A stretch of DNA of 63,668 nucleotides from an uncultured Roseburia sp. (GTDB lineage: Bacteria > Bacillota > Clostridia > Lachnospirales > Lachnospiraceae). Below are positions 1-63,668 of the stretch, in pieces. The number at the start of each line of letters is the position of its first letter. The stretch's first letter is position 1. The stretch lies in contig CAMXSH010000008.1 in assembly GCA_947246475.1 (NCBI GenBank), forward strand, positions 1 to 63,668. The letters run 5' to 3'. The notes beneath the pieces were generated by a model. The model ran no database searches, was not told the origin of the DNA, and worked only from the letters and a program-made list of their open reading frames with translations. The translations under genes were made by a program, and so were the position numbers.

Positions 1-32
1 TATTATAAATATGCGGTTGGAAAGTTATGGTG

Positions 33-1172
33 TCATGTCTTAGTCCGTTTTTTCGATATTCCCAGGACCAGCCCCATCTCTGCCAGAAGGATCGACACAC
101 TGGTACCTCCATAGCTGATAAAAGGCATCGGGATACCCGTAGAGGGCATGGAGTTGGTCACCACCGCGATGTTCATCATCACCTGAGTGGCAATATGTAT
201 CATAACACCAGTACAGATCAATCCACTGAATAAATCTGGCGCCGTCACCGCCGTATTGTAGATTCTCCAAAGAAGAATAATAAACATCAGTATAACGATC
301 CCCGCTCCCACCATTCCCAGCTCTTCACAAATGATGGAAAAGATCATATCATTATGAGGTTCCGGTATAAAACCCAGTTTCTGCATACTCTCTCCCAGCC
401 CTGTTCCAAATACACCTCCAGAAGCTATGGCATACAATCCCTGTAAAATCTGAAATCCTTTCTCATGGTGCTCCACATCCAGCCAGATTTGAAACCTCTC
501 CATTCGGAAGCCTTCTCCGAACAGAATGATCAGGGCAAAAAATACAACCCCCACCAAAATAATGCCAATGTAAATCCATTTTTTTTTCGCCGCAACAAAA
601 CACATGCCAAATGCGACGATAAAGACGACGATGGCTGTACTCAGATTTTCCATCGCCACCAGCCCCAGAAGCAGCCCCACCGGCACAAATACCCGCACGA
701 TCCCCCGCAGCCTGCTCATCTCCTTCGGACGCATCTGAATGAAATAGGCTGCAATCAGGATCACTGCAATTTTAGTGATCTCTGAGGGCTGAAGCGATAA
801 GGGACCGATGATCAGCCACCTTCTGGCACCATTTTTCTCAGCTCCCATCAGGGAAGCAAGAACCTGCAGTATCGCCGCCACAAAATAGATCAGCGTGACC
901 AGCCGGATCCGCAGCCCCGGTATCTTCTTAATATAGGCATGGTAGTTGATATTTACCACCACCAGCATCGCCGTGATCCCAGCAATGACTCCAAATAGCT
1001 GTTTCTTTAAAAAGTATGCAGCATCATTGTATTTCACCTGTGAAGTATATGAACTTGAACTGTAGATCATCAGCAGCCCAAACCCTACCAGACAAAGGGT
1101 AATGAGCAGGAGACTGTAATCAAAGGTACTTTCCCGCTGATAATTGGCCCGGTCCTGCCCGCTTTTTCTCAT
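33..1172 (-). CDS. ftsW: FtsW/SpoVE-type SEDS peptidoglycan glycosyltransferase
   Basis: Polytopic SEDS-family protein that polymerises lipid II into glycan strands at the division septum together with a class B PBP. About ten hydrophobic segments are visible. Family motifs include GARRW and QPSEITK in the first half and [13 protein letters not shown] near the C-terminus. The frame opens upstream at 1193, overlapping murD, but the ATG at 1172 (MRKSGQ) lies just past the murD stop behind GGAG and is my choice, giving 379 residues. It is the last dcw gene in the window. Whether it serves vegetative division (FtsW) or spore cortex (SpoVE) cannot be told from sequence alone. Confidence 0.9.
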
Positions 1173-1179
1173 TCCGATC

Positions 1180-2511
1180 TCACTCCAAACCATTCACTAA
1201 TTCTTTAAACATATTCCCCCGCTGCTCGTAGGAATCAAACATATCCCAGCTGGCACATGCCGGCGACAAAAGCACCGCATCCCCCGCCGCAGCCAGCTCG
1301 CTGGCTGTACTCACCGCTTCCTCCAGTGTATCCACAAACTGAAAATCAGTGAATCCACAATCCTTTGCATTCTTGGCGATCCGCTCCCTGGTGGCTCCCA
1401 GGAGCAAAAGACGCTTCACTCTTCCGTCAAAGCTCCGGATCCACTCTGAAAAATCGCCACCCTTATCGTATCCGCCGCCAATCAGCACCGTCGGCCGGTC
1501 CATAGACTGGATTCCTTTGATCGCCGCATCGGGATTGGTTCCCTTAGAATCGTTATAATAATCCACTCCGTTCACAGATTTTACAAACTCTACCCGGTGC
1601 TCCACTGGCTGAAAGTTCCGCACTACCTCTGCCGCAAGCTCTTCCGGCACTCCCATTTCAAACACCATCATCAGTGCTGCCATGATATTTTCTGCATTAT
1701 GATCTCCCGGAAGCCGGGTTTCCTTTTGATTCAGGATCACCCTTCCATCCTCTGCCATTACCAGGTTTCCGCTCTCATCCTTGTACATGCCCTGGCTGAG
1801 TTTCCTTTGGCTGCTGAAAAACAAAGTCCGGCATCTCATATGACGGGCTCTCTCCCGAAGCACTTCATCTTCGTAATTCAGGACACAGAGCTGATCCGCC
1901 CCCTGGTTTTTCGTTATGCTGATCTTGGCATCAATATAGTTTTCCATGGTCCCATGCCGGTTCAAGTGGTCCGGTGTGATATTCAGCACCGCACTTACCT
2001 TCGGCGCAAAGGTATCAATGGTCTCCAGCTGAAAACTGCTGATCTCCGCTACCGTCACAGAATCTTTGTCACTCTTTAACACCTCTTTTGTATAAGGATT
2101 TCCTATATTTCCTACCACAAAGGTCTTCTGATTATAAGCCCTCATGATCTCACCAGTCAGGGTAGTAGTGGTGGTTTTACCATTAGTTCCTGTGATCCCC
2201 ATCACCTGCCCTCTCTCCATCAGCCAGGCCAGCTCGATCTCGCCGATCACCGGCACTCTGTTATGAATCAGATATCTGGCTGCCGGAATATCCAGCGGAA
2301 CACCGGGACTGAATACCGCACAGTCAAACCCGGTAAACATTTCTTCCGGAAGATCCCCCAGGTATAATGGCACATCCACCGGCTCGAACTTTATATCTTT
2401 GTTCCCGTCATAAAGACTTACCAGAGCCCCCATCTTCTTTAATAGTTCATATGCTGCCATTCCGCTTTTTCCGAGACCGACAACCAGAACCTTTTTATCC
2501 TTTAGATTCAT
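1180..2511 (-). CDS. murD: UDP-N-acetylmuramoylalanine--D-glutamate ligase
   Basis: Cytoplasmic ATP-dependent ligase adding D-glutamate to UDP-MurNAc-L-Ala. The 443-residue length is normal. The N-terminal Rossmann part has [13 protein letters not shown]; the central Mur ATPase loop is [12 protein letters not shown] near residue 105. EISSFQLE and the [11 protein letters not shown] metal/ATP region follow, then the C-terminal [13 protein letters not shown] segment. It sits between mraY and ftsW in the usual dcw order on the same strand, so it is very likely cotranscribed with them. Confidence 0.96.
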
Positions 2512-2540
2512 ATTTATTCCTCACTTTTTCAATCATTGAG

Positions 2541-3506
2541 CTACATCGCCATAAGTCCCAGCAGGCATAAGATCGCCGTAACAATACTGAAAGCCGCCAC
2601 CACCTGGGTCTCTGAAAAACCACTCAATTCAAAATGATGGTGGATCGGCGCCATCTTAAAGATCCGCTTGCCGTGGGTAAGCTTAAAGTAACCTACCTGC
2701 ATTATAACCGAGATCACCTCCAAAAGATAGATCAATCCAACGATCACGATAAAGAGCGGCATGCGCAGCATAAGTGCAATAGAAGCTACAAAACCACCTA
2801 GTGCCAGCGAACCCGTATCTCCCATAAACACCCTTGCCGGATACGTATTGAACAGCAGAAATCCCAAAAGGCTTCCCACCACTGCTCCTGTGATCGGAGC
2901 CATAGCCGCATTGACAGCCAGTGCCGCCACCGTAAAAAATGTCGCCACAATGGCAGTGACTCCCGATGCCAGCCCATCCAGGCCGTCAGTAAAGTTAACA
3001 CCATTGACTGTACCCAGCACAACGATAAATACAAAGATGATAAATAGCCAGTCTGGCATATTAAACACCATTCCCCCGGTAAAGGGGATCACTATGGAAG
3101 CCTCGATCTTTGCCACATTGAAGTAGTAATATACAAAAATAGCAGTAACTATAAACTGACCAAACATCTTCTGCAGGGGCTTCAATCCCAAAGAGCGTTT
3201 CATCACAACTTTAATATAATCATCCAAAAAGCCAATGATCCCAAATCCCAACGTCATAAACAGAACTGGTATGATATCGGGATATCTTCTTATGTAGATC
3301 AGAGACGTAAGAAGGATCGACACCAGAATAACGAGACCGCCCATGGTAGGCGTCCCTGCCTTTTTTAGGTGGGATTCCGGACCGTCATCCCTCACATACT
3401 GCCCAAACTTTAGCTTTCGCAGAAAAGGAATGATGATCGGACACAGGATCACACTGATCCCAAAAGAAATAACTACTGGCATCAAAATACTTAAATTAAA
3501 ATTCAC
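2541..3506 (-). CDS. mraY: Phospho-N-acetylmuramoyl-pentapeptide-transferase
   Basis: Integral membrane enzyme that makes lipid I from UDP-MurNAc-pentapeptide and undecaprenyl phosphate. Its 321 residues carry about ten membrane segments. Characteristic motifs are DDYIK (residues about 93-97), NFTDGLDGLA with catalytic aspartates, FMGDTGSLALGG, and APIHHHFE near the C-terminus. The start is a GTG at 3506: GAGGTG stands six bases before it and no upstream ATG fits better. It is followed 29 bases later by murD. Confidence 0.96.
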   Translation of the reverse strand: MNFNLSILMPVVISFGISVILCPIIIPFLRKLKFGQYVRDDGPESHLKKAGTPTMGGLVILVSILLTSLIYIRRYPDIIPVLFMTLGFGIIGFLDDYIKVVMKRSLGLKPLQKMFGQFIVTAIFVYYYFNVAKIEASIVIPFTGGMVFNMPDWLFIIFVFIVVLGTVNGVNFTDGLDGLASGVTAIVATFFTVAALAVNAAMAPITGAVVGSLLGFLLFNTYPARVFMGDTGSLALGGFVASIALMLRMPLFIVIVGLIYLLEVISVIMQVGYFKLTHGKRIFKMAPIHHHFELSGFSETQVVAAFSIVTAILCLLGLMAM

Positions 3507-3589
3507 CTTTTACACCTCATTTTATCGAAATTTATTTTGCAGATCATGCAATTGTAATTGTACTCCATTACCGCCACAATCGCAAGGGT

Positions 3590-5308
3590 TTATTCTTCGA
3601 GAAGATACGGAAGGATGTTGGTATAGATCGAAGAGATTGCCGGCGCAGCAATCGTTCCTCCATAATACAGCCCCTGGGGTTCATCGATGCGGACCAGCGC
3701 GATCACCTGTGGATTTTCCACTGGGGAAAATCCCATACAGGATGCAATATATTTTCCGTTTCCTCTGGGAAGTTTCTGGCTGGTTCCCGTCTTGGCCCCC
3801 ACCATATATCCCTCCACTGCGGCTTTTTTTCCTCCGCCTTCTGTCACCACATGCCCCAGCGCTTCGCAGATCTCTTTGGATTTCTCCTCGGTAATCACCT
3901 CGTCGCCGCTGCTGTAGGCAAACTTTTTCATTACCGTTCCATCGCTGTTCGTGGCACTGACTCCAAAATGCGGCGTAATGCTCTTTCCTCCATTTATGAT
4001 CTGGGAGATGGAAGTCAGCATCCGGATCGGAGACAGCTGAAAAGACTGTCCGAAGGACATCGTGGCAAGTTCCACCGCACCCACATTTTCTTTCTTATGC
4101 ATAATGGTTCCCGCTTCTCCCGGCACGTCGATGCCAGTTTTTTTCAGGATTCCAAACCGATTTATTTCCTCAAACATTCCACTCACGCCCACTCTGGCTC
4201 CCACTTCCATAAAAACCGGGTTACAGGAATTCATGATCCCCTGCAGAAACGTTTCTGCACCATGCCCTGTGGTCTTATGGCACCGTATCCTGCGGTCTTC
4301 CACTATTTTATACCCCGGACAGGAAAAGGTGTCTGTCATCTTCACAACCCCCTTTTCCAGTGCCGCCGCAGTGGTAATGACTTTAAAGGTAGATCCCGGC
4401 TCATAGGTGTCACTGACTGCAAGGTTTCTCCACTGGTTATTCAGCTTATCCATCTTTTCTTTTTGTGACAATCCCTCCGATCCCTCTGTCAGCTCGTAGG
4501 GATGGTTGAGATCAAATTCTGGCGCGTTGACCATGGCATATATTTCCCCATTCTGCGGGTTCATGATAATGATCTCCACCGTCTTCGCCTGCTTCTGTTC
4601 CAGCAGGGTATACGCCACCTGGTTTGCATACTTCATCACATTCAGATCCAGACTTGTGGTCAGCGTCCAGCCCGCCACCGGCTCGATCCGGTCCTCTGCA
4701 CCATTTTTGATCTCCGTACCCCCTGCCGTGGTCATCGTCAGGATGGAGCCGTCGATTCCTTTTAAAAACTTTTCATAAGAGACTTCCAGGCCAATGATCC
4801 CCTGGTTATCTCCACCAGTAAATCCTAAAACTTTCGAGGCAAGGGAGCCATATTCATAGTATCTTTTATAGTCCTCATCTACCGTAACCCCCGCCAGACG
4901 GTAGCCACGGATTCTGTCGGAAACTTCTTTTTCTACATTGGATTTTATCTTCTCACGGGAGGATACTTTTTCCACTTTTTTCCGAATTGTCGCCTCATCG
5001 ATCTCCAGCTCTTTGGATAAAATGGATATTACCCGCTCTGGTTCTTTGACCTGGCTGTGTATGACAGAGATCGTTGACACAGAAACATTGCCCGCCAGAA
5101 GATTACCATTACGGTCAAGAATCTTTCCCCGCTCAGCTTTGATCGCCCTCTCTCTCTCGTGCAGCTCCTTTGCCAGCACCCCGTAATAGTCTGCCCGATA
5201 AATCATCAGATATCCAAGCCTTGCCATCATACAGGTGAGAATCAGCGCAAATACAAAGAGCGTCAAAAACAAATTTTGTCTTTGATATGTCTTATGCCTG
5301 ACCAGCAT
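3590..5308 (-). CDS. Class B penicillin-binding protein (FtsI/SpoVD type)
   Basis: Monofunctional D,D-transpeptidase anchored by one N-terminal membrane segment (about residues 13-35), 572 residues. The PBP dimerisation domain follows the anchor. The transpeptidase motifs are all present: EPGSTFKV (SxxK), SCNP (SxN) and GAKTGTSQK (KTG). No PASTA domain is seen, which favours a division-type enzyme over a typical full SpoVD. It lies directly downstream of a second class B PBP. The two probably divide vegetative and sporulation septum work, but which does which cannot be read from sequence. Confidence 0.9.
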   Translation of the reverse strand: MLVRHKTYQRQNLFLTLFVFALILTCMMARLGYLMIYRADYYGVLAKELHERERAIKAERGKILDRNGNLLAGNVSVSTISVIHSQVKEPERVISILSKELEIDEATIRKKVEKVSSREKIKSNVEKEVSDRIRGYRLAGVTVDEDYKRYYEYGSLASKVLGFTGGDNQGIIGLEVSYEKFLKGIDGSILTMTTAGGTEIKNGAEDRIEPVAGWTLTTSLDLNVMKYANQVAYTLLEQKQAKTVEIIIMNPQNGEIYAMVNAPEFDLNHPYELTEGSEGLSQKEKMDKLNNQWRNLAVSDTYEPGSTFKVITTAAALEKGVVKMTDTFSCPGYKIVEDRRIRCHKTTGHGAETFLQGIMNSCNPVFMEVGARVGVSGMFEEINRFGILKKTGIDVPGEAGTIMHKKENVGAVELATMSFGQSFQLSPIRMLTSISQIINGGKSITPHFGVSATNSDGTVMKKFAYSSGDEVITEEKSKEICEALGHVVTEGGGKKAAVEGYMVGAKTGTSQKLPRGNGKYIASCMGFSPVENPQVIALVRIDEPQGLYYGGTIAAPAISSIYTNILPYLLEE

Positions 5309-5367
5309 ACTGCCTCCCCAGAAACATATATCTTTATTAATGTATTATAAAGGGAATAAAGATATAC

Positions 5368-7338
5368 CTATTCTTCCTCAGTCGGCGTATCTTCTGCTGG
5401 TGTTCCGTCTTCTGTCTCCGGGTCATTTTCTTTTTGCTGCCCGTCTTCTGTCTTCGGGTCATTCTCTGCCGGCTGCCCGTCCTCTGCCGATGGATCCGGG
5501 GTCTCCTCCGCTTCCGAGTAGATCCCCAAAAACGGAAGGATTCTTTTCATGATCTTTGACGCATATTCTGTGGCATAAGTACTGTGGGCCTGATCCTCCA
5601 CCTTCGGTTCATCGATAATTACATATATCACCGCCTGGGGATCCTCCGCTGGGACGCAGCCAATAAAAGAAACCAGATATTTTTTATCTGCCACTGGTCT
5701 CTTCTCCGCCGTTCCCGTCTTTCCTCCAATAGAGTACCCTTTGACCTGCGCCGGTTTTGCTGTTCCCTCTTCTACCGTAGCTTTCATATACTTCCGGATC
5801 AGCCGGCTGGCAGCATCCGATACTGTCCTCTTCACCACAACGGGTTCTGTATTCTCAACTACCGCACCATTTTCATTCTGAATTTCTTTAACGATATGGG
5901 GTTGGTAATAATTTCCTCCATTTATCAGGGAAGAAAATCCTGCCGCCATCTGCACCATAGTCACCGTCTGTGTCTGTCCAAAGCTGCTGGTGGCGAGCTC
6001 CACCGGATTTAGTTCCTCTTCTGTATGAATGATCCCGGCGTTCTCTCCCGGCAGGTCAATGCCTGTTCTCTGACCAAATCCGAAAATCTTATTGTATTTG
6101 CTAAAGTTAGCTCTTCCAAGATCTTCCCCGATTTTCATAAGGGCGCTGTTGCAGGATTCCATCAGACTCTGCTGCAGTGACACGGTATTGTGGCCGCTGC
6201 GGACCGCACAATGGATCTCTGTTCCCGCCACATTTCTCACTCCGGTACACCCAAAAGAATCCGAGTCTTTCACGGTTCCCTCATCCAGTGCAGCTGCCAC
6301 CGTAAAGGGTTTAAACGTAGATCCTGGCTCGTAATCATTAGCGATGCAGAAATTAGACCACATCGCCATCAGATTTTCTGTCGTGGTTTCTTCATCCATT
6401 CCTGCAATTTCTTCCTGGGTGTACATTAGAGAGAGGTCTCTCGGCTCGTTCAGATTATAATTGTTCTGGGAAGCCATGGCCAGTATCTCTCCATTTTTCG
6501 GATTCATTACCAGAACACCTATGTTTTTTGCCCCCACATCCTTGTTATACTTTTTGATCTGCTGTTCTACGATCCTCTGTACATTGGCATCCAGCGTCAG
6601 CACCACAGAATTTCCATTTACGGCTTTTTTTACCGTTCTCTGAAAATCCATATTGGCATCAAAATAACCGTACTCTCTGCCATTTTTTCCGTTAAGTTTC
6701 TCGTTGTAGCTCCCCTCTACACCATAGGTACCCTGATTTTCTGAGGAAGTAAATCCTATGACATTAGCGCCTATCGTATCTAGCGGGTACTCCCTGGTAA
6801 ATATTTCCTCAAACCACACGCCCTGTATCTTTTTTTTGTCTTTTTTCTTCTTTTTATTCTTCTCTATCTCCTCTAAAAATCCGGAGATCTGTTTCCTGGT
6901 AAGTTCTTTCAGTCCATCCACATGCTGGTACATGGATTCCGGATGCTCCGCTAGAATCTGCTCTATGCTGCTGGTATCAAAAGCAAAATACTGGGCCATC
7001 GCCGCCAGGGTATCCGCCTTCACCTCCGGATCTGCCAGAATCGTTCTAGGCTCCAGAATCAGATTGAATTTGCGGACGCTCTGGGCAAGGATCGTTCCAT
7101 TGCGGTCCTTAATCGCCCCACGTCTGAAACTCAGCACTTTATTGGTATAGGACTGCTGGGAAAATACCTGCTTTTTATAAGCGTCTCCATTGTCCCTGTT
7201 CAATGTGTATATTCTTATGCCAAGGGCCAGAAACAGCAGAAAAACTAACACCAAAAAGAGAAAGAGGGTTTGTATCATCCCTCTTGTAAATCTTTTTGGC
7301 CTTCTTCTTATCCTGTGGACTCTTCTGCGGATCACCAT
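5368..7338 (-). CDS. Class B penicillin-binding protein with acidic tail
   Basis: D,D-transpeptidase of 656 residues with a very basic cytoplasmic N-terminus (MVIRRRVHRIRRR) and one membrane segment near residues 22-45. A PBP dimerisation domain follows, with a lysine-rich loop near residues 160-170. The catalytic motifs are EPGSTFKP, SCNSA and GGKTGTAEK. The last 45 residues are an acidic low-complexity tail made of repeated units such as PETEDG and KTEDGQ, which is unlike its paralogue. It sits in the canonical ftsI position right after the FtsL-like gene, with AAGGTGA before the ATG. Confidence 0.9.
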   Translation of the reverse strand: MVIRRRVHRIRRRPKRFTRGMIQTLFLFLVLVFLLFLALGIRIYTLNRDNGDAYKKQVFSQQSYTNKVLSFRRGAIKDRNGTILAQSVRKFNLILEPRTILADPEVKADTLAAMAQYFAFDTSSIEQILAEHPESMYQHVDGLKELTRKQISGFLEEIEKNKKKKKDKKKIQGVWFEEIFTREYPLDTIGANVIGFTSSENQGTYGVEGSYNEKLNGKNGREYGYFDANMDFQRTVKKAVNGNSVVLTLDANVQRIVEQQIKKYNKDVGAKNIGVLVMNPKNGEILAMASQNNYNLNEPRDLSLMYTQEEIAGMDEETTTENLMAMWSNFCIANDYEPGSTFKPFTVAAALDEGTVKDSDSFGCTGVRNVAGTEIHCAVRSGHNTVSLQQSLMESCNSALMKIGEDLGRANFSKYNKIFGFGQRTGIDLPGENAGIIHTEEELNPVELATSSFGQTQTVTMVQMAAGFSSLINGGNYYQPHIVKEIQNENGAVVENTEPVVVKRTVSDAASRLIRKYMKATVEEGTAKPAQVKGYSIGGKTGTAEKRPVADKKYLVSFIGCVPAEDPQAVIYVIIDEPKVEDQAHSTYATEYASKIMKRILPFLGIYSEAEETPDPSAEDGQPAENDPKTEDGQQKENDPETEDGTPAEDTPTEEE

Positions 7339-7354
7339 TCCAATTCACCTTTTC

Positions 7355-7789
7355 CTACTTATTATGCAGCCTCACCTGTGTACTCTTTTTGCTTTCATAA
7401 GTATAGATCTGGTCGCTCTTAGCGCTTTTCATCCCGAGCTCCCTGGTTGCCTTTTTGTATATTGCTCCCAGATCCAGCTCTTCTTCCAGCTCCTGAAGGG
7501 CGTTGGAATTTTCCTTTTCCATCTCCACCACTTCGCTCTCAAGTCCTACCACACCCTTACTGAGATAGGTATTCTGAAACTGCAGTTTTAAATAATAATA
7601 GCACACTGAGAACGCTATGGCAAATGTTATTACGATTAGCGCGACAGAAACCCGGTCTACCCGTCTTCTCCGTACCGGCTGCGGTCTTCTCCGGGGCTGC
7701 CTGCCCGGCTCCCCTTCGATCCGCCTCGCCGGCACCGCGCTTAGCTTCCGCGCCGTATTTCCGTATATGTAAGTTGTTTTTCCTGCCAT
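7355..7789 (-). CDS. FtsL-like septum protein
   Basis: Small bitopic membrane protein of 144 residues in the ftsL slot between rsmH and the first PBP gene. It has an Arg/Pro-rich cytoplasmic head, one membrane helix (VALIVITFAIAFSVCYYYL) and a periplasm-facing heptad-rich coiled coil with the phrase LESEVVEMEKEN. FtsL proteins diverge strongly, so the call rests on topology and gene order. I prefer the ATG at 7789 (MAGKTTY), which has GGGGG about nine bases upstream; an ATG at 7819 would overlap the end of rsmH. Confidence 0.75.
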   Translation of the reverse strand: MAGKTTYIYGNTARKLSAVPARRIEGEPGRQPRRRPQPVRRRRVDRVSVALIVITFAIAFSVCYYYLKLQFQNTYLSKGVVGLESEVVEMEKENSNALQELEEELDLGAIYKKATRELGMKSAKSDQIYTYESKKSTQVRLHNK

Positions 7790-7802
7790 CTGATAAATCC
7801 CC

Positions 7803-8741
7803 CTAGTCTCTCCGTTCAAAGATACGAAGTTTCGCGCTCTTTGAGCGTGTATTTCCTGCCAGTTCTTCCTCTCCGGGAAGAGTCGGTTTTCTTGTGATCA
7901 CTTTCCCTTTTGTTTTATTTCCACAGACACAAACCGGAAAATCCGGCGGACAGGTGCAGGGATTTTCCATCCTGCGGAAAAAATTCTTCACCATCCGGTC
8001 TTCCAGCGAATGAAAGGTGATAATACACAGCCTTCCCTCGTCTGCCAGAAGCGACACCATATCCTCCAACGCTTCCTGGAGAACCTCCAGCTCATGGTTG
8101 ACCTCAATCCGGATCGCCTGAAAACTTCGTTTCGCCGGGTGCCCCTTGCTGTTTTTCGCCTTTGCTGGCATGGAAGCACGGATGATATCCACCAATTCTC
8201 CCGTGGTCTCTACCGCCTTTTCCTGCCGTCTCTGTACAATATGCTTCGCGATACTCCTAGCAAAGCGTTCTTCTCCATAATCCCTAAGTATCTGGCATAA
8301 TTTCTCCTCTGGATAAGAATTCACTACATCTGCAGCAGTCAGCATCTGTGTGCGGTCCATCCGCATATCCAGCGCCGCATCTGCCATGTAAGAAAATCCC
8401 CTTTCTTCTGTATCCAGCTGATAAGATGAAACACCCAAATCCAAAAGGATTCCATTCACCTTATCAATCCCCTGTTCGGCAAGTACCTGTTTCATATGAA
8501 CATAATTGCTTTTTATAATCGTAACTTTGTCCCCAAATTCACTGAGCCGCTCCGACGATGCCATGATGGCATCCTCGTCCTGATCAATACCGATGAACCT
8601 TCCTCTTTGAGAAAGACGTCTGCAGACCTCATAACCGTGGCCGGCTCCGCCAAGAGTTCCATCCACATAGATTCCCTCTGGATCGATATTCAGACCTTCG
8701 ATACATTCCTTTAACAGTACTGATATGTGATTAAATTCCAT
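7803..8741 (-). CDS. rsmH: 16S rRNA (cytosine(1402)-N4)-methyltransferase
   Basis: SAM-dependent methyltransferase of C1402 in 16S rRNA, formerly MraW. Recognisable parts are [13 protein letters not shown] at the start, the SAM loop [18 protein letters not shown], the [11 protein letters not shown] motif, and the [10 protein letters not shown] block followed by a CTCPP..CVCG cysteine cluster. I place the start at the ATG at 8741 (MEFNHIS), where GGAGG is five bases upstream, rather than the ATG twelve bases earlier that lacks a binding site. It is the second gene of the dcw operon. Confidence 0.95.
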
Positions 8742-8806
8742 CGTTTCCTCCATTTAGCCATCGAGCTGTCCGCTCCGCCTGGTCTGGCAGCATCCAGGCA
8801 CCAGGA

Positions 8807-9235
8807 TCAGTACGAAAGTCCAAGTTCAGACATATGTTCTGCGATCTCATCTACATTTTCAAAGTCATCATTTTCATCCCAAAGTTCCTTACTCCATATC
8901 TCGATCTTGCTCATTACTCCCACAAAGACAATATCCTTTTCCAATCCTGCCTTTTCTCTCAAACTGGCGGGGATCAGAACACGTCCCTGCTTGTCCACAT
9001 CGCAGGGTGCAGCTCCTGCCATGAAATATCTCTGTAATTTACGGGCTTCCTTGCTGCCCGGAAGTTCTCTCAGTTCCTTGACGAAGTCCTGCCACTCATT
9101 TTCTGGATACACAAACAGGCATCCATCCAGTCCCAGTGTCACAACAAAAGAATCCCCGAGCTGTTCTCTGAACTTTGCCGGGATAATCACTCTCCCTTTT
9201 GTATCGATACTGTGTTCATAAGTACCCATGAACAT
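8807..9235 (-). CDS. mraZ: Transcriptional regulator MraZ
   Basis: DNA-binding protein of 142 residues built from two SpoVT/AbrB-like MraZ repeats, each with the DxKGR-type signature: DTKGRVIIPAKFRE near residue 12 and DKQGRVLIPASLRE near residue 83. MraZ forms a ring that binds short direct repeats upstream of its own operon and controls dcw transcription. A matching repeat array is present at 9494-9551 upstream of this gene. The start MFMGTYEHS agrees with the family. About 30 extra residues follow the second repeat. Confidence 0.95.
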   Translation of the reverse strand: MFMGTYEHSIDTKGRVIIPAKFREQLGDSFVVTLGLDGCLFVYPENEWQDFVKELRELPGSKEARKLQRYFMAGAAPCDVDKQGRVLIPASLREKAGLEKDIVFVGVMSKIEIWSKELWDENDDFENVDEIAEHMSELGLSY

Positions 9236-9266
9236 AGGACTTCACCAACTTCCCTCTGTGGAAAGT

Positions 9267-9469
9267 GTGACTAAAACAGTGAGCAAAGTCATGAGAAATA
9301 TCATGCTTGCATGAATATTTCTCATGATTGTGCGAACGTCCATCATGAGGAACGGAGCAATGCGATAAGCAGTGCGGGAGTTCCGAATGATGGAGGGCTG
9401 GTAAAGCTGCGTAGCAGTGACAGCCCGGTGTTTTTAGTCACGAAAATGTTTGTGCCGCCTGTGGCGGCA
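9267..9469. other. Nested inverted-repeat element in the mraZ leader
   Basis: About 200 bases between the MraZ operator and mraZ consist almost entirely of inverted repeats. GTGACTAAAA (9267-9276) pairs with TTTTAGTCAC (9432-9441) and encloses three hairpins. These are a 13-base-pair stem at 9289-9327; a long stem at 9340-9393 (CCATCAT then GGAAC, interrupted by a GA/GA mismatch on the plus strand); and a double stem at 9395-9426. A fourth GC-rich hairpin lies outside at 9453-9469. It would be transcribed as the 5' leader of the dcw operon. It may be a structured RNA or an inserted palindromic repeat; no open reading frame is convincing. Confidence 0.65.
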
Positions 9470-9493
9470 TGTCTTAGACGTACTTTCAAACCA

Positions 9494-9551
9494 CCACTTC
9501 AAACCACTTTACTCCACTTCGCTCCACTTTTAATTAGATTTTACTCCACTT
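9494..9551 (-). promoter_or_regulatory. MraZ operator (five AAGTGG boxes)
   Basis: On the minus strand, AAGTGG occurs at 9524-9529, 9514-9519, 9504-9509 and 9494-9499, exactly ten bases apart, and again at 9546-9551, 22 bases upstream. Ten-base-spaced GTGG-type direct repeats are the known binding pattern of MraZ. The upstream box falls in the spacer of the promoter at 9538-9566 and the four tandem boxes cover the region just downstream of the -10, a good placement for repression. Autoregulation of the mraZ operon is inferred. Confidence 0.88.
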
Positions 9552-9566
9552 TAGGGATTTAGGCAA
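9538..9566 (-). promoter_or_regulatory. Predicted promoter of the mraZ/dcw operon
   Basis: On the minus strand TTGCCT (9561-9566) is separated by 17 bases from TAAAAT (9538-9543), a good sigma-A match. An MraZ box lies inside the spacer. The implied transcript has a leader of about 295 bases before mraZ. Confidence 0.65.
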
Positions 9567-9797
9567 GCATTTTTTTGGCACACACTCGATGTATCCCCTC
9601 TGTCCTTATTAGCTTTGAAACAAACTCACCACCACATCTAGTTTTTACAAAAAACAAAACACCATATCCAGCACTAGATATAGTGTTTGTAATAAATTGT
9701 AAATTTTTGTCGGACCATCCTCACCTTTTTGGGTTGGTATTTTTTCCCTGGTATTATACAGCTTTTACCTTTACCGTAATTTCGTATAGCTGTCAAG

Positions 9798-10373
9798 CTA
9801 CCTGTTTACTTTTCCGCACATCTCGATAAACTTTCTGTGGATGGCAGGATTCCGATCCAGCTCTGGATGGAAGGACACGGCAATCTGATTTTTATAACGG
9901 ACTCCTGCAATATGTCCGTCTACCCTCGCCAGCACCTCTACGCCAGGTTTTACTTCTTCTATATAAGGAGCCCGGATAAAGGTCATGGGAATCTTCCCAA
10001 GATCTCCGAATTCCTCCTCCGAATAAAAGCTGCCCAGCTGCCTTCCATAGGCATTCCGTCTTACAACTGCCGGAAGAGTCCCAAAATGTACCATATCACT
10101 GTCCGCGATCTTTTCTGCCAGAAGGATCAGGCCGGCACAGGTAGCCAGCACAGGCAGCCCACCGGCAATCCTTCCCTTCAACCCATCATACATATCCAGT
10201 TCACGGATCAATTTCCCCTGGACGGTACTCTCACCTCCCGGCAGAATCAGCCCGTCTAAAGGCTGTTTCACATCCCGTTCCTGTCTAAGTTCCACACATT
10301 CTACTCCCAGCTCTTCTGCCACCCGGATATGCTCCGCAAAAGCACCCTGGACGGCAAGTACTCCTATCCGCAT
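9798..10373 (-). CDS. pdxT: Pyridoxal 5'-phosphate synthase glutaminase subunit
   Basis: Class I-type glutaminase that supplies ammonia to PdxS for de novo PLP synthesis. Its 191 residues contain GVLAVQGAFAEH, the PGGEST oxyanion region (residues about 46-51), the nucleophile cysteine in LATCAGLILLAE, and the catalytic His/Glu in SFHPELD near the C-terminus. The gene follows pdxS after 42 bases on the same strand and has GGGAG before the ATG. It is the last gene of the pdxST pair. Confidence 0.96.
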   Translation of the reverse strand: MRIGVLAVQGAFAEHIRVAEELGVECVELRQERDVKQPLDGLILPGGESTVQGKLIRELDMYDGLKGRIAGGLPVLATCAGLILLAEKIADSDMVHFGTLPAVVRRNAYGRQLGSFYSEEEFGDLGKIPMTFIRAPYIEEVKPGVEVLARVDGHIAGVRYKNQIAVSFHPELDRNPAIHRKFIEMCGKVNR

Positions 10374-10415
10374 GACCCTGCTCCCTTCCCGCCTCCAAAT
10401 GCAGGCAGATATCCT

Positions 10416-11288
10416 TTATTTTCCCCGCTCTGCCATCAGAAGCTCGATCTCCTGCTCATTAATCCCCACCATCGCTTCTCCCAGATCTTCAGAAAGCGCA
10501 GCAATCAACTTAGAATCTGTATAATTGGCAACAGCCTTCACGATCGCCTGGGCGCGCTTCGCCGGATTACCAGACTTAAAAATGCCAGATCCCACAAAGA
10601 CACCCTCCGCTCCCAACTGCATCATCAGCGCTGCATCCGCCGGCGTCGCTACTCCTCCAGCCGCAAAGTTTACCACAGGAAGCTTCCCCTTGTTATGGAC
10701 ATACTGCACCAGCTCGAAAGGCACCTGAAGATTTTTTGCCTCATCAAACAGTTCATCTTCCCGCAGGGAGGTAAGTTTCATCATCTGCCGGTTCATCATC
10801 CGCATGTGGCGGACTGCCTGTACCACATCGCCGGTTCCCGGTTCTCCCTTGGTACGAATCATGGAAGCTCCCTCATTGATCCGCCGCAACGCCTCTCCCA
10901 GATCTTTTGCGCCGCACACAAAGGGCACTTTGAATTTCGTTTTATCGATATGATGCTTGTCATCTGCCGGAGAGAGCACCTCACTCTCATCGATGTAATC
11001 GATCTCAATGGCTTCCAGAAGCTGTGCTTCCACAAAATGACCGATGCGGCATTTTGCCATAACCGGTATGGAAACCACTTCCTGGATCCCCTTGATCATC
11101 CTGGGATCGCTCATCCGTGCCACACCTCCCGCCGCCCGGATATCTGCTGGTATACGCTCCAGCGCCATAACCGCACAGGCTCCCGCGTCTTCTGCAATGC
11201 GCGCCTGCTCTGGTGTCGTCACATCCATAATGACCCCGCCCTTGAGCATCTGCGCCAGTTCTTTGTTTAATTTATATCTCTCATTCAT
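10416..11288 (-). CDS. pdxS: Pyridoxal 5'-phosphate synthase lyase subunit
   Basis: TIM-barrel enzyme that condenses ribose 5-phosphate, glyceraldehyde 3-phosphate and PdxT-derived ammonia to PLP. The 290 residues are highly conserved: [28 protein letters not shown] with the sugar-phosphate-binding lysine region after it, [19 protein letters not shown], and [23 protein letters not shown] precedes the ATG. It is separated from the upstream lgt gene by a terminator, so pdxST probably has its own promoter in 11289-11390. Confidence 0.97.
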
Positions 11289-11388
11289 CGAAAATCCTCC
11301 TGATCCTATTTACGAACATGCTCATGACAAACTATACCCCAAATGTGGCAATATTAAAATATCCAATTTCATTTAATTTTAGATGCCA

Positions 11389-11418
11389 GAAAAAGACCTG
11401 GCTGAAAAGCACAGGTCT
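11389..11418 (-). terminator. Intrinsic terminator of lgt
   Basis: Read on the minus strand, AGACCTG (11412-11418) pairs with CAGGTCT (11394-11400) around an 11-base loop and is followed by a T run. It lies between the lgt stop and pdxS. Confidence 0.8.
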
Positions 11419-11445
11419 CAAAAAAGCCACATATAATCTAATTTG

Positions 11446-12315
11446 TCATACCACCGTTCTCCTTCGCAGGCGGATTCGCACAAAGATCCAGATCCCAGAG
11501 CCGACAACAGCAATCACTCCGGCAAGCATCTGAGATACAGCGATTCCTGACGAACCAATCTGCAGCTGGTCTGTGCGGAGCCCTTCGATCCACACACGTC
11601 CCAATGCATATCCTACCATGTAAAGAATAAATATTTCTCCATTGAACTTCTTTTTCTTGATCAGCACCAAAATCAATATAAGGACGCCCACATTCCACAA
11701 TGACTCATAGAGAAAGGTAGGATGTACCTGGATGTAACTAACGCCGTCAATGGTCTGCATATGTTCCCGCATCATATCTGTAATGCTGGCGGGATTTACT
11801 TCGCTCACTTTCAGACGCATGGCAAATAAACCGTTGGTGTACTCTCCAAATGCTTCTCTGTTGAAAAAATTCCCATATCGCCCAATGATCTGTCCCAATA
11901 TCAAACCTGCCACGGCTGTATCTGCCATTAAAAAGAAATTATATTTCTTAACCCGGCAGTATATAACCGCTGTTAAAATTCCTGCAATTACGCTTCCATA
12001 CAGCGCCATGCCTCCCCCGCGGGTATTGAAAATCTGCAGGAGATCATCCTTATAGGAGTCCCAGCTAAATATCACGTAATACAGCCTGGCACCGATCAGC
12101 GAAAAAATAATGCCATAGATCGCAAAATCCAAATACGTTTCCTTGTTCTGTCCAGTCCTTTTTGCCTGCAGACAGGCGATCCATAGACCAGCCATCATAC
12201 TGGCCGCCATAATGATGCCGTAAAATGCAATGGTAAATCCCCCAATGGTAATCCCTTTGGGGAGTTCTGGTATGGAGATTCCCAGATTCGGAAACGCAAT
12301 ATCTGCTCCGTTCAT
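11446..12315 (-). CDS. lgt: Prolipoprotein diacylglyceryl transferase
   Basis: Membrane enzyme that moves a diacylglyceryl group from phosphatidylglycerol onto the lipobox cysteine. The 289 residues carry about seven membrane segments. Family motifs include GARLYYVIFSWD, GGGMALYGSVIAG, and GRYGNFFNREAFGEYT, the Lgt signature with conserved Arg and Asn. HPTFLYESLWN and GRVWIEGLRTDQL follow. Substrates for it exist in this window at 15361-15975 and 33294-34202. GAAGGAA lies before the ATG. Confidence 0.96.
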   Translation of the reverse strand: MNGADIAFPNLGISIPELPKGITIGGFTIAFYGIIMAASMMAGLWIACLQAKRTGQNKETYLDFAIYGIIFSLIGARLYYVIFSWDSYKDDLLQIFNTRGGGMALYGSVIAGILTAVIYCRVKKYNFFLMADTAVAGLILGQIIGRYGNFFNREAFGEYTNGLFAMRLKVSEVNPASITDMMREHMQTIDGVSYIQVHPTFLYESLWNVGVLILILVLIKKKKFNGEIFILYMVGYALGRVWIEGLRTDQLQIGSSGIAVSQMLAGVIAVVGSGIWIFVRIRLRRRTVV

Positions 12316-12351
12316 ATTGATTCCTTCTTTCTATCTTTTTAATCCGGCATG

Positions 12352-13449
12352 TCATACATTGAAACGGAATAACACCACGTCACCATCCTGTACAACATAT
12401 TCTTTTCCCTCAGAACGAACCAATCCTTTTTCCTTTGCTCCATTATAGCCGCCATTTTCCACAAGATTTTCGTAGCTTACCACCTCTGCGCGGATAAATC
12501 CCCGCTCAAAATCCGTATGGATCTTTCCTGCTGCCTGCGGTGCTTTCGTTCCTCTGGTGATCGTCCACGCCTTGGTCTCCTGCTCCCCGGAAGTCAGGTA
12601 GCTGATCAGCCCCAGCAGACGGTAGCTCGCTTTGATCAGCTTTTCCAGGCCGGATTCCTCAAGCCCCATATCTTCCAGAAACATTTTCTTCTCGTCTTCA
12701 TCCAATTCTGCGATCTCCTGCTCGATCTGGGCACAGATCACAAATACTTCCGAATCCTCTCCCTTTGCAAACTCACGCACCTTGCCGACCTGCTCATTGG
12801 AGCCTCCGTCATCTGCCAGATCTTCCTCCGCCACGTTCGCTGCATAGATCACTGGCTTTGATGTCAAAAGATTATACTCCGAAAACCAGGCTTCCTCGTC
12901 TTCATTTTCTAGTTCAAAATTCTTCGCCAGATGCCCTTCCTCCAGAAATTCTTTGAGACGGTTCAGCATGTCCACCTCGCCCGCCAGTTTCTTATCCGCC
13001 CTTGCCGCCTTTACGCTTTTTGCGATCCTTCGCTCTAAAATCTCTATATCCGAAAAAATCAGCTCCAGATTGATCGTCTCGATGTCCCGCAGTGGATCAA
13101 TGCTTCCATCCACATGAACAATATTGCTGTCCTCAAAACATCTAACCACATGCACGATGGCATCCACTTCCCTGATGTTGGACAAAAACTGATTTCCCAG
13201 TCCCTCGCCTTTGGAAGCACCTTTTACAAGTCCTGCGATATCAACAAACTCGATCACCGCTGGCACTGTCTTCGCCGAATGGTGCATCTCAGAGAGCACC
13301 TCCAGCCGCGCATCCGGCACTGGCACCACGCCCACATTGGGATCAATGGTACAGAAGGGATAATTAGCCGATTCTGCTCCGGCTTTTGTCAGGGAATTAA
13401 ATAATGTGCTTTTTCCTACATTAGGCAGACCTACGATTCCTAGTTTCAT
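12352..13449 (-). CDS. ychF: Redox-responsive ATPase/GTPase YchF (OLA1 family)
   Basis: Obg-family P-loop protein that prefers ATP and binds ribosomes. Its 365 residues match the family: G1 GLPNVGKSTLFN at the N-terminus, NYPFCTIDPNVG, G3 DIAGLVKGASKGEGLGN, the NxxE motif NVAEEDL in place of NKxD, and the C-terminal TGS domain with KTAIHTDFERGF-like sequence and FRFNV at the very end. AGGAGG is present before the ATG. The gene marks the conserved boundary before the degraded mobile region. Confidence 0.96.
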   Translation of the reverse strand: MKLGIVGLPNVGKSTLFNSLTKAGAESANYPFCTIDPNVGVVPVPDARLEVLSEMHHSAKTVPAVIEFVDIAGLVKGASKGEGLGNQFLSNIREVDAIVHVVRCFEDSNIVHVDGSIDPLRDIETINLELIFSDIEILERRIAKSVKAARADKKLAGEVDMLNRLKEFLEEGHLAKNFELENEDEEAWFSEYNLLTSKPVIYAANVAEEDLADDGGSNEQVGKVREFAKGEDSEVFVICAQIEQEIAELDEDEKKMFLEDMGLEESGLEKLIKASYRLLGLISYLTSGEQETKAWTITRGTKAPQAAGKIHTDFERGFIRAEVVSYENLVENGGYNGAKEKGLVRSEGKEYVVQDGDVVLFRFNV

Positions 13450-13535
13450 TTTTCTATATTCCTCCTAAAATTCCTTTATTTTATGGCTTTTCTGACATAC
13501 CCTTACTGCTAGGTGCACCATTTAGTGCACCATCT

Positions 13536-14321
13536 TTATACTACATTAAGGGCATCCGCTACCAATTCGATTTCCTTTAGCTTTTCCTCCTCGGTAGTGT
13601 GAACATATACATTCATAGTAATTCCAATATTGGAATGTCCCAGAATAATCTGCAGCGTTTTTGGTTTCATACCGCCTTCGATACATCTGGTCGCAAATGT
13701 ATGGCGTAATACATGCATGGAAAACCTCGGAATCTGTGCCTTATTACAAATTTTAAACAGAGCCGTATATATGTACTGTTCTTGATTGGCGTACCTTTCC
13801 TGCATAAAAATACAAATGCACTCCATTCCATTGAAATTATTTTAATCTTCTTATTTCTTTCTGGCGTTTCAATATGTCGATAGCCTCATCTGTCAGCGGA
13901 ATCGTCCTGTAACCCGATTTGCTCTTAAACTCACCAATTCTCCATTCGCCTACCGAATATCTGTACTCCATGGACCTCTGAATCTTCAGAGTCTTATTAT
14001 GGAAATCAATATCTTCCCATTTCAAAGCAACCAATTCACCAGTCCATAACCCGGTCTGCAGAATAAAACGATACTGATACTCATAACTTTGCCCCCTCGC
14101 ATACTCCAAAAACACTTTCTGTATATCTACCGTCAGCGTCTCTTTTTTCTGCGAAGGTTTCCCCATGTCACTCTTCACTGACTTCTTGCATGGATTATAA
14201 CGGATCACATCATTTTCTGTCTGCGTTTACCAAATTTATCTACAAACCTTGCCGAATATAACCCGTTTTTCTGTTGGCTTATTCCGACACCAAGCTCCTT
14301 CCCTTTTAAGTCTTTTCCCAT
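13536..14321 (-). pseudogene. Tyrosine integrase remnant with internal deletion
   Basis: The start at 14321 behind AAGGAG encodes a typical ICE-type integrase N-terminus (MGKDLKGKELGVGIS, ending RRQKMM). About 100 codons of the core-binding domain are missing and reading resumes in another frame with KSDMGKPSQKKETLTV. A second break occurs near 13830, after which the C-terminal catalytic block follows: HVLRHTFATR, GHSNIGITMNVY with the nucleophile tyrosine. Each piece matches the Tn916-like integrase family, but the gene cannot make a whole protein. It marks an old integration next to ychF. Confidence 0.88.
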
Positions 14322-14417
14322 ATTTTATAACTCCTTTCAGCAAAGAAGCCCTAATACAGTAACTTATATATTACCATATAGCAGCCCATAAGTCTATAAT
14401 CTCTTGACATTCAATAC

Positions 14418-14786
14418 TTATACGCAATTTTCTACATCAAAAGTTGCCAAAGAAATATTAAGAGCTTTTACACTTGGATGTTCCCTCATATAAGATTGAA
14501 TAATACTGCTTTTCCCAGATCCATATGGTCCAGCTAATGCGATATTTTTAACATTTGGATTTCTCAATGCCCAATCTAAAGCATTCAGGTATTCTTCACC
14601 ATTCTTAATTTCCTTCTCTGGTGTAAAATCTTTATATTCCGATTTTTCGCTATATATTAGAGCTCTACGTAAACCATCAATCCATTTATTATTTCTTTGC
14701 TTAATCGTCTCAATATCTTTAGAAAGAAATTGCAGAAAATTATCTCTTACTAATTTTATTTTACTGTCTTTTCTGTTATCATTCAT
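14418..14786 (-). pseudogene. YobI-like P-loop NTPase, N-terminal fragment
   Basis: Only 122 residues are left. They contain LNALDWALRNPNVKN followed by a Walker A loop GPYGSGKSS and IQSYMREHP, which resembles the beginning of the large YobI-type P-loop membrane NTPases of Firmicutes. Those proteins are about ten times longer, and no Walker B or membrane part follows here: the frame stops at 14418. I read it as a truncated remnant. The local AT-rich composition differs from the core genes on the left. Confidence 0.65.
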
Positions 14787-14856
14787 AGTATTTCACTCCA
14801 AAAACAAAAGACTCAAGGCCCACATCTATGAGCCAAGAGTCCGCTTTAACTATATT

Positions 14857-15012
14857 TTATACACTCTGTAACAATGATATCCAATCAGCAGCATTTTTAT
14901 CAGAATAACTGGATCGATAGATTTTCTTCCAGCGTGAGAATAGATCCTCTGGAATCATGGAATCTGTATCCAGGATTACCATTTGTATTTGTTTGCTCTG
15001 TTTTCTCATCAT
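14857..15012 (-). pseudogene. IS1182-type transposase remnant
   Basis: The N-terminal phrase QMVILDTDSMIPED is typical of IS1182/IS5-like transposases. After about 25 codons a deletion and frame change lead into GRKSIDPVILIKMLLIGY, another well-known block of the same transposases, read in the second frame. The remaining 156 bases are a scar of an element that has lost nearly all of its transposase. I could not define terminal inverted repeats. Confidence 0.75.
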
Positions 15013-15211
15013 AAAAAACGACCTCCCTCAATTAATATAATAATTATACCATATGGGAGATCATTTTTCTTTCATTTGTCAACAGGTCCTTTTCTTCACA
15101 CACTCGAAACATCCCCATCTTTCTAAATAAAATGCCCGCTAATTGTTTATAATCATCTTAGAAACAATCATAGGATATTTCACTTGTTCTGATTGTTATG
15201 GGACACATAAA

Positions 15212-15247
15212 GGCTATCCCCTATTGCAGCGGAGGATAGCCCTTTTT
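15212..15247 (+). terminator. Rho-independent terminator-like hairpin
   Basis: GGCTATCC (15212-15219) pairs with GGATAGCC (15234-15241) and is followed by CTTTTT on the plus strand. No intact plus-strand gene lies upstream, so it may belong to a lost gene of the degraded element. The rest of the gap 15013-15360 shows no convincing gene. Confidence 0.6.
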
Positions 15248-15360
15248 ACTTCTTGCAGGGTTAGCAATTATAATTCTAAACCATGTCAAAATTTGTGCCT
15301 AAAGCCCCGCAATGAATCATAAACAAAATACAATCCCTGTAGTTACTTTATTTCCAACCG

Positions 15361-15975
15361 TCACTTCCTTCCGGTTTCATCTTCCAAAATATCCTTGCTC
15401 AAATTCCATTTAAAAACTTCTTTTGAATCTTTACTTACAAGAAATACATCCTGTAATTCTAATTCTATATATTCTTCATACATAAAATATATTTTCCCCT
15501 TCCACTTTACCACATGGCAATAATTAATTTGATTTTTCTTACCATTAAAAACCTTTTCTATTGTATTTTCTGCCTGTTTTAAAAATTTTGCATCGTCTAA
15601 TATTTCTAAATTATTTATCGGAATAAACGTAAAATTATCTTCGCAAAGATATAATTTATTTAATTCAATATCTATAGCAAAATCTAGATATTGCTCTCCT
15701 CCAAAATACATTATAAGCAAGTAGCATTCCGTCCCATATATCCTGGTTTTATCCACTATTTTAAAGGAATATTTCTTCTCGTTTTGATTTTCATATTCAT
15801 GATGATGCTCTCTATACCATGAAAAAGCAAGCGACTCGACCTTTTTCTCAAAACTGGTTGATGATTCACTATTATTTCTTAATCCTTCTGTTTTATTTTT
15901 TGTTTTATCATAGGAACATCCAGAAACAAACGCAACCATCAATAAAATCAAAACCAATCTCAAAAATTTCATCAT
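15361..15975 (-). CDS. Putative lipoprotein of unknown function
   Basis: 204 residues with a lipoprotein signal peptide: basic MMKF, hydrophobic core LVLILLMVAF, lipobox VSGC with the cysteine at about residue 20. The mature part is charged and Lys/Glu-rich, with alternating strands around YLLIMYFGGEQYLDFAIDIE; I recognise no family. It lies two bases after a 40-residue reading frame and may be translationally coupled to it. The AT-rich composition matches the surrounding acquired region. Confidence 0.7.
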   Translation of the reverse strand: MMKFLRLVLILLMVAFVSGCSYDKTKNKTEGLRNNSESSTSFEKKVESLAFSWYREHHHEYENQNEKKYSFKIVDKTRIYGTECYLLIMYFGGEQYLDFAIDIELNKLYLCEDNFTFIPINNLEILDDAKFLKQAENTIEKVFNGKKNQINYCHVVKWKGKIYFMYEEYIELELQDVFLVSKDSKEVFKWNLSKDILEDETGRK

Positions 15976-15976
15976 T

Positions 15977-16099
15977 CTACCAAACCTTTCGATTTCTTAA
16001 TATATCCCAACTATATCCTAACATGTTCATAATCCTACTAATATATGGTTCTGGTGGATCACAATAATTTGTAGTTTCTTCACAGCTTTGTACTACCAT
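15977..16099 (-). CDS. Small protein, 40 residues, upstream of the lipoprotein
   Basis: An ATG at 16099 with GGAGAAG seven bases upstream opens a 40-residue frame (MVVQSCEETT... ending RNRKVW) whose stop ends one base before the lipoprotein ATG. The binding site and tight junction suggest real translation. No signal peptide or family is evident. It could also be the tail of a longer decayed gene. Confidence 0.45.
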   Translation of the reverse strand: MVVQSCEETTNYCDPPEPYISRIMNMLGYSWDILRNRKVW

Positions 16100-16178
16100 A
16101 ACTCTTCTCCTGACCACATTTCTAAAATATTTTTTAGATATTTTTTATAATGCCTTGGCATATTGCGTTTTTTCTTTA

Positions 16179-16479
16179 TCACTCTTCTGTTTTTCTACAA
16201 CTAGTTTTTATTCTTTTATTTTTTACCTTGATTTTTTCACTATAATGCCCGCTCGAATCCCATGCATTTACCCCATCATTCTCACAGTATGTATACAAAT
16301 GCATGCTTAGCGGTTCATTATCCTCTCCAGTATAAGTACCTCTCGTCAAAAATCTCCCCACAGTCGGTTGATAATACCTTGCTCTTAAATACACCTCTTT
16401 CGTCTCCTTATCATAATACTCCTCACAATAACGGAACAGGTTATCATCTTTCCCATCCAGCTTTACTTCACTGCCAACA
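16179..16479 (-). pseudogene. RHS/YD-repeat core fragment
   Basis: The translation from about 16479 gives NLFRYCEEYYDKETKEVYLRARYYQP, then GRFLTRGTYTGEDNEPLS, HLYTYCENDGVNAWDSSGH. This is the RHS-repeat-associated core that normally ends the cage of a large polymorphic toxin. Only about 100 residues remain. There is no upstream YD-repeat shell, and after the core only about 20 basic residues follow instead of a toxin domain. It is a remnant of an RHS toxin locus. Confidence 0.85.
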
Positions 16480-16719
16480 TTCCTTTTTGTTCTTTATATC
16501 GTAACAATAAAAATTACAATTGCTTGCATTACTTTCCATAATAATACATTGATTATTATCTATATTTAATACCGTAATATCCATGCTTCTATTTTTGAGC
16601 AAATATATGTACTGATTCAATTTCGTTACTTTTTCAATGGTAGATCCTAATTGATTTTCATCTGCAACAAGTGGATAATATAAAAATTTCGATTTTTCAT
16701 TATCTATTTCAATCCCCAC
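16468..16719 (-). CDS. Hypothetical protein, 83 residues
   Basis: The frame starts at a GTG immediately after an in-frame stop and has no clear binding site. It runs to 16468, overlapping the end of the RHS fragment. It contains NQYIYLLKNRSMDITVLNID and a Cys-rich tail. I recognise no family. In this setting it may be part of a decayed gene, possibly linked to the former toxin locus, and it may not be expressed. Confidence 0.35.
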   Translation of the reverse strand: MGIEIDNEKSKFLYYPLVADENQLGSTIEKVTKLNQYIYLLKNRSMDITVLNIDNNQCIIMESNASNCNFYCYDIKNKKECWQ

Positions 16720-16858
16720 TCAGGAAGTCCCTTTTATCTCTCCGATGTCATTATATTACTTTAATTATACATAATCTTACAAGAATAATTGTTTGACACC
16801 GAACAACAACAAGCGGTCCACTTCATAGACCGCCTGTCAAAATCATATTTATTGTTCT

Positions 16859-17149
16859 CTATTCTATCCTTTCATACCGCTTAAACACTTTATCTTCACC
16901 GCATACATGTTTTGTTCCATCCGCGTCTATAATTATGTAATCGTTCTCATGGATAAAGGTGCGCCCCCTCCGGTGCGTAATATATGGACATACGAAAAAA
17001 CCGTCTTCATTCTTTACCTTAATTAGTGTATCTGTGACGATCCAGACTTTCGTCACCACATCTGCCCACAGCTCGAAACCATCTTCAAGCCCTTTGTCTG
17101 GCTCGTATTTCACTACATCTGCTTCCATCTCAATTCTTTTGCATTTCAT
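16859..17149 (-). CDS. Hypothetical phage-type small protein
   Basis: 96 residues from the ATG at 17149 (MKCKRIEME), which has GGCAGGGG upstream; the frame itself opens earlier at 17188. The sequence has FELWADVVTKVWIVTD, FFVCPYITHRRGRTFIHENDYI and a tail with DADGTKHVCGEDKVFKRYE. Its layout, a DYI-type strand followed by a Cys and KVFKRYE, resembles small prophage proteins that end in a DIFExTYE-like phrase. Function is unknown. A weak hairpin at 16811-16835 lies downstream. Confidence 0.55.
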   Translation of the reverse strand: MKCKRIEMEADVVKYEPDKGLEDGFELWADVVTKVWIVTDTLIKVKNEDGFFVCPYITHRRGRTFIHENDYIIIDADGTKHVCGEDKVFKRYERIE

Positions 17150-17244
17150 AGGTATCCCCTGCCTTTCTTTTTTTATATTGTAATACAAAATATAGAAAAA
17201 ATCTATTGTTTTTCTATACTATATATCGTAAAAACTCAAAACTT

Positions 17245-17559
17245 TCACGTAAAAGTAAGTTTCCGGATATCAATCTGTTTATTATCAATGGTCCAGATCT
17301 GTTCTTTTGTATGATAGGTCAGCACGATCTCAAATTCTACGCCGCTGGAAGACACGAGACAATAATACCGCTCGCCAAATACACTTACCGGCTTGTGCCA
17401 TTTTACTTTCTCGATCTTTAATTTAAGATCTCCCAGCCGCACATAGACTGGCAGCACGACACCTCCGGTGGAAAAACTGGCGATGGCCGGGATCACCGTC
17501 TGCCGTTCATTATTCAGTTCTTCATTCACCCACTCTTTTTCTGTTTCAAAAAAAGACAC
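17245..17559 (-). CDS. Hypothetical protein, 104 residues
   Basis: I place the start at the GTG at 17559 (SFFETEKEW) because GAGG stands about eight bases upstream; the frame is open to 17568. The protein has VVLPVYVRLGDLKLKIEKVKWHKPV, then GERYYCLVSSSGVEFEIVLTYHTKEQIWTI, suggesting a small mostly beta domain. No signal peptide or known motif is seen. It sits just before the two metallochaperone genes but probably ends its own transcript. Confidence 0.6.
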   Translation of the reverse strand: MSFFETEKEWVNEELNNERQTVIPAIASFSTGGVVLPVYVRLGDLKLKIEKVKWHKPVSVFGERYYCLVSSSGVEFEIVLTYHTKEQIWTIDNKQIDIRKLTFT

Positions 17560-17643
17560 AGCAATCACCTCTTTTGTAGTATAGGCTGTTGTGTCTTTAT
17601 TATATCGAACATATTTTCTGTTTTCAATGGGAATTGCATCCAG

Positions 17644-18597
17644 CTAGCCAAAGTAAACCAATTCCTCTGCCGGCGCATCTGCCGGCTCCACCTTTTCTGC
17701 GTACAGAACCGGAAAATCCATGTCATGCTTACGGCTCCTCTGGGTCTTTACCTTCACCGTCACTGTCACCCACGAATTAACTGTAAGTTCAGAAGCCTCA
17801 GGAAAATGGCACATAAAACCAATTTTTGCAATGTCATCCTCGCAACAGGTCATCGCCTGTCTGGAAGGCACAAAGGCATCCTTAGGAAACGAACGGTTCC
17901 GATAGACCTGCCCTTTGAACTGAATGGTCTTACCCGTATATTTTCCCGGATGCTCGCTGATATCCAGATACCAGAGACCAAAATCGTCATCTTCCAGCGC
18001 AATAAAATCCTGGTTGATGTCATAGGGAAGCTCCTCTGCAATATTGCTCTCCACCGTTCCGTCCTCTGCTTCAAACAGAACCTGCGCCCTGCGGTTGATC
18101 GCCTTTACACCTCTTCTGGCTGTGGGTTTGTTCATGGCGTCTGTACAACGGTTAAAGATCACCAGATCCGCCATCTGAAAATGTGCCATCAAAAGCGGTT
18201 TCATATTACTGCTGTACACTTCATAAGTAAGAGCGTTCACCGTCGCAAAGGTCTGTACCACAATCCAGTTTTCCGGGAGAACCTCTCCAAAAAGCCGCTC
18301 CATATCCCACATTCCATTGTATTCGATGACCACCCGGTTTGGCTTGTACTTTTCCTGGAGTTTTTTACAGATTTCCTCTGTAAACTCCTCCTCTTCCTCG
18401 ATGACTACGCAGGAAATGCGGTTCTGCTTAAGTAGTTCATCCTCAATCTCATGCTCTCCCTCTTCACAGAAGATCAGCAGAGTTTTGGATCCGTCGGAGA
18501 AATTTCCCTCCTCGATCACTTCCTGAATACAGGTAGTCTTTCCACTTTCCAAAAAACCAGTAAACAGATAAACCGGTATCTCTTTATTTCCAAACAT
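17644..18597 (-). CDS. COG0523-like GTPase lacking the CxCC motif
   Basis: 317-residue P-loop protein. GTPase motifs are GFLESGKTT (Walker A) near residue 15 and VVIEYNGMWD in the G3 position. NRCTDAMNKPTARRGVKAIN forms the base-recognition region. The C-terminal half, with LWYLDISEHPGKYTGKTIQFKGQVYRN, looks like an OB-fold-type extension. Unlike the neighbour it lacks the CxCC metal site and any His-rich insert. It follows the CxCC-containing paralogue after 33 bases on the same strand, so the two are probably coexpressed partners in metal handling. Confidence 0.75.
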   Translation of the reverse strand: MFGNKEIPVYLFTGFLESGKTTCIQEVIEEGNFSDGSKTLLIFCEEGEHEIEDELLKQNRISCVVIEEEEEFTEEICKKLQEKYKPNRVVIEYNGMWDMERLFGEVLPENWIVVQTFATVNALTYEVYSSNMKPLLMAHFQMADLVIFNRCTDAMNKPTARRGVKAINRRAQVLFEAEDGTVESNIAEELPYDINQDFIALEDDDFGLWYLDISEHPGKYTGKTIQFKGQVYRNRSFPKDAFVPSRQAMTCCEDDIAKIGFMCHFPEASELTVNSWVTVTVKVKTQRSRKHDMDFPVLYAEKVEPADAPAEELVYFG

Positions 18598-18630
18598 GAA
18601 ATTTCCGCCTTTCTGGATCTTTGATCCCCA

Positions 18631-19821
18631 TTACTTTCCGATAAACAGCTCTCTCAGACCAGCTTCCTCCAGACCGGCGCCGATCACACAGATCCTTCCT
18701 GTATAATCTGCGCTTCCCCGGCGGATCTCATATTCCCCGGGCACCAGATCAAAGTGGAACCACTCGCCTTCCTCCGCTGGGACAATTCCCTTTGCCCGAA
18801 GGACCGTCCCCAGTTTTACCTCTTCATCCGCAATTTTTTCCAAAATATCTTTTAGTTCCGCCTCCGAATATTTATGGGCAGTCTCCATACCAATACTAGT
18901 AAATACATCATCGGCATGATGATGATGGTGGTCGTGATCATGGTCATGCCCACATCCACAGCTGCACTCCTCTCCATCGTGATGATGGTCTTGCTCTTCA
19001 TGATGGTGATGACAACATTCTCCGTCGTGATGATGGTCATGCTCTTCATGATGGTGGTGACAACATTCTCCATCGTGATGATGGTCTTGCTCTTCATGAT
19101 GGTGGTGACAACATTCTCCGTCGTGATGATGGTCATGCTCCTCATGATCATGGTGGTGAACATGACCGCATTCCGGACAAACCTCTGCCTCCTGCAGAAG
19201 TTCTTTTTCCAGACGGTTCTCCTTTTCCATGGCAGCCAGGACCTGTTTTCCGTCGATCTGTTCCCACGGCGTTGTAATAATCGGCGCCTCTGCATTATGT
19301 TCCCGGATCATCTCCAGGCATGTCTGAAGTTTATCTTCCTTCATCGCTGCGGTACGGCTGAGCACGATGGTGCTGGCATGTTCGATCTGGTTATTATAAA
19401 ACTCACCAAAATTTTTCATATACATCTTACATTTGGCGGCATCTGCCACCGTCACAGAACTATTGAGCTTCACTGCCCCCTCCGGCAGTTTTTCCTTCAC
19501 ACCAAGAACTGCCTTGATCACGTCTGAAAGCTTGCCCACGCCGGAGGGCTCAATGATGATGCGGTCAGGAGAATACTTCTCCAGTACCTCACCCAGAGCA
19601 GTTCCAAAATCCCCTACAAGTGAACAACAGATACAGCCGGAGTTCATCTCCGTGATATTAATGCCTGAATCTTTCAAAAAGCCGCCGTCGATGCCGATCT
19701 CACCAAATTCATTTTCGATCAGCACCAGCTTCTCTCCCTCAAATGCCTCCTTGATCAGTTTTTTGATTAAAGTCGTTTTTCCAGCTCCCAAAAAGCCGGA
19801 TACAATATCAATCTTTGTCAT
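18631..19821 (-). CDS. COG0523 metallochaperone GTPase with His/Cys-rich insert
   Basis: CobW/COG0523-family GTPase, 396 residues. Walker A is SGFLGAGKTT, the family metal motif is SGCICC (CxCC) near residue 65, and IIEPSGVGK supplies G3. Between residues about 216 and 305 lies a very long His/Cys-rich insert built from 16-residue repeats of the type DHHHDGECCHHHHEE. The C-terminal CobW_C domain (FTSIGMET, ending LFIGK) closes the protein. Such GTPases load or allocate zinc or other transition metals. No Zur or NikR-type operator was recognised upstream. Confidence 0.88.
   Translation of the reverse strand: MTKIDIVSGFLGAGKTTLIKKLIKEAFEGEKLVLIENEFGEIGIDGGFLKDSGINITEMNSGCICCSLVGDFGTALGEVLEKYSPDRIIIEPSGVGKLSDVIKAVLGVKEKLPEGAVKLNSSVTVADAAKCKMYMKNFGEFYNNQIEHASTIVLSRTAAMKEDKLQTCLEMIREHNAEAPIITTPWEQIDGKQVLAAMEKENRLEKELLQEAEVCPECGHVHHHDHEEHDHHHDGECCHHHHEEQDHHHDGECCHHHHEEHDHHHDGECCHHHHEEQDHHHDGEECSCGCGHDHDHDHHHHHADDVFTSIGMETAHKYSEAELKDILEKIADEEVKLGTVLRAKGIVPAEEGEWFHFDLVPGEYEIRRGSADYTGRICVIGAGLEEAGLRELFIGK
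18966..19160. repeat. 48-base tandem repeat encoding the metal-binding insert
   Basis: About four units of 48 bases encode alternating (Q/H)DHHHDGECCHHHHEE blocks. Because Q and H alternate, there is a higher-order period of 96 bases. The repeats are close to identical at DNA level, so unit number could change by slippage. Confidence 0.85.
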
Positions 19822-19856
19822 TTTCTTCTTTCTCCTTCTTTATTTCTTCATCCGGT

Positions 19857-20555
19857 TCAAACCGCTTCAAAATGCTGATAATCCTTGGAATGCTTCCAGT
19901 CCCCACCCCAGGAAAATCCATATTTTTTAAAAATCTTATACACCTTATCGCCCCGGTGGATCATATAATCCTTATATTTTCCCTTACATTTGGAAACTTC
20001 CCTGACTTTATATGCCCTGCTGTTTGCTGGAGCAATCCCATAAGACGTAATATAGGGATTGATTCTGGGGTTGATGTCTATGGCAAGGCCCAGGCTGTGC
20101 TTGGACAGCTTATTGGAGTTTGCCACCTTACGGTAATTAAATGCCGATGTATTGTTATCTGCCATCGACGCCTCATCCTCTGCTCCGTATTCATCCACCA
20201 GCTTCATCTTTTCTATGGGATACCTAAGTTTATAAAGCTGGTAAAATACCTTCAATGTCCGGCGGGCGATCTTTTTATTTACGATCATCTCGCCTTCCTG
20301 CACATTTCCATCAAAATCAATATAGCGGATCTGCAGATAGCGCAGAGTGTCCAGGGAAATCTTAGCCCCCTTCTTATAGGACCTGCCCTGAATCCGTTTT
20401 TTTATCTCCTGGTCAATCTTCTGGGAGACAAACCCCTTCTTATAAGTATATTTTCCGCCCCCTGCAATACAGGGCTTTGCCATCCAAACCAGCGTTGTCG
20501 TAAAAACCACCGCTGTCACTGTAAAAATCCTGCACCAGTCTTTTTTTCCCATCAT
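19857..20555 (-). CDS. Secreted M15-family peptidoglycan peptidase
   Basis: 232 residues with an N-terminal signal or anchor segment (TVTAVVFTTTLVWMAKPCIA). The catalytic half has the M15 zinc motifs: KHSLGLAIDINPRINPY (H...D ligands) and DYQHFEAV with the last His ligand at the C-terminus. DWKHSKDYQHFE matches the M15_4 layout of D-Ala-D-Ala or L-Ala-D-Glu peptidases. It should trim cell-wall peptides outside the membrane. It lies between the GTPases and pnuC on the same strand. Confidence 0.83.
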   Translation of the reverse strand: MMGKKDWCRIFTVTAVVFTTTLVWMAKPCIAGGGKYTYKKGFVSQKIDQEIKKRIQGRSYKKGAKISLDTLRYLQIRYIDFDGNVQEGEMIVNKKIARRTLKVFYQLYKLRYPIEKMKLVDEYGAEDEASMADNNTSAFNYRKVANSNKLSKHSLGLAIDINPRINPYITSYGIAPANSRAYKVREVSKCKGKYKDYMIHRGDKVYKIFKKYGFSWGGDWKHSKDYQHFEAV

Positions 20556-20622
20556 CTTTTAACTTATACCTTTTCCTTTCAAAAGTCAAATCTTTCTCTC
20601 TATCTTACAACAAACGAAACAA

Positions 20623-21306
20623 TTAAACAAGACCACTCTGTTTCTTTTTTCTCCTTTTCCAGCTATAAAAGCCATAGGCGTCATTGACCAGAAATATAAC
20701 AAAGCAGAGGATCATTGGCAAATATCTCAATTCCGACAGTGTTGCCATCACCCATAAAATAATAAGAACTACATCATTTGTGCCATAAGCCACTGCATAC
20801 CAGGGACTTCTCAGCATCATCAGGCTGGAAGCCAGAAAACTGGTGGCGATGGAAATGGTACTAAACAATAGATTGGGCGTCTCAAACCAATCTAATACAA
20901 AATAAAACAGGATCGTCACAAGAATCGTGGCGACACTTAAAACCAACCAGGTCCCTGGTTTCAGGTGTTCTACCTTAACCTCCTTATCATCATAGGGATT
21001 TTTCAGCCAGGTGACCACCGACATCAGCGCGATGGGCGCTGTCATTCCAAGATATGTAATCATCTCCCCCCAATACCGGAACTGAAAAGAAATGAGTGCA
21101 TATAAAATGCTGAACCCGACGGTAAGAATCTGCCCCAGCACATCCCCTTTCGCCACAAAGATCAATGCCGTGACACCGACGAGAGAGGCTGCCAGTGTCA
21201 GCCACGCGCCATTCCCTGACAGAATAAAAGATCCCGCTACCAAGATCACGGAAGCCAACCAGAGAACCTTTTCAAACTTGTTCAAATTTTTCACTGACTC
21301 GATCAT
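20623..21306 (-). CDS. pnuC: Nicotinamide riboside/mononucleotide transporter PnuC
   Basis: Seven-helix membrane facilitator of the PnuC family, 227 residues from the ATG at 21306, which has AAGGAGGATAAG directly upstream; the frame is open a little further. The hallmark WGEMITYLGMTAPIALMS and the paired-helix region around WLKNPY are present, followed by YAVAYGTNDVVLIILW and VNDAYGFYSWKRRKK near the end. It imports vitamin B3 nucleosides for NAD synthesis. No NAD riboswitch was recognised upstream. Confidence 0.9.
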   Translation of the reverse strand: MIESVKNLNKFEKVLWLASVILVAGSFILSGNGAWLTLAASLVGVTALIFVAKGDVLGQILTVGFSILYALISFQFRYWGEMITYLGMTAPIALMSVVTWLKNPYDDKEVKVEHLKPGTWLVLSVATILVTILFYFVLDWFETPNLLFSTISIATSFLASSLMMLRSPWYAVAYGTNDVVLIILWVMATLSELRYLPMILCFVIFLVNDAYGFYSWKRRKKKQSGLV

Positions 21307-21406
21307 CTTATCCTCCTTGTCCGGCTTCAATCAAAGAAAAAGATTCTGAAAAAAAAGACTTGATTTTCTCAGCCTGACATGATATTATAGTTGTCGGAAG
21401 TTTTTT

Positions 21407-21481
21407 CGGGGTATGGCTCAGTTTGGCTAGAGCGCATCGTTCGGGACGATGAGGCCGCAGGTTCAAATCCTGTTACCCCGA
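21407..21481 (+). tRNA. tRNA-Pro (anticodon CGG)
   Basis: A full cloverleaf can be drawn: acceptor CGGGGTA/TACCCCG with discriminator A at 21481, D arm GCTC/GAGC, anticodon stem CATCG/CGATG with loop TTCGGGA giving anticodon CGG, and T arm GCAGG/CCTGT with loop TTCAAAT. CCA is not encoded. Confidence 0.95.
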
Positions 21482-21482
21482 T

Positions 21483-21516
21483 AAAAAAATGGCAGAGCGA
21501 GGTTCTGCCATTTTTT
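21483..21516 (+). terminator. Terminator of tRNA-Pro
   Basis: ATGGCAGA (21489-21496) pairs with TCTGCCAT (21504-21511) followed by TTTTT, directly after the tRNA. The remainder up to 21712 shows no gene. Confidence 0.88.
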
Positions 21517-21712
21517 ATTATCTGAGTATGAAAGTTCTCAATTCACGGAGTAAAGGAATCAGCGAAGCCGAACAGTCTTACCAAACATGACGCTCAAGTT
21601 CGCCATTCATATTCCGGACAGCCATTACAAAAATACTGTTTTTACATAGCTCAATGGCGTGAATTTGAACCCTGTTTTGTCCTGCGCCATCAAACTAACC
21701 TCATGCTACTGC

Positions 21713-22024
21713 CTACTTAAACTTCACGGCAGTTCCATATGCCATGACTTCTGCCGCTCCCTGCATAACTGCTGCCGAGGCATACCTGACATTCACGATG
21801 GCATCCGCTCCCAGGCTCTCCGCTTCTGCTACCATTCTCTTCGTAGCAAGAGCTCTTGCATCATTCATCATATCTGTATATGCTTTCAGCTCTCCTCCCA
21901 CAAGAGTTTTAAAACTCTGGGTAATATCCCGCCCTACATTTTTTGACTGGATCGTACTTCCCTTCACCAGTCCAAGCATCTCCAGCTCTTTTCCACTGAT
22001 CGTTTCAGTATTGACTAAGATCAT
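21713..22024 (-). CDS. YbjQ/UPF0145 family protein
   Basis: 103 residues of the YbjQ (UPF0145) family, small cytosolic pentamer-forming proteins of unclear role, possibly linked to metal or heavy-metal binding. Typical phrases are VNTETISGKE at the start, GSTIQSKNVGRDI, ARALATKRMVAEAESLGADAIVNVRY, and a final EVMAYGTAVKF. The start overlaps the end of the upstream membrane protein by 20 bases, so the two are probably translationally coupled. Confidence 0.88.
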   Translation of the reverse strand: MILVNTETISGKELEMLGLVKGSTIQSKNVGRDITQSFKTLVGGELKAYTDMMNDARALATKRMVAEAESLGADAIVNVRYASAAVMQGAAEVMAYGTAVKFK

Positions 22025-22235
22025 CTTCTTCTCCGCTCCTTATCTCTTTTATTCTGCTCACAGCAACACCAATCATCACTCCTGCCAGGGCAAGAGGCAC
22101 AAAGATAAAAAGCCCCTTCACCAGACCCGGTATGCCGCTGATCAACGCCAGCACTACCGCCAAACCAGCATAATAGATCACAAATAGAACTGCGATCACT
22201 ACCGGGGCGACCATTTTCTTTCCGTGAAGGTTCAT
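22005..22235 (-). CDS. Small two-helix membrane protein
   Basis: 76 residues with two hydrophobic helices (VVIAVLFVIYYAGLAVVLAL and GLFIFVPLALAGVMIGVAV) and a charged C-terminus ending GEEDDLSQY. No family was recognised. It sits in a compact three-gene run: its ATG follows immediately after the stop of a 41-residue membrane peptide and its end overlaps ybjQ. Confidence 0.7.
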   Translation of the reverse strand: MNLHGKKMVAPVVIAVLFVIYYAGLAVVLALISGIPGLVKGLFIFVPLALAGVMIGVAVSRIKEIRSGEEDDLSQY

Positions 22236-22361
22236 TTACACATCCATCCCCTCATCTTTTAACGTATCCTTCACACCAGCCACAACTGCTGTAACAGCTG
22301 CCACGACTACGATCACCGCAATAATGACTATCGCTACACCGCCTGTGAGAATCCCCATCAT
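22236..22361 (-). CDS. 41-residue single-helix membrane peptide
   Basis: An ATG at 22361 with AGGTG upstream encodes one long hydrophobic helix rich in Ile, Val and Ala (VAIVIIAVIVVVAAVTAVVA) and a charged tail ending KDEGMDV. The stop abuts the next ATG with no spacer. Position, binding site and helix make a real gene likely. The function is unknown. Confidence 0.65.
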   Translation of the reverse strand: MMGILTGGVAIVIIAVIVVVAAVTAVVAGVKDTLKDEGMDV

Positions 22362-22401
22362 CTAACACCTGCCTTTTATCTAAAATATAATTGAAAATAT
22401 C

Positions 22402-22437
22402 GATGCTGGGAGCAAAAGATATTCTGTACCCAGCATC
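22402..22437. other. Nine-base-pair inverted repeat
   Basis: GATGCTGGG (22402-22410) and CCCAGCATC (22429-22437) flank an 18-base loop. It lies between the stop of the 22514-22855 gene and the start of the small membrane-protein operon. It could be a terminator lacking a strong T run or an operator. Confidence 0.4.
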
Positions 22438-22513
22438 ATAAATTATTTTCATTGTACCATAAAATCATAAATGGTACAATCCCATTTCCACCTGAGTTCA
22501 AGGCATCAACAAA

Positions 22514-22855
22514 TCAAATGATCAATACAGGGACCTTTGACTTCTTGGCATCCTTCAGAATACTTTTTAAGAAATCGGATATTTCATTACTGCTCATGTT
22601 TTTAGCAAGAGCTGATTCATAGATTGAATCTATGACTATTAATTCAGAGTACTCTGAATTAACAAATTTCTTGGCGGCGATTAAAGCATCAATGGAATCA
22701 CATTTTACAAGGTTAAGATAGTCATGAATAATATCATGTGCTCTTGCCTGTGTCCGGGTATATGCATTTCCACCGTCAAGATACATAATGTTTGCTCCGA
22801 TTATTTCTTTCTGCAGAGAAGAAATAACCGTAAAAGCTAATTGTCTGCTATTCAT
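22514..22855 (-). CDS. Hypothetical protein, 113 residues
   Basis: The ATG at 22855 (MNSRQLAF) has AAGGAG eight bases upstream and is preferred to two earlier ATGs. The protein is mostly helical, with GGNAYTRTQARAHDIIHDYLN and a C-terminal KSILKDAKKSKVPVLII. No family, signal peptide or membrane helix is recognised. The name-like motif of ARAHDIIHDY might suggest a small regulatory or toxin-antitoxin-type protein, but this is not supported further. Confidence 0.6.
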   Translation of the reverse strand: MNSRQLAFTVISSLQKEIIGANIMYLDGGNAYTRTQARAHDIIHDYLNLVKCDSIDALIAAKKFVNSEYSELIVIDSIYESALAKNMSSNEISDFLKSILKDAKKSKVPVLII

Positions 22856-23121
22856 ATGCATCTCTCCTTCTTGATTTTTTATCATACTCTCTATTTTTCA
22901 AATCGTCAAGTGGGATAAATTTTAATTTCTTTTTCCATTATAAGTGCTTGTCAGTAACAACTTACGGAAACCCAAGAACCCCAACTTTTGATTTATAACG
23001 AACAAAATTGATTTATCTCACAAAACACCCCACGCAAATTCTTTTTTTCTCAAACCTAAATAAAACACGAAAAAAACAGTCATTCTTCTTTTTATTTTTT
23101 TTAGTCTGAATCAAAAACTTC

Positions 23122-23150
23122 TTGATTTTTTACGAAATAGCGCGTATAAT
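23122..23150 (+). promoter_or_regulatory. Promoter of the GH43 gene
   Basis: TTGATT (23122-23127), a 17-base spacer and TATAAT (23145-23150). The start codon is at 23190 behind AGGAGGT. The preceding 22886-23121 is AT-rich without an obvious gene. Confidence 0.75.
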
Positions 23151-23189
23151 GAATTTAGTTGTAAATTTTATTCACAGGAGGTATTTTTT

Positions 23190-25277
23190 ATGAGGCGAAA
23201 AATCATAGCAGTCTGCCTTTCTGCAGCTGTCGCACTGTCCGCCCTCGCATCTGGCGGAACAGCAGACGCGGCGGCAAAGCCAAAACTGAAAACAAAAAAG
23301 ATTTCTGTTTTGGTTAAGAAGAGCAAAACGATTAAAATTGCAAAAAAGGGGAAATTCAAGATCTCCTTCCAATCCAAAAACAAAAAAATCGCAAAGGTTT
23401 CTTCCAAAGGAAAAGTAACGGGACAGAAAAAGGGACGTACTAAAGTTGTTGTTTACTACAAAAAGGGAAAAGCAGCCAAAAAGAAACTGGGCACTGTTTC
23501 CGTAACTGTAACATCCAAAACGACTCCGGTTCCAGTTCCAACTGCGTCCGCAATGCCGCCGGCACCTACGCCAAACATATCCATCCCGCCAGTACCAGCG
23601 CCATCACAGGCACCAGGCGGTCAGACACCTGATATACCAGCGGCCACACCGGAAGGACCAGTTCCAAAGCCTACTCAGGATCCAAACAACCTGGTTACAG
23701 TAAATTATCCTACTCTGTATTCCGATATTCCGGATCTCGACGTCATCCGCAGCGGGGACGCCTATTATATGGTGAGCACAACGATGAATATGTGTCCTGG
23801 CGTGCCTATTATGAAGTCAACTGACCTGGCGCACTGGCAGATCGTAAATTATGTCTATGATACATATATAGACGATGACCTGGCAAACCTGAACAATGGC
23901 AAGGACATGTACAGACATGGTTCCTGGGCGGCATCTCTCAAATACAATGAAGCAGATGGCAAATACTATGTCGCTTTCAACACCAACGACCACGATTTTT
24001 ACATATATACCACCACCGATATCGAAAAAGGAACCTGGACAAAATATTCCACAAAAACCAGATACCATGATCCAGCGCTGTTTTTCGACGAGGGTAAGAT
24101 GTATGTCTTCTCCGGAAGCACGCTGCAGCAGCTTGAACTGGACGAATCCACCAATGCTGTCAAGCCAGTGGGAAGTTCTGTAAAACTCTTTACCAAAGAT
24201 GATAAGAAATGGGGACTATGGGAAGGAGCACATGCCTACAAAGTCGGGGATTACTATTACCTGTTCATCATTGCTTCCCCAGCAACGGGCGGCTGGATGC
24301 GCACCGAAGTATGCTACCGTTCCAAGACGCTGGAAGCCGGTGACTGGGAAGAGCAGATCGTTTATCAGGGCGGCTGCGGCGGCAACGGTGCCGGTCTCGC
24401 CCAGGGTGGAATCGTCGATACCCAGTACGGTGACTGGTATGGTTTCCTCTTCCAGGATCACGGCGGCGTAGGACGTATCCCATCGATTGTATCCGTAAAC
24501 TGGAATTATACTGACAGCGACGGCAATAGTTACGAGGACTGGCCAATGATGGGCACTTACGATGCGGACGGAAACTTTACACCAAGCAAGGCAGAAGAAT
24601 CCGTTCAGATCAACCTGAATGACAGCGGTCTGGAAAATTATTTTGTAGACAGCGACGACTTTACTTACGCAGAGGGCGAGAAACTGAAACTGGTATGGCA
24701 ATGGAACCACAACCCACAGAACGATTTCTGGTCCGTAACTGACAATCCAGGTTATCTGCGCCTGACAACGGATAAAGTGGTAGATAACATCATGTATGCC
24801 CACAACTCACTGACCCAGCGTACCTATGGTCCTTCCTGTAAATCTGAGACCAAGATCTCTATCGGCCAGATGAAACCGGGCGATTTCGCGGGCCTTGCTT
24901 CCGTATCAAATGCACCAGCTATGATCGGTGTAATGTGCGATGATAACGGTGACAAATATATCACTCAGGCTTCTTCGCCATTCCCTAAAGGCACTGGCAC
25001 AGAAACCGAAATAAATGGTCAGGCACCAGAAAAGCTTTCCGACGACGCTGAAGTGTACCTGAAGATCGAGTACAGTTTCTCCACAAATGCCTACAATGAC
25101 AAGGCAAACTTCTTCTACAGCCTGGACGGCACCAACTGGACCAAACTGGGTACAGAACAGAAATTGAGCTTTGATACAGCTACCACATTTATGGGAACAA
25201 GAACCTGGCTGTTCAACTACGCAACAAAAGAAGCCGGCGGATATGTAGACTTTGATTATTATAAGATCTATGACTGA
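23190..25277 (+). CDS. Secreted GH43 glycosidase with Ig-like N-terminal module
   Basis: 695 residues. A Sec signal peptide (residues 1-28, ending in an AxA-type site) is followed by a Lys-rich BIG2-like module (about 29-115) with KKIAKVSSKGKVTGQKKG. A Pro-rich linker comes next (about 116-170). The GH43 five-blade propeller follows: base aspartate in SDIPDLDVIR, pKa-modulating aspartate in YHDPALFF, acid glutamate in WEGAHAYK. The last 180 residues form a beta-sandwich GH43_C2-like module. This layout fits a beta-xylosidase or arabinofuranosidase acting outside the cell on arabinoxylan. The basic module may hold it in the wall. Confidence 0.85.
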   Translation: MRRKIIAVCLSAAVALSALASGGTADAAAKPKLKTKKISVLVKKSKTIKIAKKGKFKISFQSKNKKIAKVSSKGKVTGQKKGRTKVVVYYKKGKAAKKKLGTVSVTVTSKTTPVPVPTASAMPPAPTPNISIPPVPAPSQAPGGQTPDIPAATPEGPVPKPTQDPNNLVTVNYPTLYSDIPDLDVIRSGDAYYMVSTTMNMCPGVPIMKSTDLAHWQIVNYVYDTYIDDDLANLNNGKDMYRHGSWAASLKYNEADGKYYVAFNTNDHDFYIYTTTDIEKGTWTKYSTKTRYHDPALFFDEGKMYVFSGSTLQQLELDESTNAVKPVGSSVKLFTKDDKKWGLWEGAHAYKVGDYYYLFIIASPATGGWMRTEVCYRSKTLEAGDWEEQIVYQGGCGGNGAGLAQGGIVDTQYGDWYGFLFQDHGGVGRIPSIVSVNWNYTDSDGNSYEDWPMMGTYDADGNFTPSKAEESVQINLNDSGLENYFVDSDDFTYAEGEKLKLVWQWNHNPQNDFWSVTDNPGYLRLTTDKVVDNIMYAHNSLTQRTYGPSCKSETKISIGQMKPGDFAGLASVSNAPAMIGVMCDDNGDKYITQASSPFPKGTGTETEINGQAPEKLSDDAEVYLKIEYSFSTNAYNDKANFFYSLDGTNWTKLGTEQKLSFDTATTFMGTRTWLFNYATKEAGGYVDFDYYKIYD

Positions 25278-25315
25278 TCCCATATAGAACGTCACAACTT
25301 CATATTTATAAACTT

Positions 25316-25346
25316 CGTGCAGTCCGCCAGGGGCTGCACGTTTTTT
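25316..25346 (+). terminator. Terminator of the GH43 gene
   Basis: CGTGCAG (25316-25322) pairs with CTGCACG (25334-25340) followed by six T residues. Confidence 0.9.
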
Positions 25347-25454
25347 CTCTCCATTCTATGTGAGTGATACAGTACACCAGGAACCTTTTATCACGCCATG
25401 CATATGTTATATTAAAACACCAGAAACCCAAATATAAAAGGGGGATTTTTAATT

Positions 25455-25775
25455 ATGCCTGAGAATCATGAAAGCTCACCGGAAATCCTTTGTGAATCCT
25501 TCGATCCGCCATGCAAAGAAGTATGCAAAAAGATCGGCTATCAGTATGCCGATATCAGCGTTCCTATTGAACTGAAGCCAAACGCAACCATCGGCTGCAT
25601 TGAATCTGAGTGCTGCGGTGAACCTTCGGTGTACTGTAAAGAAAATTACACCGGGAATTCCTGCGAGATCACTGTCACCCAGAAAATTCTCATTAAGATT
25701 CCTGTGGAGTTCAATGTGATTGCCTGTGTAGGGGAGGAGCAGATTTCCTGTGGAGATGACGACCCCTGCTGTTAA
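25455..25775 (+). CDS. Cys-rich small protein of unknown function
   Basis: 106 residues with twelve cysteines (CESF, CKEVC, CIESECC, CKEN, CEI, CVG, CGDDDPCC) and no signal peptide. The central part ISVPIELKPNATIG and VTQKILIKIPVEFNVIAC looks like a beta-rich assembly domain. Cytosolic, cysteine-rich, beta-rich proteins of this size in Clostridia are often spore coat or exosporium components, or metal binders, but I recognise no named family. It has its own terminator and lies alone between a GH43 gene and the aminotransferase fusion; the start is preceded by AAAAGGGGGA. Confidence 0.65.
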   Translation: MPENHESSPEILCESFDPPCKEVCKKIGYQYADISVPIELKPNATIGCIESECCGEPSVYCKENYTGNSCEITVTQKILIKIPVEFNVIACVGEEQISCGDDDPCC

Positions 25776-25814
25776 ACCGTTCCCTGATATCATAATGTCA
25801 GGGAAAACAACAAT

Positions 25815-25858
25815 AAAACCCTTTACGTCTGCAGTGATGTAAAGGGTTTTAATTTTTT
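25815..25858 (+). terminator. Terminator of the Cys-rich gene
   Basis: A 12-base-pair stem, AAAACCCTTTAC (25815-25826) with GTAAAGGGTTTT (25839-25850), is followed by AATTTTTT. Confidence 0.92.
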
Positions 25859-25873
25859 GTGTTAAATTAATTT

Positions 25874-25943
25874 TTGAACTTTTAGTTGAACTATTTGTAA
25901 AAGTGTGCTATAATCGCCTTTAAATCAATGCCTAAATTGAACT
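25874..25943 (+). promoter_or_regulatory. Promoter with repeated TTGAACT motifs
   Basis: TTGAAC (25886-25891), 17 bases and TATAAT (25909-25914) form a strong promoter for the aminotransferase fusion. TTGAACT occurs three times, at 25874-25880, 25886-25892 (overlapping the -35) and 25937-25943. These may be operator half sites for the fused HTH domain; that is inference. Confidence 0.6.
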
Positions 25944-25964
25944 TTGGAAGGGGACGAGCGGAAA

Positions 25965-27428
25965 ATGACTAAAGAATCATTTGCAGACAGATTAAAAAAG
26001 GCAATGAATGCACGTGGGATCAAACAGGTGGATCTGATCCGGTATGCCCAGGAACAAGGTGTGAAACTCGGCAAAAGCCATATCAGCCAGTACGTAAGCG
26101 GAAAAACGGTTCCCAGAGCCGATATGGTTCATTTTCTGGCAGAGGCGCTGCAGGCGGACCCAGACTGGCTTAGCGGAACCAGTCCTGCACAGGAGACGGA
26201 AGGAGAAACAACTATGCGCGAATTTAAAAAATCTTCTAAATTAGAGCATGTATTATATGATGTCAGAGGTCCGGTAGTCGAGGAAGCGACCCGGATGGAA
26301 AACACAGGAACAAACGTATTAAAATTGAACATTGGAAATCCTGCCCCCTTTGGTTTCCGTACTCCTGACGAGATCATCTACGATATGCGCCAGCAGCTGA
26401 CAGAATGTGAGGGATACTCCACGGCAAAAGGTTCTTTTTCAGCCAGAAAGGCAATCATGCAGTATGCACAGCTCAAGCAGATCCCTAATGTATCCATCGA
26501 GGATGTATACACTGGAAATGGCGTCAGCGAATTGATCAACCTGTGCATGTCCGCCCTGCTCGACAATGGCGATGAGATCCTGATCCCGTCCCCGGACTAC
26601 CCGCTTTGGACAGCATGCGCCACCCTTGCCGGAGGAAAGGTCGTACACTATCTCTGCGATGAGCAATCAGACTGGTATCCGGATCTGGAAGACATAAAAA
26701 AGAAGATCAACAGCCGCACAAAAGCAATCGTTATCATCAATCCCAACAATCCAACGGGCGCCCTGTATCCCAGAGAAATATTGCAGCAGATTGTGGAGAT
26801 CGCAAGAAAACACCAGCTGATCCTTTTTTCGGATGAGATCTATGACCGCCTGGTTATGGACGAAGAAGAGCATGTCTCCATCGCATCCCTGGCGCCAGAC
26901 CTGTTCTGTGTCACCTTCAGCGGATTGTCAAAATCTCACATGATCGCTGGATTCCGCATCGGCTGGATGGTCCTCAGCGGCAATAAATCAATGGCGAAAG
27001 ACTATATCGAGGGGATCAATATGCTTTCAAATATGAGGCTCTGTTCCAATGTCCCAGCCCAGTCCATCGTTCAGACCGCCCTGGGAGGACACCAGAGCGT
27101 AAAAGATTACATTATACCCGGCGGACGGATTTATGAGCAGAGAGAGTATATTTACAAGGCTCTGACGGATATCCCAGGCATCACCGCTGTAAAACCCAAA
27201 GCGGCATTTTATATCTTCCCAAAACTGGATGTGAAAAAGTTCAATATTATAAACGATGAAAAATTTGCACTGGACCTATTACGTGAAAAACATATTTTAA
27301 TCATTCACGGCGGAGGCTTTAACTGGAAACAGCCGGATCATTTTCGTGTTGTCTATCTTCCCCGAGTCGAAGTTTTAGAGCAGGCTTCAAAAAAAATTGC
27401 TGATTTTCTCAGCAGATACCGTCAGTAA
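25965..27428 (+). CDS. HTH-domain/aminotransferase fusion (AlaA-like)
   Basis: 487 residues from the ATG at 25965. Residues about 1-75 are an XRE-type helix-turn-helix (FADRLKKAMNARGIKQVDL, then SHISQYVSGKTVPRAD). The rest is a class I PLP aminotransferase close to alanine aminotransferase AlaA. Visible features are NIGNPAPFGF at the domain start, YTGNGVSELI, the NPNNPTGALY loop, SDEIYDRL, PLP lysine in SGLSKSHMIAGFRIGW, and the carboxylate-binding arginine near FRVVYLPR. It makes or consumes alanine and pyruvate/glutamate. The fused DNA-binding domain suggests a metabolite-sensing autoregulator. Confidence 0.9.
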   Translation: MTKESFADRLKKAMNARGIKQVDLIRYAQEQGVKLGKSHISQYVSGKTVPRADMVHFLAEALQADPDWLSGTSPAQETEGETTMREFKKSSKLEHVLYDVRGPVVEEATRMENTGTNVLKLNIGNPAPFGFRTPDEIIYDMRQQLTECEGYSTAKGSFSARKAIMQYAQLKQIPNVSIEDVYTGNGVSELINLCMSALLDNGDEILIPSPDYPLWTACATLAGGKVVHYLCDEQSDWYPDLEDIKKKINSRTKAIVIINPNNPTGALYPREILQQIVEIARKHQLILFSDEIYDRLVMDEEEHVSIASLAPDLFCVTFSGLSKSHMIAGFRIGWMVLSGNKSMAKDYIEGINMLSNMRLCSNVPAQSIVQTALGGHQSVKDYIIPGGRIYEQREYIYKALTDIPGITAVKPKAAFYIFPKLDVKKFNIINDEKFALDLLREKHILIIHGGGFNWKQPDHFRVVYLPRVEVLEQASKKIADFLSRYRQ

Positions 27429-27522
27429 AAAAGGGCTGGCTGAAAACTGCAGCCCTATAAAAACACTTCGTGTTTTTCGCTCCGCAGATGTCGAACTTTC
27501 CTGTAAGGTAAAAAGAACCTGC

Positions 27523-27580
27523 ATTTTGGGCGCAGCCTCCTCTCATGATTTTACCCATGAGAGGAGGCTGCGCCCAAAAT
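27523..27580. terminator. 25-base-pair perfect inverted repeat, convergent terminator
   Basis: Two perfect 25-base arms (27523-27547 and 27556-27580) flank an 8-base loop, between the convergent aminotransferase and GH43 genes. Arms begin and end with ATTTTGGGC and GCCCAAAAT, so U-rich tails form in both directions. Smaller hairpins at 27433-27455 and 27459-27477 precede it. Confidence 0.8.
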
Positions 27581-27590
27581 ATTAGTATGT

Positions 27591-29855
27591 TTATTTACCT
27601 ATTTTCTTTGTCTTCTTACTGCTGTAAGCCCCATAAATGGTTTTCCCTGAAGATTTCACAAAAGCTCTTGCACGGAAATAATATTTTTTCCCCTTACGAA
27701 GCTTCTTGATCGTAGAGGATAGTTTCTTTGTCGTGATCTTCTTCACATTTTTCTTAAATGACTTATCTGTTGCATAAACGATCTGGTAACCAGATGCATT
27801 CTTCACCTTTTTCAACTTGATAAGGCACTTATTTTTCCCCTTCATCTTCAAGCTGGTAATCTTTACTCTACCAGGTTTTTCCAAAGAAGGTTTCGTACTC
27901 TCACCAGGAACGGAAGGCGCTGGGGTCACAGAAGGTACCGGACTTTGAGCTGGTGGTGCTGGCTCCGGATTTTCAGGCTGTGGAACTTCCTTTCTCGTAA
28001 ACTGCCAGGTATCCAGGTTAAACAGCTTCGCATTTTCCTTACCTCGGAATATAAAGTACAGATCATGAACCCCGGTGACCTCTTCATTCAGATTTGTTGT
28101 AAAATCCTGGTAGGTATTCGTACTTCCGGTGTCAGTAATCTCTACTGTGCCAATCTGCCTCTCATCCTCGGTGCCATAGTCCAGCCACAGCTCGATACTT
28201 CCAGAAACTGTGTCACAATTCGGATTAAATATTACATTTCCTTTGTCGTCCTCGGTGAGGTCCGTGGCAGGAAGCCCCTCGCCGCAGGCTGCGGATACCC
28301 GGAAAGTCTCTGCCCTGGTATCGCCAAAATCTACGTTCGCCACCTTAATATAGTCATTGTTATCGATGTCACATACGGCGACGCCAAACAGTGCTGCAGA
28401 CTTCCAGAACGCTTCCTTTCCGGTAACTGGATCAATATCCGTACAGGCTGCCTTCGCTTTCGTCTTAACGCCTTTGCCTGTACCGTTAAACCCGCCAGTC
28501 ACACCGTCCAGATTGGAGGCCCAGCAGATCGTCTCCGCCTGGTTCAGTTCATAAGGATTCAGAGTGCCAACAGGATCAACACTGAAAAATGGAGTGCCCT
28601 TTGTGGTGTCCTCGATCCCCTGTTCGAGAAGAGCCGCCACATTGTCTCCCGTCTCTTTAACAATCAGGTTATTTTCATCATAAGAAAATTCCCTGACGCA
28701 GACTGAACGGTCTGAACCGGTTCCGCCCACCAGCATTTCATTCAGATAAAATAAATAGTTACGACCTTTAAATTCTATCACCCCTGGATGAATACAGGAA
28801 TAACCAAACTCCCGGTCCATCACCAGCCCCCGGTAGGTCCATGGTCCAAGAGGAGAAGGTCCCGTAGAATATTCTATGGTTTCGCCAGGTGTACGTCCTC
28901 CCACAAAAAACATGAAGTAATCGTCGGTGCCTTCTTTGCCGTCATCGTGTTTGATCACCCAGGGACCCTCTTCAAATGCCGAGCGTTTCTGTTCGCTTCC
29001 ACTGGGTTCTGCCGGGAACTTTCCCGTTTGGTTTTTACCCTGGGTTGGTTCCCCAAAGGACGCATAGCCCTCATCTCCATAGGTCTGAAAACTGTGAAGT
29101 CCTGGACGTACCTCGCCAAGAATCTTATTGTCTTCCTTACTGAAGCGGGTATCAATGGTATTTTCCTCTTCTGATATCACACCATCCCCATCCGTATCCG
29201 GATCTACATCCAGCAGGTCATCTGTAAGTTTACAATAACGCAGATAGGGGTTGCCCCAATACAGATAATAATCATAATTTTCTACATCTTCCGGGTTTCC
29301 ATGATCCTCTACCAGCACGGTGGGATCAATATTTCCCCCTCCCCAGCCGCCATCAATGAGATATTTTCCAGGCGTCGCATCCTCAAAGGGACCCCACGGG
29401 TTATCCGACACAGCCACATCAATCTTCGTACCATTGAACGGCGCAAAAAGATAATACTTATTCTTCCACTCTCCATCCTCAAAAACGGGCTTGGTCACAA
29501 CATGCTGTGCCCAGGCACGCCAGTTTTTGTCTCCCTCTTCTTCGTCTCCCTCTAAATCAAAAGTCTGTGCATGTGCGATCTGGCCATGATCGGTCCAGTT
29601 CACCATATCTTTCGTAGAAAAACAGCGCCATTCATTCATTAGGTTCCATTCTGTAGACGCAGTTTCCCGCCGCTCATCCCTTGTGGTGTATACATACAGT
29701 GTATCCCCCACTACGATGGGCGACGGATCCGCCGTATACATTGTCTGCACAATGGGATTTTCCGCTCTCACATTTATGCTGCCTGGCATGCCGCACAACG
29801 TACCCATACACACAGCGAGCGAAACCGCCAATATTCTTCTAAAGTACCTTTTCAT
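27591..29855 (-). CDS. Secreted GH43 glycosidase with CBM6 and Fn3-like module
   Basis: 754 residues. A signal peptide (MKRYFRRILAVSLAVCMG...) is followed by the GH43 domain to about residue 420: base aspartate in YTADPSPIVVG, second aspartate in GNIDPTVLVED, acid glutamate in EEGPWVIKHDDG. A CBM6-type sandwich comes next (about 425-630), beginning YELNQAETICW and containing LWLDYGTEDERQIG. After a Pro-rich linker, a very Lys-rich Fn3-like module ends the protein (KKIKTKK... style strands with SGYQIVYATD). It probably acts on arabinoxylan or arabinan at the cell surface, as a partner of the GH43 enzyme at 23190-25277. Confidence 0.85.
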   Translation of the reverse strand: MKRYFRRILAVSLAVCMGTLCGMPGSINVRAENPIVQTMYTADPSPIVVGDTLYVYTTRDERRETASTEWNLMNEWRCFSTKDMVNWTDHGQIAHAQTFDLEGDEEEGDKNWRAWAQHVVTKPVFEDGEWKNKYYLFAPFNGTKIDVAVSDNPWGPFEDATPGKYLIDGGWGGGNIDPTVLVEDHGNPEDVENYDYYLYWGNPYLRYCKLTDDLLDVDPDTDGDGVISEEENTIDTRFSKEDNKILGEVRPGLHSFQTYGDEGYASFGEPTQGKNQTGKFPAEPSGSEQKRSAFEEGPWVIKHDDGKEGTDDYFMFFVGGRTPGETIEYSTGPSPLGPWTYRGLVMDREFGYSCIHPGVIEFKGRNYLFYLNEMLVGGTGSDRSVCVREFSYDENNLIVKETGDNVAALLEQGIEDTTKGTPFFSVDPVGTLNPYELNQAETICWASNLDGVTGGFNGTGKGVKTKAKAACTDIDPVTGKEAFWKSAALFGVAVCDIDNNDYIKVANVDFGDTRAETFRVSAACGEGLPATDLTEDDKGNVIFNPNCDTVSGSIELWLDYGTEDERQIGTVEITDTGSTNTYQDFTTNLNEEVTGVHDLYFIFRGKENAKLFNLDTWQFTRKEVPQPENPEPAPPAQSPVPSVTPAPSVPGESTKPSLEKPGRVKITSLKMKGKNKCLIKLKKVKNASGYQIVYATDKSFKKNVKKITTKKLSSTIKKLRKGKKYYFRARAFVKSSGKTIYGAYSSKKTKKIGK

Positions 29856-29959
29856 TTACATTACCTCCTTCTGCCAAAATATTTAATACTATTATAACAA
29901 GGAAGAATTTTGTAAACAATGACCGATACACTCCAAAATAGTGACGGATACTAAGATAA

Positions 29960-31099
29960 TTAAATATTATCAAACAATTTCAATTTTTTAGTTGTAAACT
30001 CTTCTTCTGAGATCAGGTTATTCTCAAACATAATTTTAAGTTTCTTTGCAGCGACTTCAAATTCTTCTAAAGTCATTTTTTTATCCTCAATCCGTGTTTT
30101 GGACGTTTCTTCTATCCTTTGCACGGATGAATCTCGAGTCATATCAGAAACATATTTTCTCTTTTCCGCTTCTAGTACAATATCATACTTTTTTTCTTCC
30201 AGATGCGTCTGCAGAAAATTATATGTTTCCTGCGGAAGTTCAATATCCATATACTGTTTATGCTTTTCTGAATAATAATTTAAAATAATACTTCTATCAT
30301 CAATTTTATTTACTTTTGAATTTACTTCTGCCCGCTGCTGGCTGTTTGATATATCAAAATGGGAGGACTCATATCCCATCATTGCGCCTACAGCCATCCC
30401 CATCGGCCCAAATATCAAGCCGCCCACTACTGCGGGCGTAAGTCTCAGCTTACTAGGTACAAAACTTCCAGCTAATAACTGTGTCTGGTATTCGACATTA
30501 AAATCAGCAACATAATGTATCGCTCCCGCTTTTTCATAATAATGAATATGTTCATATTTAACCGTGGAAGCAACCATCTCTTTTTCTAATTTGTTTACTG
30601 ATTTTATTGTAATGCTTTTTGCTTTATCTATATACATAAAAGTGACATAATCGTCATTTTCTTCAAATATATAGACTGGCTCACTGTTCTTTATATCATG
30701 ATACTGTTCTTTTACAAATAACAATACTTCCTCTTCTCTTTTTTGATGCTCAATTGCTTCTTCTTTTCTTTTTTGTGCTCTTATTATTTTCTCCTCTTCT
30801 TCTTTTTCTTTCTCTTTCTTTACCCTATCAACACATTCCTTTACTTCGGCAACATTAAATTCGGGAAGATAAATCGAAATTTGGTTATTTTCCTCATCTT
30901 TTCCTGAAACAACTACCGCCTTATTTTTTTTATACTCTGAAAGTTCAATCTGAAAAATGTCATCCGCCTTGAAACAAGTTGTTGCATATTGGTTATTAAT
31001 AAATCCTCTCATAAAAATCCTAAAATTATAAAACTCTGTAACTTCTATGTCATAATTACTGAACCTGGATTCTTTATAATTTTTTGATATTGTCTCCAT
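29960..31099 (-). CDS. SHOCT-domain protein with glycine-rich membrane-like segment
   Basis: 379 residues from the ATG at 31099, behind AAAGGAG; an earlier in-frame ATG has no binding site. The N-terminal part has a PH-like beta pattern (FFKADDIFQIELSEYKKNKAVVVSG). A long charged coiled coil follows (residues about 95-130), then a second sheet region and a Gly-rich hydrophobic stretch (AVVGGLIFGPMGMAVGAMMG) resembling glycine-zipper segments. The C-terminal 35 residues are a SHOCT domain (MFENNLISEEEFTTKKLKLF). Function is unknown; a membrane-associated or oligomerising role is inferred. Confidence 0.65.
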   Translation of the reverse strand: METISKNYKESRFSNYDIEVTEFYNFRIFMRGFINNQYATTCFKADDIFQIELSEYKKNKAVVVSGKDEENNQISIYLPEFNVAEVKECVDRVKKEKEKEEEEKIIRAQKRKEEAIEHQKREEEVLLFVKEQYHDIKNSEPVYIFEENDDYVTFMYIDKAKSITIKSVNKLEKEMVASTVKYEHIHYYEKAGAIHYVADFNVEYQTQLLAGSFVPSKLRLTPAVVGGLIFGPMGMAVGAMMGYESSHFDISNSQQRAEVNSKVNKIDDRSIILNYYSEKHKQYMDIELPQETYNFLQTHLEEKKYDIVLEAEKRKYVSDMTRDSSVQRIEETSKTRIEDKKMTLEEFEVAAKKLKIMFENNLISEEEFTTKKLKLFDNI

Positions 31100-31159
31100 C
31101 ACTTTTCTCCTTTTAAATATTATTTGGCACCAGATAATAACAGGGAACATACCTGTTTT

Positions 31160-32407
31160 TCACTCCTGCTCTATTTTTCCAAAAATCTTCCTGGCGCATA
31201 CAGCGAGCATAAGGGAAACCCCGCCAGAAAACAGAACAACCACATATTCACCCCCTCTGCAGATCTGAAACAGGATACCATAGAATGCATTGCCCAAAGG
31301 CTGGGCGCACATGGAAACGGTAAGGATAACAGCAATCACCTTTCCGATCAAACTCTGCGGGGTTTCTGCCTGGATATAAGACATCATCTGCACCGTCAGA
31401 ATTGTTGAACATACCATAATGCCAAAACAGCATACGGTAATCACCACATAGTTTATGATCCCAGATGAGAACAGGATCAATGCAGCTCCAATAGGAAACA
31501 CACATATGGAACATACCAAGATGAGGTTACCAGACTTTTGAATCGACAGCCTCTTTGCAAAAATGCCTGCACAAATCCCTCCTGCCAGTCCTCCTGCCCC
31601 CAGCGCCCCCTGGGCAAAGCCATACAGTCTGTTTGCCTGCAATGCCTCCAAATCCAATACCTCTGTTACCAGATAGGGCAGTGCCACAATGATCATTGCA
31701 GACAAAAACAGATTGATCCCACAGATCACCATAAGAATCTTTCCGATCACAGGCTTATCTCTCCGGATAAACCAGACACTTTCTCCAAAATCATTTCTAA
31801 TTGTCTTCCATATGCTTCCATCCAATGTCTGCTTTTGGAATGGTATCGTAATAAAAAGTTCCATCACCGCTGAAATGACAAAGCATACCATACATACCCA
31901 TAATACAGGCTTCAATCCATATGCACTGTACAAGACACCGCCCAGAACAGGGCCGAGCAAGGATGCAAAAGAGGTTATGGTATTGATCAAGGAATTTGCA
32001 GCCATAAAATGATCCTGGGCTACCAATGCTGGTATGCTTGCCTGCACGGAAGGCTGATACGCACTGGCTATGCCATACAAAAGCATCAGCGTAACCGTCA
32101 GAAGGACAATGACATTAACCCCGTTCATGAGCAGGGAACATACTAAGATAACCGCCGCGGTAAAGAAGTCCAGTATCACCATAATATTTCTCTTATTCAC
32201 CCTGTCTGCAACAATACCTCCGATGGGCGACAGCAGAATGGCTGGAATAAAAGCACATGCCGTAACCGTTCCGTAAAGCGCCGATGAACCTGTCAGGTTT
32301 AACAAATACAAAGGCAGCGCAAATCTTAATGTGGCGTTGCCAAACAACGAGATGATCTGCCCAATGAGAACCAATGTGAAATCTTTTGAAAATAGTTTTT
32401 GCTCCAA
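31160..32407 (-). CDS. MFS drug/metabolite efflux transporter
   Basis: 415 residues with twelve hydrophobic helices. The loop GGIVADRVNKRNIMVILDF is the MFS motif A between helices 2 and 3. It most resembles MFS exporters of the macrolide/tetracycline-efflux type in Firmicutes (FTLVLIGQIISLFGNATLRFALP start). It lies 20 bases downstream of a TetR regulator on the same strand, so the pair forms an operon under the promoter and operators at 33101-33150. The substrate is unknown. Confidence 0.85.
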   Translation of the reverse strand: MEQKLFSKDFTLVLIGQIISLFGNATLRFALPLYLLNLTGSSALYGTVTACAFIPAILLSPIGGIVADRVNKRNIMVILDFFTAAVILVCSLLMNGVNVIVLLTVTLMLLYGIASAYQPSVQASIPALVAQDHFMAANSLINTITSFASLLGPVLGGVLYSAYGLKPVLWVCMVCFVISAVMELFITIPFQKQTLDGSIWKTIRNDFGESVWFIRRDKPVIGKILMVICGINLFLSAMIIVALPYLVTEVLDLEALQANRLYGFAQGALGAGGLAGGICAGIFAKRLSIQKSGNLILVCSICVFPIGAALILFSSGIINYVVITVCCFGIMVCSTILTVQMMSYIQAETPQSLIGKVIAVILTVSMCAQPLGNAFYGILFQICRGGEYVVVLFSGGVSLMLAVCARKIFGKIEQE

Positions 32408-32426
32408 GTACGAATCCTCCGTTGTT

Positions 32427-33080
32427 TTATTTGTTTTTCTGGTAGATGGATGTGAGCTCCTGCAGTCGTTCTGACATTTCGCTGTCTACAATGTCCAATC
32501 CAAAGCCCCGCATCATTTGACTAAATACCATGATCTTGCTATAAGATTCTTCCTCCGAATCATCAAATATCATCGGGTTCATCCAAACATTTGCCAAAAG
32601 TAAGATCATCTCTGCCAGCTGTTCTGGATAATCGGTCTCAAAGGAACCATCTGAAATCCCTTCCTTGATTATTGGCAAAAGATAATTGGGCGCCGCTTCT
32701 TCTATCGTTTCATGCAACAGGCTGAATAGCAGCTTAGGATTGTTTTGAAAATTTGGAACCACAGTAAAGATATCATTCTGCACAGGCCGGTTGATCGATT
32801 CTTTAAAAATGGTTTTCAGCTTTTCTATTCCACAAAGATCGGAACGATCACGAATGACCGCAAGCATTTGGTTGGACTCTGCTGTCATTCTGTCTACAAC
32901 GGCGACTAAAATATCTTCTTTTGATTTGAAATGATGATAAATAGCACCTTTGCTAAGCCCGCCTAATTGATCAATGATATCCTGAATCGACGTGCCTTCA
33001 TAGCCCTTCTCCATAAACAGGCGATAGGCAACATCCAATATCAATTGAACTGTTTCTTCTGGGTGCTTATTTCTTGCCAC
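32427..33080 (-). CDS. TetR-family transcriptional repressor
   Basis: 217 residues. The N-terminal HTH is typical: ETVQLILDVAYRLFMEKGYEGTS, then IQDIIDQLGGLSKGAIYHHFKSKEDIL. The C-terminal ligand domain is not assigned. It should bind the pair of palindromic sites at 33101-33142 and repress itself and the adjacent MFS pump until an inducer binds. Confidence 0.9.
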   Translation of the reverse strand: MARNKHPEETVQLILDVAYRLFMEKGYEGTSIQDIIDQLGGLSKGAIYHHFKSKEDILVAVVDRMTAESNQMLAVIRDRSDLCGIEKLKTIFKESINRPVQNDIFTVVPNFQNNPKLLFSLLHETIEEAAPNYLLPIIKEGISDGSFETDYPEQLAEMILLLANVWMNPMIFDDSEEESYSKIMVFSQMMRGFGLDIVDSEMSERLQELTSIYQKNK

Positions 33081-33100
33081 GGTCCTTCACCTCACCTTTA

Positions 33101-33150
33101 CATACCGTTAGTATGTATTTATGTTATCATACCAACGGTACGTTTGTCAA
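33101..33150 (-). promoter_or_regulatory. TetR/MFS promoter with two operator sites
   Basis: On the minus strand TTGACA (33145-33150), an 18-base spacer and TAACAT (33121-33126). Two related imperfect palindromes, CATACCAACGGTACG (33128-33142, inside the spacer) and CATACCGTTAGTATG (33101-33115, downstream), fit TetR dimer sites. Confidence 0.8.
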
Positions 33151-33293
33151 GAGTTTATTATTTTCAAAACGCTTAAAGCGAGGTATGGCCAGATCCACAA
33201 TTATTGTTGTATTGTATATAAGATTATGATATAGTTTAATAGCGGAAAAAACAGCAGTAAATATCCTTTACAAATGAAAAACCGGAGGAAATT

Positions 33294-34202
33294 ATGAGAA
33301 AATTTATTTTGATATGCACTTTATGTACGATTCTACTAGTCGGATGTATGGAGAAAGAGTCCGAACATACGACGCCAGTTACAAAAAGCGCAGTTAGTAT
33401 TGAAACCAATGACGAACAGGGCACAAAAGCGGAGCCAACAGATGAGGCCGCTTCTAAAGAGATCAGCAGGGATCCTGCTGAAATACGGAAACTAAAGTAT
33501 GATACAGCAAAAGAGTTAATTAAAAAACAACAGTATAATGAAGCTTATGATATATTAAAATCACTAAGTGCTCATGTAAACAAATTTCCTGAATTATTCA
33601 GCCTGATTAAAAATGTTAGACTATCTGAATTAAAAAAACAGAAAAAATGGACAGATGACGAAGGTAAAGATCGAATTATAGTATCAGGCAATACAGTCAA
33701 GGTTAAATTACATTACACTTCAAAAAACGGGAAGGACAAAGTTGCAAATTACACTGGAAAAATAATCAGAAAACGATGTACAACAAACAAGATTGCTGTT
33801 GTACATAACGGTAAGGTGGATTATATTCTTTCGGCCAGTAACAGTGGTGACAGCCTATTCTACGGAAAGTTATCCTATGAAGTTTATGATGCACGTGAAG
33901 GTAACAATATAAACTTATTTAGTGAACAAGGTTTAGCAGATTATAAAGAATCTGAGAAGCAATATGAAGAAAGTTTAGAAAAAAAGAAACAAGAAGAAAA
34001 AAGTTCTCAAAAAAGCATAGAAAAGCCCACCCCACAAATCGGCATGACGGCTAGCGAAGTAGAGGCCTCCTCCTGGGGCAAACCAGTGAGAAAGAATATC
34101 ACGGAATATCCATGGGGAAAACGAGAGCAGTGGGTATATTCTATTTATAGGTATATTTATTTTGAAAACGGCAGAGTCACTTCAATTCAATGGACTGAAT
34201 AA
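33294..34202 (+). CDS. Lipoprotein with SmpA/BamE-like C-terminal motif
   Basis: 302 residues. Signal MRKFILICTLCTILLVGC has a lipobox with cysteine at residue 18. An acidic/Ser-Thr linker and a helical segment (about 65-110, YDTAKELIKKQQYNEAYDIL, TPR-like) follow, then a beta-rich domain and a Lys/Glu coiled stretch. The last 50 residues contain IGMTASEVEASSWGKP and YIYFENGRVTSIQW, the shape of SmpA/OmlA-type repeats. The AGGAGG-like CCGGAGG precedes the ATG. Role unknown; presumably a surface-exposed binding protein. Confidence 0.7.
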   Translation: MRKFILICTLCTILLVGCMEKESEHTTPVTKSAVSIETNDEQGTKAEPTDEAASKEISRDPAEIRKLKYDTAKELIKKQQYNEAYDILKSLSAHVNKFPELFSLIKNVRLSELKKQKKWTDDEGKDRIIVSGNTVKVKLHYTSKNGKDKVANYTGKIIRKRCTTNKIAVVHNGKVDYILSASNSGDSLFYGKLSYEVYDAREGNNINLFSEQGLADYKESEKQYEESLEKKKQEEKSSQKSIEKPTPQIGMTASEVEASSWGKPVRKNITEYPWGKREQWVYSIYRYIYFENGRVTSIQWTE

Positions 34203-34215
34203 CTACTAAAATGCA

Positions 34216-34779
34216 ATGAATACAAAAATTATTAAGAGTAACCGCAGAACGATAGAACTTAAAATATGCACAGACGGGCACCTCCGGGTACGCGCTCCTT
34301 ATTATATGACGGATGCAGAGATCGCAGATTTTCTAAACAAGAAATCCAAATGGATCGCCAGACACCAAACCCGGATGAAAGAAAGACAGCAGATGAAAGC
34401 CCAGGAACCCCCGGTTCAACAGCTGAGCCCACAAGACATACGCGCTCTGGCAGATCAGGCAATGGCAGTAATTCCAGACAAAGTGCGTTTTTACGCAGAA
34501 AAGATCAGCGTGGATTATGGACGCATCACCATCCGCAACCAGAAAACCAGGTGGGGAAGCTGCAGCGCGAAAGGAAACCTGAATTTCAACTGCCTGTTGA
34601 TGCTGACGCCGGAAGGTGTTCAGGATTATGTAGTGATTCACGAATTATGCCACCGGAAGGAAATGAACCACTCTCCCAGATTCTGGTCAGAGGTGGCAAA
34701 AATCATGCCAGACTATAAAAATAGCAAGACCTGGCTGAAGGAAAATGGCGAAGAGATCATACGGAGAATGCTGGGGTAA
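34216..34779 (+). CDS. YgjP/DUF45-type zinc metalloprotease
   Basis: 187 residues matching the YgjP (M48-like, SprT-related) family. The core has RWGSCSAKGNLNFN, then the zinc site HELCHRKEMNHSPRFW (HExxH...H-like arrangement with the third ligand in NHSPRFW), and a C-terminal WLKENGEEII. It begins 13 bases after the lipoprotein stop with a poor binding site, so it may depend on coupling. The family appears beside restriction systems or alone, with unclear substrate. Confidence 0.88.
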   Translation: MNTKIIKSNRRTIELKICTDGHLRVRAPYYMTDAEIADFLNKKSKWIARHQTRMKERQQMKAQEPPVQQLSPQDIRALADQAMAVIPDKVRFYAEKISVDYGRITIRNQKTRWGSCSAKGNLNFNCLLMLTPEGVQDYVVIHELCHRKEMNHSPRFWSEVAKIMPDYKNSKTWLKENGEEIIRRMLG

Positions 34780-34806
34780 TTTGTAAATCCACCTGTCCCA
34801 GCCCCC

Positions 34807-35042
34807 TTACTTTTCATCTCCCATCTTTTCAAACATAACGGTCTGATCCTTCATGGATATTTTCCCGACCTGATAACCATATTCCACCAGTTCCTTTTTG
34901 TAATAAAAAAAGAATGGTCTACGGGGACACCGGCAATATTTTGTATTTCATCGAAAGTAAATTTGAAAGATTGAGATCCATGTCTCTGTACATATTCCCA
35001 CAAGGTATTGTATTTACTTAGTTTTTCCTTTTTCCAGCTCAA
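34807..35042 (-). pseudogene. Small uncharacterised gene with a frameshift in a T run
   Basis: The frame begins (TTG at 35042) inside the end of the STAND gene and reads KYNTLWEYVQRHGSQSFKF, TFDEIQNIAGVPVDHSFF, then stops early. Adding one T to the seven-T run at about 34906-34912 gives YYKKELVEYGYQVGKISMK and QTVMFEKMGDEK to a stop at 34807, which looks like the true ending. The usual ATG position reads CTAAGTAAATAC, so the normal start seems lost too. Either a decaying gene, a sequencing slip, or slippage-dependent translation; it resembles a small family of about 85 residues that I know only as uncharacterised. Confidence 0.6.
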
Positions 35043-38000
35043 CGGCGGGTTCTATCATCCAGTCTGGAATACCTGGATATTTTTCACGAAGTGATTTCAG
35101 TTTATTTTCACCTTCAAGTATATAACAGGGATTACATATTTTGTTTCGTTCCAGCCAGGTCATTACCAAAAGACCTTCCAGCTCTTCCAGATGTGACCAC
35201 CAGTCTATAACCCCGCTGAAATCTTCCGTCTCTGCAAGACTGGAGATAAGATCGTCCGCACCTTTCCAGTCATCTTCATATTCCGCAAGGTACAGTGCCA
35301 TATTCATAACTGCAAAAGCATCCTTGCCTTCCCATACTGACAGCATTATTTCCTTAAACTCATCCAATGAATGAGTATATGTCTCACGACGCCGGATCAT
35401 ATAACATAGATTTGTACTTCCACTTGGACAATGCAGCTGATGCGCCTGGGCAAATCTCTTTTCTGCTTGTTCATAATCATGTTGCGAATAATAAAGGAAA
35501 CCAAGATTAACCAGACCTTCCGCATACTCATACACAATCTCTTTATTACCCGCATATCGGCTGTCTCCTGCCAAATCCTCCAGCTTTTCCACTGTAGTCT
35601 CTGCTTCCCTTGCTTCCTGCTTTAATGCTAGATTAACCAAGCCTTTCGCATACACAAGCACGATTTCTTCATTCCCTGCATATCGGCTGTCTCCTGCCAG
35701 TTCTCCCAGCTTTTTTACTGTAGACTCCGCTTCCTTTACTTCCTGATCCATTGCAAGATTAAACAGACTTTTCGCATACCAAAGCACGATTTCTTCATTC
35801 CCTGCATATCTCCTGTTTCTATACAGTCCCTCCAAGTTTTTCATCGTAGTTTCTGCTTCCTTTTCTTCCTGTTTCACTGCAAGATTATATAAACCTTTCG
35901 CATACTCAAGTACAATTTTTTTGCTTTCTTCATACTGGTCATCACTCGCCAACTTTGCCAGCGCGTTTACTGTAATCTCAGCTTTCTTTACTCCTTGATC
36001 CGCTGTTAGATTAACCAAGCCCTTTGCATACTCAAGCACGATTTCTTCATTTCCTGCATATCGGCTGTCTCCTGCCAGTTTCTCCAGCTTCCCTACTGTA
36101 ATTTCTGCTTCCTTTGCTTCCTGCTTGATTGCAAGATTAAAAAGACCTTTCGCATAAGTAAGCACGATTTCTTCATTTCCTGCATATCGGCTGTCTCCTG
36201 CCAGTTTCTCCAGCTTCCCTACTGTAATTTCTGCTTCCTTTGCTTCCTGCTTGATTGCAAGATTAAAAAGACCTTTCGCATAAGTAAGCACGATTTCTTC
36301 ATTCCCTGCGTATCGGCTGTCTCTTGCCAGTTTCTCCAGCTTTTCCACTATAATCTCAGCTTTTTCTTCTTCCTGTTTCACTATAAGATTAACCAGACTT
36401 CTAGCATATTCAAGCACGATGTTTATATTCTCTGCATATCGGTTGTCTCCTGCCAGCTCCTCCAGCTTCTCTACTGTAATTTCTGCTTCCTCTACTCTCT
36501 GATCTGTTACAAGATTAAACAGGCTCCTCGCATATGTAAGCACAACCTCCTCATTTACCGCATATCGTTTTTTTATTAATAACTCCTCTAATTTTTCCAC
36601 AGTAACCTTTGCTTCTTCTACTCTCTGTTTCACTACAAGATTAAACAATCCTTTCACATATATAAGCACAAGTTGCTCATTCCCTTTACACTGGGCACCA
36701 CTTAATAGCTTCCCTAACTTTCTCACTGTAAGCTCTGCTTCCTCTGCTTCCTGAGCTGCCGCGAGATTAACTAAACCTTTCCCATACTCAAGCACGATTT
36801 CTTCATTCTCTGCATATCGGTTGTCTCCTGCCAGCTCCCTCAGTCTTTTCTCTGTAACCACTGACTCCATTACATTTTGTGTCACTAAAAGATTAACTAA
36901 ACCTCTCGCATACATTAATGCAAACGCTTCATTACCTGCATATTGGCTGTCTCTTGACAGCTCCTCCAGTTTCTTTACTGTATTCTCCGCTTCCCCTGCT
37001 TCCTGCTTTGCTGCGAGATTAAACAGACCTTTCGCATACTCAAGCACGATTTCTTCATTCCCTGCATATTGGTTGTCTCCTGCCAGTTCCTCCAGTTTTT
37101 CTACAGTAGTCTCCGCTTCCTCTATTCCCTGAATAAAAGCAAGATTAACCAGACCTTTCGCATACATCAGTACTATTTTTTCATTCCCTTCATATTGACC
37201 ATCCAACGCAAACTTTTCCAGATGTTCTAATGTTTCCCTTGCATATTCTTCCTTTTGCACAGCTGATAAATTTACTAATAACCCCGCATAAAGCTCCGGT
37301 ATCTTCCTTATCAAGCTTTCCTTTAACAGCGTTTTTAATCCATCCGAAAACAAATCTGTGTATTTGTCCACATCTGCATAATCCTGAATGCTCCGAAATA
37401 AAAATAACAAATATTTTTTACTTGTATGAAATGCCTCAACCATCTTTTCAGCTTCAAAGTCATTCTGCAAATATTCCAGGACAAACAGCTCCCCGATCAG
37501 ATCAGGTTCCAGTGGAGATAGGATGCCATCCCATTCAAACTTTTCATTGACACTCCGAAATAGCTGATCCAGCTTGTCCCGTGTCATGCAGAATTCTTTT
37601 ACAACTGTCAGATCCTTTTGCAAGTACTCCGGGAGGGGATCCTTGATCTTCCATCCTCCGGTAGCTGTTGCATAGATGAGCAGCCTTTCCACTGCCATAT
37701 ATACATTTTTATTCCCCTGACAAAGAACGGTTTCCCAGTGCTTTTTGTATCTGTGGATGATCTTTAAAAGCAGTTCCTGTATGTCCCATCTGTGATGTTT
37801 GTCCTGTGGATCCCAGGCATCCACGATAAAGAGCAGGATCAGGGGACGGGGACGGCAGGCTCCTTGATCGTCTTTTTCGATTTTTTTACAGTATTCCAGG
37901 ATCTGCTTCTGATCCTCTTCTGACAATACTTTCTGCTCTGCCTTTGCAAAGTCTATTATGATTTGTTTCAAAGCCTTGTCCGACAATACAGGCAGCTCCA

Positions 38001-39114
38001 AAAAGGCTGAGTCTTTATCTGCAGTATAGAGCATGGATCTGATATCGTCATTGGAGTGAACTGACAGCAGCTGCTCATACCACATGGGATTTATTACGAT
38101 CTTTTCCTGAATGCCGTCAACACCTCTATTTTTTCCAACCCCCTCCCGCTCCAACAAAACGATACGCATTTTAAGAGGACACTCTCCGGTCCTTAACGAA
38201 ACAAGCCATTCTCCGATCAGACCGGCATAGTCGCCAGCATAATCTATAACTACCAGCAGATTGACCGGATAGTTCCACTCACAAAGCCCTGTAAATTTCT
38301 CCAGGATTTTTCTGTTCTGTAGAAACAGGCATTTCCAGTTGGGATTAGCAGACAACCCTTTCACATACTCGTAGAGAAATTTACTTTTCCCAGCACCCGC
38401 GGGCCCATTGACAGCAGTAAAAAGTACAGGTTCCTCACGATCTAAAAATCCGTCTAAATATGCGGTTTCTTTCTCTCTTCCATAAAATCCGATCTTCGGA
38501 TCACGATAATTAAATAACGAATCTACGGGCTGGGGTAAACGAATTTGATCCACAACCCTGGCAAAAGAATTTTGGTATTCCAAAGACGCAAGGATTTTTT
38601 CATACTGCCTTGCAAAAGTCTGTGTCTGATCTTCAATCATCTCTTTTACATTATGTTCCCAGGTATCCAGCCGGACACATATTTGATCGGTGGCCTGATT
38701 AAAGGGCAGCCAGTCAGAAGGATTCTGTTGCCCGCACAAAAAATCCCCTGTCTGGATCAATATTTTATCCATAAGCCTGTCTACCTGTCGCTGACTTGTC
38801 ACCGTATCCGCTTTGGCACTGCAATAAGCACGGATATATGCCTGCTTCCTCACAGCTTCCCGAAATTCTCTGTGGGGTGATAAAAAAGCGGCTGCTATGC
38901 TGCCCAACAGATTTTCATCAATGTACTCTATCAGTCCGGTCCAGTCAAATTCTTCCTGCCAGGAAAGATGCTCAAACACATTTCGTTTATATTCCTCTTC
39001 CAGCTCCCTGATATTATGTAAAAATTCAGTAGTCTTGTATTTTTTCTTTATGAACTTACCAGCTGCTTCGATCAGTGGTTCAAAAAAAGGGATCTCTGCC
39101 AGTTCTGCGATCAT
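35014..39114 (-). CDS. Giant STAND-like ATPase with 42-residue helical repeats
   Basis: 1366 residues from the ATG at 39114, with AGGAGG eight bases upstream. Residues about 1-190 are helical and unassigned, a possible effector region. An ATPase follows: FYGREKE linker, Walker A NGPAGAGKSK, Walker B-like LLVVIDYAGDY, and a CRPRPLILLFIVDAWDP segment, then a winged-helix-like stretch. From about residue 640 come fourteen TPR/Sel1-like repeats of 42 residues (consensus GNEEIVLEYAKGLVNLA...EAEITVEKLEELAGDSRYA), then a TPR end. This is the architecture of NLR-type sensors that switch on after ligand binding; an anti-phage role is inferred, not shown. Confidence 0.8.
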   Translation of the reverse strand: MIAELAEIPFFEPLIEAAGKFIKKKYKTTEFLHNIRELEEEYKRNVFEHLSWQEEFDWTGLIEYIDENLLGSIAAAFLSPHREFREAVRKQAYIRAYCSAKADTVTSQRQVDRLMDKILIQTGDFLCGQQNPSDWLPFNQATDQICVRLDTWEHNVKEMIEDQTQTFARQYEKILASLEYQNSFARVVDQIRLPQPVDSLFNYRDPKIGFYGREKETAYLDGFLDREEPVLFTAVNGPAGAGKSKFLYEYVKGLSANPNWKCLFLQNRKILEKFTGLCEWNYPVNLLVVIDYAGDYAGLIGEWLVSLRTGECPLKMRIVLLEREGVGKNRGVDGIQEKIVINPMWYEQLLSVHSNDDIRSMLYTADKDSAFLELPVLSDKALKQIIIDFAKAEQKVLSEEDQKQILEYCKKIEKDDQGACRPRPLILLFIVDAWDPQDKHHRWDIQELLLKIIHRYKKHWETVLCQGNKNVYMAVERLLIYATATGGWKIKDPLPEYLQKDLTVVKEFCMTRDKLDQLFRSVNEKFEWDGILSPLEPDLIGELFVLEYLQNDFEAEKMVEAFHTSKKYLLFLFRSIQDYADVDKYTDLFSDGLKTLLKESLIRKIPELYAGLLVNLSAVQKEEYARETLEHLEKFALDGQYEGNEKIVLMYAKGLVNLAFIQGIEEAETTVEKLEELAGDNQYAGNEEIVLEYAKGLFNLAAKQEAGEAENTVKKLEELSRDSQYAGNEAFALMYARGLVNLLVTQNVMESVVTEKRLRELAGDNRYAENEEIVLEYGKGLVNLAAAQEAEEAELTVRKLGKLLSGAQCKGNEQLVLIYVKGLFNLVVKQRVEEAKVTVEKLEELLIKKRYAVNEEVVLTYARSLFNLVTDQRVEEAEITVEKLEELAGDNRYAENINIVLEYARSLVNLIVKQEEEKAEIIVEKLEKLARDSRYAGNEEIVLTYAKGLFNLAIKQEAKEAEITVGKLEKLAGDSRYAGNEEIVLTYAKGLFNLAIKQEAKEAEITVGKLEKLAGDSRYAGNEEIVLEYAKGLVNLTADQGVKKAEITVNALAKLASDDQYEESKKIVLEYAKGLYNLAVKQEEKEAETTMKNLEGLYRNRRYAGNEEIVLWYAKSLFNLAMDQEVKEAESTVKKLGELAGDSRYAGNEEIVLVYAKGLVNLALKQEAREAETTVEKLEDLAGDSRYAGNKEIVYEYAEGLVNLGFLYYSQHDYEQAEKRFAQAHQLHCPSGSTNLCYMIRRRETYTHSLDEFKEIMLSVWEGKDAFAVMNMALYLAEYEDDWKGADDLISSLAETEDFSGVIDWWSHLEELEGLLVMTWLERNKICNPCYILEGENKLKSLREKYPGIPDWMIEPAVELEKGKTK
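35425..37188. repeat. Fourteen 126-base coding repeats, two recently duplicated
   Basis: Units start at 37188 and step by 126 bases down to 35550, the last partial. Units starting at 36306 and 36180 encode identical proteins, and about 140 bases starting at 36035 are identical at an offset of 126 bases. Other units differ at many sites, so this pair is a young duplication. Confidence 0.92.
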
Positions 39115-39203
39115 GTCTTCTTCCTCCTTCAAACAATACTTTTATTATACAGCAAATCCCCTTATCTGTCATCTTTTTCCAGCCATAAGCGTCTTGTTTC
39201 GCT

Positions 39204-39238
39204 AAAAAAAGCTTCGGATTTCTCCAAAGCCTTTTTTC
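39204..39238 (-). terminator. Terminator of the MATE gene
   Basis: On the minus strand GGCTTTGGA and TCCGAAGC form a stem with a GAAA-type loop followed by TTTTTTT; A runs on the other side make it potentially bidirectional. Confidence 0.75.
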
Positions 39239-39243
39239 TTTCA

Positions 39244-40584
39244 TTATTCATTGTTGTCAGATTTTATATCTATGATATACATAAATATACAGATTATCGT
39301 TAAAATTGTTTCAACAAAGGGCTGAGCCGCAATCACACCATTCAGTTTCCAAAAATAGTTCAAAATGATGACTCCCGGAATAAACAGTACTGCATTTCTA
39401 AGAACTGTAATGATTAGAGATTTTATTGCCTTTCCTAACGCCTGAAAATAACTGGTCATCATATTGATGACACCAAGCATAGGGGCTGACAGGCAGAGGA
39501 TCCTCAAAAAGTATCCCGTTTGTTCAATCAAAGCACCCTCCTGTAGGAACATAGTGGCAAGCAGCTTGCCAAAAAGCACAAAAACTGCAGTAAATACCGC
39601 GCCCATAAGAACTCCATACAGCGCAGTATACTTCACTATATCAGACATTTTCTTTCTCTTATTTCCACCATAGTAATATCCCACTAAAGGAGCAACACCC
39701 TGCGATAATCCCACTGACAACAAAATCGGAATCATATTAAGTTTATATGCAATTCCATAAGAAGCTACTGCATCCGACCCGTAAATACTTATATAGTTGT
39801 TAAGCACAATATTGGAAACACTCATAAGCACTGTAATGAGAGCGCCAGGAATACCGATACTTACAACATTACGAACTATCGCTGCATTAGGTGAAAAACA
39901 TTTCGGATTCAATGGCACCAATTGATTTCCTTTATATTCTTCACGAATCATGCAGACAATATAATATACCGTCGCACATACAAATCCTAAAGATGTCGCA
40001 AGGGCGGCTCCTGCTGTTCCCCATCCAAAGATAACGATAAAAACATAATCCAATACCATATTTATTACATTTCCAAGCACCAGTCCAATGGTACTTTCTT
40101 TGATCAGGCCAACCGAACGGAATAAATGAACAAATCCATTTGCCAGCATAATAAAAGGGGCACCTATGAAAATCCATTTCAGATAATCACATGTATAAGC
40201 AATATTGTCTGCATCTGCACCAGATATTTTTGCCAGTGGCTGCAAAAATGCCACTCCCAGAACAAGCGTAATAACGCCTGCAATCGCCATCGCATACACA
40301 CAAAAATTCATTGTTGTGCCAGCTTCTTCTTCCTTTTCTTCTCCCAATAATCTTGCAATTACACTGCTGCCTCCCATCCCAAAAATACAGGCAATGGACA
40401 TAATGATCAGCAAGATTGGCGCACACAATGTTACTGCTGCAATCGTTGCGGGTTCCTTTGTCAAAGAGACAAAAAATGTATCGGCAATATTATAAATAAG
40501 TGTTGTAAGCTGTCCCAGCATAGCAGGTAATCCAACTCTCATAATTGCTCTGGATATATTTTTTTCTTCAAAAACCGACGTCAT
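39244..40584 (-). CDS. MATE-family multidrug efflux transporter
   Basis: 446 residues, twelve membrane helices, N-terminal EKNISRAIMRVGLPAMLGQL and the family phrase ADTFFVSLTKEPATIAAV. A second MATE_efflux domain begins near VSIGIPGALITVLMSVSNIVLNNY. It exports organic cations or drugs with Na+ or H+. The gene is divergent from a Crp/Fnr-type regulator, and the shared 16-75 base control region holds a palindrome that overlaps its -35 element. Confidence 0.93.
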   Translation of the reverse strand: MTSVFEEKNISRAIMRVGLPAMLGQLTTLIYNIADTFFVSLTKEPATIAAVTLCAPILLIIMSIACIFGMGGSSVIARLLGEEKEEEAGTTMNFCVYAMAIAGVITLVLGVAFLQPLAKISGADADNIAYTCDYLKWIFIGAPFIMLANGFVHLFRSVGLIKESTIGLVLGNVINMVLDYVFIVIFGWGTAGAALATSLGFVCATVYYIVCMIREEYKGNQLVPLNPKCFSPNAAIVRNVVSIGIPGALITVLMSVSNIVLNNYISIYGSDAVASYGIAYKLNMIPILLSVGLSQGVAPLVGYYYGGNKRKKMSDIVKYTALYGVLMGAVFTAVFVLFGKLLATMFLQEGALIEQTGYFLRILCLSAPMLGVINMMTSYFQALGKAIKSLIITVLRNAVLFIPGVIILNYFWKLNGVIAAQPFVETILTIICIFMYIIDIKSDNNE

Positions 40585-40600
40585 ATTTTCTCTTCCTCCC

Positions 40601-40658
40601 TTGAAATATATCTTATTTTATTTTAAAATAAATTTAAAAAACAAGACATATGTCCTGT
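40601..40658 (+). promoter_or_regulatory. Divergent promoters and 18-base palindromic operator
   Basis: Plus strand: TTGAAA (40601-40606), 17 bases, TAAAAT (40624-40629) for the regulator. Minus strand: TTGTTT (40639-40644), 18 bases, TAAAAT (40615-40620) for MATE. ACAAGACATATGTCCTGT (40641-40658) is a near-perfect palindrome just downstream of the regulator start point and overlapping the MATE -35. Confidence 0.75.
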
Positions 40659-40672
40659 TGGAGGGAAGTTTC

Positions 40673-41293
40673 ATGGAAAGAATATATGATAAAAAGAAAA
40701 TTGCAGCCTGCATTGCTAAAAGTAAATACCATGCAGTACTAAACTTACTGGATATAGATTTTTATCTAATAAAATATGAAAAAGGCGAATTAGTGAGTTC
40801 GCCTTTTCAAAAGGAATCTTTATTCCAGATCGTGGAACAAGGTTCTATCAACATCTACTTCATTCGTGATGATGGTACGCGCTATTCGCTGTCAAACGGA
40901 ACTACCGGCTACTTTCTCGGAGACATGGATATCTTTTATCCCAAAAGCAGCAGCATTTATGCGGAAGCAGCTGAACCCCTGACCTGTATTTCTTTTTCTA
41001 TTGAAAAACACAGGGAGACGCTGCTCTCGAATAACAAGTTTCTGTTGCTTATTTGCCATAGTCTTTCGGCTAAAATTGGCGCAATGACTACCATTGATGC
41101 CGCTCCTGCTTCCCTTACAGAACGGGTTTTGTCCTATATGAAGTATAAATGCGAAAATGAGACCTTAAAAGGGATAGAGCAGGCTGCTTTTCATCTTCAC
41201 TGTAGTGCAAGACAGCTTCAAAGAATTCTGAATCAAAGTGAGACCGACGGATTAGTCAGAAAACTGGGGAAGGGGACGTACAAGCTGACATAA
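40673..41293 (+). CDS. Crp/Fnr-type transcriptional regulator
   Basis: 206 residues from the ATG at 40673, behind GGAGGGAAG; the frame opens earlier without support. The N-terminal half is a cupin-like cNMP-binding fold (LVSSPFQKESLFQIVEQGSINIYFIRDDG, then GTTGYFLGDMDIFYPK). The C-terminal part, ERVLSYMKYKCENETLKGIEQAAFHLHCSARQLQRIL, is a Crp-type winged HTH. The canonical cAMP-phosphate residues are not recognisable, so the ligand is unknown. It likely controls the divergent MATE pump through the palindrome at 40641-40658. Confidence 0.88.
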   Translation: MERIYDKKKIAACIAKSKYHAVLNLLDIDFYLIKYEKGELVSSPFQKESLFQIVEQGSINIYFIRDDGTRYSLSNGTTGYFLGDMDIFYPKSSSIYAEAAEPLTCISFSIEKHRETLLSNNKFLLLICHSLSAKIGAMTTIDAAPASLTERVLSYMKYKCENETLKGIEQAAFHLHCSARQLQRILNQSETDGLVRKLGKGTYKLT

Positions 41294-41340
41294 AGCAGAA
41301 TGAGCTCTTCAAATTGAACCGCATTCTGAAATGGGAACTT

Positions 41341-41772
41341 TTAGACGAATAATAGGAAGTTGTTCAATAAAACTAAATATTTAGCCGACTCTTCCCTTAC
41401 ATCAATCTTATCGATTCCATACATTTTTTCCTTAAAGAAATGAACTTTATTTGATACTCCCCAAAAGTTTTGATTCAGCCATTCTTCCTTATCTACACCA
41501 TATTTGATAAGTAAATCAAGGGCTTCAAATAATCTCTTTTTGGTTACAAGTGCAGGGTCTTCCATGAAATCGGAGTCAGCACCCTTTTAAAGCAAAAAAT
41601 CTATAATTTCAAATTCACCACATTTAATCGCTACTTGCAATGGCGATTGCCCTATATCCTTTTTAGGTGTTTTTGCATTGTAAACCTCATTTACAACAGT
41701 AACACTTTTTGCTATTGCTACCCGTACTACTTCAATATCACCATGCCTTATATCTTTAAATAATTTATTCAT
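41341..41772 (-). pseudogene. Ankyrin-repeat gene interrupted by one TAA
   Basis: From the ATG at 41772 the protein reads VVRVAIAKSVTVVNEV, GQSPLQVAIKCGEFEIIDFLL (ankyrin repeats). A TAA at 41587-41589 is followed in the same frame by KGADSDFMEDPALVTKKRLFEALDLLIKYGV to a stop at 41341. One base change from a Gln, Lys or Glu codon would restore a 143-residue ankyrin protein whose LL-x-KGAD continues the repeat consensus. A single nonsense mutation, or less likely readthrough, explains this. Confidence 0.82.
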
Positions 41773-41858
41773 TTCATTCCGCCCTTATAAAATATATGAA
41801 TAAAACGAACTGGGATAAAAATATTGAATCATAGGACCTGTTTCCTCTTAGGTATTTC

Positions 41859-43043
41859 TCATGAACTCAAATTATAATACCTATCAAAGTTCTCAGTAGA
41901 ACGATTTTGATACTGATTATACAAGACTTGAAAATCTCTATCTACCATCGATATAATATCTTGTCCATCAATCATAGGCTCTACCTTTTTTTCTTTGCAA
42001 AGTAGTAAAAAAGTCTGCCGGATTACCCAATAAAACATGATCGTAATTTCGAAATAATGCAATACCGGATATCTTGCTGTTTGTATACTTCCATGAGTAT
42101 ACGCATGACATGACTTATAAAGGTTCACGAGACATTCTAACCCTAAATTTTTATCCTTATTTTCATCTTTAAGAAAAGCGATAATACCATAGACAGAGTA
42201 TGGAGATTTCTTTACTACTTTATGGTAACCGTCAATATAGTCTACCCAGCCAAAATGAAGAAAATCTGCCTTAGATTTTGCAATCTTACAAATACGTTTT
42301 TTAAACATTGCATTAAAATCTTCCGGGTAGGTCCGGTAACAGGAATATTCAACTTCAAACGCTCTAAACTTATTATACTGAATGCACAATTCTGGCCGCG
42401 ACGCCAATACCAAAAGCTTAAGATACATTTCAATCGCTCCTCGGCACAAAGGATACGCAGTGCCAAGCAAATTATCCTCCAAAAGTGATAAACCCGAAAT
42501 GCTATTATATATTACGCCATAATAAAGCTGGTGGCAACCGCACACATGACCATCCGTCAAAATTCTATTCATTCTAACTGATATTACAAAAAGTTCATAT
42601 GGTAATGGATAATATAAAAATTCTTCCCCTCGAAACAATGTCATTGTTCTAAAATACACACTTCCATAGGAACGCATCCTGATCTTCTCTATAGTTTCAA
42701 CAATCAACTGCTTTTTATATCTGTTACTCTTTTCATTCTTTCGTATTTCATCTTTTGAGAGAAAAATCGATTTTGCTTTATGTATTCCAACTATTATTCT
42801 GCAAATATCATACTCCGCTGCTCCTCCTATTCCAGTAACTAATTTTTCTTCTGACCAGCGAAAATCATAGTATTTAGTAAGATTATCAAAACCCAATGCC
42901 TTTATAACCTGATCTTTTATATTTATGAGAAAATATCCTTTTATCCTCTCTTGAAACATGCGTTTTAAAGCATTATTGTTTTGTTCCATAATAACTTCTA
43001 AATCAGGTATAAAAGGAAAGTTTAAGAAATCTTGCTCTTTCAA
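41859..43043 (-). CDS. Hypothetical protein, possibly HEPN-like (DUF5677-type)
   Basis: 394 mostly helical residues. The centre, SGLSLLEDNLLGTAYPLCRGAIEMYLKLLVLASRPELC, and later LVNLYKSCHAYTHGSI resemble the paired helices and conserved RxxxE/H pattern of DUF5677-type HEPN-like proteins found in defence regions. This is weak recognition by eye. No membrane or signal segment exists. It sits between an ankyrin pseudogene and a Uma2 nuclease in an AT-rich accessory stretch. Confidence 0.5.
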   Translation of the reverse strand: MKEQDFLNFPFIPDLEVIMEQNNNALKRMFQERIKGYFLINIKDQVIKALGFDNLTKYYDFRWSEEKLVTGIGGAAEYDICRIIVGIHKAKSIFLSKDEIRKNEKSNRYKKQLIVETIEKIRMRSYGSVYFRTMTLFRGEEFLYYPLPYELFVISVRMNRILTDGHVCGCHQLYYGVIYNSISGLSLLEDNLLGTAYPLCRGAIEMYLKLLVLASRPELCIQYNKFRAFEVEYSCYRTYPEDFNAMFKKRICKIAKSKADFLHFGWVDYIDGYHKVVKKSPYSVYGIIAFLKDENKDKNLGLECLVNLYKSCHAYTHGSIQTARYPVLHYFEITIMFYWVIRQTFLLLCKEKKVEPMIDGQDIISMVDRDFQVLYNQYQNRSTENFDRYYNLSS

Positions 43044-43202
43044 AACATCACCTACTCATTATTCTTCCTAACAAAACAGGTTCTTTGTATATTTTGGCGT
43101 TTAAATCCTCCTGATTCCATCTTTCATAATATACACCTCTGTTTCTGCGCTAGATAGTTATCCATTTACTTTCAAACTGGAATACGCCTACTGGATTATC
43201 AA

Positions 43203-43757
43203 TTAATCAATCCCCTCAAAAATCTCCCCTAATGTCATTTTTATATGAGGAAATTCTCTTAAAGATATTTCCAAATCTACGTTATAATCTTCCTCTTCTT
43301 CATTACTCTGAAGTATATAATTCTGTTCCAAAATATATTTTCCGTTTTCCAAATAATATATTTCAACAGCTCCCTGTGGTGATACAATCCAATATTCTTC
43401 CACTCCTGCCTGCTCATAAATATCTTTTTTCTCTGTCCTGTCACGTTTTGCTGTTGACGGACTCAATGTTTCAACAATCAACTTAGGAATGCCGCTATAA
43501 AAACTTCCCTTTAAATATTTGCGATCACAAACTATCATAATATCTGGACATACATAGTCATCATTAACGTCTGGATGATATTTAAAATCCAAATTTTCCA
43601 TAAATACCAGGCATAAACTGTTCTTGAGACTATGTTTTATACCACCATGAATATTACTATTAATTATACCATGTTTAAATTCAGGTGTTGGTGACATATC
43701 GTAAATCACACCATTTATTTTTTCATCTTTTTTTCGTTCAAACTCTGCCAGCCCCAT
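43203..43757 (-). CDS. Uma2-family (DUF820) restriction-like endonuclease
   Basis: 184 residues of the Uma2/DUF820 family, a PD-(D/E)XK nuclease fold. Seen are INGVIYDMSPTPEFKHGIINSNI, YHPDVNDDYVCPDIMIV (active-site PD), LIVETLSPSTAKRDRTEKKDIYEQAGVEEYWIV (the E and K of the fold). The gene stands alone with room for its own promoter. Members occur in many copies in some bacteria and their role is not settled. Confidence 0.9.
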   Translation of the reverse strand: MGLAEFERKKDEKINGVIYDMSPTPEFKHGIINSNIHGGIKHSLKNSLCLVFMENLDFKYHPDVNDDYVCPDIMIVCDRKYLKGSFYSGIPKLIVETLSPSTAKRDRTEKKDIYEQAGVEEYWIVSPQGAVEIYYLENGKYILEQNYILQSNEEEEDYNVDLEISLREFPHIKMTLGEIFEGID

Positions 43758-43875
43758 ATTCTCACATCCTTTCTAAATTTGAATTATATCATATGTCGGT
43801 ATTATAGTGAAGAAAAAAATCAATAAGAACAGTTCTTTTATTGATAGCTTCATAATCTCCCCTTAGCCCCACATT

Positions 43876-45588
43876 TTATCTTCCCTGCTCATACCATTTT
43901 GCCTGCTCCTGGTACATCTTTTCATAATGCCCCCGCCTGCCAAGCAAAGCTTCATGGGTTCCCTGCTCCACAACTTTTCCGTCTTTTAGTACAACAATAC
44001 GATCAGCAATCCTGGCGGAACCAAGCCGGTGTGTCACAAGGATCCCCATTTTATTCTGGATCATTTTCTGAAATTTCCGGTACAGCACACCTTCCTCCAC
44101 TGGATCAATGGCGGATGTCGGTTCGTCCAGCAGAATGATCCTGCTGTCTCTATATAAACCTCTTGCAAGTGCCACACGCTGCCATTGCCCACCGGATAGA
44201 TCAATTCCATCGAACTCTCTGGACAGCATGGTATCATACCCCTGGGGGAAGCATTCATCCAGAAATATTTCACTTTTTTGAACGCAGTGCTTCATTTTCT
44301 CATAGTCACTGTCCTGTGCTGAGATCTCCACATTTTCGCGAAGGCTCATCTGATACTTTATAAACTGTTGAAATACCGCGGACACATACCGAAAACGATC
44401 TTCTTGGCACACAGAGAACAAATTTTTCCCATCCACCAGAACCTCTCCCGCATCCGGGATCAATACACCGGAAAGGATCCGGACCAGCGTGCTTTTCCCC
44501 GCGCCATTTTCTCCCACAAGCGCAATGGTTTCTCCTTTTTGGATTTCAAAAGATACATCCTCCAGTACTTTCTGGTCTGTTCCGGGATAACAAAAAGAGA
44601 CATGTTTTACTTCCACCTTATCATGCCAGCCAATCTCTCCCTCTTCTGACGTCTCCTCCGGAAGATCAAAAAACTCTAAATATTTTTTTACAAATCCAAA
44701 ATTATCAAACAATGACCCCAGATGATTCCCGATGGCATCATTCATAAAGGTAATTAATGTTGTTATAGAAGAAAATACGGCTGCAAATGCACCGATGGAA
44801 ATCGAACCCTCCATCATGGAATACAGCAGTAACAGGATGATCCCCAGATAACCTGCCAGTGTCAGGCTTCGCATCCCCAGATCCACCCCCCCAGCTTTTT
44901 TAGCTGATTTCCACTTTTTTTTACAAAACAGAGTATTCACTGAAACAAATTTCTTTCTAAAAAAAGAATAAGAGCCATAAAGGCGGTTTTCTTTAAACGT
45001 TTCCCTGCTGAACAATTCCGTTTCATAATAATCCTTTTCCCGTTGCAGCGGAATGGTCTCATCCACCTGCTTTTCAAGTATTCTTTTTCTAATAAAAAGA
45101 TTGAAGACAAGTGGCAGAAAAATAAATAATAATGTGAGAAACAGAATTGGTTTCAGCCTCCACAGATAAATTCCAAAAACAATAAAATATGGAACATAAA
45201 ACAATAAGATCGTGGCTATTGCATTGTACACCGCATAGCACTTGTCCGCCCCCAAATTTGCCTTTTCAATGCATTCTAATACTTTCACGTCTTCAAATAA
45301 ATTTCCCGGCAGTCTGGCAATTTTTCTATGGAGCTTCTGCTTCAGACTGCCGACCATGGATTTCATTGCGGGGGACCAGGTAAAATTGCAGACCGCATTC
45401 AACAGCTCGTTCCCGATCTGAAACAACACAACACATATCGTAACTATAATAAGCACCCGATAGGTTGTATTTCCTGCCGCTACATCTGTGATCGTGTCAA
45501 ACAGCCACTGCTTTACCACCGTACTAACAGCATAACAGACAGATGACAGCAGCATTGCCACACAATCTAACATAAGCCATTTTTTCAT
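43876..45588 (-). CDS. ABC exporter half-transporter, canonical ATPase
   Basis: 570 residues: six-helix membrane domain, then an ATPase with Walker A VGENGAGKST, signature LSGGQWQRVA, Walker B IILLDEPTSA and switch THRLG. It overlaps the end of the upstream half-transporter by four bases, the usual sign of a heterodimeric exporter. An HTH-methyltransferase gene starts the operon. Substrate is unknown; no precursor peptide gene was recognised beside it. Confidence 0.9.
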   Translation of the reverse strand: MKKWLMLDCVAMLLSSVCYAVSTVVKQWLFDTITDVAAGNTTYRVLIIVTICVVLFQIGNELLNAVCNFTWSPAMKSMVGSLKQKLHRKIARLPGNLFEDVKVLECIEKANLGADKCYAVYNAIATILLFYVPYFIVFGIYLWRLKPILFLTLLFIFLPLVFNLFIRKRILEKQVDETIPLQREKDYYETELFSRETFKENRLYGSYSFFRKKFVSVNTLFCKKKWKSAKKAGGVDLGMRSLTLAGYLGIILLLLYSMMEGSISIGAFAAVFSSITTLITFMNDAIGNHLGSLFDNFGFVKKYLEFFDLPEETSEEGEIGWHDKVEVKHVSFCYPGTDQKVLEDVSFEIQKGETIALVGENGAGKSTLVRILSGVLIPDAGEVLVDGKNLFSVCQEDRFRYVSAVFQQFIKYQMSLRENVEISAQDSDYEKMKHCVQKSEIFLDECFPQGYDTMLSREFDGIDLSGGQWQRVALARGLYRDSRIILLDEPTSAIDPVEEGVLYRKFQKMIQNKMGILVTHRLGSARIADRIVVLKDGKVVEQGTHEALLGRRGHYEKMYQEQAKWYEQGR

Positions 45589-47360
45589 TGATACCAGCTC
45601 CTTTGTTCCTCATACATCGCATAAAACAGTCCCTTTTTCCGCATTAGCTGATCAAAACCACCCTGCTCCCTTATTTTCCCATTCTCGAAAACAATGATCT
45701 CATCCGCTAATCTGGCAAATCCCAGACGGTGGCTGATCAATAACGTCAACGTGCCCTTTGTCATTTCCTGAAACAGACGATAGATCTCGCTTTCCATTTT
45801 AGGATCCAATGACGCTGTTGGTTCATCCAGAATACGAACCTTTGCCGGCCGCAGGAGCGCACGCACCATAGCCAGTTTCTGCCATTGTCCCCTGGACAGA
45901 TCCACACCGCCTTCCCTTGTCTTTCCCAAAAGTGTATCATATCCTTCAGGAAAGCTCTCAATCCTGCGGACCAGATCGAATTGTTCTGCCAGTTTCACCA
46001 TTTTCTCTTCTGAAAGTTTATGACAGGGATCGCTGATCTCACAATTTTCTTTAAAAGTCAGGGCATGCCTGCAAAAATCCTGATATACAACAGAAAATAT
46101 CCCCTTTTGTTCAGATGACGGATAACTGCGGAGTTCTCTGCCATCGATCAATATTTCTCCCGAATAATCCGAATACAAACCTGTCAGCAGTTTTATAATC
46201 GTTGTCTTACCCGCCCCATTTGCACCCACCAGAGCATAATTCTTTCCCATTTTCATAGTAAAAGATACATTTTCCAGCACCTTGTGATCCGTCCCTGGAT
46301 ATTGGAAACAAACATTACGAAATATGATTTCTTCTATATTTTTTACATACTGCGGAGGTTCCAGAACGCCTTCTTCCTCCGGCAATTCCCAAAATGCCCG
46401 CATATCCCTGCAAAATTCATTTCCTCTTACCAGCATATCGATATTCCTGCTCAGTCCCCAGCTCATTTGATTTGTCAGTAAAAACACTGCATTTACCAGA
46501 GAAATAAATAAACCAATGCTGATCTTTCCCGAGAGTGTTGGCTGGATCAGTGTGATGACGATCAGCAGCGCTGCGATAGCGGACAGCCCTCCGCTTAATT
46601 TTGTTTTTACTGCCCAAAAAACCTGGGTCTTCGTCTCAATTCCAAAGGCCTCCTGATAAGTATCTGCATACTGCCTGTTTACCTTTTCTGTGTAACCGAA
46701 TAACTTTCTCTCATTCAGACATTCCCTGCTGTTCAGCACATGATCCAGATACCAGTACTTTCTGCTGTAATGGGAGGTATCCCGCGACGTCTGAAAATTA
46801 ATCTTTCCGCCTTTTACAGACAAAACAAATAAAGGTATGCAAAAGAGCAGAATAAGCCCCGCCGCCCACCATACATATCCTGCGATCACTAACATGACGC
46901 CTGTGATGCTGATAAGTAATTTAAGAAGAGCAAGCACTGCCTGCCAGATGTCCTGCCAGTTCCTCTCTGGTTCCTTTAGCACCCGGTGGATCAGATCCTG
47001 GCTGTCCGGCATCTCCACATGAATATACTTCAAAGCAGCACATTTTTCCAGCATACGTGGACGATATTCCTGGAGCAGTCTGAGTTCTGCTTTCTGCCTG
47101 AGTACAACACTGACACGGGGAGCCAGCCAATCCACTGCCACCGTCAAAAACAGCAGCGAAAGTTTTAAAAACAGCTCTGGACGAAATAATGAATTATGTA
47201 CTGACCGTAACGCTGTATTTATAAATCCAGATACAGCATAAATCTGTAAAACAGAACAAAGACCGCTTAAAACCGCAAGAATCAGCATACCCGCATTTTC
47301 TGTTCTGGTAATATCTGACGGCATTTCCGAAAAAATAAATACACTCTTTTTTCTTTTCAT
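45585..47360 (-). CDS. ABC exporter half-transporter with altered signature motif
   Basis: 591 residues, six-helix membrane domain and ATPase with Walker A VGANGAGKTT, Walker B VRILDEPTAS and switch SHRLG. The signature reads LSRGQWQ instead of LSGGQ, a change of the second glycine to arginine. In a heterodimer this would weaken one of the two ATP sites. It is partnered with the gene at 43876-45588 and follows the HTH-methyltransferase after 19 bases. Confidence 0.9.
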   Translation of the reverse strand: MKRKKSVFIFSEMPSDITRTENAGMLILAVLSGLCSVLQIYAVSGFINTALRSVHNSLFRPELFLKLSLLFLTVAVDWLAPRVSVVLRQKAELRLLQEYRPRMLEKCAALKYIHVEMPDSQDLIHRVLKEPERNWQDIWQAVLALLKLLISITGVMLVIAGYVWWAAGLILLFCIPLFVLSVKGGKINFQTSRDTSHYSRKYWYLDHVLNSRECLNERKLFGYTEKVNRQYADTYQEAFGIETKTQVFWAVKTKLSGGLSAIAALLIVITLIQPTLSGKISIGLFISLVNAVFLLTNQMSWGLSRNIDMLVRGNEFCRDMRAFWELPEEEGVLEPPQYVKNIEEIIFRNVCFQYPGTDHKVLENVSFTMKMGKNYALVGANGAGKTTIIKLLTGLYSDYSGEILIDGRELRSYPSSEQKGIFSVVYQDFCRHALTFKENCEISDPCHKLSEEKMVKLAEQFDLVRRIESFPEGYDTLLGKTREGGVDLSRGQWQKLAMVRALLRPAKVRILDEPTASLDPKMESEIYRLFQEMTKGTLTLLISHRLGFARLADEIIVFENGKIREQGGFDQLMRKKGLFYAMYEEQRSWYQ

Positions 47361-47379
47361 ATATAGCTACCCTCCATTT

Positions 47380-48519
47380 TTATCCGGACATACAATATCC
47401 CCAGGTAATATACAATCCGCTGCTCTTGGAAACAAATACATCCTCTTCCTGAAGCAGCTGCAATACGTCTTCCTGATATTTCATAAATGCTTCTGCCTCT
47501 GGCAGACTGCACCCTCTGTTTAAATAGAAGGCATATCCTTTCTCTACCCGTTCCAGATGCTCGATCACATTTCTATATTTTGCCAGCTCTTCCTCTCTGC
47601 CCTCGGGAAAATTCCCATCATAAATAAACACCTTGTCACTCAGACGGGCATCCACATGACAAAGCCCCTTCTTCCGGAAAAGAAATGCCATCTCAGTTCC
47701 GGACTGAATATTCATTATTCCATGTTCCTGCATATATTCCCATACTTTATCCGGGCTGGGGATCTGAGGTTTATATGGTTTGTTTCCCCGGGCAATAAAG
47801 AATCCATCCTCAGCCAGCGGCAGGCTGATATCAATAGAGGCCAGCATACCGCCGGGCTTTAGCATCTGCATCATCCTGTCAATCGCACTCTCTGGATCCG
47901 AAAGGTAGGATAAGATCATCTGGGAAATCACAAGATCAAATTTTTCCGGGCTTTTATAGTCTAAAATGTTACCTTTTACGAATCGGACCACTGAATTATC
48001 TTTGCCAAATCTTTTCCGCCCCTCTTCCAGATACATTTCGCTTGCATCGAATCCGGTATATGTGCTGCCTTCCGGTAAATGCGGAAATATTTTCTCTGCC
48101 AGATAACCATAACCACAGGCACAATCTAACATTTTCACAGGTCTGTCAAATTTCCAGACCTTTTTTACCAGGAACTCCAGATAATCATCATTAAAATAAA
48201 ATAACTTCCAGTTTTTTGTACATTCCAGCTGCTGCTCCCAATATTCTTCACTACTATAATCTGGAGCGGTTACTTTCTGCTCCAGCGGACGCATCCCCAG
48301 CACCACTTCTACATCGACTTGAAAATACATTGCCAGAGCAGGCAGATAACTGATATCTGGCATAGAAATTCCGTTTTCCCACTTACTAATTGTCTGAAAG
48401 GAAACATGGAGCGCTTCTGCCAATTCTTTCTGTGTGACCTTTTTTTCTTTTCTCAATGCTCTGATCTGTAACTGCAGCTTCTGATCCACCGACCTTACCC
48501 CCTGTTCATATTTTGTCAT
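47380..48519 (-). CDS. XRE HTH/SAM methyltransferase fusion
   Basis: 379 residues. Residues about 13-75 are an XRE HTH (LRKEKKVTQKELAEALHVSFQTISKWENG). A class I methyltransferase follows, with motif I MLDCACGYGYLAE, then TGFDASEMYLEEGRKRF and LVISQMILSYLSD. The final 100 residues are probably a lid domain. It is first in an operon with the ABC exporter, suggesting a regulator that also modifies a small molecule, perhaps for self-protection. A perfect palindrome at 48558-48576 may be its operator. Confidence 0.87.
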   Translation of the reverse strand: MTKYEQGVRSVDQKLQLQIRALRKEKKVTQKELAEALHVSFQTISKWENGISMPDISYLPALAMYFQVDVEVVLGMRPLEQKVTAPDYSSEEYWEQQLECTKNWKLFYFNDDYLEFLVKKVWKFDRPVKMLDCACGYGYLAEKIFPHLPEGSTYTGFDASEMYLEEGRKRFGKDNSVVRFVKGNILDYKSPEKFDLVISQMILSYLSDPESAIDRMMQMLKPGGMLASIDISLPLAEDGFFIARGNKPYKPQIPSPDKVWEYMQEHGIMNIQSGTEMAFLFRKKGLCHVDARLSDKVFIYDGNFPEGREEELAKYRNVIEHLERVEKGYAFYLNRGCSLPEAEAFMKYQEDVLQLLQEEDVFVSKSSGLYITWGYCMSG

Positions 48520-48557
48520 ATCAAACTTCTTTCATCAATAACTTATACCGCAACCAG

Positions 48558-48576
48558 ATTCGCCTATCAGGCGAAT
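48558..48576. promoter_or_regulatory. Palindrome upstream of the HTH-methyltransferase
   Basis: ATTCGCCT and AGGCGAAT are perfect 8-base arms around a 3-base centre, about 40 bases upstream of the start codon at 48519. TATAAT-like sequence flanks it. It is a good candidate operator for the fused XRE domain. Confidence 0.65.
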
Positions 48577-48640
48577 TATATTTATTATAACAAAAAAGGA
48601 CCGAATTATCAGCCCTTTTCGATTCAACGTTTATTTTACT

Positions 48641-49864
48641 TCACATTATTCCTGACCAGATAATAGAGGCAGTTCCTTTCACTGCTTCATGCCGCCAACC
48701 ATCCTCATCCGGAAAACCGGTCTGGAACACAGCCACAAAATCCTCTTCCTTATCCACCAGAAATACAGATGTACCACTGCCTTCATGGTATATTACATCT
48801 TCGGATACCAGCTGTTCGAGATCTGTTTTATGGGCTGCAATCGGCATCCCCGCACCATAAGCAACCGGACGTCCCGAATGTCCCCAGCAATGATCCAAAA
48901 CGTGATCTCCCACAAGATTCGTCCAAAGCCATGACAATGCCGTTTTCCCTATCACACGATTTCCCCGGTACCGCCCGCCGCGAAGCATCATCTCACCCAG
49001 TTTCACCATTTCACGCCCTGTGGACATGATTCCTCCTGCCGTGTCGGGCACTCCCTTCCACCAGTAATAGGAAGGACGGGCCATCGCCGCCATCCCCATT
49101 TTCTCATATTCTTTTACCATCTTCAGATCAGTCTGATTGACTATATTATAACGTTTCAGCCAGTTCTCGTTTGTATTCACACGCCAGTGGGTTTCTGTCA
49201 TTTCACAGGGAAGCAGGATCGTCTCCCGGATAAACTCCTCCACCTTCATCCCGGTTGCCCGCTCTATGATCTCCCCCAGTACAGGGTAACCGACTGCTGA
49301 ATAGATCCATTTCTCCCCAGGTTTCGCATGAAGTCCCGCCTGGATCACCGCAGGAATCCATGTCTCCTCCACCCGTTCTTCATCAATCCCCTTCCACCAT
49401 TTTCTCTCATCTTCAGGAAGAGCGCCAGGCAGCGCGCACAACCCTGATGTATGGGTCAGCAAATGCTGCACAGTAATATCACGGAATGCCCCCGTCCCAA
49501 ACTCATTGATCCATTCCCACACCGGCTGTCCCAGGTAGAGGATCCCATCCTCTGCCAGCTTCAGTATCGCCATCGCAGTAAAGACTTTCGTTATGGATTG
49601 TATTTCAAAAAAAGTATCCGGCATAAATTTTGTTCTCCCCTGCCACTCACACGCCAGATCCCCAAGAGCCGCATCGGCAAATACTTTTCCGCGCCTCCAT
49701 AGGCAGTAGCTGGCTGACCGGATCATTTTTTCATCAATCAGTTTCTGTAAATGGCGGTTCAGTACATCCAGCCGACAGGGATCATAGCCCACTTCTTCCG
49801 AAGCCGCCTCACATTTTTCCTGTCTCACTTTGGGCTGCAGATTTTGTTGTTCCTTCCAGTTCAT
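48641..49864 (-). CDS. Serine hydrolase of the beta-lactamase/class C family
   Basis: 407 residues from the ATG at 49864 (MNWKEQQ), behind AAAGGAAA; the frame is open further upstream. The nucleophile motif is QSITK (SxxK) near residue 105, the second motif is YSAVGY where the usual YxN reads YSA, and the third is HEGSG near the end. No signal peptide is seen, so it is probably cytoplasmic; esterase or peptidase activity on small substrates is likelier than drug resistance. Confidence 0.82.
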   Translation of the reverse strand: MNWKEQQNLQPKVRQEKCEAASEEVGYDPCRLDVLNRHLQKLIDEKMIRSASYCLWRRGKVFADAALGDLACEWQGRTKFMPDTFFEIQSITKVFTAMAILKLAEDGILYLGQPVWEWINEFGTGAFRDITVQHLLTHTSGLCALPGALPEDERKWWKGIDEERVEETWIPAVIQAGLHAKPGEKWIYSAVGYPVLGEIIERATGMKVEEFIRETILLPCEMTETHWRVNTNENWLKRYNIVNQTDLKMVKEYEKMGMAAMARPSYYWWKGVPDTAGGIMSTGREMVKLGEMMLRGGRYRGNRVIGKTALSWLWTNLVGDHVLDHCWGHSGRPVAYGAGMPIAAHKTDLEQLVSEDVIYHEGSGTSVFLVDKEEDFVAVFQTGFPDEDGWRHEAVKGTASIIWSGIM

Positions 49865-50070
49865 TATTGTTTGGTTTCCTTTCTGAAAATATCTCAGCAC
49901 CAATACTTCTCCAATTCCTCCGGTATAAAGTTCATACACCCCTCCATCTGCCACTCCGGATACACCTCTTCACAACTGGTATCATAATATGGCAGATAAT
50001 ACTCTTTATCTTCTAACTCTTACAAAAGTGATAGATAATAAAGTGTTATCCGTCACCCCCACTCCATCCC

Positions 50071-51813
50071 CTACACCCTTGACTGCTTTATCAGATTCAG
50101 TGCCGCCGCATCGATATCAAAAACCGTTCCCAAACCATCATCCCAGCGATCCCAAAAATCAATCGTCGCACTCCTTGGTTCCTCTTTCGGTTTATTTAGG
50201 ATGATTTTAGATGGAAGCATAATTGCATCACCGACGACTACACATTCGCCAACATCCAGATTGGGTAACATATCAACAATACCGACTAAGGAATCTGTCA
50301 GCATCGCCGCCACAGCAGACTTATCCCGGTCATTTGTCACCTTAAGACTAACAATATTATTACACTGTGACATGATCGTTGTATTCAGCTCTGCCGGTCT
50401 TTGGGAAACAATGAGTAAACCAATACCATACTTCCTTCCCTCTTTGGCGATCTTCTCAAAAATCTCCAGCGACTTTTTCTCAACTGCCTTCATTTTTGAC
50501 ATATCGTTTGACATATAAATATGGGCTTCATCACAAACTAACACCAATGGATGCCTTACTTCATCTACTGTGGGAGACATCCAAAACTGAATATCGTATA
50601 TAAGTCTGGTTACAATACCGATGATGATAGCTAACATGTCAGATTGGACTTCCGACAGATCGATTACTTTTATCCTGAAATGGCTGTTATCCATTAACCT
50701 CGATACAAATTGGTTCAGATAGGTGACATCCGCAGTTTCTTTTTCATTAAAGACAAACCCATACTTCATATCATCTCTCTTTGTTGTTAGACGTGTGATC
50801 AGATTAGTCAGTTTATCGTAATACTGCCCCTTTTTAGTTTTTGCCTGTCCTTTCCGGTCTCCACTTTTATATTCTTCTCCCGTATCAATTTCTAAACTAT
50901 TTTGTTCCTCGAGATATGCTATCAGCGCTTCCGATGAAAAAGGGACTGGCGTATCTGCTGTTACGATTTCTTCTGAGACGCCACTCATATTATTATTTAT
51001 ATATTTCTTTTTTTCTTTTAATATGTAATTGATAACAGCCGCCCGTTGATTTGTAGAAGTTCCTTCCGAAGATTCAACAAACAAGGAATGGATTTCCTCA
51101 TAATTGAAAAACCACAACGGAATGTGCAGACCTTCTGAATCATCACATATTTTAATCTTATCTGCGTAAGACAATTTATTATATTCTCCATGCAGGTCAA
51201 AAACGATCATATTAGAATGGGATAATTCATCCGCTCTTTCTAATATCTCAGCTACTGTAAAGGATTTTCCACTGCCCGTACTTCCTACAATACAGGCATG
51301 TCTTTGAAAGAAGCGGTTTCCGTCTAAAATAGCCGGAACATCATGATTACTTGCAAAACAACCTATTTCCAGGTTTTTGTCGCTGACCTCCCTATTATTT
51401 ATTGCATTCATGATCATCTTCATGGCAGTTTCATTTGCCTGATATACTTCACTGTTGATCTCTGGGTATGTATTGATTGCACGCTTAAATTTATTTCCTT
51501 TTCCTGCCCCATATTTGCTGTAATAGCTTCCTACCAAATGAACAACGCAAAAATTGTCTGAATAACAAGCCATCTCTTCATCTATGGAATCCTCATCATG
51601 AGTCTCCAGCCTTTTTTTCGTTACTTTGGTTAGAATTCCAATCAGTTTTTCATGGGAATTATTTCCTGATAAGATAACAATATCGTTTATTTTCAATACA
51701 TTAAGAACGTCCTCATTTGTAACGCTCACAACAATTTTTCTGGTATCAACGTTTTCCACTGTACCAATGCAGCATGCCGATTGCAGACAATCATTTATAT
51801 TCTGTAAATTCAT
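50071..51813 (-). CDS. herA: HerA-like ATPase of a SIR2-HerA defence system
   Basis: 580 residues of the HerA/DUF87 hexameric ATPase family. An N-terminal HAS-barrel-like segment precedes Walker A GSTGSGKSFTV near residue 183. Later come Walker B LVCDEAHIY and IVSQRPAEL with the sensor residues, and RDKSAVAAMLTDSLVGIVDMLP. It starts 11 bases after the SIR2 gene behind GGAGG. SIR2-HerA pairs form large complexes that deplete NAD+ on phage infection (described SIR2-HerA/Nezha systems); the gene order SIR2 then HerA agrees. Confidence 0.92.
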   Translation of the reverse strand: MNLQNINDCLQSACCIGTVENVDTRKIVVSVTNEDVLNVLKINDIVILSGNNSHEKLIGILTKVTKKRLETHDEDSIDEEMACYSDNFCVVHLVGSYYSKYGAGKGNKFKRAINTYPEINSEVYQANETAMKMIMNAINNREVSDKNLEIGCFASNHDVPAILDGNRFFQRHACIVGSTGSGKSFTVAEILERADELSHSNMIVFDLHGEYNKLSYADKIKICDDSEGLHIPLWFFNYEEIHSLFVESSEGTSTNQRAAVINYILKEKKKYINNNMSGVSEEIVTADTPVPFSSEALIAYLEEQNSLEIDTGEEYKSGDRKGQAKTKKGQYYDKLTNLITRLTTKRDDMKYGFVFNEKETADVTYLNQFVSRLMDNSHFRIKVIDLSEVQSDMLAIIIGIVTRLIYDIQFWMSPTVDEVRHPLVLVCDEAHIYMSNDMSKMKAVEKKSLEIFEKIAKEGRKYGIGLLIVSQRPAELNTTIMSQCNNIVSLKVTNDRDKSAVAAMLTDSLVGIVDMLPNLDVGECVVVGDAIMLPSKIILNKPKEEPRSATIDFWDRWDDGLGTVFDIDAAALNLIKQSRV

Positions 51814-51824
51814 TCGTGCCTCCT

Positions 51825-52889
51825 TTAACCAAAGAAAACATCTGCAAATTTGTCAATATCCCATAAGGATAAATCTATGATATACTTTTTCCCCTTATAG
51901 ATCATATATTCCTCACCATTTTCATGATAAAAAACGGTAATATTCTTACTTTTTAACGCCGTATCAATTATTTCCTTTTTTACATCCCTTGCCATTATAA
52001 GAACGTTTTTCTCGAAACTATCCATAAGTGCCGTATTAAAATGATCATCATTAAATCCATAACCATAAAATAAGAGAGAATAATTACCTGAAGGATTTAG
52101 CAGATCATTAAATTCCTCACGCATACAGCGGAATGTATTATTTATCATACCTTCTCTATACTTTGAACTACCAGGAGTAACTATTTCAATACACTCTGTC
52201 TTTTGGGAAAGTTCAAAATAATCGTTTGTCAAATATTCATTTCCATTCTCATTCACCCAGTTAATAGAACCATGTGGCTTAAACAGCCTGACCCATATTT
52301 TCTTTGTACAATTGTATATTTGTGTTGGCTGCTTCAATAAATTTCTGTCAAATTTGCCATATAAATTCCCATAAAAACCGCTAATTACCCCTATACCAAG
52401 TTTATCACACACGATTTCAATCACCCGGTCATAATTTGGCGTCATAATATCGATCACTTTATTATTAATCGTAACGGTTCCACTAAGATATGCCAACAGA
52501 CGACTAAATCCTGTATCATATTTTATTATATTATCATGAAGATTTTCCTCTGATTCCAAAATATATTCAGCGGTAGAAGTCTTAATAAAATCCACTAATA
52601 TATTTTCTTCTTGTGAAAGATTTACAAGTCCCGCTTCTAATCCTTTGTCCTTTATATTTTTGAAACGATTAGACCACATTTCTTTCAGAACCGTTTTATT
52701 TTCTTTTTTAATTTTCCCATCCAAATAATTTGCCAGGTCTTTCATTCCTGGTATTCCATACAGGATTGAAAGACCAGTACCTATTATCAGTTTTGGCATA
52801 TTATTCCTTGAAAGATTTCTTTGTTTTATATCTTCCACGATTTCATCAAAACGTCCTGAATGTGTTTCTATTTCTTCGATGATCTCCAT
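51825..52889 (-). CDS. SIR2-family NADase of a SIR2-HerA defence system
   Basis: 354 residues from the ATG at 52889, behind AAAGG. SIR2 motifs are GTGLSILYGIPGM (NAD-binding loop), MTPNYDRVIE (TxNYDxxIE), the catalytic histidine in FKPHGSINW, and LLFYGYGFNDDHFNTAL (GYGxxDxH). This is the catalytic NAD+-hydrolysing subunit; the HerA ATPase downstream is its partner. Promoter and possible Spo0A boxes lie at 52944-53009. Confidence 0.92.
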   Translation of the reverse strand: MEIIEEIETHSGRFDEIVEDIKQRNLSRNNMPKLIIGTGLSILYGIPGMKDLANYLDGKIKKENKTVLKEMWSNRFKNIKDKGLEAGLVNLSQEENILVDFIKTSTAEYILESEENLHDNIIKYDTGFSRLLAYLSGTVTINNKVIDIMTPNYDRVIEIVCDKLGIGVISGFYGNLYGKFDRNLLKQPTQIYNCTKKIWVRLFKPHGSINWVNENGNEYLTNDYFELSQKTECIEIVTPGSSKYREGMINNTFRCMREEFNDLLNPSGNYSLLFYGYGFNDDHFNTALMDSFEKNVLIMARDVKKEIIDTALKSKNITVFYHENGEEYMIYKGKKYIIDLSLWDIDKFADVFFG

Positions 52890-52943
52890 ATACACCTTTC
52901 TCTCATCTAATCCATCATTAGCATTTCTAAATTCTTTTACTCA

Positions 52944-53009
52944 ATTATACCCCTGTCCTCCCCTTCCCAACAAGGAAAATCGTTCGACACTTTTCGACAT
53001 ACATCGACA
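52944..53009 (-). promoter_or_regulatory. SIR2-HerA promoter with three tandem 0A-like boxes
   Basis: On the minus strand TGTCGAT, TGTCGAA and TGTCGAA start exactly ten bases apart (53003-53009, 52993-52999, 52983-52989). TGTCGAA is the core of the Spo0A box, and 3-base gaps are known from tandem 0A sites. TATAAT follows at 52944-52949 with only a weak -35, as expected for an activated promoter. Boxes centre near -49, -59 and -69. Confidence 0.6.
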
Positions 53010-53200
53010 AAACCACTAAAAAACGCCTATTTACAGCACCTTGCAAATAGACTTATAAGCAAAAAATTTTATTTTTATATTTCTAAGATTATGAAATTGA
53101 TATGACAGAGTATTAATTAATCTTGATTTAATCTCACGTTCTACATTTTCAAAAAGCAGCCAGGGCATTAATACAAATATTTCTTGGGGGCTATCGTTTT

Positions 53201-53240
53201 AACTGTTGACATATAAAATCAATATCATATGCCAACAGTT
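53201..53240. other. Imperfect inverted repeat in the ohyA-SIR2 gap
   Basis: AACTGTTG (53201-53208) and CAACAGTT (53233-53240) with ATAT/ATAT inside form a hairpin after the oleate hydratase stop. No strong T run follows. The remainder of 53010-53306 is AT-rich with no gene seen. Confidence 0.45.
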
Positions 53241-53306
53241 TACTTGATGTGTTACATTTAACTATAGTTTTGCTTCCCCGACCGAGTTTTGACGCAACTT
53301 ATGGCA

Positions 53307-55082
53307 TCAAATGACGTTGTATTCGCGAAGCAGCTTTTCAATATCAGTTCCTTTGATTTTTTTCAGCACCTCTTTCAACGCCAGTTTTTCCTTGAATCCC
53401 AGATTCATGTCCAGCAGGCTCTTACCATCCCTCAGCTGAACCGTGGCGTTCAGTAAATCACGAATGTCATAAGTGCTGCCCCAAACCTCTGGTACGCCCC
53501 GGTCGATGTCTAACAGCGTGTAGACCGCCTCCATGCCAGTACGCATGGAGTACTCCGTCGTGAAAATGGTATCACGCGCCGTTTCAGCGAATTGTCCCAG
53601 GAATGCGAAGTTAACAGCGTCCTTCGGCACGACATCCGGCCGGTCTCCGGCGGCACGGGGCATGAAAAATGCGGTGATATAAGGCATCATGCAGGGAACC
53701 GTATTGGCACTGCTGCCGGCCAGACCCTCGATCTCCCCTTCGGGGACACCCATGTGATAGAGCCACTCCATGCAGATCTCCTTGCCAGTGCAATCTCGCA
53801 TCTTCTTTTTTATAAAATTGCCGGGCTTGTCGCTGAAAAGGCCGTAGATCCATCCCACCAGCTGATTCTTGGGCTGGCTGCGGAACTGGGGCTGGCGGTT
53901 GAAGGTCCAGCTCATCAGCCAGTTCGAGTCCTTAACGGTAACAATGCCGCCGGTGACAACGCCACCGCTGAAGGGATCTCGCTTACAGATATTTTGGATA
54001 TAGGGCACGATCTTGTCGTCTAAAGTTGTGACAGTGGCGCTCATCCAGTTGCTCTGCTCTGGATCCGAACAGAACTTATCTGGATGCCCGAAAGCAGAGT
54101 CCTGCGCCGCGATCTTCCGCCACATATCCCAGCCGCCCCCCGGCTTGATCTCCGTATGGAACGACGCAGGCTCATTTTGAGAACCTAGACTAGAATTTTC
54201 CACGCATCCACCGTTGGTGATGAAGACCAGATCCTTTTCTGTTAAATCCACGAATTCCCTCCGGCCATCCGCCAGTAGTTCCATACGCTTCGCCTGCTTC
54301 CTTCCGGGGCGGATGTCGAATTCCACATTGACTACCTTGGTGTTGTAGTGGAACTGGATGCCAAAGGACTCCAGGTATTTGATCATGGGCAGGATCATGG
54401 ACTCATACTGATTGTACTTGGTAAAGCGCAGTGCTTTAAAATCCGGAAGCCCCCCGACATGGTGGATGTACCGTTTGAGATAGAGTTTCATTTCCAGGGC
54501 GCTATGCCAGTTTTCAAAAGCAAACATGGTGCGCCAGTAAAGCCAAAAATTAGAGTCCAGAACTTCCTTGTCAAAAAAGTCGGTAATGCGCTTGTCATAC
54601 AGCTTCTCATCCGGGGTAAAAAACAGGTGCATGATCTCTAATGCTCCTTTGTCGGACAGACCGAACTTACCATCTGTGTGGGCATCCTGACCTCGGTTCA
54701 TTGTAGCCCGCATGAGGGAATAGTTGGGATCTTTTTTGTTCAGCCAATAATACTCATCCAATACGCTGACATTATCTGTCTCAATGGACGGAATCGAGCG
54801 AAACAGATCCCACATCACTTCAAAGTGGTTGTCCATCTCCCGGCCACCCCGCATGACATAACCCAGGCCAGGGTATTCATAACCATCACACGCTCCGCCT
54901 GGTATAGGATCCTTTTCAAATACATGTACGCGGTCACCGCTCATCTGGCCGTCCCGAACCAGATAACACGCCGCTGTCAGGGCTGCCAGGCCGGTTCCAA
55001 TGATATAGGCAGTTTTGGATTCGACTCCCTCGGGCTTGCGGGGTCGGGCAAAAGCCTCATAGTTACCACTTGCGTAATACAT
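53307..55082 (-). CDS. ohyA: Oleate hydratase
   Basis: FAD-dependent hydratase adding water to the cis-9 double bond of unsaturated fatty acids, giving 10-hydroxy fatty acids; once called myosin-cross-reactive antigen. 591 residues, the family's usual length. The start has AYIIGTGLAALTAACYLV (FAD Rossmann), FEKDPIPGGACDG, and YVMRGGREMDNHFE. Later motifs are FITNGGCVENSSLG and VPKDAVNFAFLGQFAE. It detoxifies host or dietary fatty acids at the membrane. Flanking terminators suggest a single-gene unit. Confidence 0.96.
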   Translation of the reverse strand: MYYASGNYEAFARPRKPEGVESKTAYIIGTGLAALTAACYLVRDGQMSGDRVHVFEKDPIPGGACDGYEYPGLGYVMRGGREMDNHFEVMWDLFRSIPSIETDNVSVLDEYYWLNKKDPNYSLMRATMNRGQDAHTDGKFGLSDKGALEIMHLFFTPDEKLYDKRITDFFDKEVLDSNFWLYWRTMFAFENWHSALEMKLYLKRYIHHVGGLPDFKALRFTKYNQYESMILPMIKYLESFGIQFHYNTKVVNVEFDIRPGRKQAKRMELLADGRREFVDLTEKDLVFITNGGCVENSSLGSQNEPASFHTEIKPGGGWDMWRKIAAQDSAFGHPDKFCSDPEQSNWMSATVTTLDDKIVPYIQNICKRDPFSGGVVTGGIVTVKDSNWLMSWTFNRQPQFRSQPKNQLVGWIYGLFSDKPGNFIKKKMRDCTGKEICMEWLYHMGVPEGEIEGLAGSSANTVPCMMPYITAFFMPRAAGDRPDVVPKDAVNFAFLGQFAETARDTIFTTEYSMRTGMEAVYTLLDIDRGVPEVWGSTYDIRDLLNATVQLRDGKSLLDMNLGFKEKLALKEVLKKIKGTDIEKLLREYNVI

Positions 55083-55162
55083 ATCTAAAAACCTCCAATC
55101 ATTTCATATTCTATTTTATTATGTCCCTGTAATATTATAAATAAACCATAACAGGAATTAGT

Positions 55163-55192
55163 AAAAAAGAGCAACCGGTTTCTCGATTGCCC
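55163..55192 (-). terminator. Terminator of the esterase gene
   Basis: On the minus strand GGGCAATCG and CGGTTGCTC pair with two wobble pairs around a small loop, followed by TTTTTT. Confidence 0.7.
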
Positions 55193-55271
55193 TTAAAACA
55201 ATAGTATTTAATGGTGTTAATTTGAATATATTTTTTATATAATTTCTTTTACACTTTTACCTGTCATACGT

Positions 55272-56243
55272 TCAATAATCCTGACAACGATTTTTTCTGT
55301 TGATCCAGGCAACAGAAGCATCCATTGCTGCGCGGCACGCCTTAGTCTGATCCAGTGCATTCAGCATGACAAAGTCATGAATCATCCCCTGAAATCTTAC
55401 TGTTGTCACATCTACCCCGGCTTCCCGAAGTTTTCTGGCATATGCCTCCCCTTCATCCCGCAGAACATCCGCCTCTCCATTTAGGATCATAGCATCTGGA
55501 AGTCCCTTCAACTGATCGATATCCGCCCTGAGAGGAGATGCGGTGATCTCATTTCTGTCACATGGCGACATCGTATATTGATCCCAGAACCACTTCATCC
55601 CTTCCCGGTAGAGATAATATCCTTCGGCAAACTGGCGATAAGAATCTGTACAAAAGCAGGCGTTTGTAACAGGATAATATAAGAGCTGTTTTTGAATATA
55701 CGGTCCCTTTCGTTCTTTTGCCATGATCGTCATGGCAATGGTCATATTTCCTCCCACACTGTCCCCAGCCACGGTAAGGGTGCACGGGTTCATCCGAATG
55801 TCCATTTTTTCCAGAATCGATGAAAGCCTGCATAACACGTTATAACACTGCTCGATCGCCACCGGATAACGTGCCTCCGGCGAACGGCTGTATTCCGGAA
55901 ATACTACAACAGAATCCGTCCTTGCTGCCAATTCTCTCACCAGCTTTTCATGCGTGTGGAAACTCCCAAAGACCCACCCCGCGCCGTGGATATAAAAAAT
56001 CACATTGGCGGGAGATGTAATATGTTCCGGGCAGACGATATAGACCGGAATTTTCCCCCATTCCCCCGTATTTACAGCAATCTTCCTGACGCCAGCCGGA
56101 TACATGCACACTGGAGCATTCTGCGCCTCCTCCAGCACTTCCCGCCCCTTCCATGGCGGCAGCTGAAAAATCAAAGGCGGTTTTGAATTGGCATCCGCGA
56201 CCTCCACTGCCTCCGGTTCAAGAGATATTCTATTTTCCATCAT
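55272..56243 (-). CDS. HSL-family alpha/beta hydrolase (esterase/lipase)
   Basis: 323 residues. The HSL oxyanion motif is HGAGWVFGSFHTHEKLV, the nucleophile elbow is GDSVGGNMTIA near residue 165, the acid aspartate is in NGEADVLRDEG, and the histidine is in GMIHDFVML. No signal peptide. It hydrolyses short acyl or aryl esters. It is upstream of and on the same strand as the oleate hydratase but is closed by its own terminator. Confidence 0.9.
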   Translation of the reverse strand: MMENRISLEPEAVEVADANSKPPLIFQLPPWKGREVLEEAQNAPVCMYPAGVRKIAVNTGEWGKIPVYIVCPEHITSPANVIFYIHGAGWVFGSFHTHEKLVRELAARTDSVVVFPEYSRSPEARYPVAIEQCYNVLCRLSSILEKMDIRMNPCTLTVAGDSVGGNMTIAMTIMAKERKGPYIQKQLLYYPVTNACFCTDSYRQFAEGYYLYREGMKWFWDQYTMSPCDRNEITASPLRADIDQLKGLPDAMILNGEADVLRDEGEAYARKLREAGVDVTTVRFQGMIHDFVMLNALDQTKACRAAMDASVAWINRKNRCQDY

Positions 56244-56327
56244 AAAATTCCTTTAACAACATTCTTACTTCATTCTATTCCTCTCTCAAAACACCGCCAC
56301 AAAAAATACAGCCTGATAACAGGAGTT

Positions 56328-56816
56328 CTATTTCTCAATGACTTCTTTTACCAGCTGCCACGCGATGCTGCCTTCCCGGAGAAGCGGCAACGCCTCATCA
56401 AATTTGACCCATTCAGCCGAATCAACCTCTCCCGATAAAGTAAAATCGTCTTTCTCTACAACTGCCTTATATCCCAGCATTAGCATTTCTTTCTTGTCAT
56501 AGGGATAACTTCTTATGTATTCTACTTCCTTTACTTTCAGTCCAATTTCTTCTGCTATCTCCCGGACCACCGTGTCCTCCGCCGACTCTCCAATCTTCAT
56601 GATCCCAGCAACACAGACATGTTTCGTCTCCGAAACATAATTCTGCCGTAACAGCGCGACCTCGTCCTGCTCGTTTACAACAGCTGCGATGATACTTGTC
56701 GTAAACATATCCCACAAAGGAATATCACAGTTCTCACAAAAAGGGATGAATCCCTCATCCCCTATTTCTTTTTTTATTAATTTATCTCCACAGTGTGGGC
56801 AGTATTGAAATTTCAT
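56328..56816 (-). CDS. Zinc-ribbon Nudix hydrolase
   Basis: 162 residues. An N-terminal zinc ribbon (YCPHCGDKL, then FCENCDIPL) is followed by a Nudix domain with the box GIMKIGESAEDTVVREIAEE and IGLKV directly after it, matching GX5EX7REUXEEXGU. The ribbon-plus-Nudix order resembles NADH pyrophosphatase-like or related nucleotide-cleaning enzymes. It starts just after the uracil-DNA glycosylase gene and both may share a transcript. Confidence 0.88.
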   Translation of the reverse strand: MKFQYCPHCGDKLIKKEIGDEGFIPFCENCDIPLWDMFTTSIIAAVVNEQDEVALLRQNYVSETKHVCVAGIMKIGESAEDTVVREIAEEIGLKVKEVEYIRSYPYDKKEMLMLGYKAVVEKDDFTLSGEVDSAEWVKFDEALPLLREGSIAWQLVKEVIEK

Positions 56817-56831
56817 GGCATTCTCCTCCGG

Positions 56832-57395
56832 CTAGTAGTTTCTTTGTTCATCCCGTTTTTTTACGATTTCCATAAAATCACCTTTCACAATCTCATACTT
56901 CGAAGGATCCTTCAGAATTGCAGAAGGATGGTATGTCGCAGTCAAAGCATAGTCTTTCCGATGTATCCAGGTACCATGCTGTTTCGTAATCTTAAAATCC
57001 GGCGAAATAATTCGCTGCGCAGCAACACGGCCAAGACAGACAATAATCTTGGGCTTTAGCAGATACGTCTCATATTTCAGATAAGGAAAGCATGCTTCTT
57101 TTTCCTCTCCCTTCGGATCACGATTGCCCGGAGGATGGCATTTCAAAATATTGGTGATATATATTTCATCTCTATCCAGTCCGCAGTCCTGTAACAGTCT
57201 GTCCAATATTTCCCCTGACCTCCCGACAAAGGGAATCCCCTGCTGATCTTCCTGTCCTCCGGGAGCTTCAGCAATCAGCATAACTTCAGCCTGGTAATTT
57301 CCACGTCCCATGACAGGCCGATTCCTGGTCTGACTCAAGGGACACCGGGTACAGGTGGCAACGTGCAGTTCAATTTCATTCCATGTAAGTTGCAT
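56832..57395 (-). CDS. Family 4 uracil-DNA glycosylase
   Basis: 187 residues from the ATG at 57395, with AAAGGAG upstream; the frame opens earlier without support. Fe-S cysteines are seen in CTRCPLSQTRN and later CHPPGNRDPKGEEKEAC. The active-site block is LIAEAPGGQEDQQGIPFVG (motif A, GEAPG-type) and the second motif is ATYHPSAIL. It removes uracil from DNA. It is followed after 15 bases by the Nudix gene. Confidence 0.9.
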   Translation of the reverse strand: MQLTWNEIELHVATCTRCPLSQTRNRPVMGRGNYQAEVMLIAEAPGGQEDQQGIPFVGRSGEILDRLLQDCGLDRDEIYITNILKCHPPGNRDPKGEEKEACFPYLKYETYLLKPKIIVCLGRVAAQRIISPDFKITKQHGTWIHRKDYALTATYHPSAILKDPSKYEIVKGDFMEIVKKRDEQRNY

Positions 57396-57849
57396 AAGGG
57401 CTCCTTTGTAACATGTATTTTTAATTTTTACTTTATTATACACATAAATAAAAGGGCTTGCAATCTTTAATTGGTGAGGGGAATGAATATGATTGATATG
57501 ATATGGTTTCGAGGATAAGAGTAAAGATATTGGTTACTTTTGGGTGATTGTATTTTTTTACTAGGTAAAAATATAAAAAAAGATAGTTTCTCTTTGTATG
57601 AGTGCTCCTTCTTATCGGTAGCAATAAATCAGATAATTTTTAATTCTACATTTCTATATATAATAGTGATTGACATGTTTCTTAGGACGGTCTGGCACGA
57701 AAGGACAGGAAGTATGTCATTGTTCCCATTGGTTCGTTCGATTTAATCCATCCCCTGTTTTAGCATGGCAACAGTATTAGGAAATATATCCATAAATATT
57801 CAAATTGCTTTATTTATTCACATAATTGAAACTTTTTTAAGTTACCTAA
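57396..57849. other. AT-rich gap without a recognised gene
   Basis: About 450 bases with no convincing reading frame, marking the left edge of the AT-rich block 57850-62053. A terminator for the operon on its right lies at 57850-57880. I see no inverted-repeat ends. Confidence 0.5.
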
Positions 57850-57880
57850 CAAAAAAGACAGGGCAGAAATCCGCCCCGTC
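57850..57880 (-). terminator. Terminator of the ThiC-like operon
   Basis: On the minus strand GACGGGGC (57873-57880) pairs with GCCCTGTC (57857-57864) and is followed by TTTTTT. Confidence 0.88.
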
Positions 57881-57895
57881 CGCAAGCTGCTATAA

Positions 57896-59365
57896 CTAAC
57901 CATCCCCTAAAAGCATTTTTTCAACCAAGCTAGTAATTATACTTAGTGCAATTGGATTTAATATTAACAATAGTGTAGCTAACCACAACGGTTCTTGGCT
58001 TAATACAACTGGCACAAAAACTAGCAAAATCAAAAAAATATATATACCTATTAATAATCTCCGTTTTAATGTCGCTTTAACAACACTTGCCAATAATTCA
58101 TTATTACTAATTAATGATGAAATCGCGCAAATCAAATCGTTGCAAGCATACATAGTATAACCTTCACATTGAGCCGGTCTTCTACTTCTAACAGCACCTT
58201 GAATCTCTCCATCTGATTTTTGCTTTAATAACATTTCCTCACATGCTACTTTCATAAATCTGCATATCTTGCTCTTAAAAAAAACACTTTTTTTTGATGG
58301 ATTTGCCGCTGTAATGCTAATAGTCCGCATATAATATAAACTTAAGGCTTCTAACACCAACGGTTCTAGATATAATTCATGAATAATTGGACGCTTAAAA
58401 GCATTCACGTTTCCATTATCTGTTTCAACAATAAACTGTGAAAAATCTTCACTTACACTTTCAAATTTTATCTTTTTCGGATTGTAATTCTTTAAAATAA
58501 ATTTTATAGCTTTATTAATAACAGTATTTACCTTTGCTTCCATATCACCTGGAACCGATACTGTGCATAAAGCTATAAGGACCTTTGCCGTATTTCCAAC
58601 TCTCGATCTCTCTCCTCTTTTAATCCCTACCCCTCCGTCTTGATTCATTATTTCACAAATCCAATTTAGGGTTTCTTTTATCGCCACTTCCATCCTTCCA
58701 ATCAATACTGACTGTGGATTAATATTTTTCTCTACACTCATAATTTGTGACATAACCATAATAGCATTGGTTGACGGAACCACATATGCAGGTATAACAT
58801 TTCTTCCCGTTCTATCCTCTAAATAGTTTATTCCAGTATATCCCCATCCTTGCCCAACTCTATTTTCTAACAGCCATTGAACACCTTTCTCTACTATTTC
58901 CAATCTATCACTTAATTCATTTAACATTTGATTAGTTAACGGATCAATCAAATCAGGTATTTGGGGATTATTTGTAATAAAATCCACTGCCATCAGTGCG
59001 TTTAAGGCATAATATGTATCACTAATAACCCCTTCCATTGAAACATTATCTTTTATTACCAAAGATATTTTGGATGGCCAAGAACCATCTGCATTTCTAA
59101 CAAATAGCAAGGTAGAAATGCCAGCCTTTACTACGTTAGATATTTCATCGTTTACACTCTCATTTATAAAATGTGAACTTGAAATTATCCCCAATGCCGT
59201 AGCGCATATATCTACGCCATCTTCTCTTGGCTGAGTCCCTTCTAAAAAAAATAAAGGCCAAACTAAGTATTTACTATTTCTAATTGAAACTTTTTGTTTC
59301 TTTGAAAGTATACATTGTTTACATATATTAATACTATGTTCTAACCTTTCCTGATCCAATTTCAT
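57896..59365 (-). CDS. Terpene-cyclase/prenyltransferase-type toroid with C-terminal anchor
   Basis: 489 residues from the ATG at 59365, which has GGAG nine bases upstream and begins one base after the dehydrogenase stop; the frame opens at 59401. Repeats of the squalene-cyclase/prenyltransferase alpha-alpha barrel are visible: VRNADGSWPS, NRVGQGWGYTG and IMNQDGGVGIKRG, with helix pairs such as SDTYYALNALMAVD. No DxDD-type acid motif is clear. Two membrane helices end the protein (IGIYIFLILLVFVPVVLS and LATLLLILNPIALSII). Membrane-bound action on a lipid or prenyl substrate is inferred. Confidence 0.65.
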   Translation of the reverse strand: MKLDQERLEHSINICKQCILSKKQKVSIRNSKYLVWPLFFLEGTQPREDGVDICATALGIISSSHFINESVNDEISNVVKAGISTLLFVRNADGSWPSKISLVIKDNVSMEGVISDTYYALNALMAVDFITNNPQIPDLIDPLTNQMLNELSDRLEIVEKGVQWLLENRVGQGWGYTGINYLEDRTGRNVIPAYVVPSTNAIMVMSQIMSVEKNINPQSVLIGRMEVAIKETLNWICEIMNQDGGVGIKRGERSRVGNTAKVLIALCTVSVPGDMEAKVNTVINKAIKFILKNYNPKKIKFESVSEDFSQFIVETDNGNVNAFKRPIIHELYLEPLVLEALSLYYMRTISITAANPSKKSVFFKSKICRFMKVACEEMLLKQKSDGEIQGAVRSRRPAQCEGYTMYACNDLICAISSLISNNELLASVVKATLKRRLLIGIYIFLILLVFVPVVLSQEPLWLATLLLILNPIALSIITSLVEKMLLGDG

Positions 59366-59366
59366 T

Positions 59367-60512
59367 TTAACTTTCTCCAAATACTTTATTAAGTATATCA
59401 CTTATTATATCATCCGTCATTTCCCTCGGATTGCCATCCATATCCCCATTATATGATTCACATATTAATTCTTTAAAATCAATGTAAAATGTAGTTCTGT
59501 CAATCTCATGTTGCAAAGCATATTTGTCAAAACCTATCTCTGCATAAAAAGCATTCAAAGCTTCAGGTAATGTCTTAAATGTTTGATTTAATTTTTTCTC
59601 AAAAATTAATTTTACAGTTTCATATTCCGTTTTGGCATAAGAATAATTCGCTTCAACTACATATGGCAATAAAATACCAACAGCTTCTCCATGGTGAATA
59701 TCATATCTTCCGCTTATTGGATCAGATATTGCATGTGCAGCTCCTACTGTACTTTGTCCTACTGCATACAATCCCTCTATTGAAGCTAAAGCCAACTCCT
59801 CCATTATTTTCGTTTTTTCATTTCCCTTTACTAAGTCTAATAAACCAGTTATTACTCGTTCTATAGCCGAATATGAAAATCTCCTTGAAAAAGACTGCGA
59901 TTTAGTTGATACAGCCGATTCTATTCCTTGAACCATAGCATCCAATGATGTCTTTATACACATATCATTTGACAAACTCGCCGTAAATGAGCAGTCAATA
60001 AAAGTAGCTTTAGGATATATATATGTACTAAAAATAACTCTTTTTTTATTTCTAATTTTCAATAACGCAGCTGGAGAAACTTCAGCACCTGTGCCAAAAA
60101 TAGTTGGTATTGTAATAACGGGAATAACCCTATTAGTAATTCCTGGTACACTTATTTTTCCATCTGTTGTATAATCTTCGAGTTTCTCATTATGGGTCAT
60201 AGCGATTGCTAATGCTTTTCCAGAATCATGTACACTTCCGCCACCAACAGTTAAAATAACATCTATTTTCTGTACCCCACTGGCTATACTTTCAATTAAT
60301 TCAATCTCAGGATTTGATTTTACCCCATCCTTTAAAATGACTGAAAAATTTCCTTTTAACCTATTACTAATATTCTCAGCAATTTTCAAAGTACTTTTGC
60401 CACCTGTCAAAATTAATACATTATTACCATACTGTTTTATCTCAACAAACAAATTATCATAATCTAATTTACCAAAATATACTTTTGTTGGTGCATTATA
60501 TGTAAAGTTCAT
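59367..60512 (-). CDS. Iron-containing alcohol dehydrogenase family protein
   Basis: 381 residues of the Fe-ADH/dehydroquinate-like fold. Seen are VYFGKLDYDN at the start, the cofactor loop LTVGGGSVHDSGKA and TIPTIFGTGAEVSP. The metal region DAMVQGIES has Asp but Gln where the second ligand His normally stands; the later ligands GAAHAISDP and IHHGEAVGILLP are present. The gene starts 13 bases after the ThiC-like gene behind AAGGAGG and is followed by the toroid gene, so all three form one operon. The substrate is unknown. Confidence 0.88.
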   Translation of the reverse strand: MNFTYNAPTKVYFGKLDYDNLFVEIKQYGNNVLILTGGKSTLKIAENISNRLKGNFSVILKDGVKSNPEIELIESIASGVQKIDVILTVGGGSVHDSGKALAIAMTHNEKLEDYTTDGKISVPGITNRVIPVITIPTIFGTGAEVSPAALLKIRNKKRVIFSTYIYPKATFIDCSFTASLSNDMCIKTSLDAMVQGIESAVSTKSQSFSRRFSYSAIERVITGLLDLVKGNEKTKIMEELALASIEGLYAVGQSTVGAAHAISDPISGRYDIHHGEAVGILLPYVVEANYSYAKTEYETVKLIFEKKLNQTFKTLPEALNAFYAEIGFDKYALQHEIDRTTFYIDFKELICESYNGDMDGNPREMTDDIISDILNKVFGES

Positions 60513-60525
60513 ATTTATTCCTCCT

Positions 60526-61710
60526 TCAATTCAGTATCGTCAACGGACATTCATATCTACATCTACTACAGCCCGCACCATCTTCACTAACTGTATCATC
60601 CGCAAAAATTCCACCCTTAATAACACAGCTTCTATTATTGGCTCTATTATCAGCAATTGCGGTATCAATTTCCCTATATTTAGCAAATCTTGCAACATTG
60701 ATACTGTGTGCCACTACTCTAGCAGTTTTTAGACCTTCCACTATAGAATCATTGGTGGGAACATTTCCTGTATGTTCCTCTCTGGTAACAGAATTTATAA
60801 CACCCACATTTCCGTTCAAAGCTGTCACAGTCGCCCCAATCGCAGCAGTTACGTGATCAAAACCTATAGTTGCATCCGTCGGCATTGGACCCAATGGCAT
60901 TAATGGAGTATTGTATTCATTTATCAATTTGCAATATTCAGGAATCATCTCTAACGAAATATGTCCAATTCCTTCCATCATCACATTAACTCCGTTAGCC
61001 TTAGCAATGTCTATATATTTTTTTTGTTCCTTAATTTCTTCTAACTGTACTAAATCTAATGCCTCACATATACAAGCAGGTCTAAATGTTGTTCCTACGC
61101 TTAATGTCAAATTATATTTCTTAAATAATTTAAGTATATCACTAAAATTATCTACAAATACATTTTCAATTCGATTGTTCAAGATAGCATCTTTTAGTAC
61201 AACTGCTCCACCTCGCGATGTTGTTGGGATTTTTCTACACTTTTTTGCCATTTCTAACAATGAAACTGTAGCTGTAGGATGTAATGTCATAAAAGAAACA
61301 CCACCTTGTGCCATTTCTTCTATCGTTTCCAATAATTTTCCTCTATCGATCCCATTATCTATATCAAAAGTTGAGTAATGAGGCAAAGTACCCACGGGTC
61401 CTTTAAATTCCTCTACCATATACTTCCACAATGGTCTTTCTACAGGGACATAGGTATGATCCATCATTGTGTCAGGTGCATATTTCAGTCCAACCAAACA
61501 TTTCAGTTTCCTCAATTCAATTTCCAAATTAGTAATATCAGAAACTCCTATATTAGTATTGACTTTTAATAACATTTGTGGTCCAATCACCAATGGGTAG
61601 TTATCATGATGAATATAAGATATACAGGAATCAGAATCAAATAATCTTGTGATATCATATTCAGTAATCAATCCCGATTGAACCTCTCGCGTTTGTGATA
61701 AATTTTTCAT
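60526..61710 (-). CDS. ThiC-like radical SAM enzyme (paralogue of unknown function)
   Basis: 394 residues from the ATG at 61710 (MKNLSQT), behind GGAAGGTGATGAG. It aligns by eye with phosphomethylpyrimidine synthase: FMTLHPTAT (FMTIHAGV in ThiC), TTSRGGAVV (SRGGS), LSVGTTFRPAC (LSLGDGLRPG), VMMEGIGHISL (EGPGH with metal His) and GPMPTDATIGFDHVTAA (PTDIAPGYDHI). The Fe-S motif near the C-terminus reads CSRCRYEC, CX2CX3C, one residue shorter than ThiC CX2CX4C. No thiamine genes or TPP riboswitch are nearby. ThiC paralogues such as BzaF make other products, so a new radical reaction is plausible. Confidence 0.8.
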   Translation of the reverse strand: MKNLSQTREVQSGLITEYDITRLFDSDSCISYIHHDNYPLVIGPQMLLKVNTNIGVSDITNLEIELRKLKCLVGLKYAPDTMMDHTYVPVERPLWKYMVEEFKGPVGTLPHYSTFDIDNGIDRGKLLETIEEMAQGGVSFMTLHPTATVSLLEMAKKCRKIPTTSRGGAVVLKDAILNNRIENVFVDNFSDILKLFKKYNLTLSVGTTFRPACICEALDLVQLEEIKEQKKYIDIAKANGVNVMMEGIGHISLEMIPEYCKLINEYNTPLMPLGPMPTDATIGFDHVTAAIGATVTALNGNVGVINSVTREEHTGNVPTNDSIVEGLKTARVVAHSINVARFAKYREIDTAIADNRANNRSCVIKGGIFADDTVSEDGAGCSRCRYECPLTILN

Positions 61711-61941
61711 CTCATCACCTTCCAATTCCATTTAGTATTTACTCACTTTCTCAATATTTTGTTATAACTGAAACAGAAAAGCGTATTGTAATTAGTAATG
61801 ACTTAGTTAAAATTAGATTAATTGATTTTATCCTTAATTTCTAATCCATCTAAATAGCACTATTAACTTTAAAGCTTAATATAATCTCGTATATTCAATA
61901 TGGAACCTATACCCATCTCAATTATATAACTTCTTAAATTT

Positions 61942-61969
61942 ATTATAAAAGATTTGTTTAATATTGCAA
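61942..61969 (-). promoter_or_regulatory. Possible promoter of the ThiC-like operon
   Basis: On the minus strand TTGCAA (61964-61969), a 16-base spacer and TATAAT (61942-61947). It predicts a leader of about 230 bases in the AT-rich gap 61711-61941, where no gene or recognised riboswitch was found. Confidence 0.5.
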
Positions 61970-61987
61970 TATGGCTACACCATACTT

Positions 61988-62031
61988 TGTCGAACTACAA
62001 AGAACCTTGCAATTCATTGTCGAACTGCAAG
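61988..62031. repeat. Direct and inverted repeats beside the recombinase gene
   Basis: TTGTCGAACTRCAARG occurs twice 30 bases apart (61987-62002 and 62017-62032). CCTTGCA and TGCAAGG form an inverted repeat across the second copy. They lie just past the recombinase stop and may be an attachment or resolution site; the TGTCGAA cores also look like 0A boxes. Confidence 0.5.
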
Positions 62032-62053
62032 GCATTTGGTCATTTCCTATATT

Positions 62054-63629
62054 TTATCTCTCCACATCTATTTCCAATCCCGATTTAAACTTCACCGTCA
62101 GCCTATCATCATACACCGTAATTTTCTCCACCAACCTCCGAACCAACTGCTCATCATATCCCAATGGCTCATTAACCTGTTTCTCCAAAAAGGCTCTCAT
62201 TTCCTCAATCCTCTGCCGCCTGCCATCCCTCTCCGCATCCTGTGTCAGAACATCCTGCCGCTGCTCCCTCAGTTTATGAATCTCATCCGCAACATCTCCA
62301 TATTCCTTTTTGCCGTTTGCCAGCCTCAAAAGCTCCTGCTGCAGTTCGCCCAGCCTACGGTCAATCTCCGCAATCTGCTCCCCGCTTTCACTCTCCAGCA
62401 CCTCTCTGATATTCTTTTCTAAAACAGGCAGGAATACATCCTTTCCACCCATTACTTCCTGAACCGCCTTTACCACCGCATTCTGCAGATCCGATTCCTG
62501 AATGGTTGATGCATCACATTTCTTTGGCCCATGCTCCACACGGGTACAGCACCGCCAGACCGTGGAATGTTTTCCCCTATTGTTCCATGCAATCCTGCGG
62601 TAAATGTCCCCACATTTGGAGCAGTAAACAATGCTTGACAAAGCATATTTGTTGCTATAGACCCGTTTCTTCCTTTTTGCTCCGCTGTGGAGATTTTCCC
62701 TCCGTGCCATCTCCTCCTGAACCTGCATATAAAGCACGGGGAATGATTGGCTCGTGGCTGTTCTCCACATAATACTGCGGTACAATGCCATTGTTCTTAA
62801 CCCGCTTCTTTGAAAGAAAATCCACTGTATAAGTTTTCTGCAGGAGGGCATCCCCGATATACTCCTCGTTCTGCAATATTTTCTTCAACGTTTCCGGCCG
62901 CCACTTTGCCTTTCCCGCCGCTGTCAGGATGCCGTCTGCCTCCAGGCTTTTTCCAATTTGTGCGAGGCTCTCCCCTTCCAGATATTCCCGGTAAATCCGC
63001 TTTACAACCTCTGCCTCTTCCGGCTCAATAATCAGCTGCCCTTCCTCATCCTTCGTGTATCCAAGGAAACGGTTATGGTTGACCTGCACAAGCCCCTGTT
63101 GGTAGCGGTACTGCAGCCCAAGCTTCACATTCTGGCTTAAGGACTGGCTTTCCTGCTGTGCCAGCGATGCCATGATGGTCAGCAGCACCTCCCCTTTGGA
63201 ATCCATGGTATTGATATTCTCTTTTTCAAAAAATACGGGGATATTCCTGTCTTTTAACTGCCGGATGTATTTCAGGCAGTCCAGTGTGTTCCTTGCAAAA
63301 CGGCTGATGGACTTGGTAATGACCATATTGATTTTTCCCGCCATGCATTCCTCGATCATGCGGTTAAACTCCCCGCGTTTACGGGTGTCAGTGCCAGAAA
63401 GACCTTCATCCGCAAATATCCCGGCCAGTTCCCATTCGGGATTTTTCTGTATATATTCCGTATAATGTTCGATCTGTGCCTCATAGCTTGTCGCCTGTTC
63501 TTCGACGTCCGTGGAAACACGGCAGTAAGCGGCAACCCGTAGCTTTGGATTATCCTCATCCTTTTCCTGTCTTGTGGCATGGTATCTTGCTGGGATGACT
63601 GTCACATTTGCATTCTTGTTTATCACCAT
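62054..63629 (-). pseudogene. Large serine recombinase, frameshifted
   Basis: From the ATG at 63629 the resolvase domain reads [10 protein letters not shown] (catalytic Ser), then [18 protein letters not shown] and [13 protein letters not shown]. The recombinase domain follows ([21 protein letters not shown]). Near 62725-62745, after HEPIIPR, the frame breaks. The other frame continues with [16 protein letters not shown], the zinc ribbon YCSKCGDIYRR...RCC, a coiled coil and TVKFKSGLEIDV to 62054. Together they make a typical 525-residue integrase of a conjugative or phage-type element. A deletion of a few bases probably inactivated it. Confidence 0.88.
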
Positions 63630-63668
63630 CTCTATCCCTCGCTTTCTATCAGGCTGTAAGCATATTCC

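Follow-up and report, generated by a model that had tools for sequence, protein, structure and literature searches.

In the Thoeris defence system, cyclic ADP-ribose made by a TIR protein activates ThsA, a SIR2-SLOG NADase. A second group of defence enzymes, the pVips, uses radical-SAM chemistry on nucleotides and acts directly; to our knowledge they lack the ThiC fold, belong to a different branch of radical-SAM enzymes and have no known pairing with ThsA. We know of ThiC-type radical-SAM chemistry only from the synthesis of vitamin B1 and of the B12 ligand. BzaA/B and BzaF are ThiC-derived paralogues with a new product, and in this they resemble the protein P0001 described here, as we read it. 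P0001 is encoded in a window of 63,668 nucleotides from an uncultured Roseburia sp. (contig CAMXSH010000008.1), whose relevant features are:

57856..57881, minus strand: terminator-like hairpin 3' of the last gene (11 pairs, 7 of them G-C, T-rich tail)
57896..59365, minus strand: P0003, a predicted (alpha/alpha) toroid protein of 489 aa with a putative C-terminal membrane segment (structural model, fold match)
59367..60512, minus strand: P0002, an Fe-ADH-like dehydrogenase of 381 aa with one metal-ligand His changed to Gln (Pfam, alignment)
60526..61710, minus strand: P0001, a ThiC-like radical-SAM-type enzyme of 394 aa, the core gene of the family
62054..63668, minus strand: large serine recombinase in two overlapping frames, running off the contig end

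The three-gene operon is real. A sequence-only reading of this DNA had described three linked genes with a shared terminator beside a serine recombinase, and the linkage, the hairpin after the last gene and the recombinase were all borne out. The ThiC-like, Fe-ADH-like and membrane toroid genes occur together in six loci, window included, with their order kept in five; one of the loci with the set is L072, from Magnetospirillum sulfuroxidans. That reading could have failed on joint conservation or on a place for P0001 among known ThiC and Bza proteins; since the three genes are conserved together and P0001 lies outside the known clades, it failed on neither.

Judged by its sequence, P0001 is a member of an undescribed ThiC-like family, for which a search of mostly open-access journal papers found no published link. 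In the tree, 35 family rows including P0001 formed one branch (support 100/100) apart from 37 ThiC, BzaA, BzaB and BzaF rows, with P0001 outside the Bza/ThiC side, in agreement with the earlier view of a distinct ThiC paralogue; the source genome encodes a separate canonical ThiC. The 20 rows labelled ThiC are other ThiC-type matches of the source genomes, two of which (L086, L087) cluster on the tree with Bza rows, and the 16 BzaA/B rows are 8 matches above the BzaB cut-off with their 8 neighbouring paralogues. P0001 matches Pfam PF01964 and has the ThiC fold. Its scores of 225.3, 213.5 and 177.6 bits against the NCBIfam phosphomethylpyrimidine synthase equivalogs all fall below the cut-offs (410, 460 and 650, respectively), as does its score against the BzaB model (161.7 bits, cut-off 700). 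Six candidates (L007-L011, L014) were set aside as their motifs were those of canonical ThiC, and L035, one of 35 pattern matches, was excluded before all counts for want of an in-frame motif. The distribution is patchy: at E 1e-50, none of 144 further relatives gave a match. A scan of genome contigs with P0001 alone yielded 78 pattern matches, none of them a relative. Viral contigs scanned with protein alignments and DNA patterns held no family members. By tblastn, all plasmid and phage matches were below 60% identity, and the best among the matches listed were annotated as ThiC or BzaF or were unannotated.

The family retains the metal and Fe-S cluster residues of ThiC and most of its SAM, phosphate and ribose residues. 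The two metal-binding His and the Cys of the cluster are conserved in 35/35 rows, and four SAM-site residues are conserved as well; near-copies are counted twice in these and all other figures out of 35 (L073/L075, which are identical, L076/L077, L053/L056, L071/L072 and L081/L082). The residues of AIR chemistry, D383, Y449 and the catalytic Cys474, are replaced in 35/35 family rows and conserved in 20/20 ThiC-labelled rows. Although Y449M was part of the motif pattern with which members were gathered, it is also present in three members recovered without that pattern. The roles of these three residues in ThiC are described in PMC4389238 and PMC11117688. Their loss makes the "ThiC-type rearrangement product" of the sequence-only reading unlikely. 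With the SAM, cluster, metal and ribose 5'-phosphate residues kept and the aminoimidazole residues lost, the substrate is probably a different 5'-ribonucleotide. An extra Cys within 40 aa before the cluster is present in 35/35 family rows vs 2 of the 31 ThiC/Bza rows (of 37) whose cluster was recognised by pattern. The family thus differs from ThiC (4s25-4s28, 3epm) at D383, Y449, Cys474 and the extra Cys as well as by its separate clade, and BzaA/B and BzaF, unlike the family, retain Cys474 (17/17) and mostly D383 (16/17) and are placed with ThiC in the tree. The CX2CX3C cluster spacing was rejected as a contrast because short ThiCs, including that of the source genome, share it.

Three operon types track three subclades of the ThiC-like tree. 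In the commonest, the partner is ThsA, present in 20/35 loci. In the 17 complete ThiC-like/ThsA pairs, both genes share a strand and the spacing between them ranges from -47 to +11 nt, the overlaps depending on the first start codon taken for each ORF. Carriers of the pair include Desulforamulus putei (L048) and Chryseobacterium kimseyorum (L019). The ThsA copy of genome G660 matched the PADLOC ThsA model over residues 2-455 of 456 (1.5e-88) and the PDB ThsA 6lhx (3.3e-54). Ordinary plasmid ThsAs had a directly adjacent TIR gene in 6/6 annotated regions (7 regions fetched from 95 records with a match, one of them unannotated). HMM and phmmer searches based on 8 proteins that flank these plasmid ThsAs (7 annotated TIR, 1 hypothetical) found no ThsB-type TIR among ORFs of at least 60 aa around the 35 ThiC-like members, some of whose loci are cut by contig ends. 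The ThiC-like gene therefore takes the position of the TIR gene.

In a tree, the ThsAs linked to ThiC-like genes separate as a clade (17 rows vs 6, support 100/100), and distances among them correlate with distances among the partner ThiC-like proteins (Mantel r 0.85, 0/5000 permutations, 15 loci, with L077 and L056 the only near-copies excluded). SIR2 residues N112 and H152 and SLOG residues R371 and E403 are kept in 17/17. SLOG K388 has given way to another residue in 16/17, and the domain lacks a loop of about 11 residues, a pattern that predicts an intact NADase with a remodelled SLOG pocket. This branch thus shares with Thoeris the ThsA effector, the intact SIR2 residues, SLOG R371/E403 and a coupled two-gene operon, but has a ThiC-like enzyme in place of the ThsB TIR and a SLOG domain altered at K388 and the loop.

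In the window's subclade, the dehydrogenase is present in 8/9 loci. P0002 carries the Pfam Fe-ADH and ADH_Fe_C domains. Of the predicted Asp/His3 metal site, one His is replaced, 6 of the 7 readable rows having Gln there, in line with the altered metal site of the sequence-only reading. A match in L078 was not counted; it looks like an ordinary Fe-ADH, lies a long way from the ThiC-like gene and has 20-29% identity to the others. P0003 had no Pfam match, and its AlphaFold model predicts an (alpha/alpha) toroid equally near sugar epimerases and terpene cyclases (8-16% identity to those rows). It would thus share its fold with squalene-hopene and other class II terpene cyclases and with AGE-type sugar epimerases, but it has a C-terminal hydrophobic segment, found in 7/7 toroid rows, and lacks DXDD, the catalytic motif of class II terpene cyclases, absent from 7/7. 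Six further loci encode homologues, of which one is divergent; plasmids gave no match. D52-x-C54, H329-E330 and R395-R396 are invariant in the 6 close rows (L067 excluded), and we regard D52-C54-H329 as a motif at the level of sequence. The third operon type comprises 5 loci. The protease of L005 had an EAD7 match of 24.5 bits, under the Pfam cut-off of 32; a likeness between its N-terminus and the protein encoded upstream in the third type was seen by eye alone, a profile search gave no match, and the likeness was discarded.

The window operon occupies a slot beside the serine recombinase, which is likely the mobiliser of the slot, and three relatives of the same genus have other cargo there. 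Positions 61968-63668 match genome G024 (L137) at 94% DNA identity, after which the cargo differs. The relatives carry one each of an SpbK-like TIR (7.5e-62), an HD-CE domain (7.2e-21) and a pVip-like radical SAM protein (1.1e-20) at this site; the alternative cargo is partly defence-related. In a tally without a statistical test, restriction and recombinase families recur near ThiC-like genes and thiamine families near canonical thiC, no thiamine family being among the 25 commonest neighbour families of ThiC-like genes. AAA_21 (3 members), also among the counted families, was equally common in the control.

We favour, at a probability of roughly 0.5, the reading that the operon represents a branch within a new candidate anti-phage family whose ThiC-like core makes a nucleotide-derived signal. 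We infer the defence role, from genomic context, as well as the signal and the direction of its action. The ThiC-like enzyme would act on a 5'-ribonucleotide other than AIR, and its product, a modified nucleotide or ribose-phosphate, would be the infection signal. In the commonest branch, this product would fill the role of TIR-made cyclic ADP-ribose in Thoeris, binding the remodelled SLOG domain of the neighbouring ThsA, whose SIR2 NADase it would switch on. In the window's branch, our guess is that the dehydrogenase oxidises, reduces or clears the signal and that the toroid, anchored by its C-terminus, serves as receptor and effector at the membrane. More tentatively, the core may define a new class of bacterial immunity as a ThiC-derived radical-SAM synthase that turns a 5'-ribonucleotide into a second messenger unlike cyclic nucleotides or cADPR isomers, read, depending on the branch, by a remodelled ThsA SLOG, by a membrane toroid with dehydrogenase tuning, or by an effector with a protease or unknown domain.

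Several observations count against the favoured reading. ThsA is confined to a branch other than the window's, which is without any ThsA; Pfam and PADLOC found no SIR2-SLOG ThsA in the window operon, and PADLOC matched none of its three proteins. In the window's subclade, 9/9 rows have His in place of L259, the AtThiC residue that packs on the SAM adenine. At locus L056, a PC-TIR gene, of a type other than ThsB, lies 479 bp downstream, and many neighbours of ThiC-like genes are non-defence genes.

Alternatively, the nucleotide made by the family could itself be antiviral instead of a signal, directly poisoning phage replication as viperins do, with ThsA and the toroid as separate or back-up arms. 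The predicted SAM radical chemistry on a nucleotide, the pVip-like gene in the same slot of a relative and the lack of a proven effector in the window's branch all fit, but pVips, as direct-acting enzymes without the ThiC fold, belong to another radical-SAM family, and the tight coupling, co-inheritance and remodelled ThsA pocket fit a signal-receptor pair better; we consider this unlikely. Somewhat less probable still is a ThiC-like sensor or regulator that restrains ThsA and other effectors by protein contact or a bound metabolite. The overlapping genes suggest a complex, and a restrainer is conceivable, since mutation of the ThsA SLOG domain can lead to constitutive activity according to PMC10022894; however, the conserved metal, cluster and SAM-site residues argue for a working radical-SAM enzyme, and a pure regulator need not retain them.

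The sequence-only reading had suggested a rearrangement product, oxidised or reduced and joined to a prenyl or lipid carrier; spelled out further, the Fe-ADH would perform the redox step and the product would be attached to or transported by a prenyl-binding membrane toroid. Its distinct ThiC-like clade and co-conserved genes stood, but the lipid- or prenyl-carrier pathway found no support: ThsA linkage, restriction and recombinase neighbours and the variable cargo slot favour immune signalling, and the lost ThiC chemistry and patchy distribution also speak against a specialised-metabolite or cofactor pathway, which we rate as improbable, just behind a regulator. An ordinary divergent ThiC/BzaF paralogue for thiamine or benzimidazole synthesis is hardly credible given the sub-cut-off scores, separate clade, missing catalytic residues, canonical ThiC elsewhere in the genome, absence of thiamine families from the commonest neighbours and absence of a TPP riboswitch in the window region.

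We therefore prefer immune signalling, given ThsA in 20/35 loci, the recurring restriction and recombinase neighbours and the cargo slot. If this reading is true, bacteria have turned ThiC-type radical-SAM chemistry to the production of immune alarm molecules, and bacterial immunity would gain a new class of enzyme and probably a new messenger. It would also account for a ThsA subfamily without TIR partners, and the toroid-membrane branch would represent a new effector type.

The three linked genes that the sequence-only reading had picked out in the window are real, all lying on the minus strand with a serine recombinase gene upstream and a terminator-like hairpin after them:

60526-61710, minus strand: P0001, the ThiC-like enzyme (Pfam ThiC_Rad_SAM)
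59367-60512, minus strand: P0002, the Fe-ADH-like dehydrogenase (both Fe-ADH domains by Pfam)
57896-59365, minus strand: P0003, the (alpha/alpha) toroid protein with a C-terminal membrane segment (no Pfam domain found)
57881-57856: terminator-like hairpin after the operon

The second intergenic gap is 1 base, as had been stated, and the first is 13 bases rather than 15. The GC content of the operon is 33.2%, compared to 48.5% for the recombinase gene and 42.3% for the window. P0001 falls far under the NCBIfam cut-offs of the ThiC and BzaB models, and canonical ThiC is encoded separately on a different contig of the same genome. Because an Rfam scan of 57000-63668 gave no match above threshold, we conclude that this stretch holds no TPP riboswitch.

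The ThiC-like gene is rare among near relatives of the window: at E 1e-50, P0001 itself was the sole match in 145 relatives (window genome counted). One further member (genome G211) was found at 1e-45 in 391 genomes of the class, and 398 genomes of the phylum, searched at 1e-56 with a profile built from two rows, yielded one more (G660), plus the canonical ThiC of G727. MPLGP and EEH[ST]G are common to the window, G211 and G660 proteins, and a DNA pattern for both motifs, run over genome_contigs (84,980 species per its description), gave 35 loci, with the motif in frame within the ThiC-like ORF in 34. These 34, G211 and G660 among them, and the window make up a family of 35, a lower bound because the pattern detects solely members with both motifs. 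A single CX2CX3CP motif is present in every member, and names in record titles assign them to Bacillota, Bacteroidota, Pseudomonadota, Actinomycetota, Planctomycetota and Myxococcota. A search at E 1e-40 covered 31 source genomes (a set without that of locus L025); in these, family members scored 311-469 bits versus 141-190 for other ThiC-type matches. Upstream of the cluster motif, C362 of P0001 (window 60625-60627) is invariant in a 25-row alignment, and a Cys is present in the stretch before the motif in 35/35 members; C362 might have taken over from the catalytic Cys474 of ThiC, as a new residue for catalysis or one associated with the cluster.

This new ThiC-like family is linked to a known immune effector, ThsA, the SIR2-SLOG NADase of Thoeris. 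Three operon types coincide with the three subclades of the tree. In the first, found in 20 of the 35 loci (17 complete, 2 truncated by contig ends, 1 fragmented), a SIR2-SLOG gene lies directly upstream of the ThiC-like gene; a 21st member of this subclade, L074, is at a contig end. The 17 complete pairs are on the same strand with gaps of -47 to +11 nt, each ORF being taken to begin at its first start codon. The G660 SIR2-SLOG protein matches PADLOC ThsA at 1.5e-88 over residues 2-455 of 456 and PDB ThsA at 3.3e-54. In Desulfosporosinus sp. BRH_c37 (L066:3399-4707), ThsA is split over three ORF fragments and the ThiC-like gene is intact. By eye, the pair sits within an apparent cysS...rlmB housekeeping cluster in Syntrophomonas, a Syntrophomonadaceae MAG, Desulfosporosinus and Desulforamulus (L015:7143-10988, L063, L066, L069), and in the first three hosts it adjoins thymidylate-synthase- and dihydrofolate-reductase-like genes.

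The second type carries dehydrogenase and toroid together. A search for the window's three genes in other genomes, as had been suggested, located the set in six loci, window included; gene order and strand are identical in the window, uncultured Clostridia (L065), Hoeflea (L071), Magnetospirillum (L072) and Bacteroidales (L068), and in Plantactinospora (L057) the dehydrogenase gene is inverted and moved. The dehydrogenase gene is visible in L064 and L025 before the available sequence stops, and L067 has a 105-aa ORF plus a divergent toroid. A thymidylate-kinase-looking gene follows the toroid in Hoeflea and Magnetospirillum (L071:5721-6329, L072:13338-13934) and is a possible fourth component there; Pfam Thymidylate_kin matches 2/96 neighbour proteins of family loci. 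In the third type, a 412-421 aa protein is encoded upstream of the ThiC-like gene in four loci, of which two are identical; the single copy scanned (L073) had no Pfam match. In G211, of this type, a protease with Trypsin_2 (5.9e-17) and an EAD7 match under threshold is encoded downstream. In Clostridium sp. CMCC3677, a gene upstream of the ThiC-like/protease pair (L005:14378-18946) encodes a protein of 1522 aa; its matches to AAA-type NTPases are weak (PADLOC PDC-M54A 2.9e-16; Pfam under cut-off), and it may belong to the same island.

We compared these ThsAs to ordinary ThsA on plasmids (7 regions from 95 records with a match, the seventh unannotated), where a TIR gene was immediately adjacent in 6/6 annotated regions. 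In contrast, a profile of the flanking proteins (eight: seven annotated TIR, one hypothetical) had no match among available ORFs near the 35 members, some loci being cut by contig ends; L056 has a TIR of another type (CAP12/PC-TIR) 479 bp downstream. The ThiC-linked ThsAs form a separate clade (17 versus 6 rows, support 100/100), and distances within this clade are correlated with distances among the ThiC-like partners (r 0.85, 0/5000 permutations, 15 loci). On BcThsA numbering (6lhx alignment), SIR2 residues N112 and H152 are conserved in 17/17, as are R371 and E403, whereas K388 is substituted in 16/17 compared to 1/6 TIR-linked rows. R371, K388 and E403 of ThsA are described as coordinating 3'cADPR (PMC10022894). 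By eye, a loop of roughly 11 residues is missing from the ThiC-linked proteins, which share GQS-x-G, NPY and G-x-GT motifs peculiar to them. Judged from these residues, the NADase appears unimpaired and the ligand pocket reshaped, which is what a different ligand would lead one to expect.

Neighbourhoods of the family were tallied, with no statistical test, against those of canonical thiC (84 neighbours, 11 regions, same genome set). Among 96 proteins hand-picked from 198 listed at family loci, window recombinase included, Pfam matched Recombinase (6), Methylase_S (5), Resolvase (5), N6_Mtase (3), HSDR_N (2) and OLD-like TOPRIM (2), and PADLOC matched type I specificity and methylase models (five members each); thiamine families were absent from the 25 commonest of 60. 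In the control, the commonest families included thiamine-phosphate synthase (4), ThiG (3) and ThiF (2), and restriction families were absent from the 25 commonest of 99. AAA_21 was equal in both (3 each).

Within the genus, G024 DNA matches both operon flanks at 94% (window 55233-57472 and 61968-63668) and has an HD-CE-domain gene in place of the operon. At the same site, G016 carries an SpbK-like TIR gene (PADLOC 7.5e-62) and an asparaginase-type protein with a weak, sub-threshold TIR match, and G017 carries pVip-like radical SAM, CYTH and metallo-beta-lactamase-fold genes (L139:3786-7222, a recombinase-linked slot). The operon of the window is thus one of several interchangeable cargoes at this site. 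The recombinase is missing from G016 save a 68-bp trace and is spread over more than one ORF in G017. The G024 cargo (L137:3246-6292), a 707-aa HD-CE protein with a 321-aa, weakly IucA/IucC-like partner, had no PADLOC match. A second asparaginase-like gene is also present near the SpbK-like TIR gene of G016, whose cargo (L138:2556-8667) may be a further defence cassette not yet on record.

Conserved residues and a model suggest that the ThiC-like enzyme binds SAM and a phosphoribosyl substrate; beyond this binding, we infer that infection would activate the enzyme, that it would produce a modified nucleotide, and that ThsA would sense this through SLOG and then degrade NAD. For the branch to which the window belongs, the proposal is that the dehydrogenase adjusts the nucleotide and the toroid acts at the membrane. 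Rival explanations are a direct, viperin-like antiviral product, a metabolite pathway, or a ThiC-like protein that itself serves as the sensor. No paper in the literature searched connected Thoeris or phage defence with ThiC-like proteins, and the word ThiC is absent from the main text of two conflict-system surveys. The pathway first proposed, a ThiC-type product on a prenyl or lipid carrier, is probably wrong, and a family tied instead to a known immune effector is the more interesting outcome.
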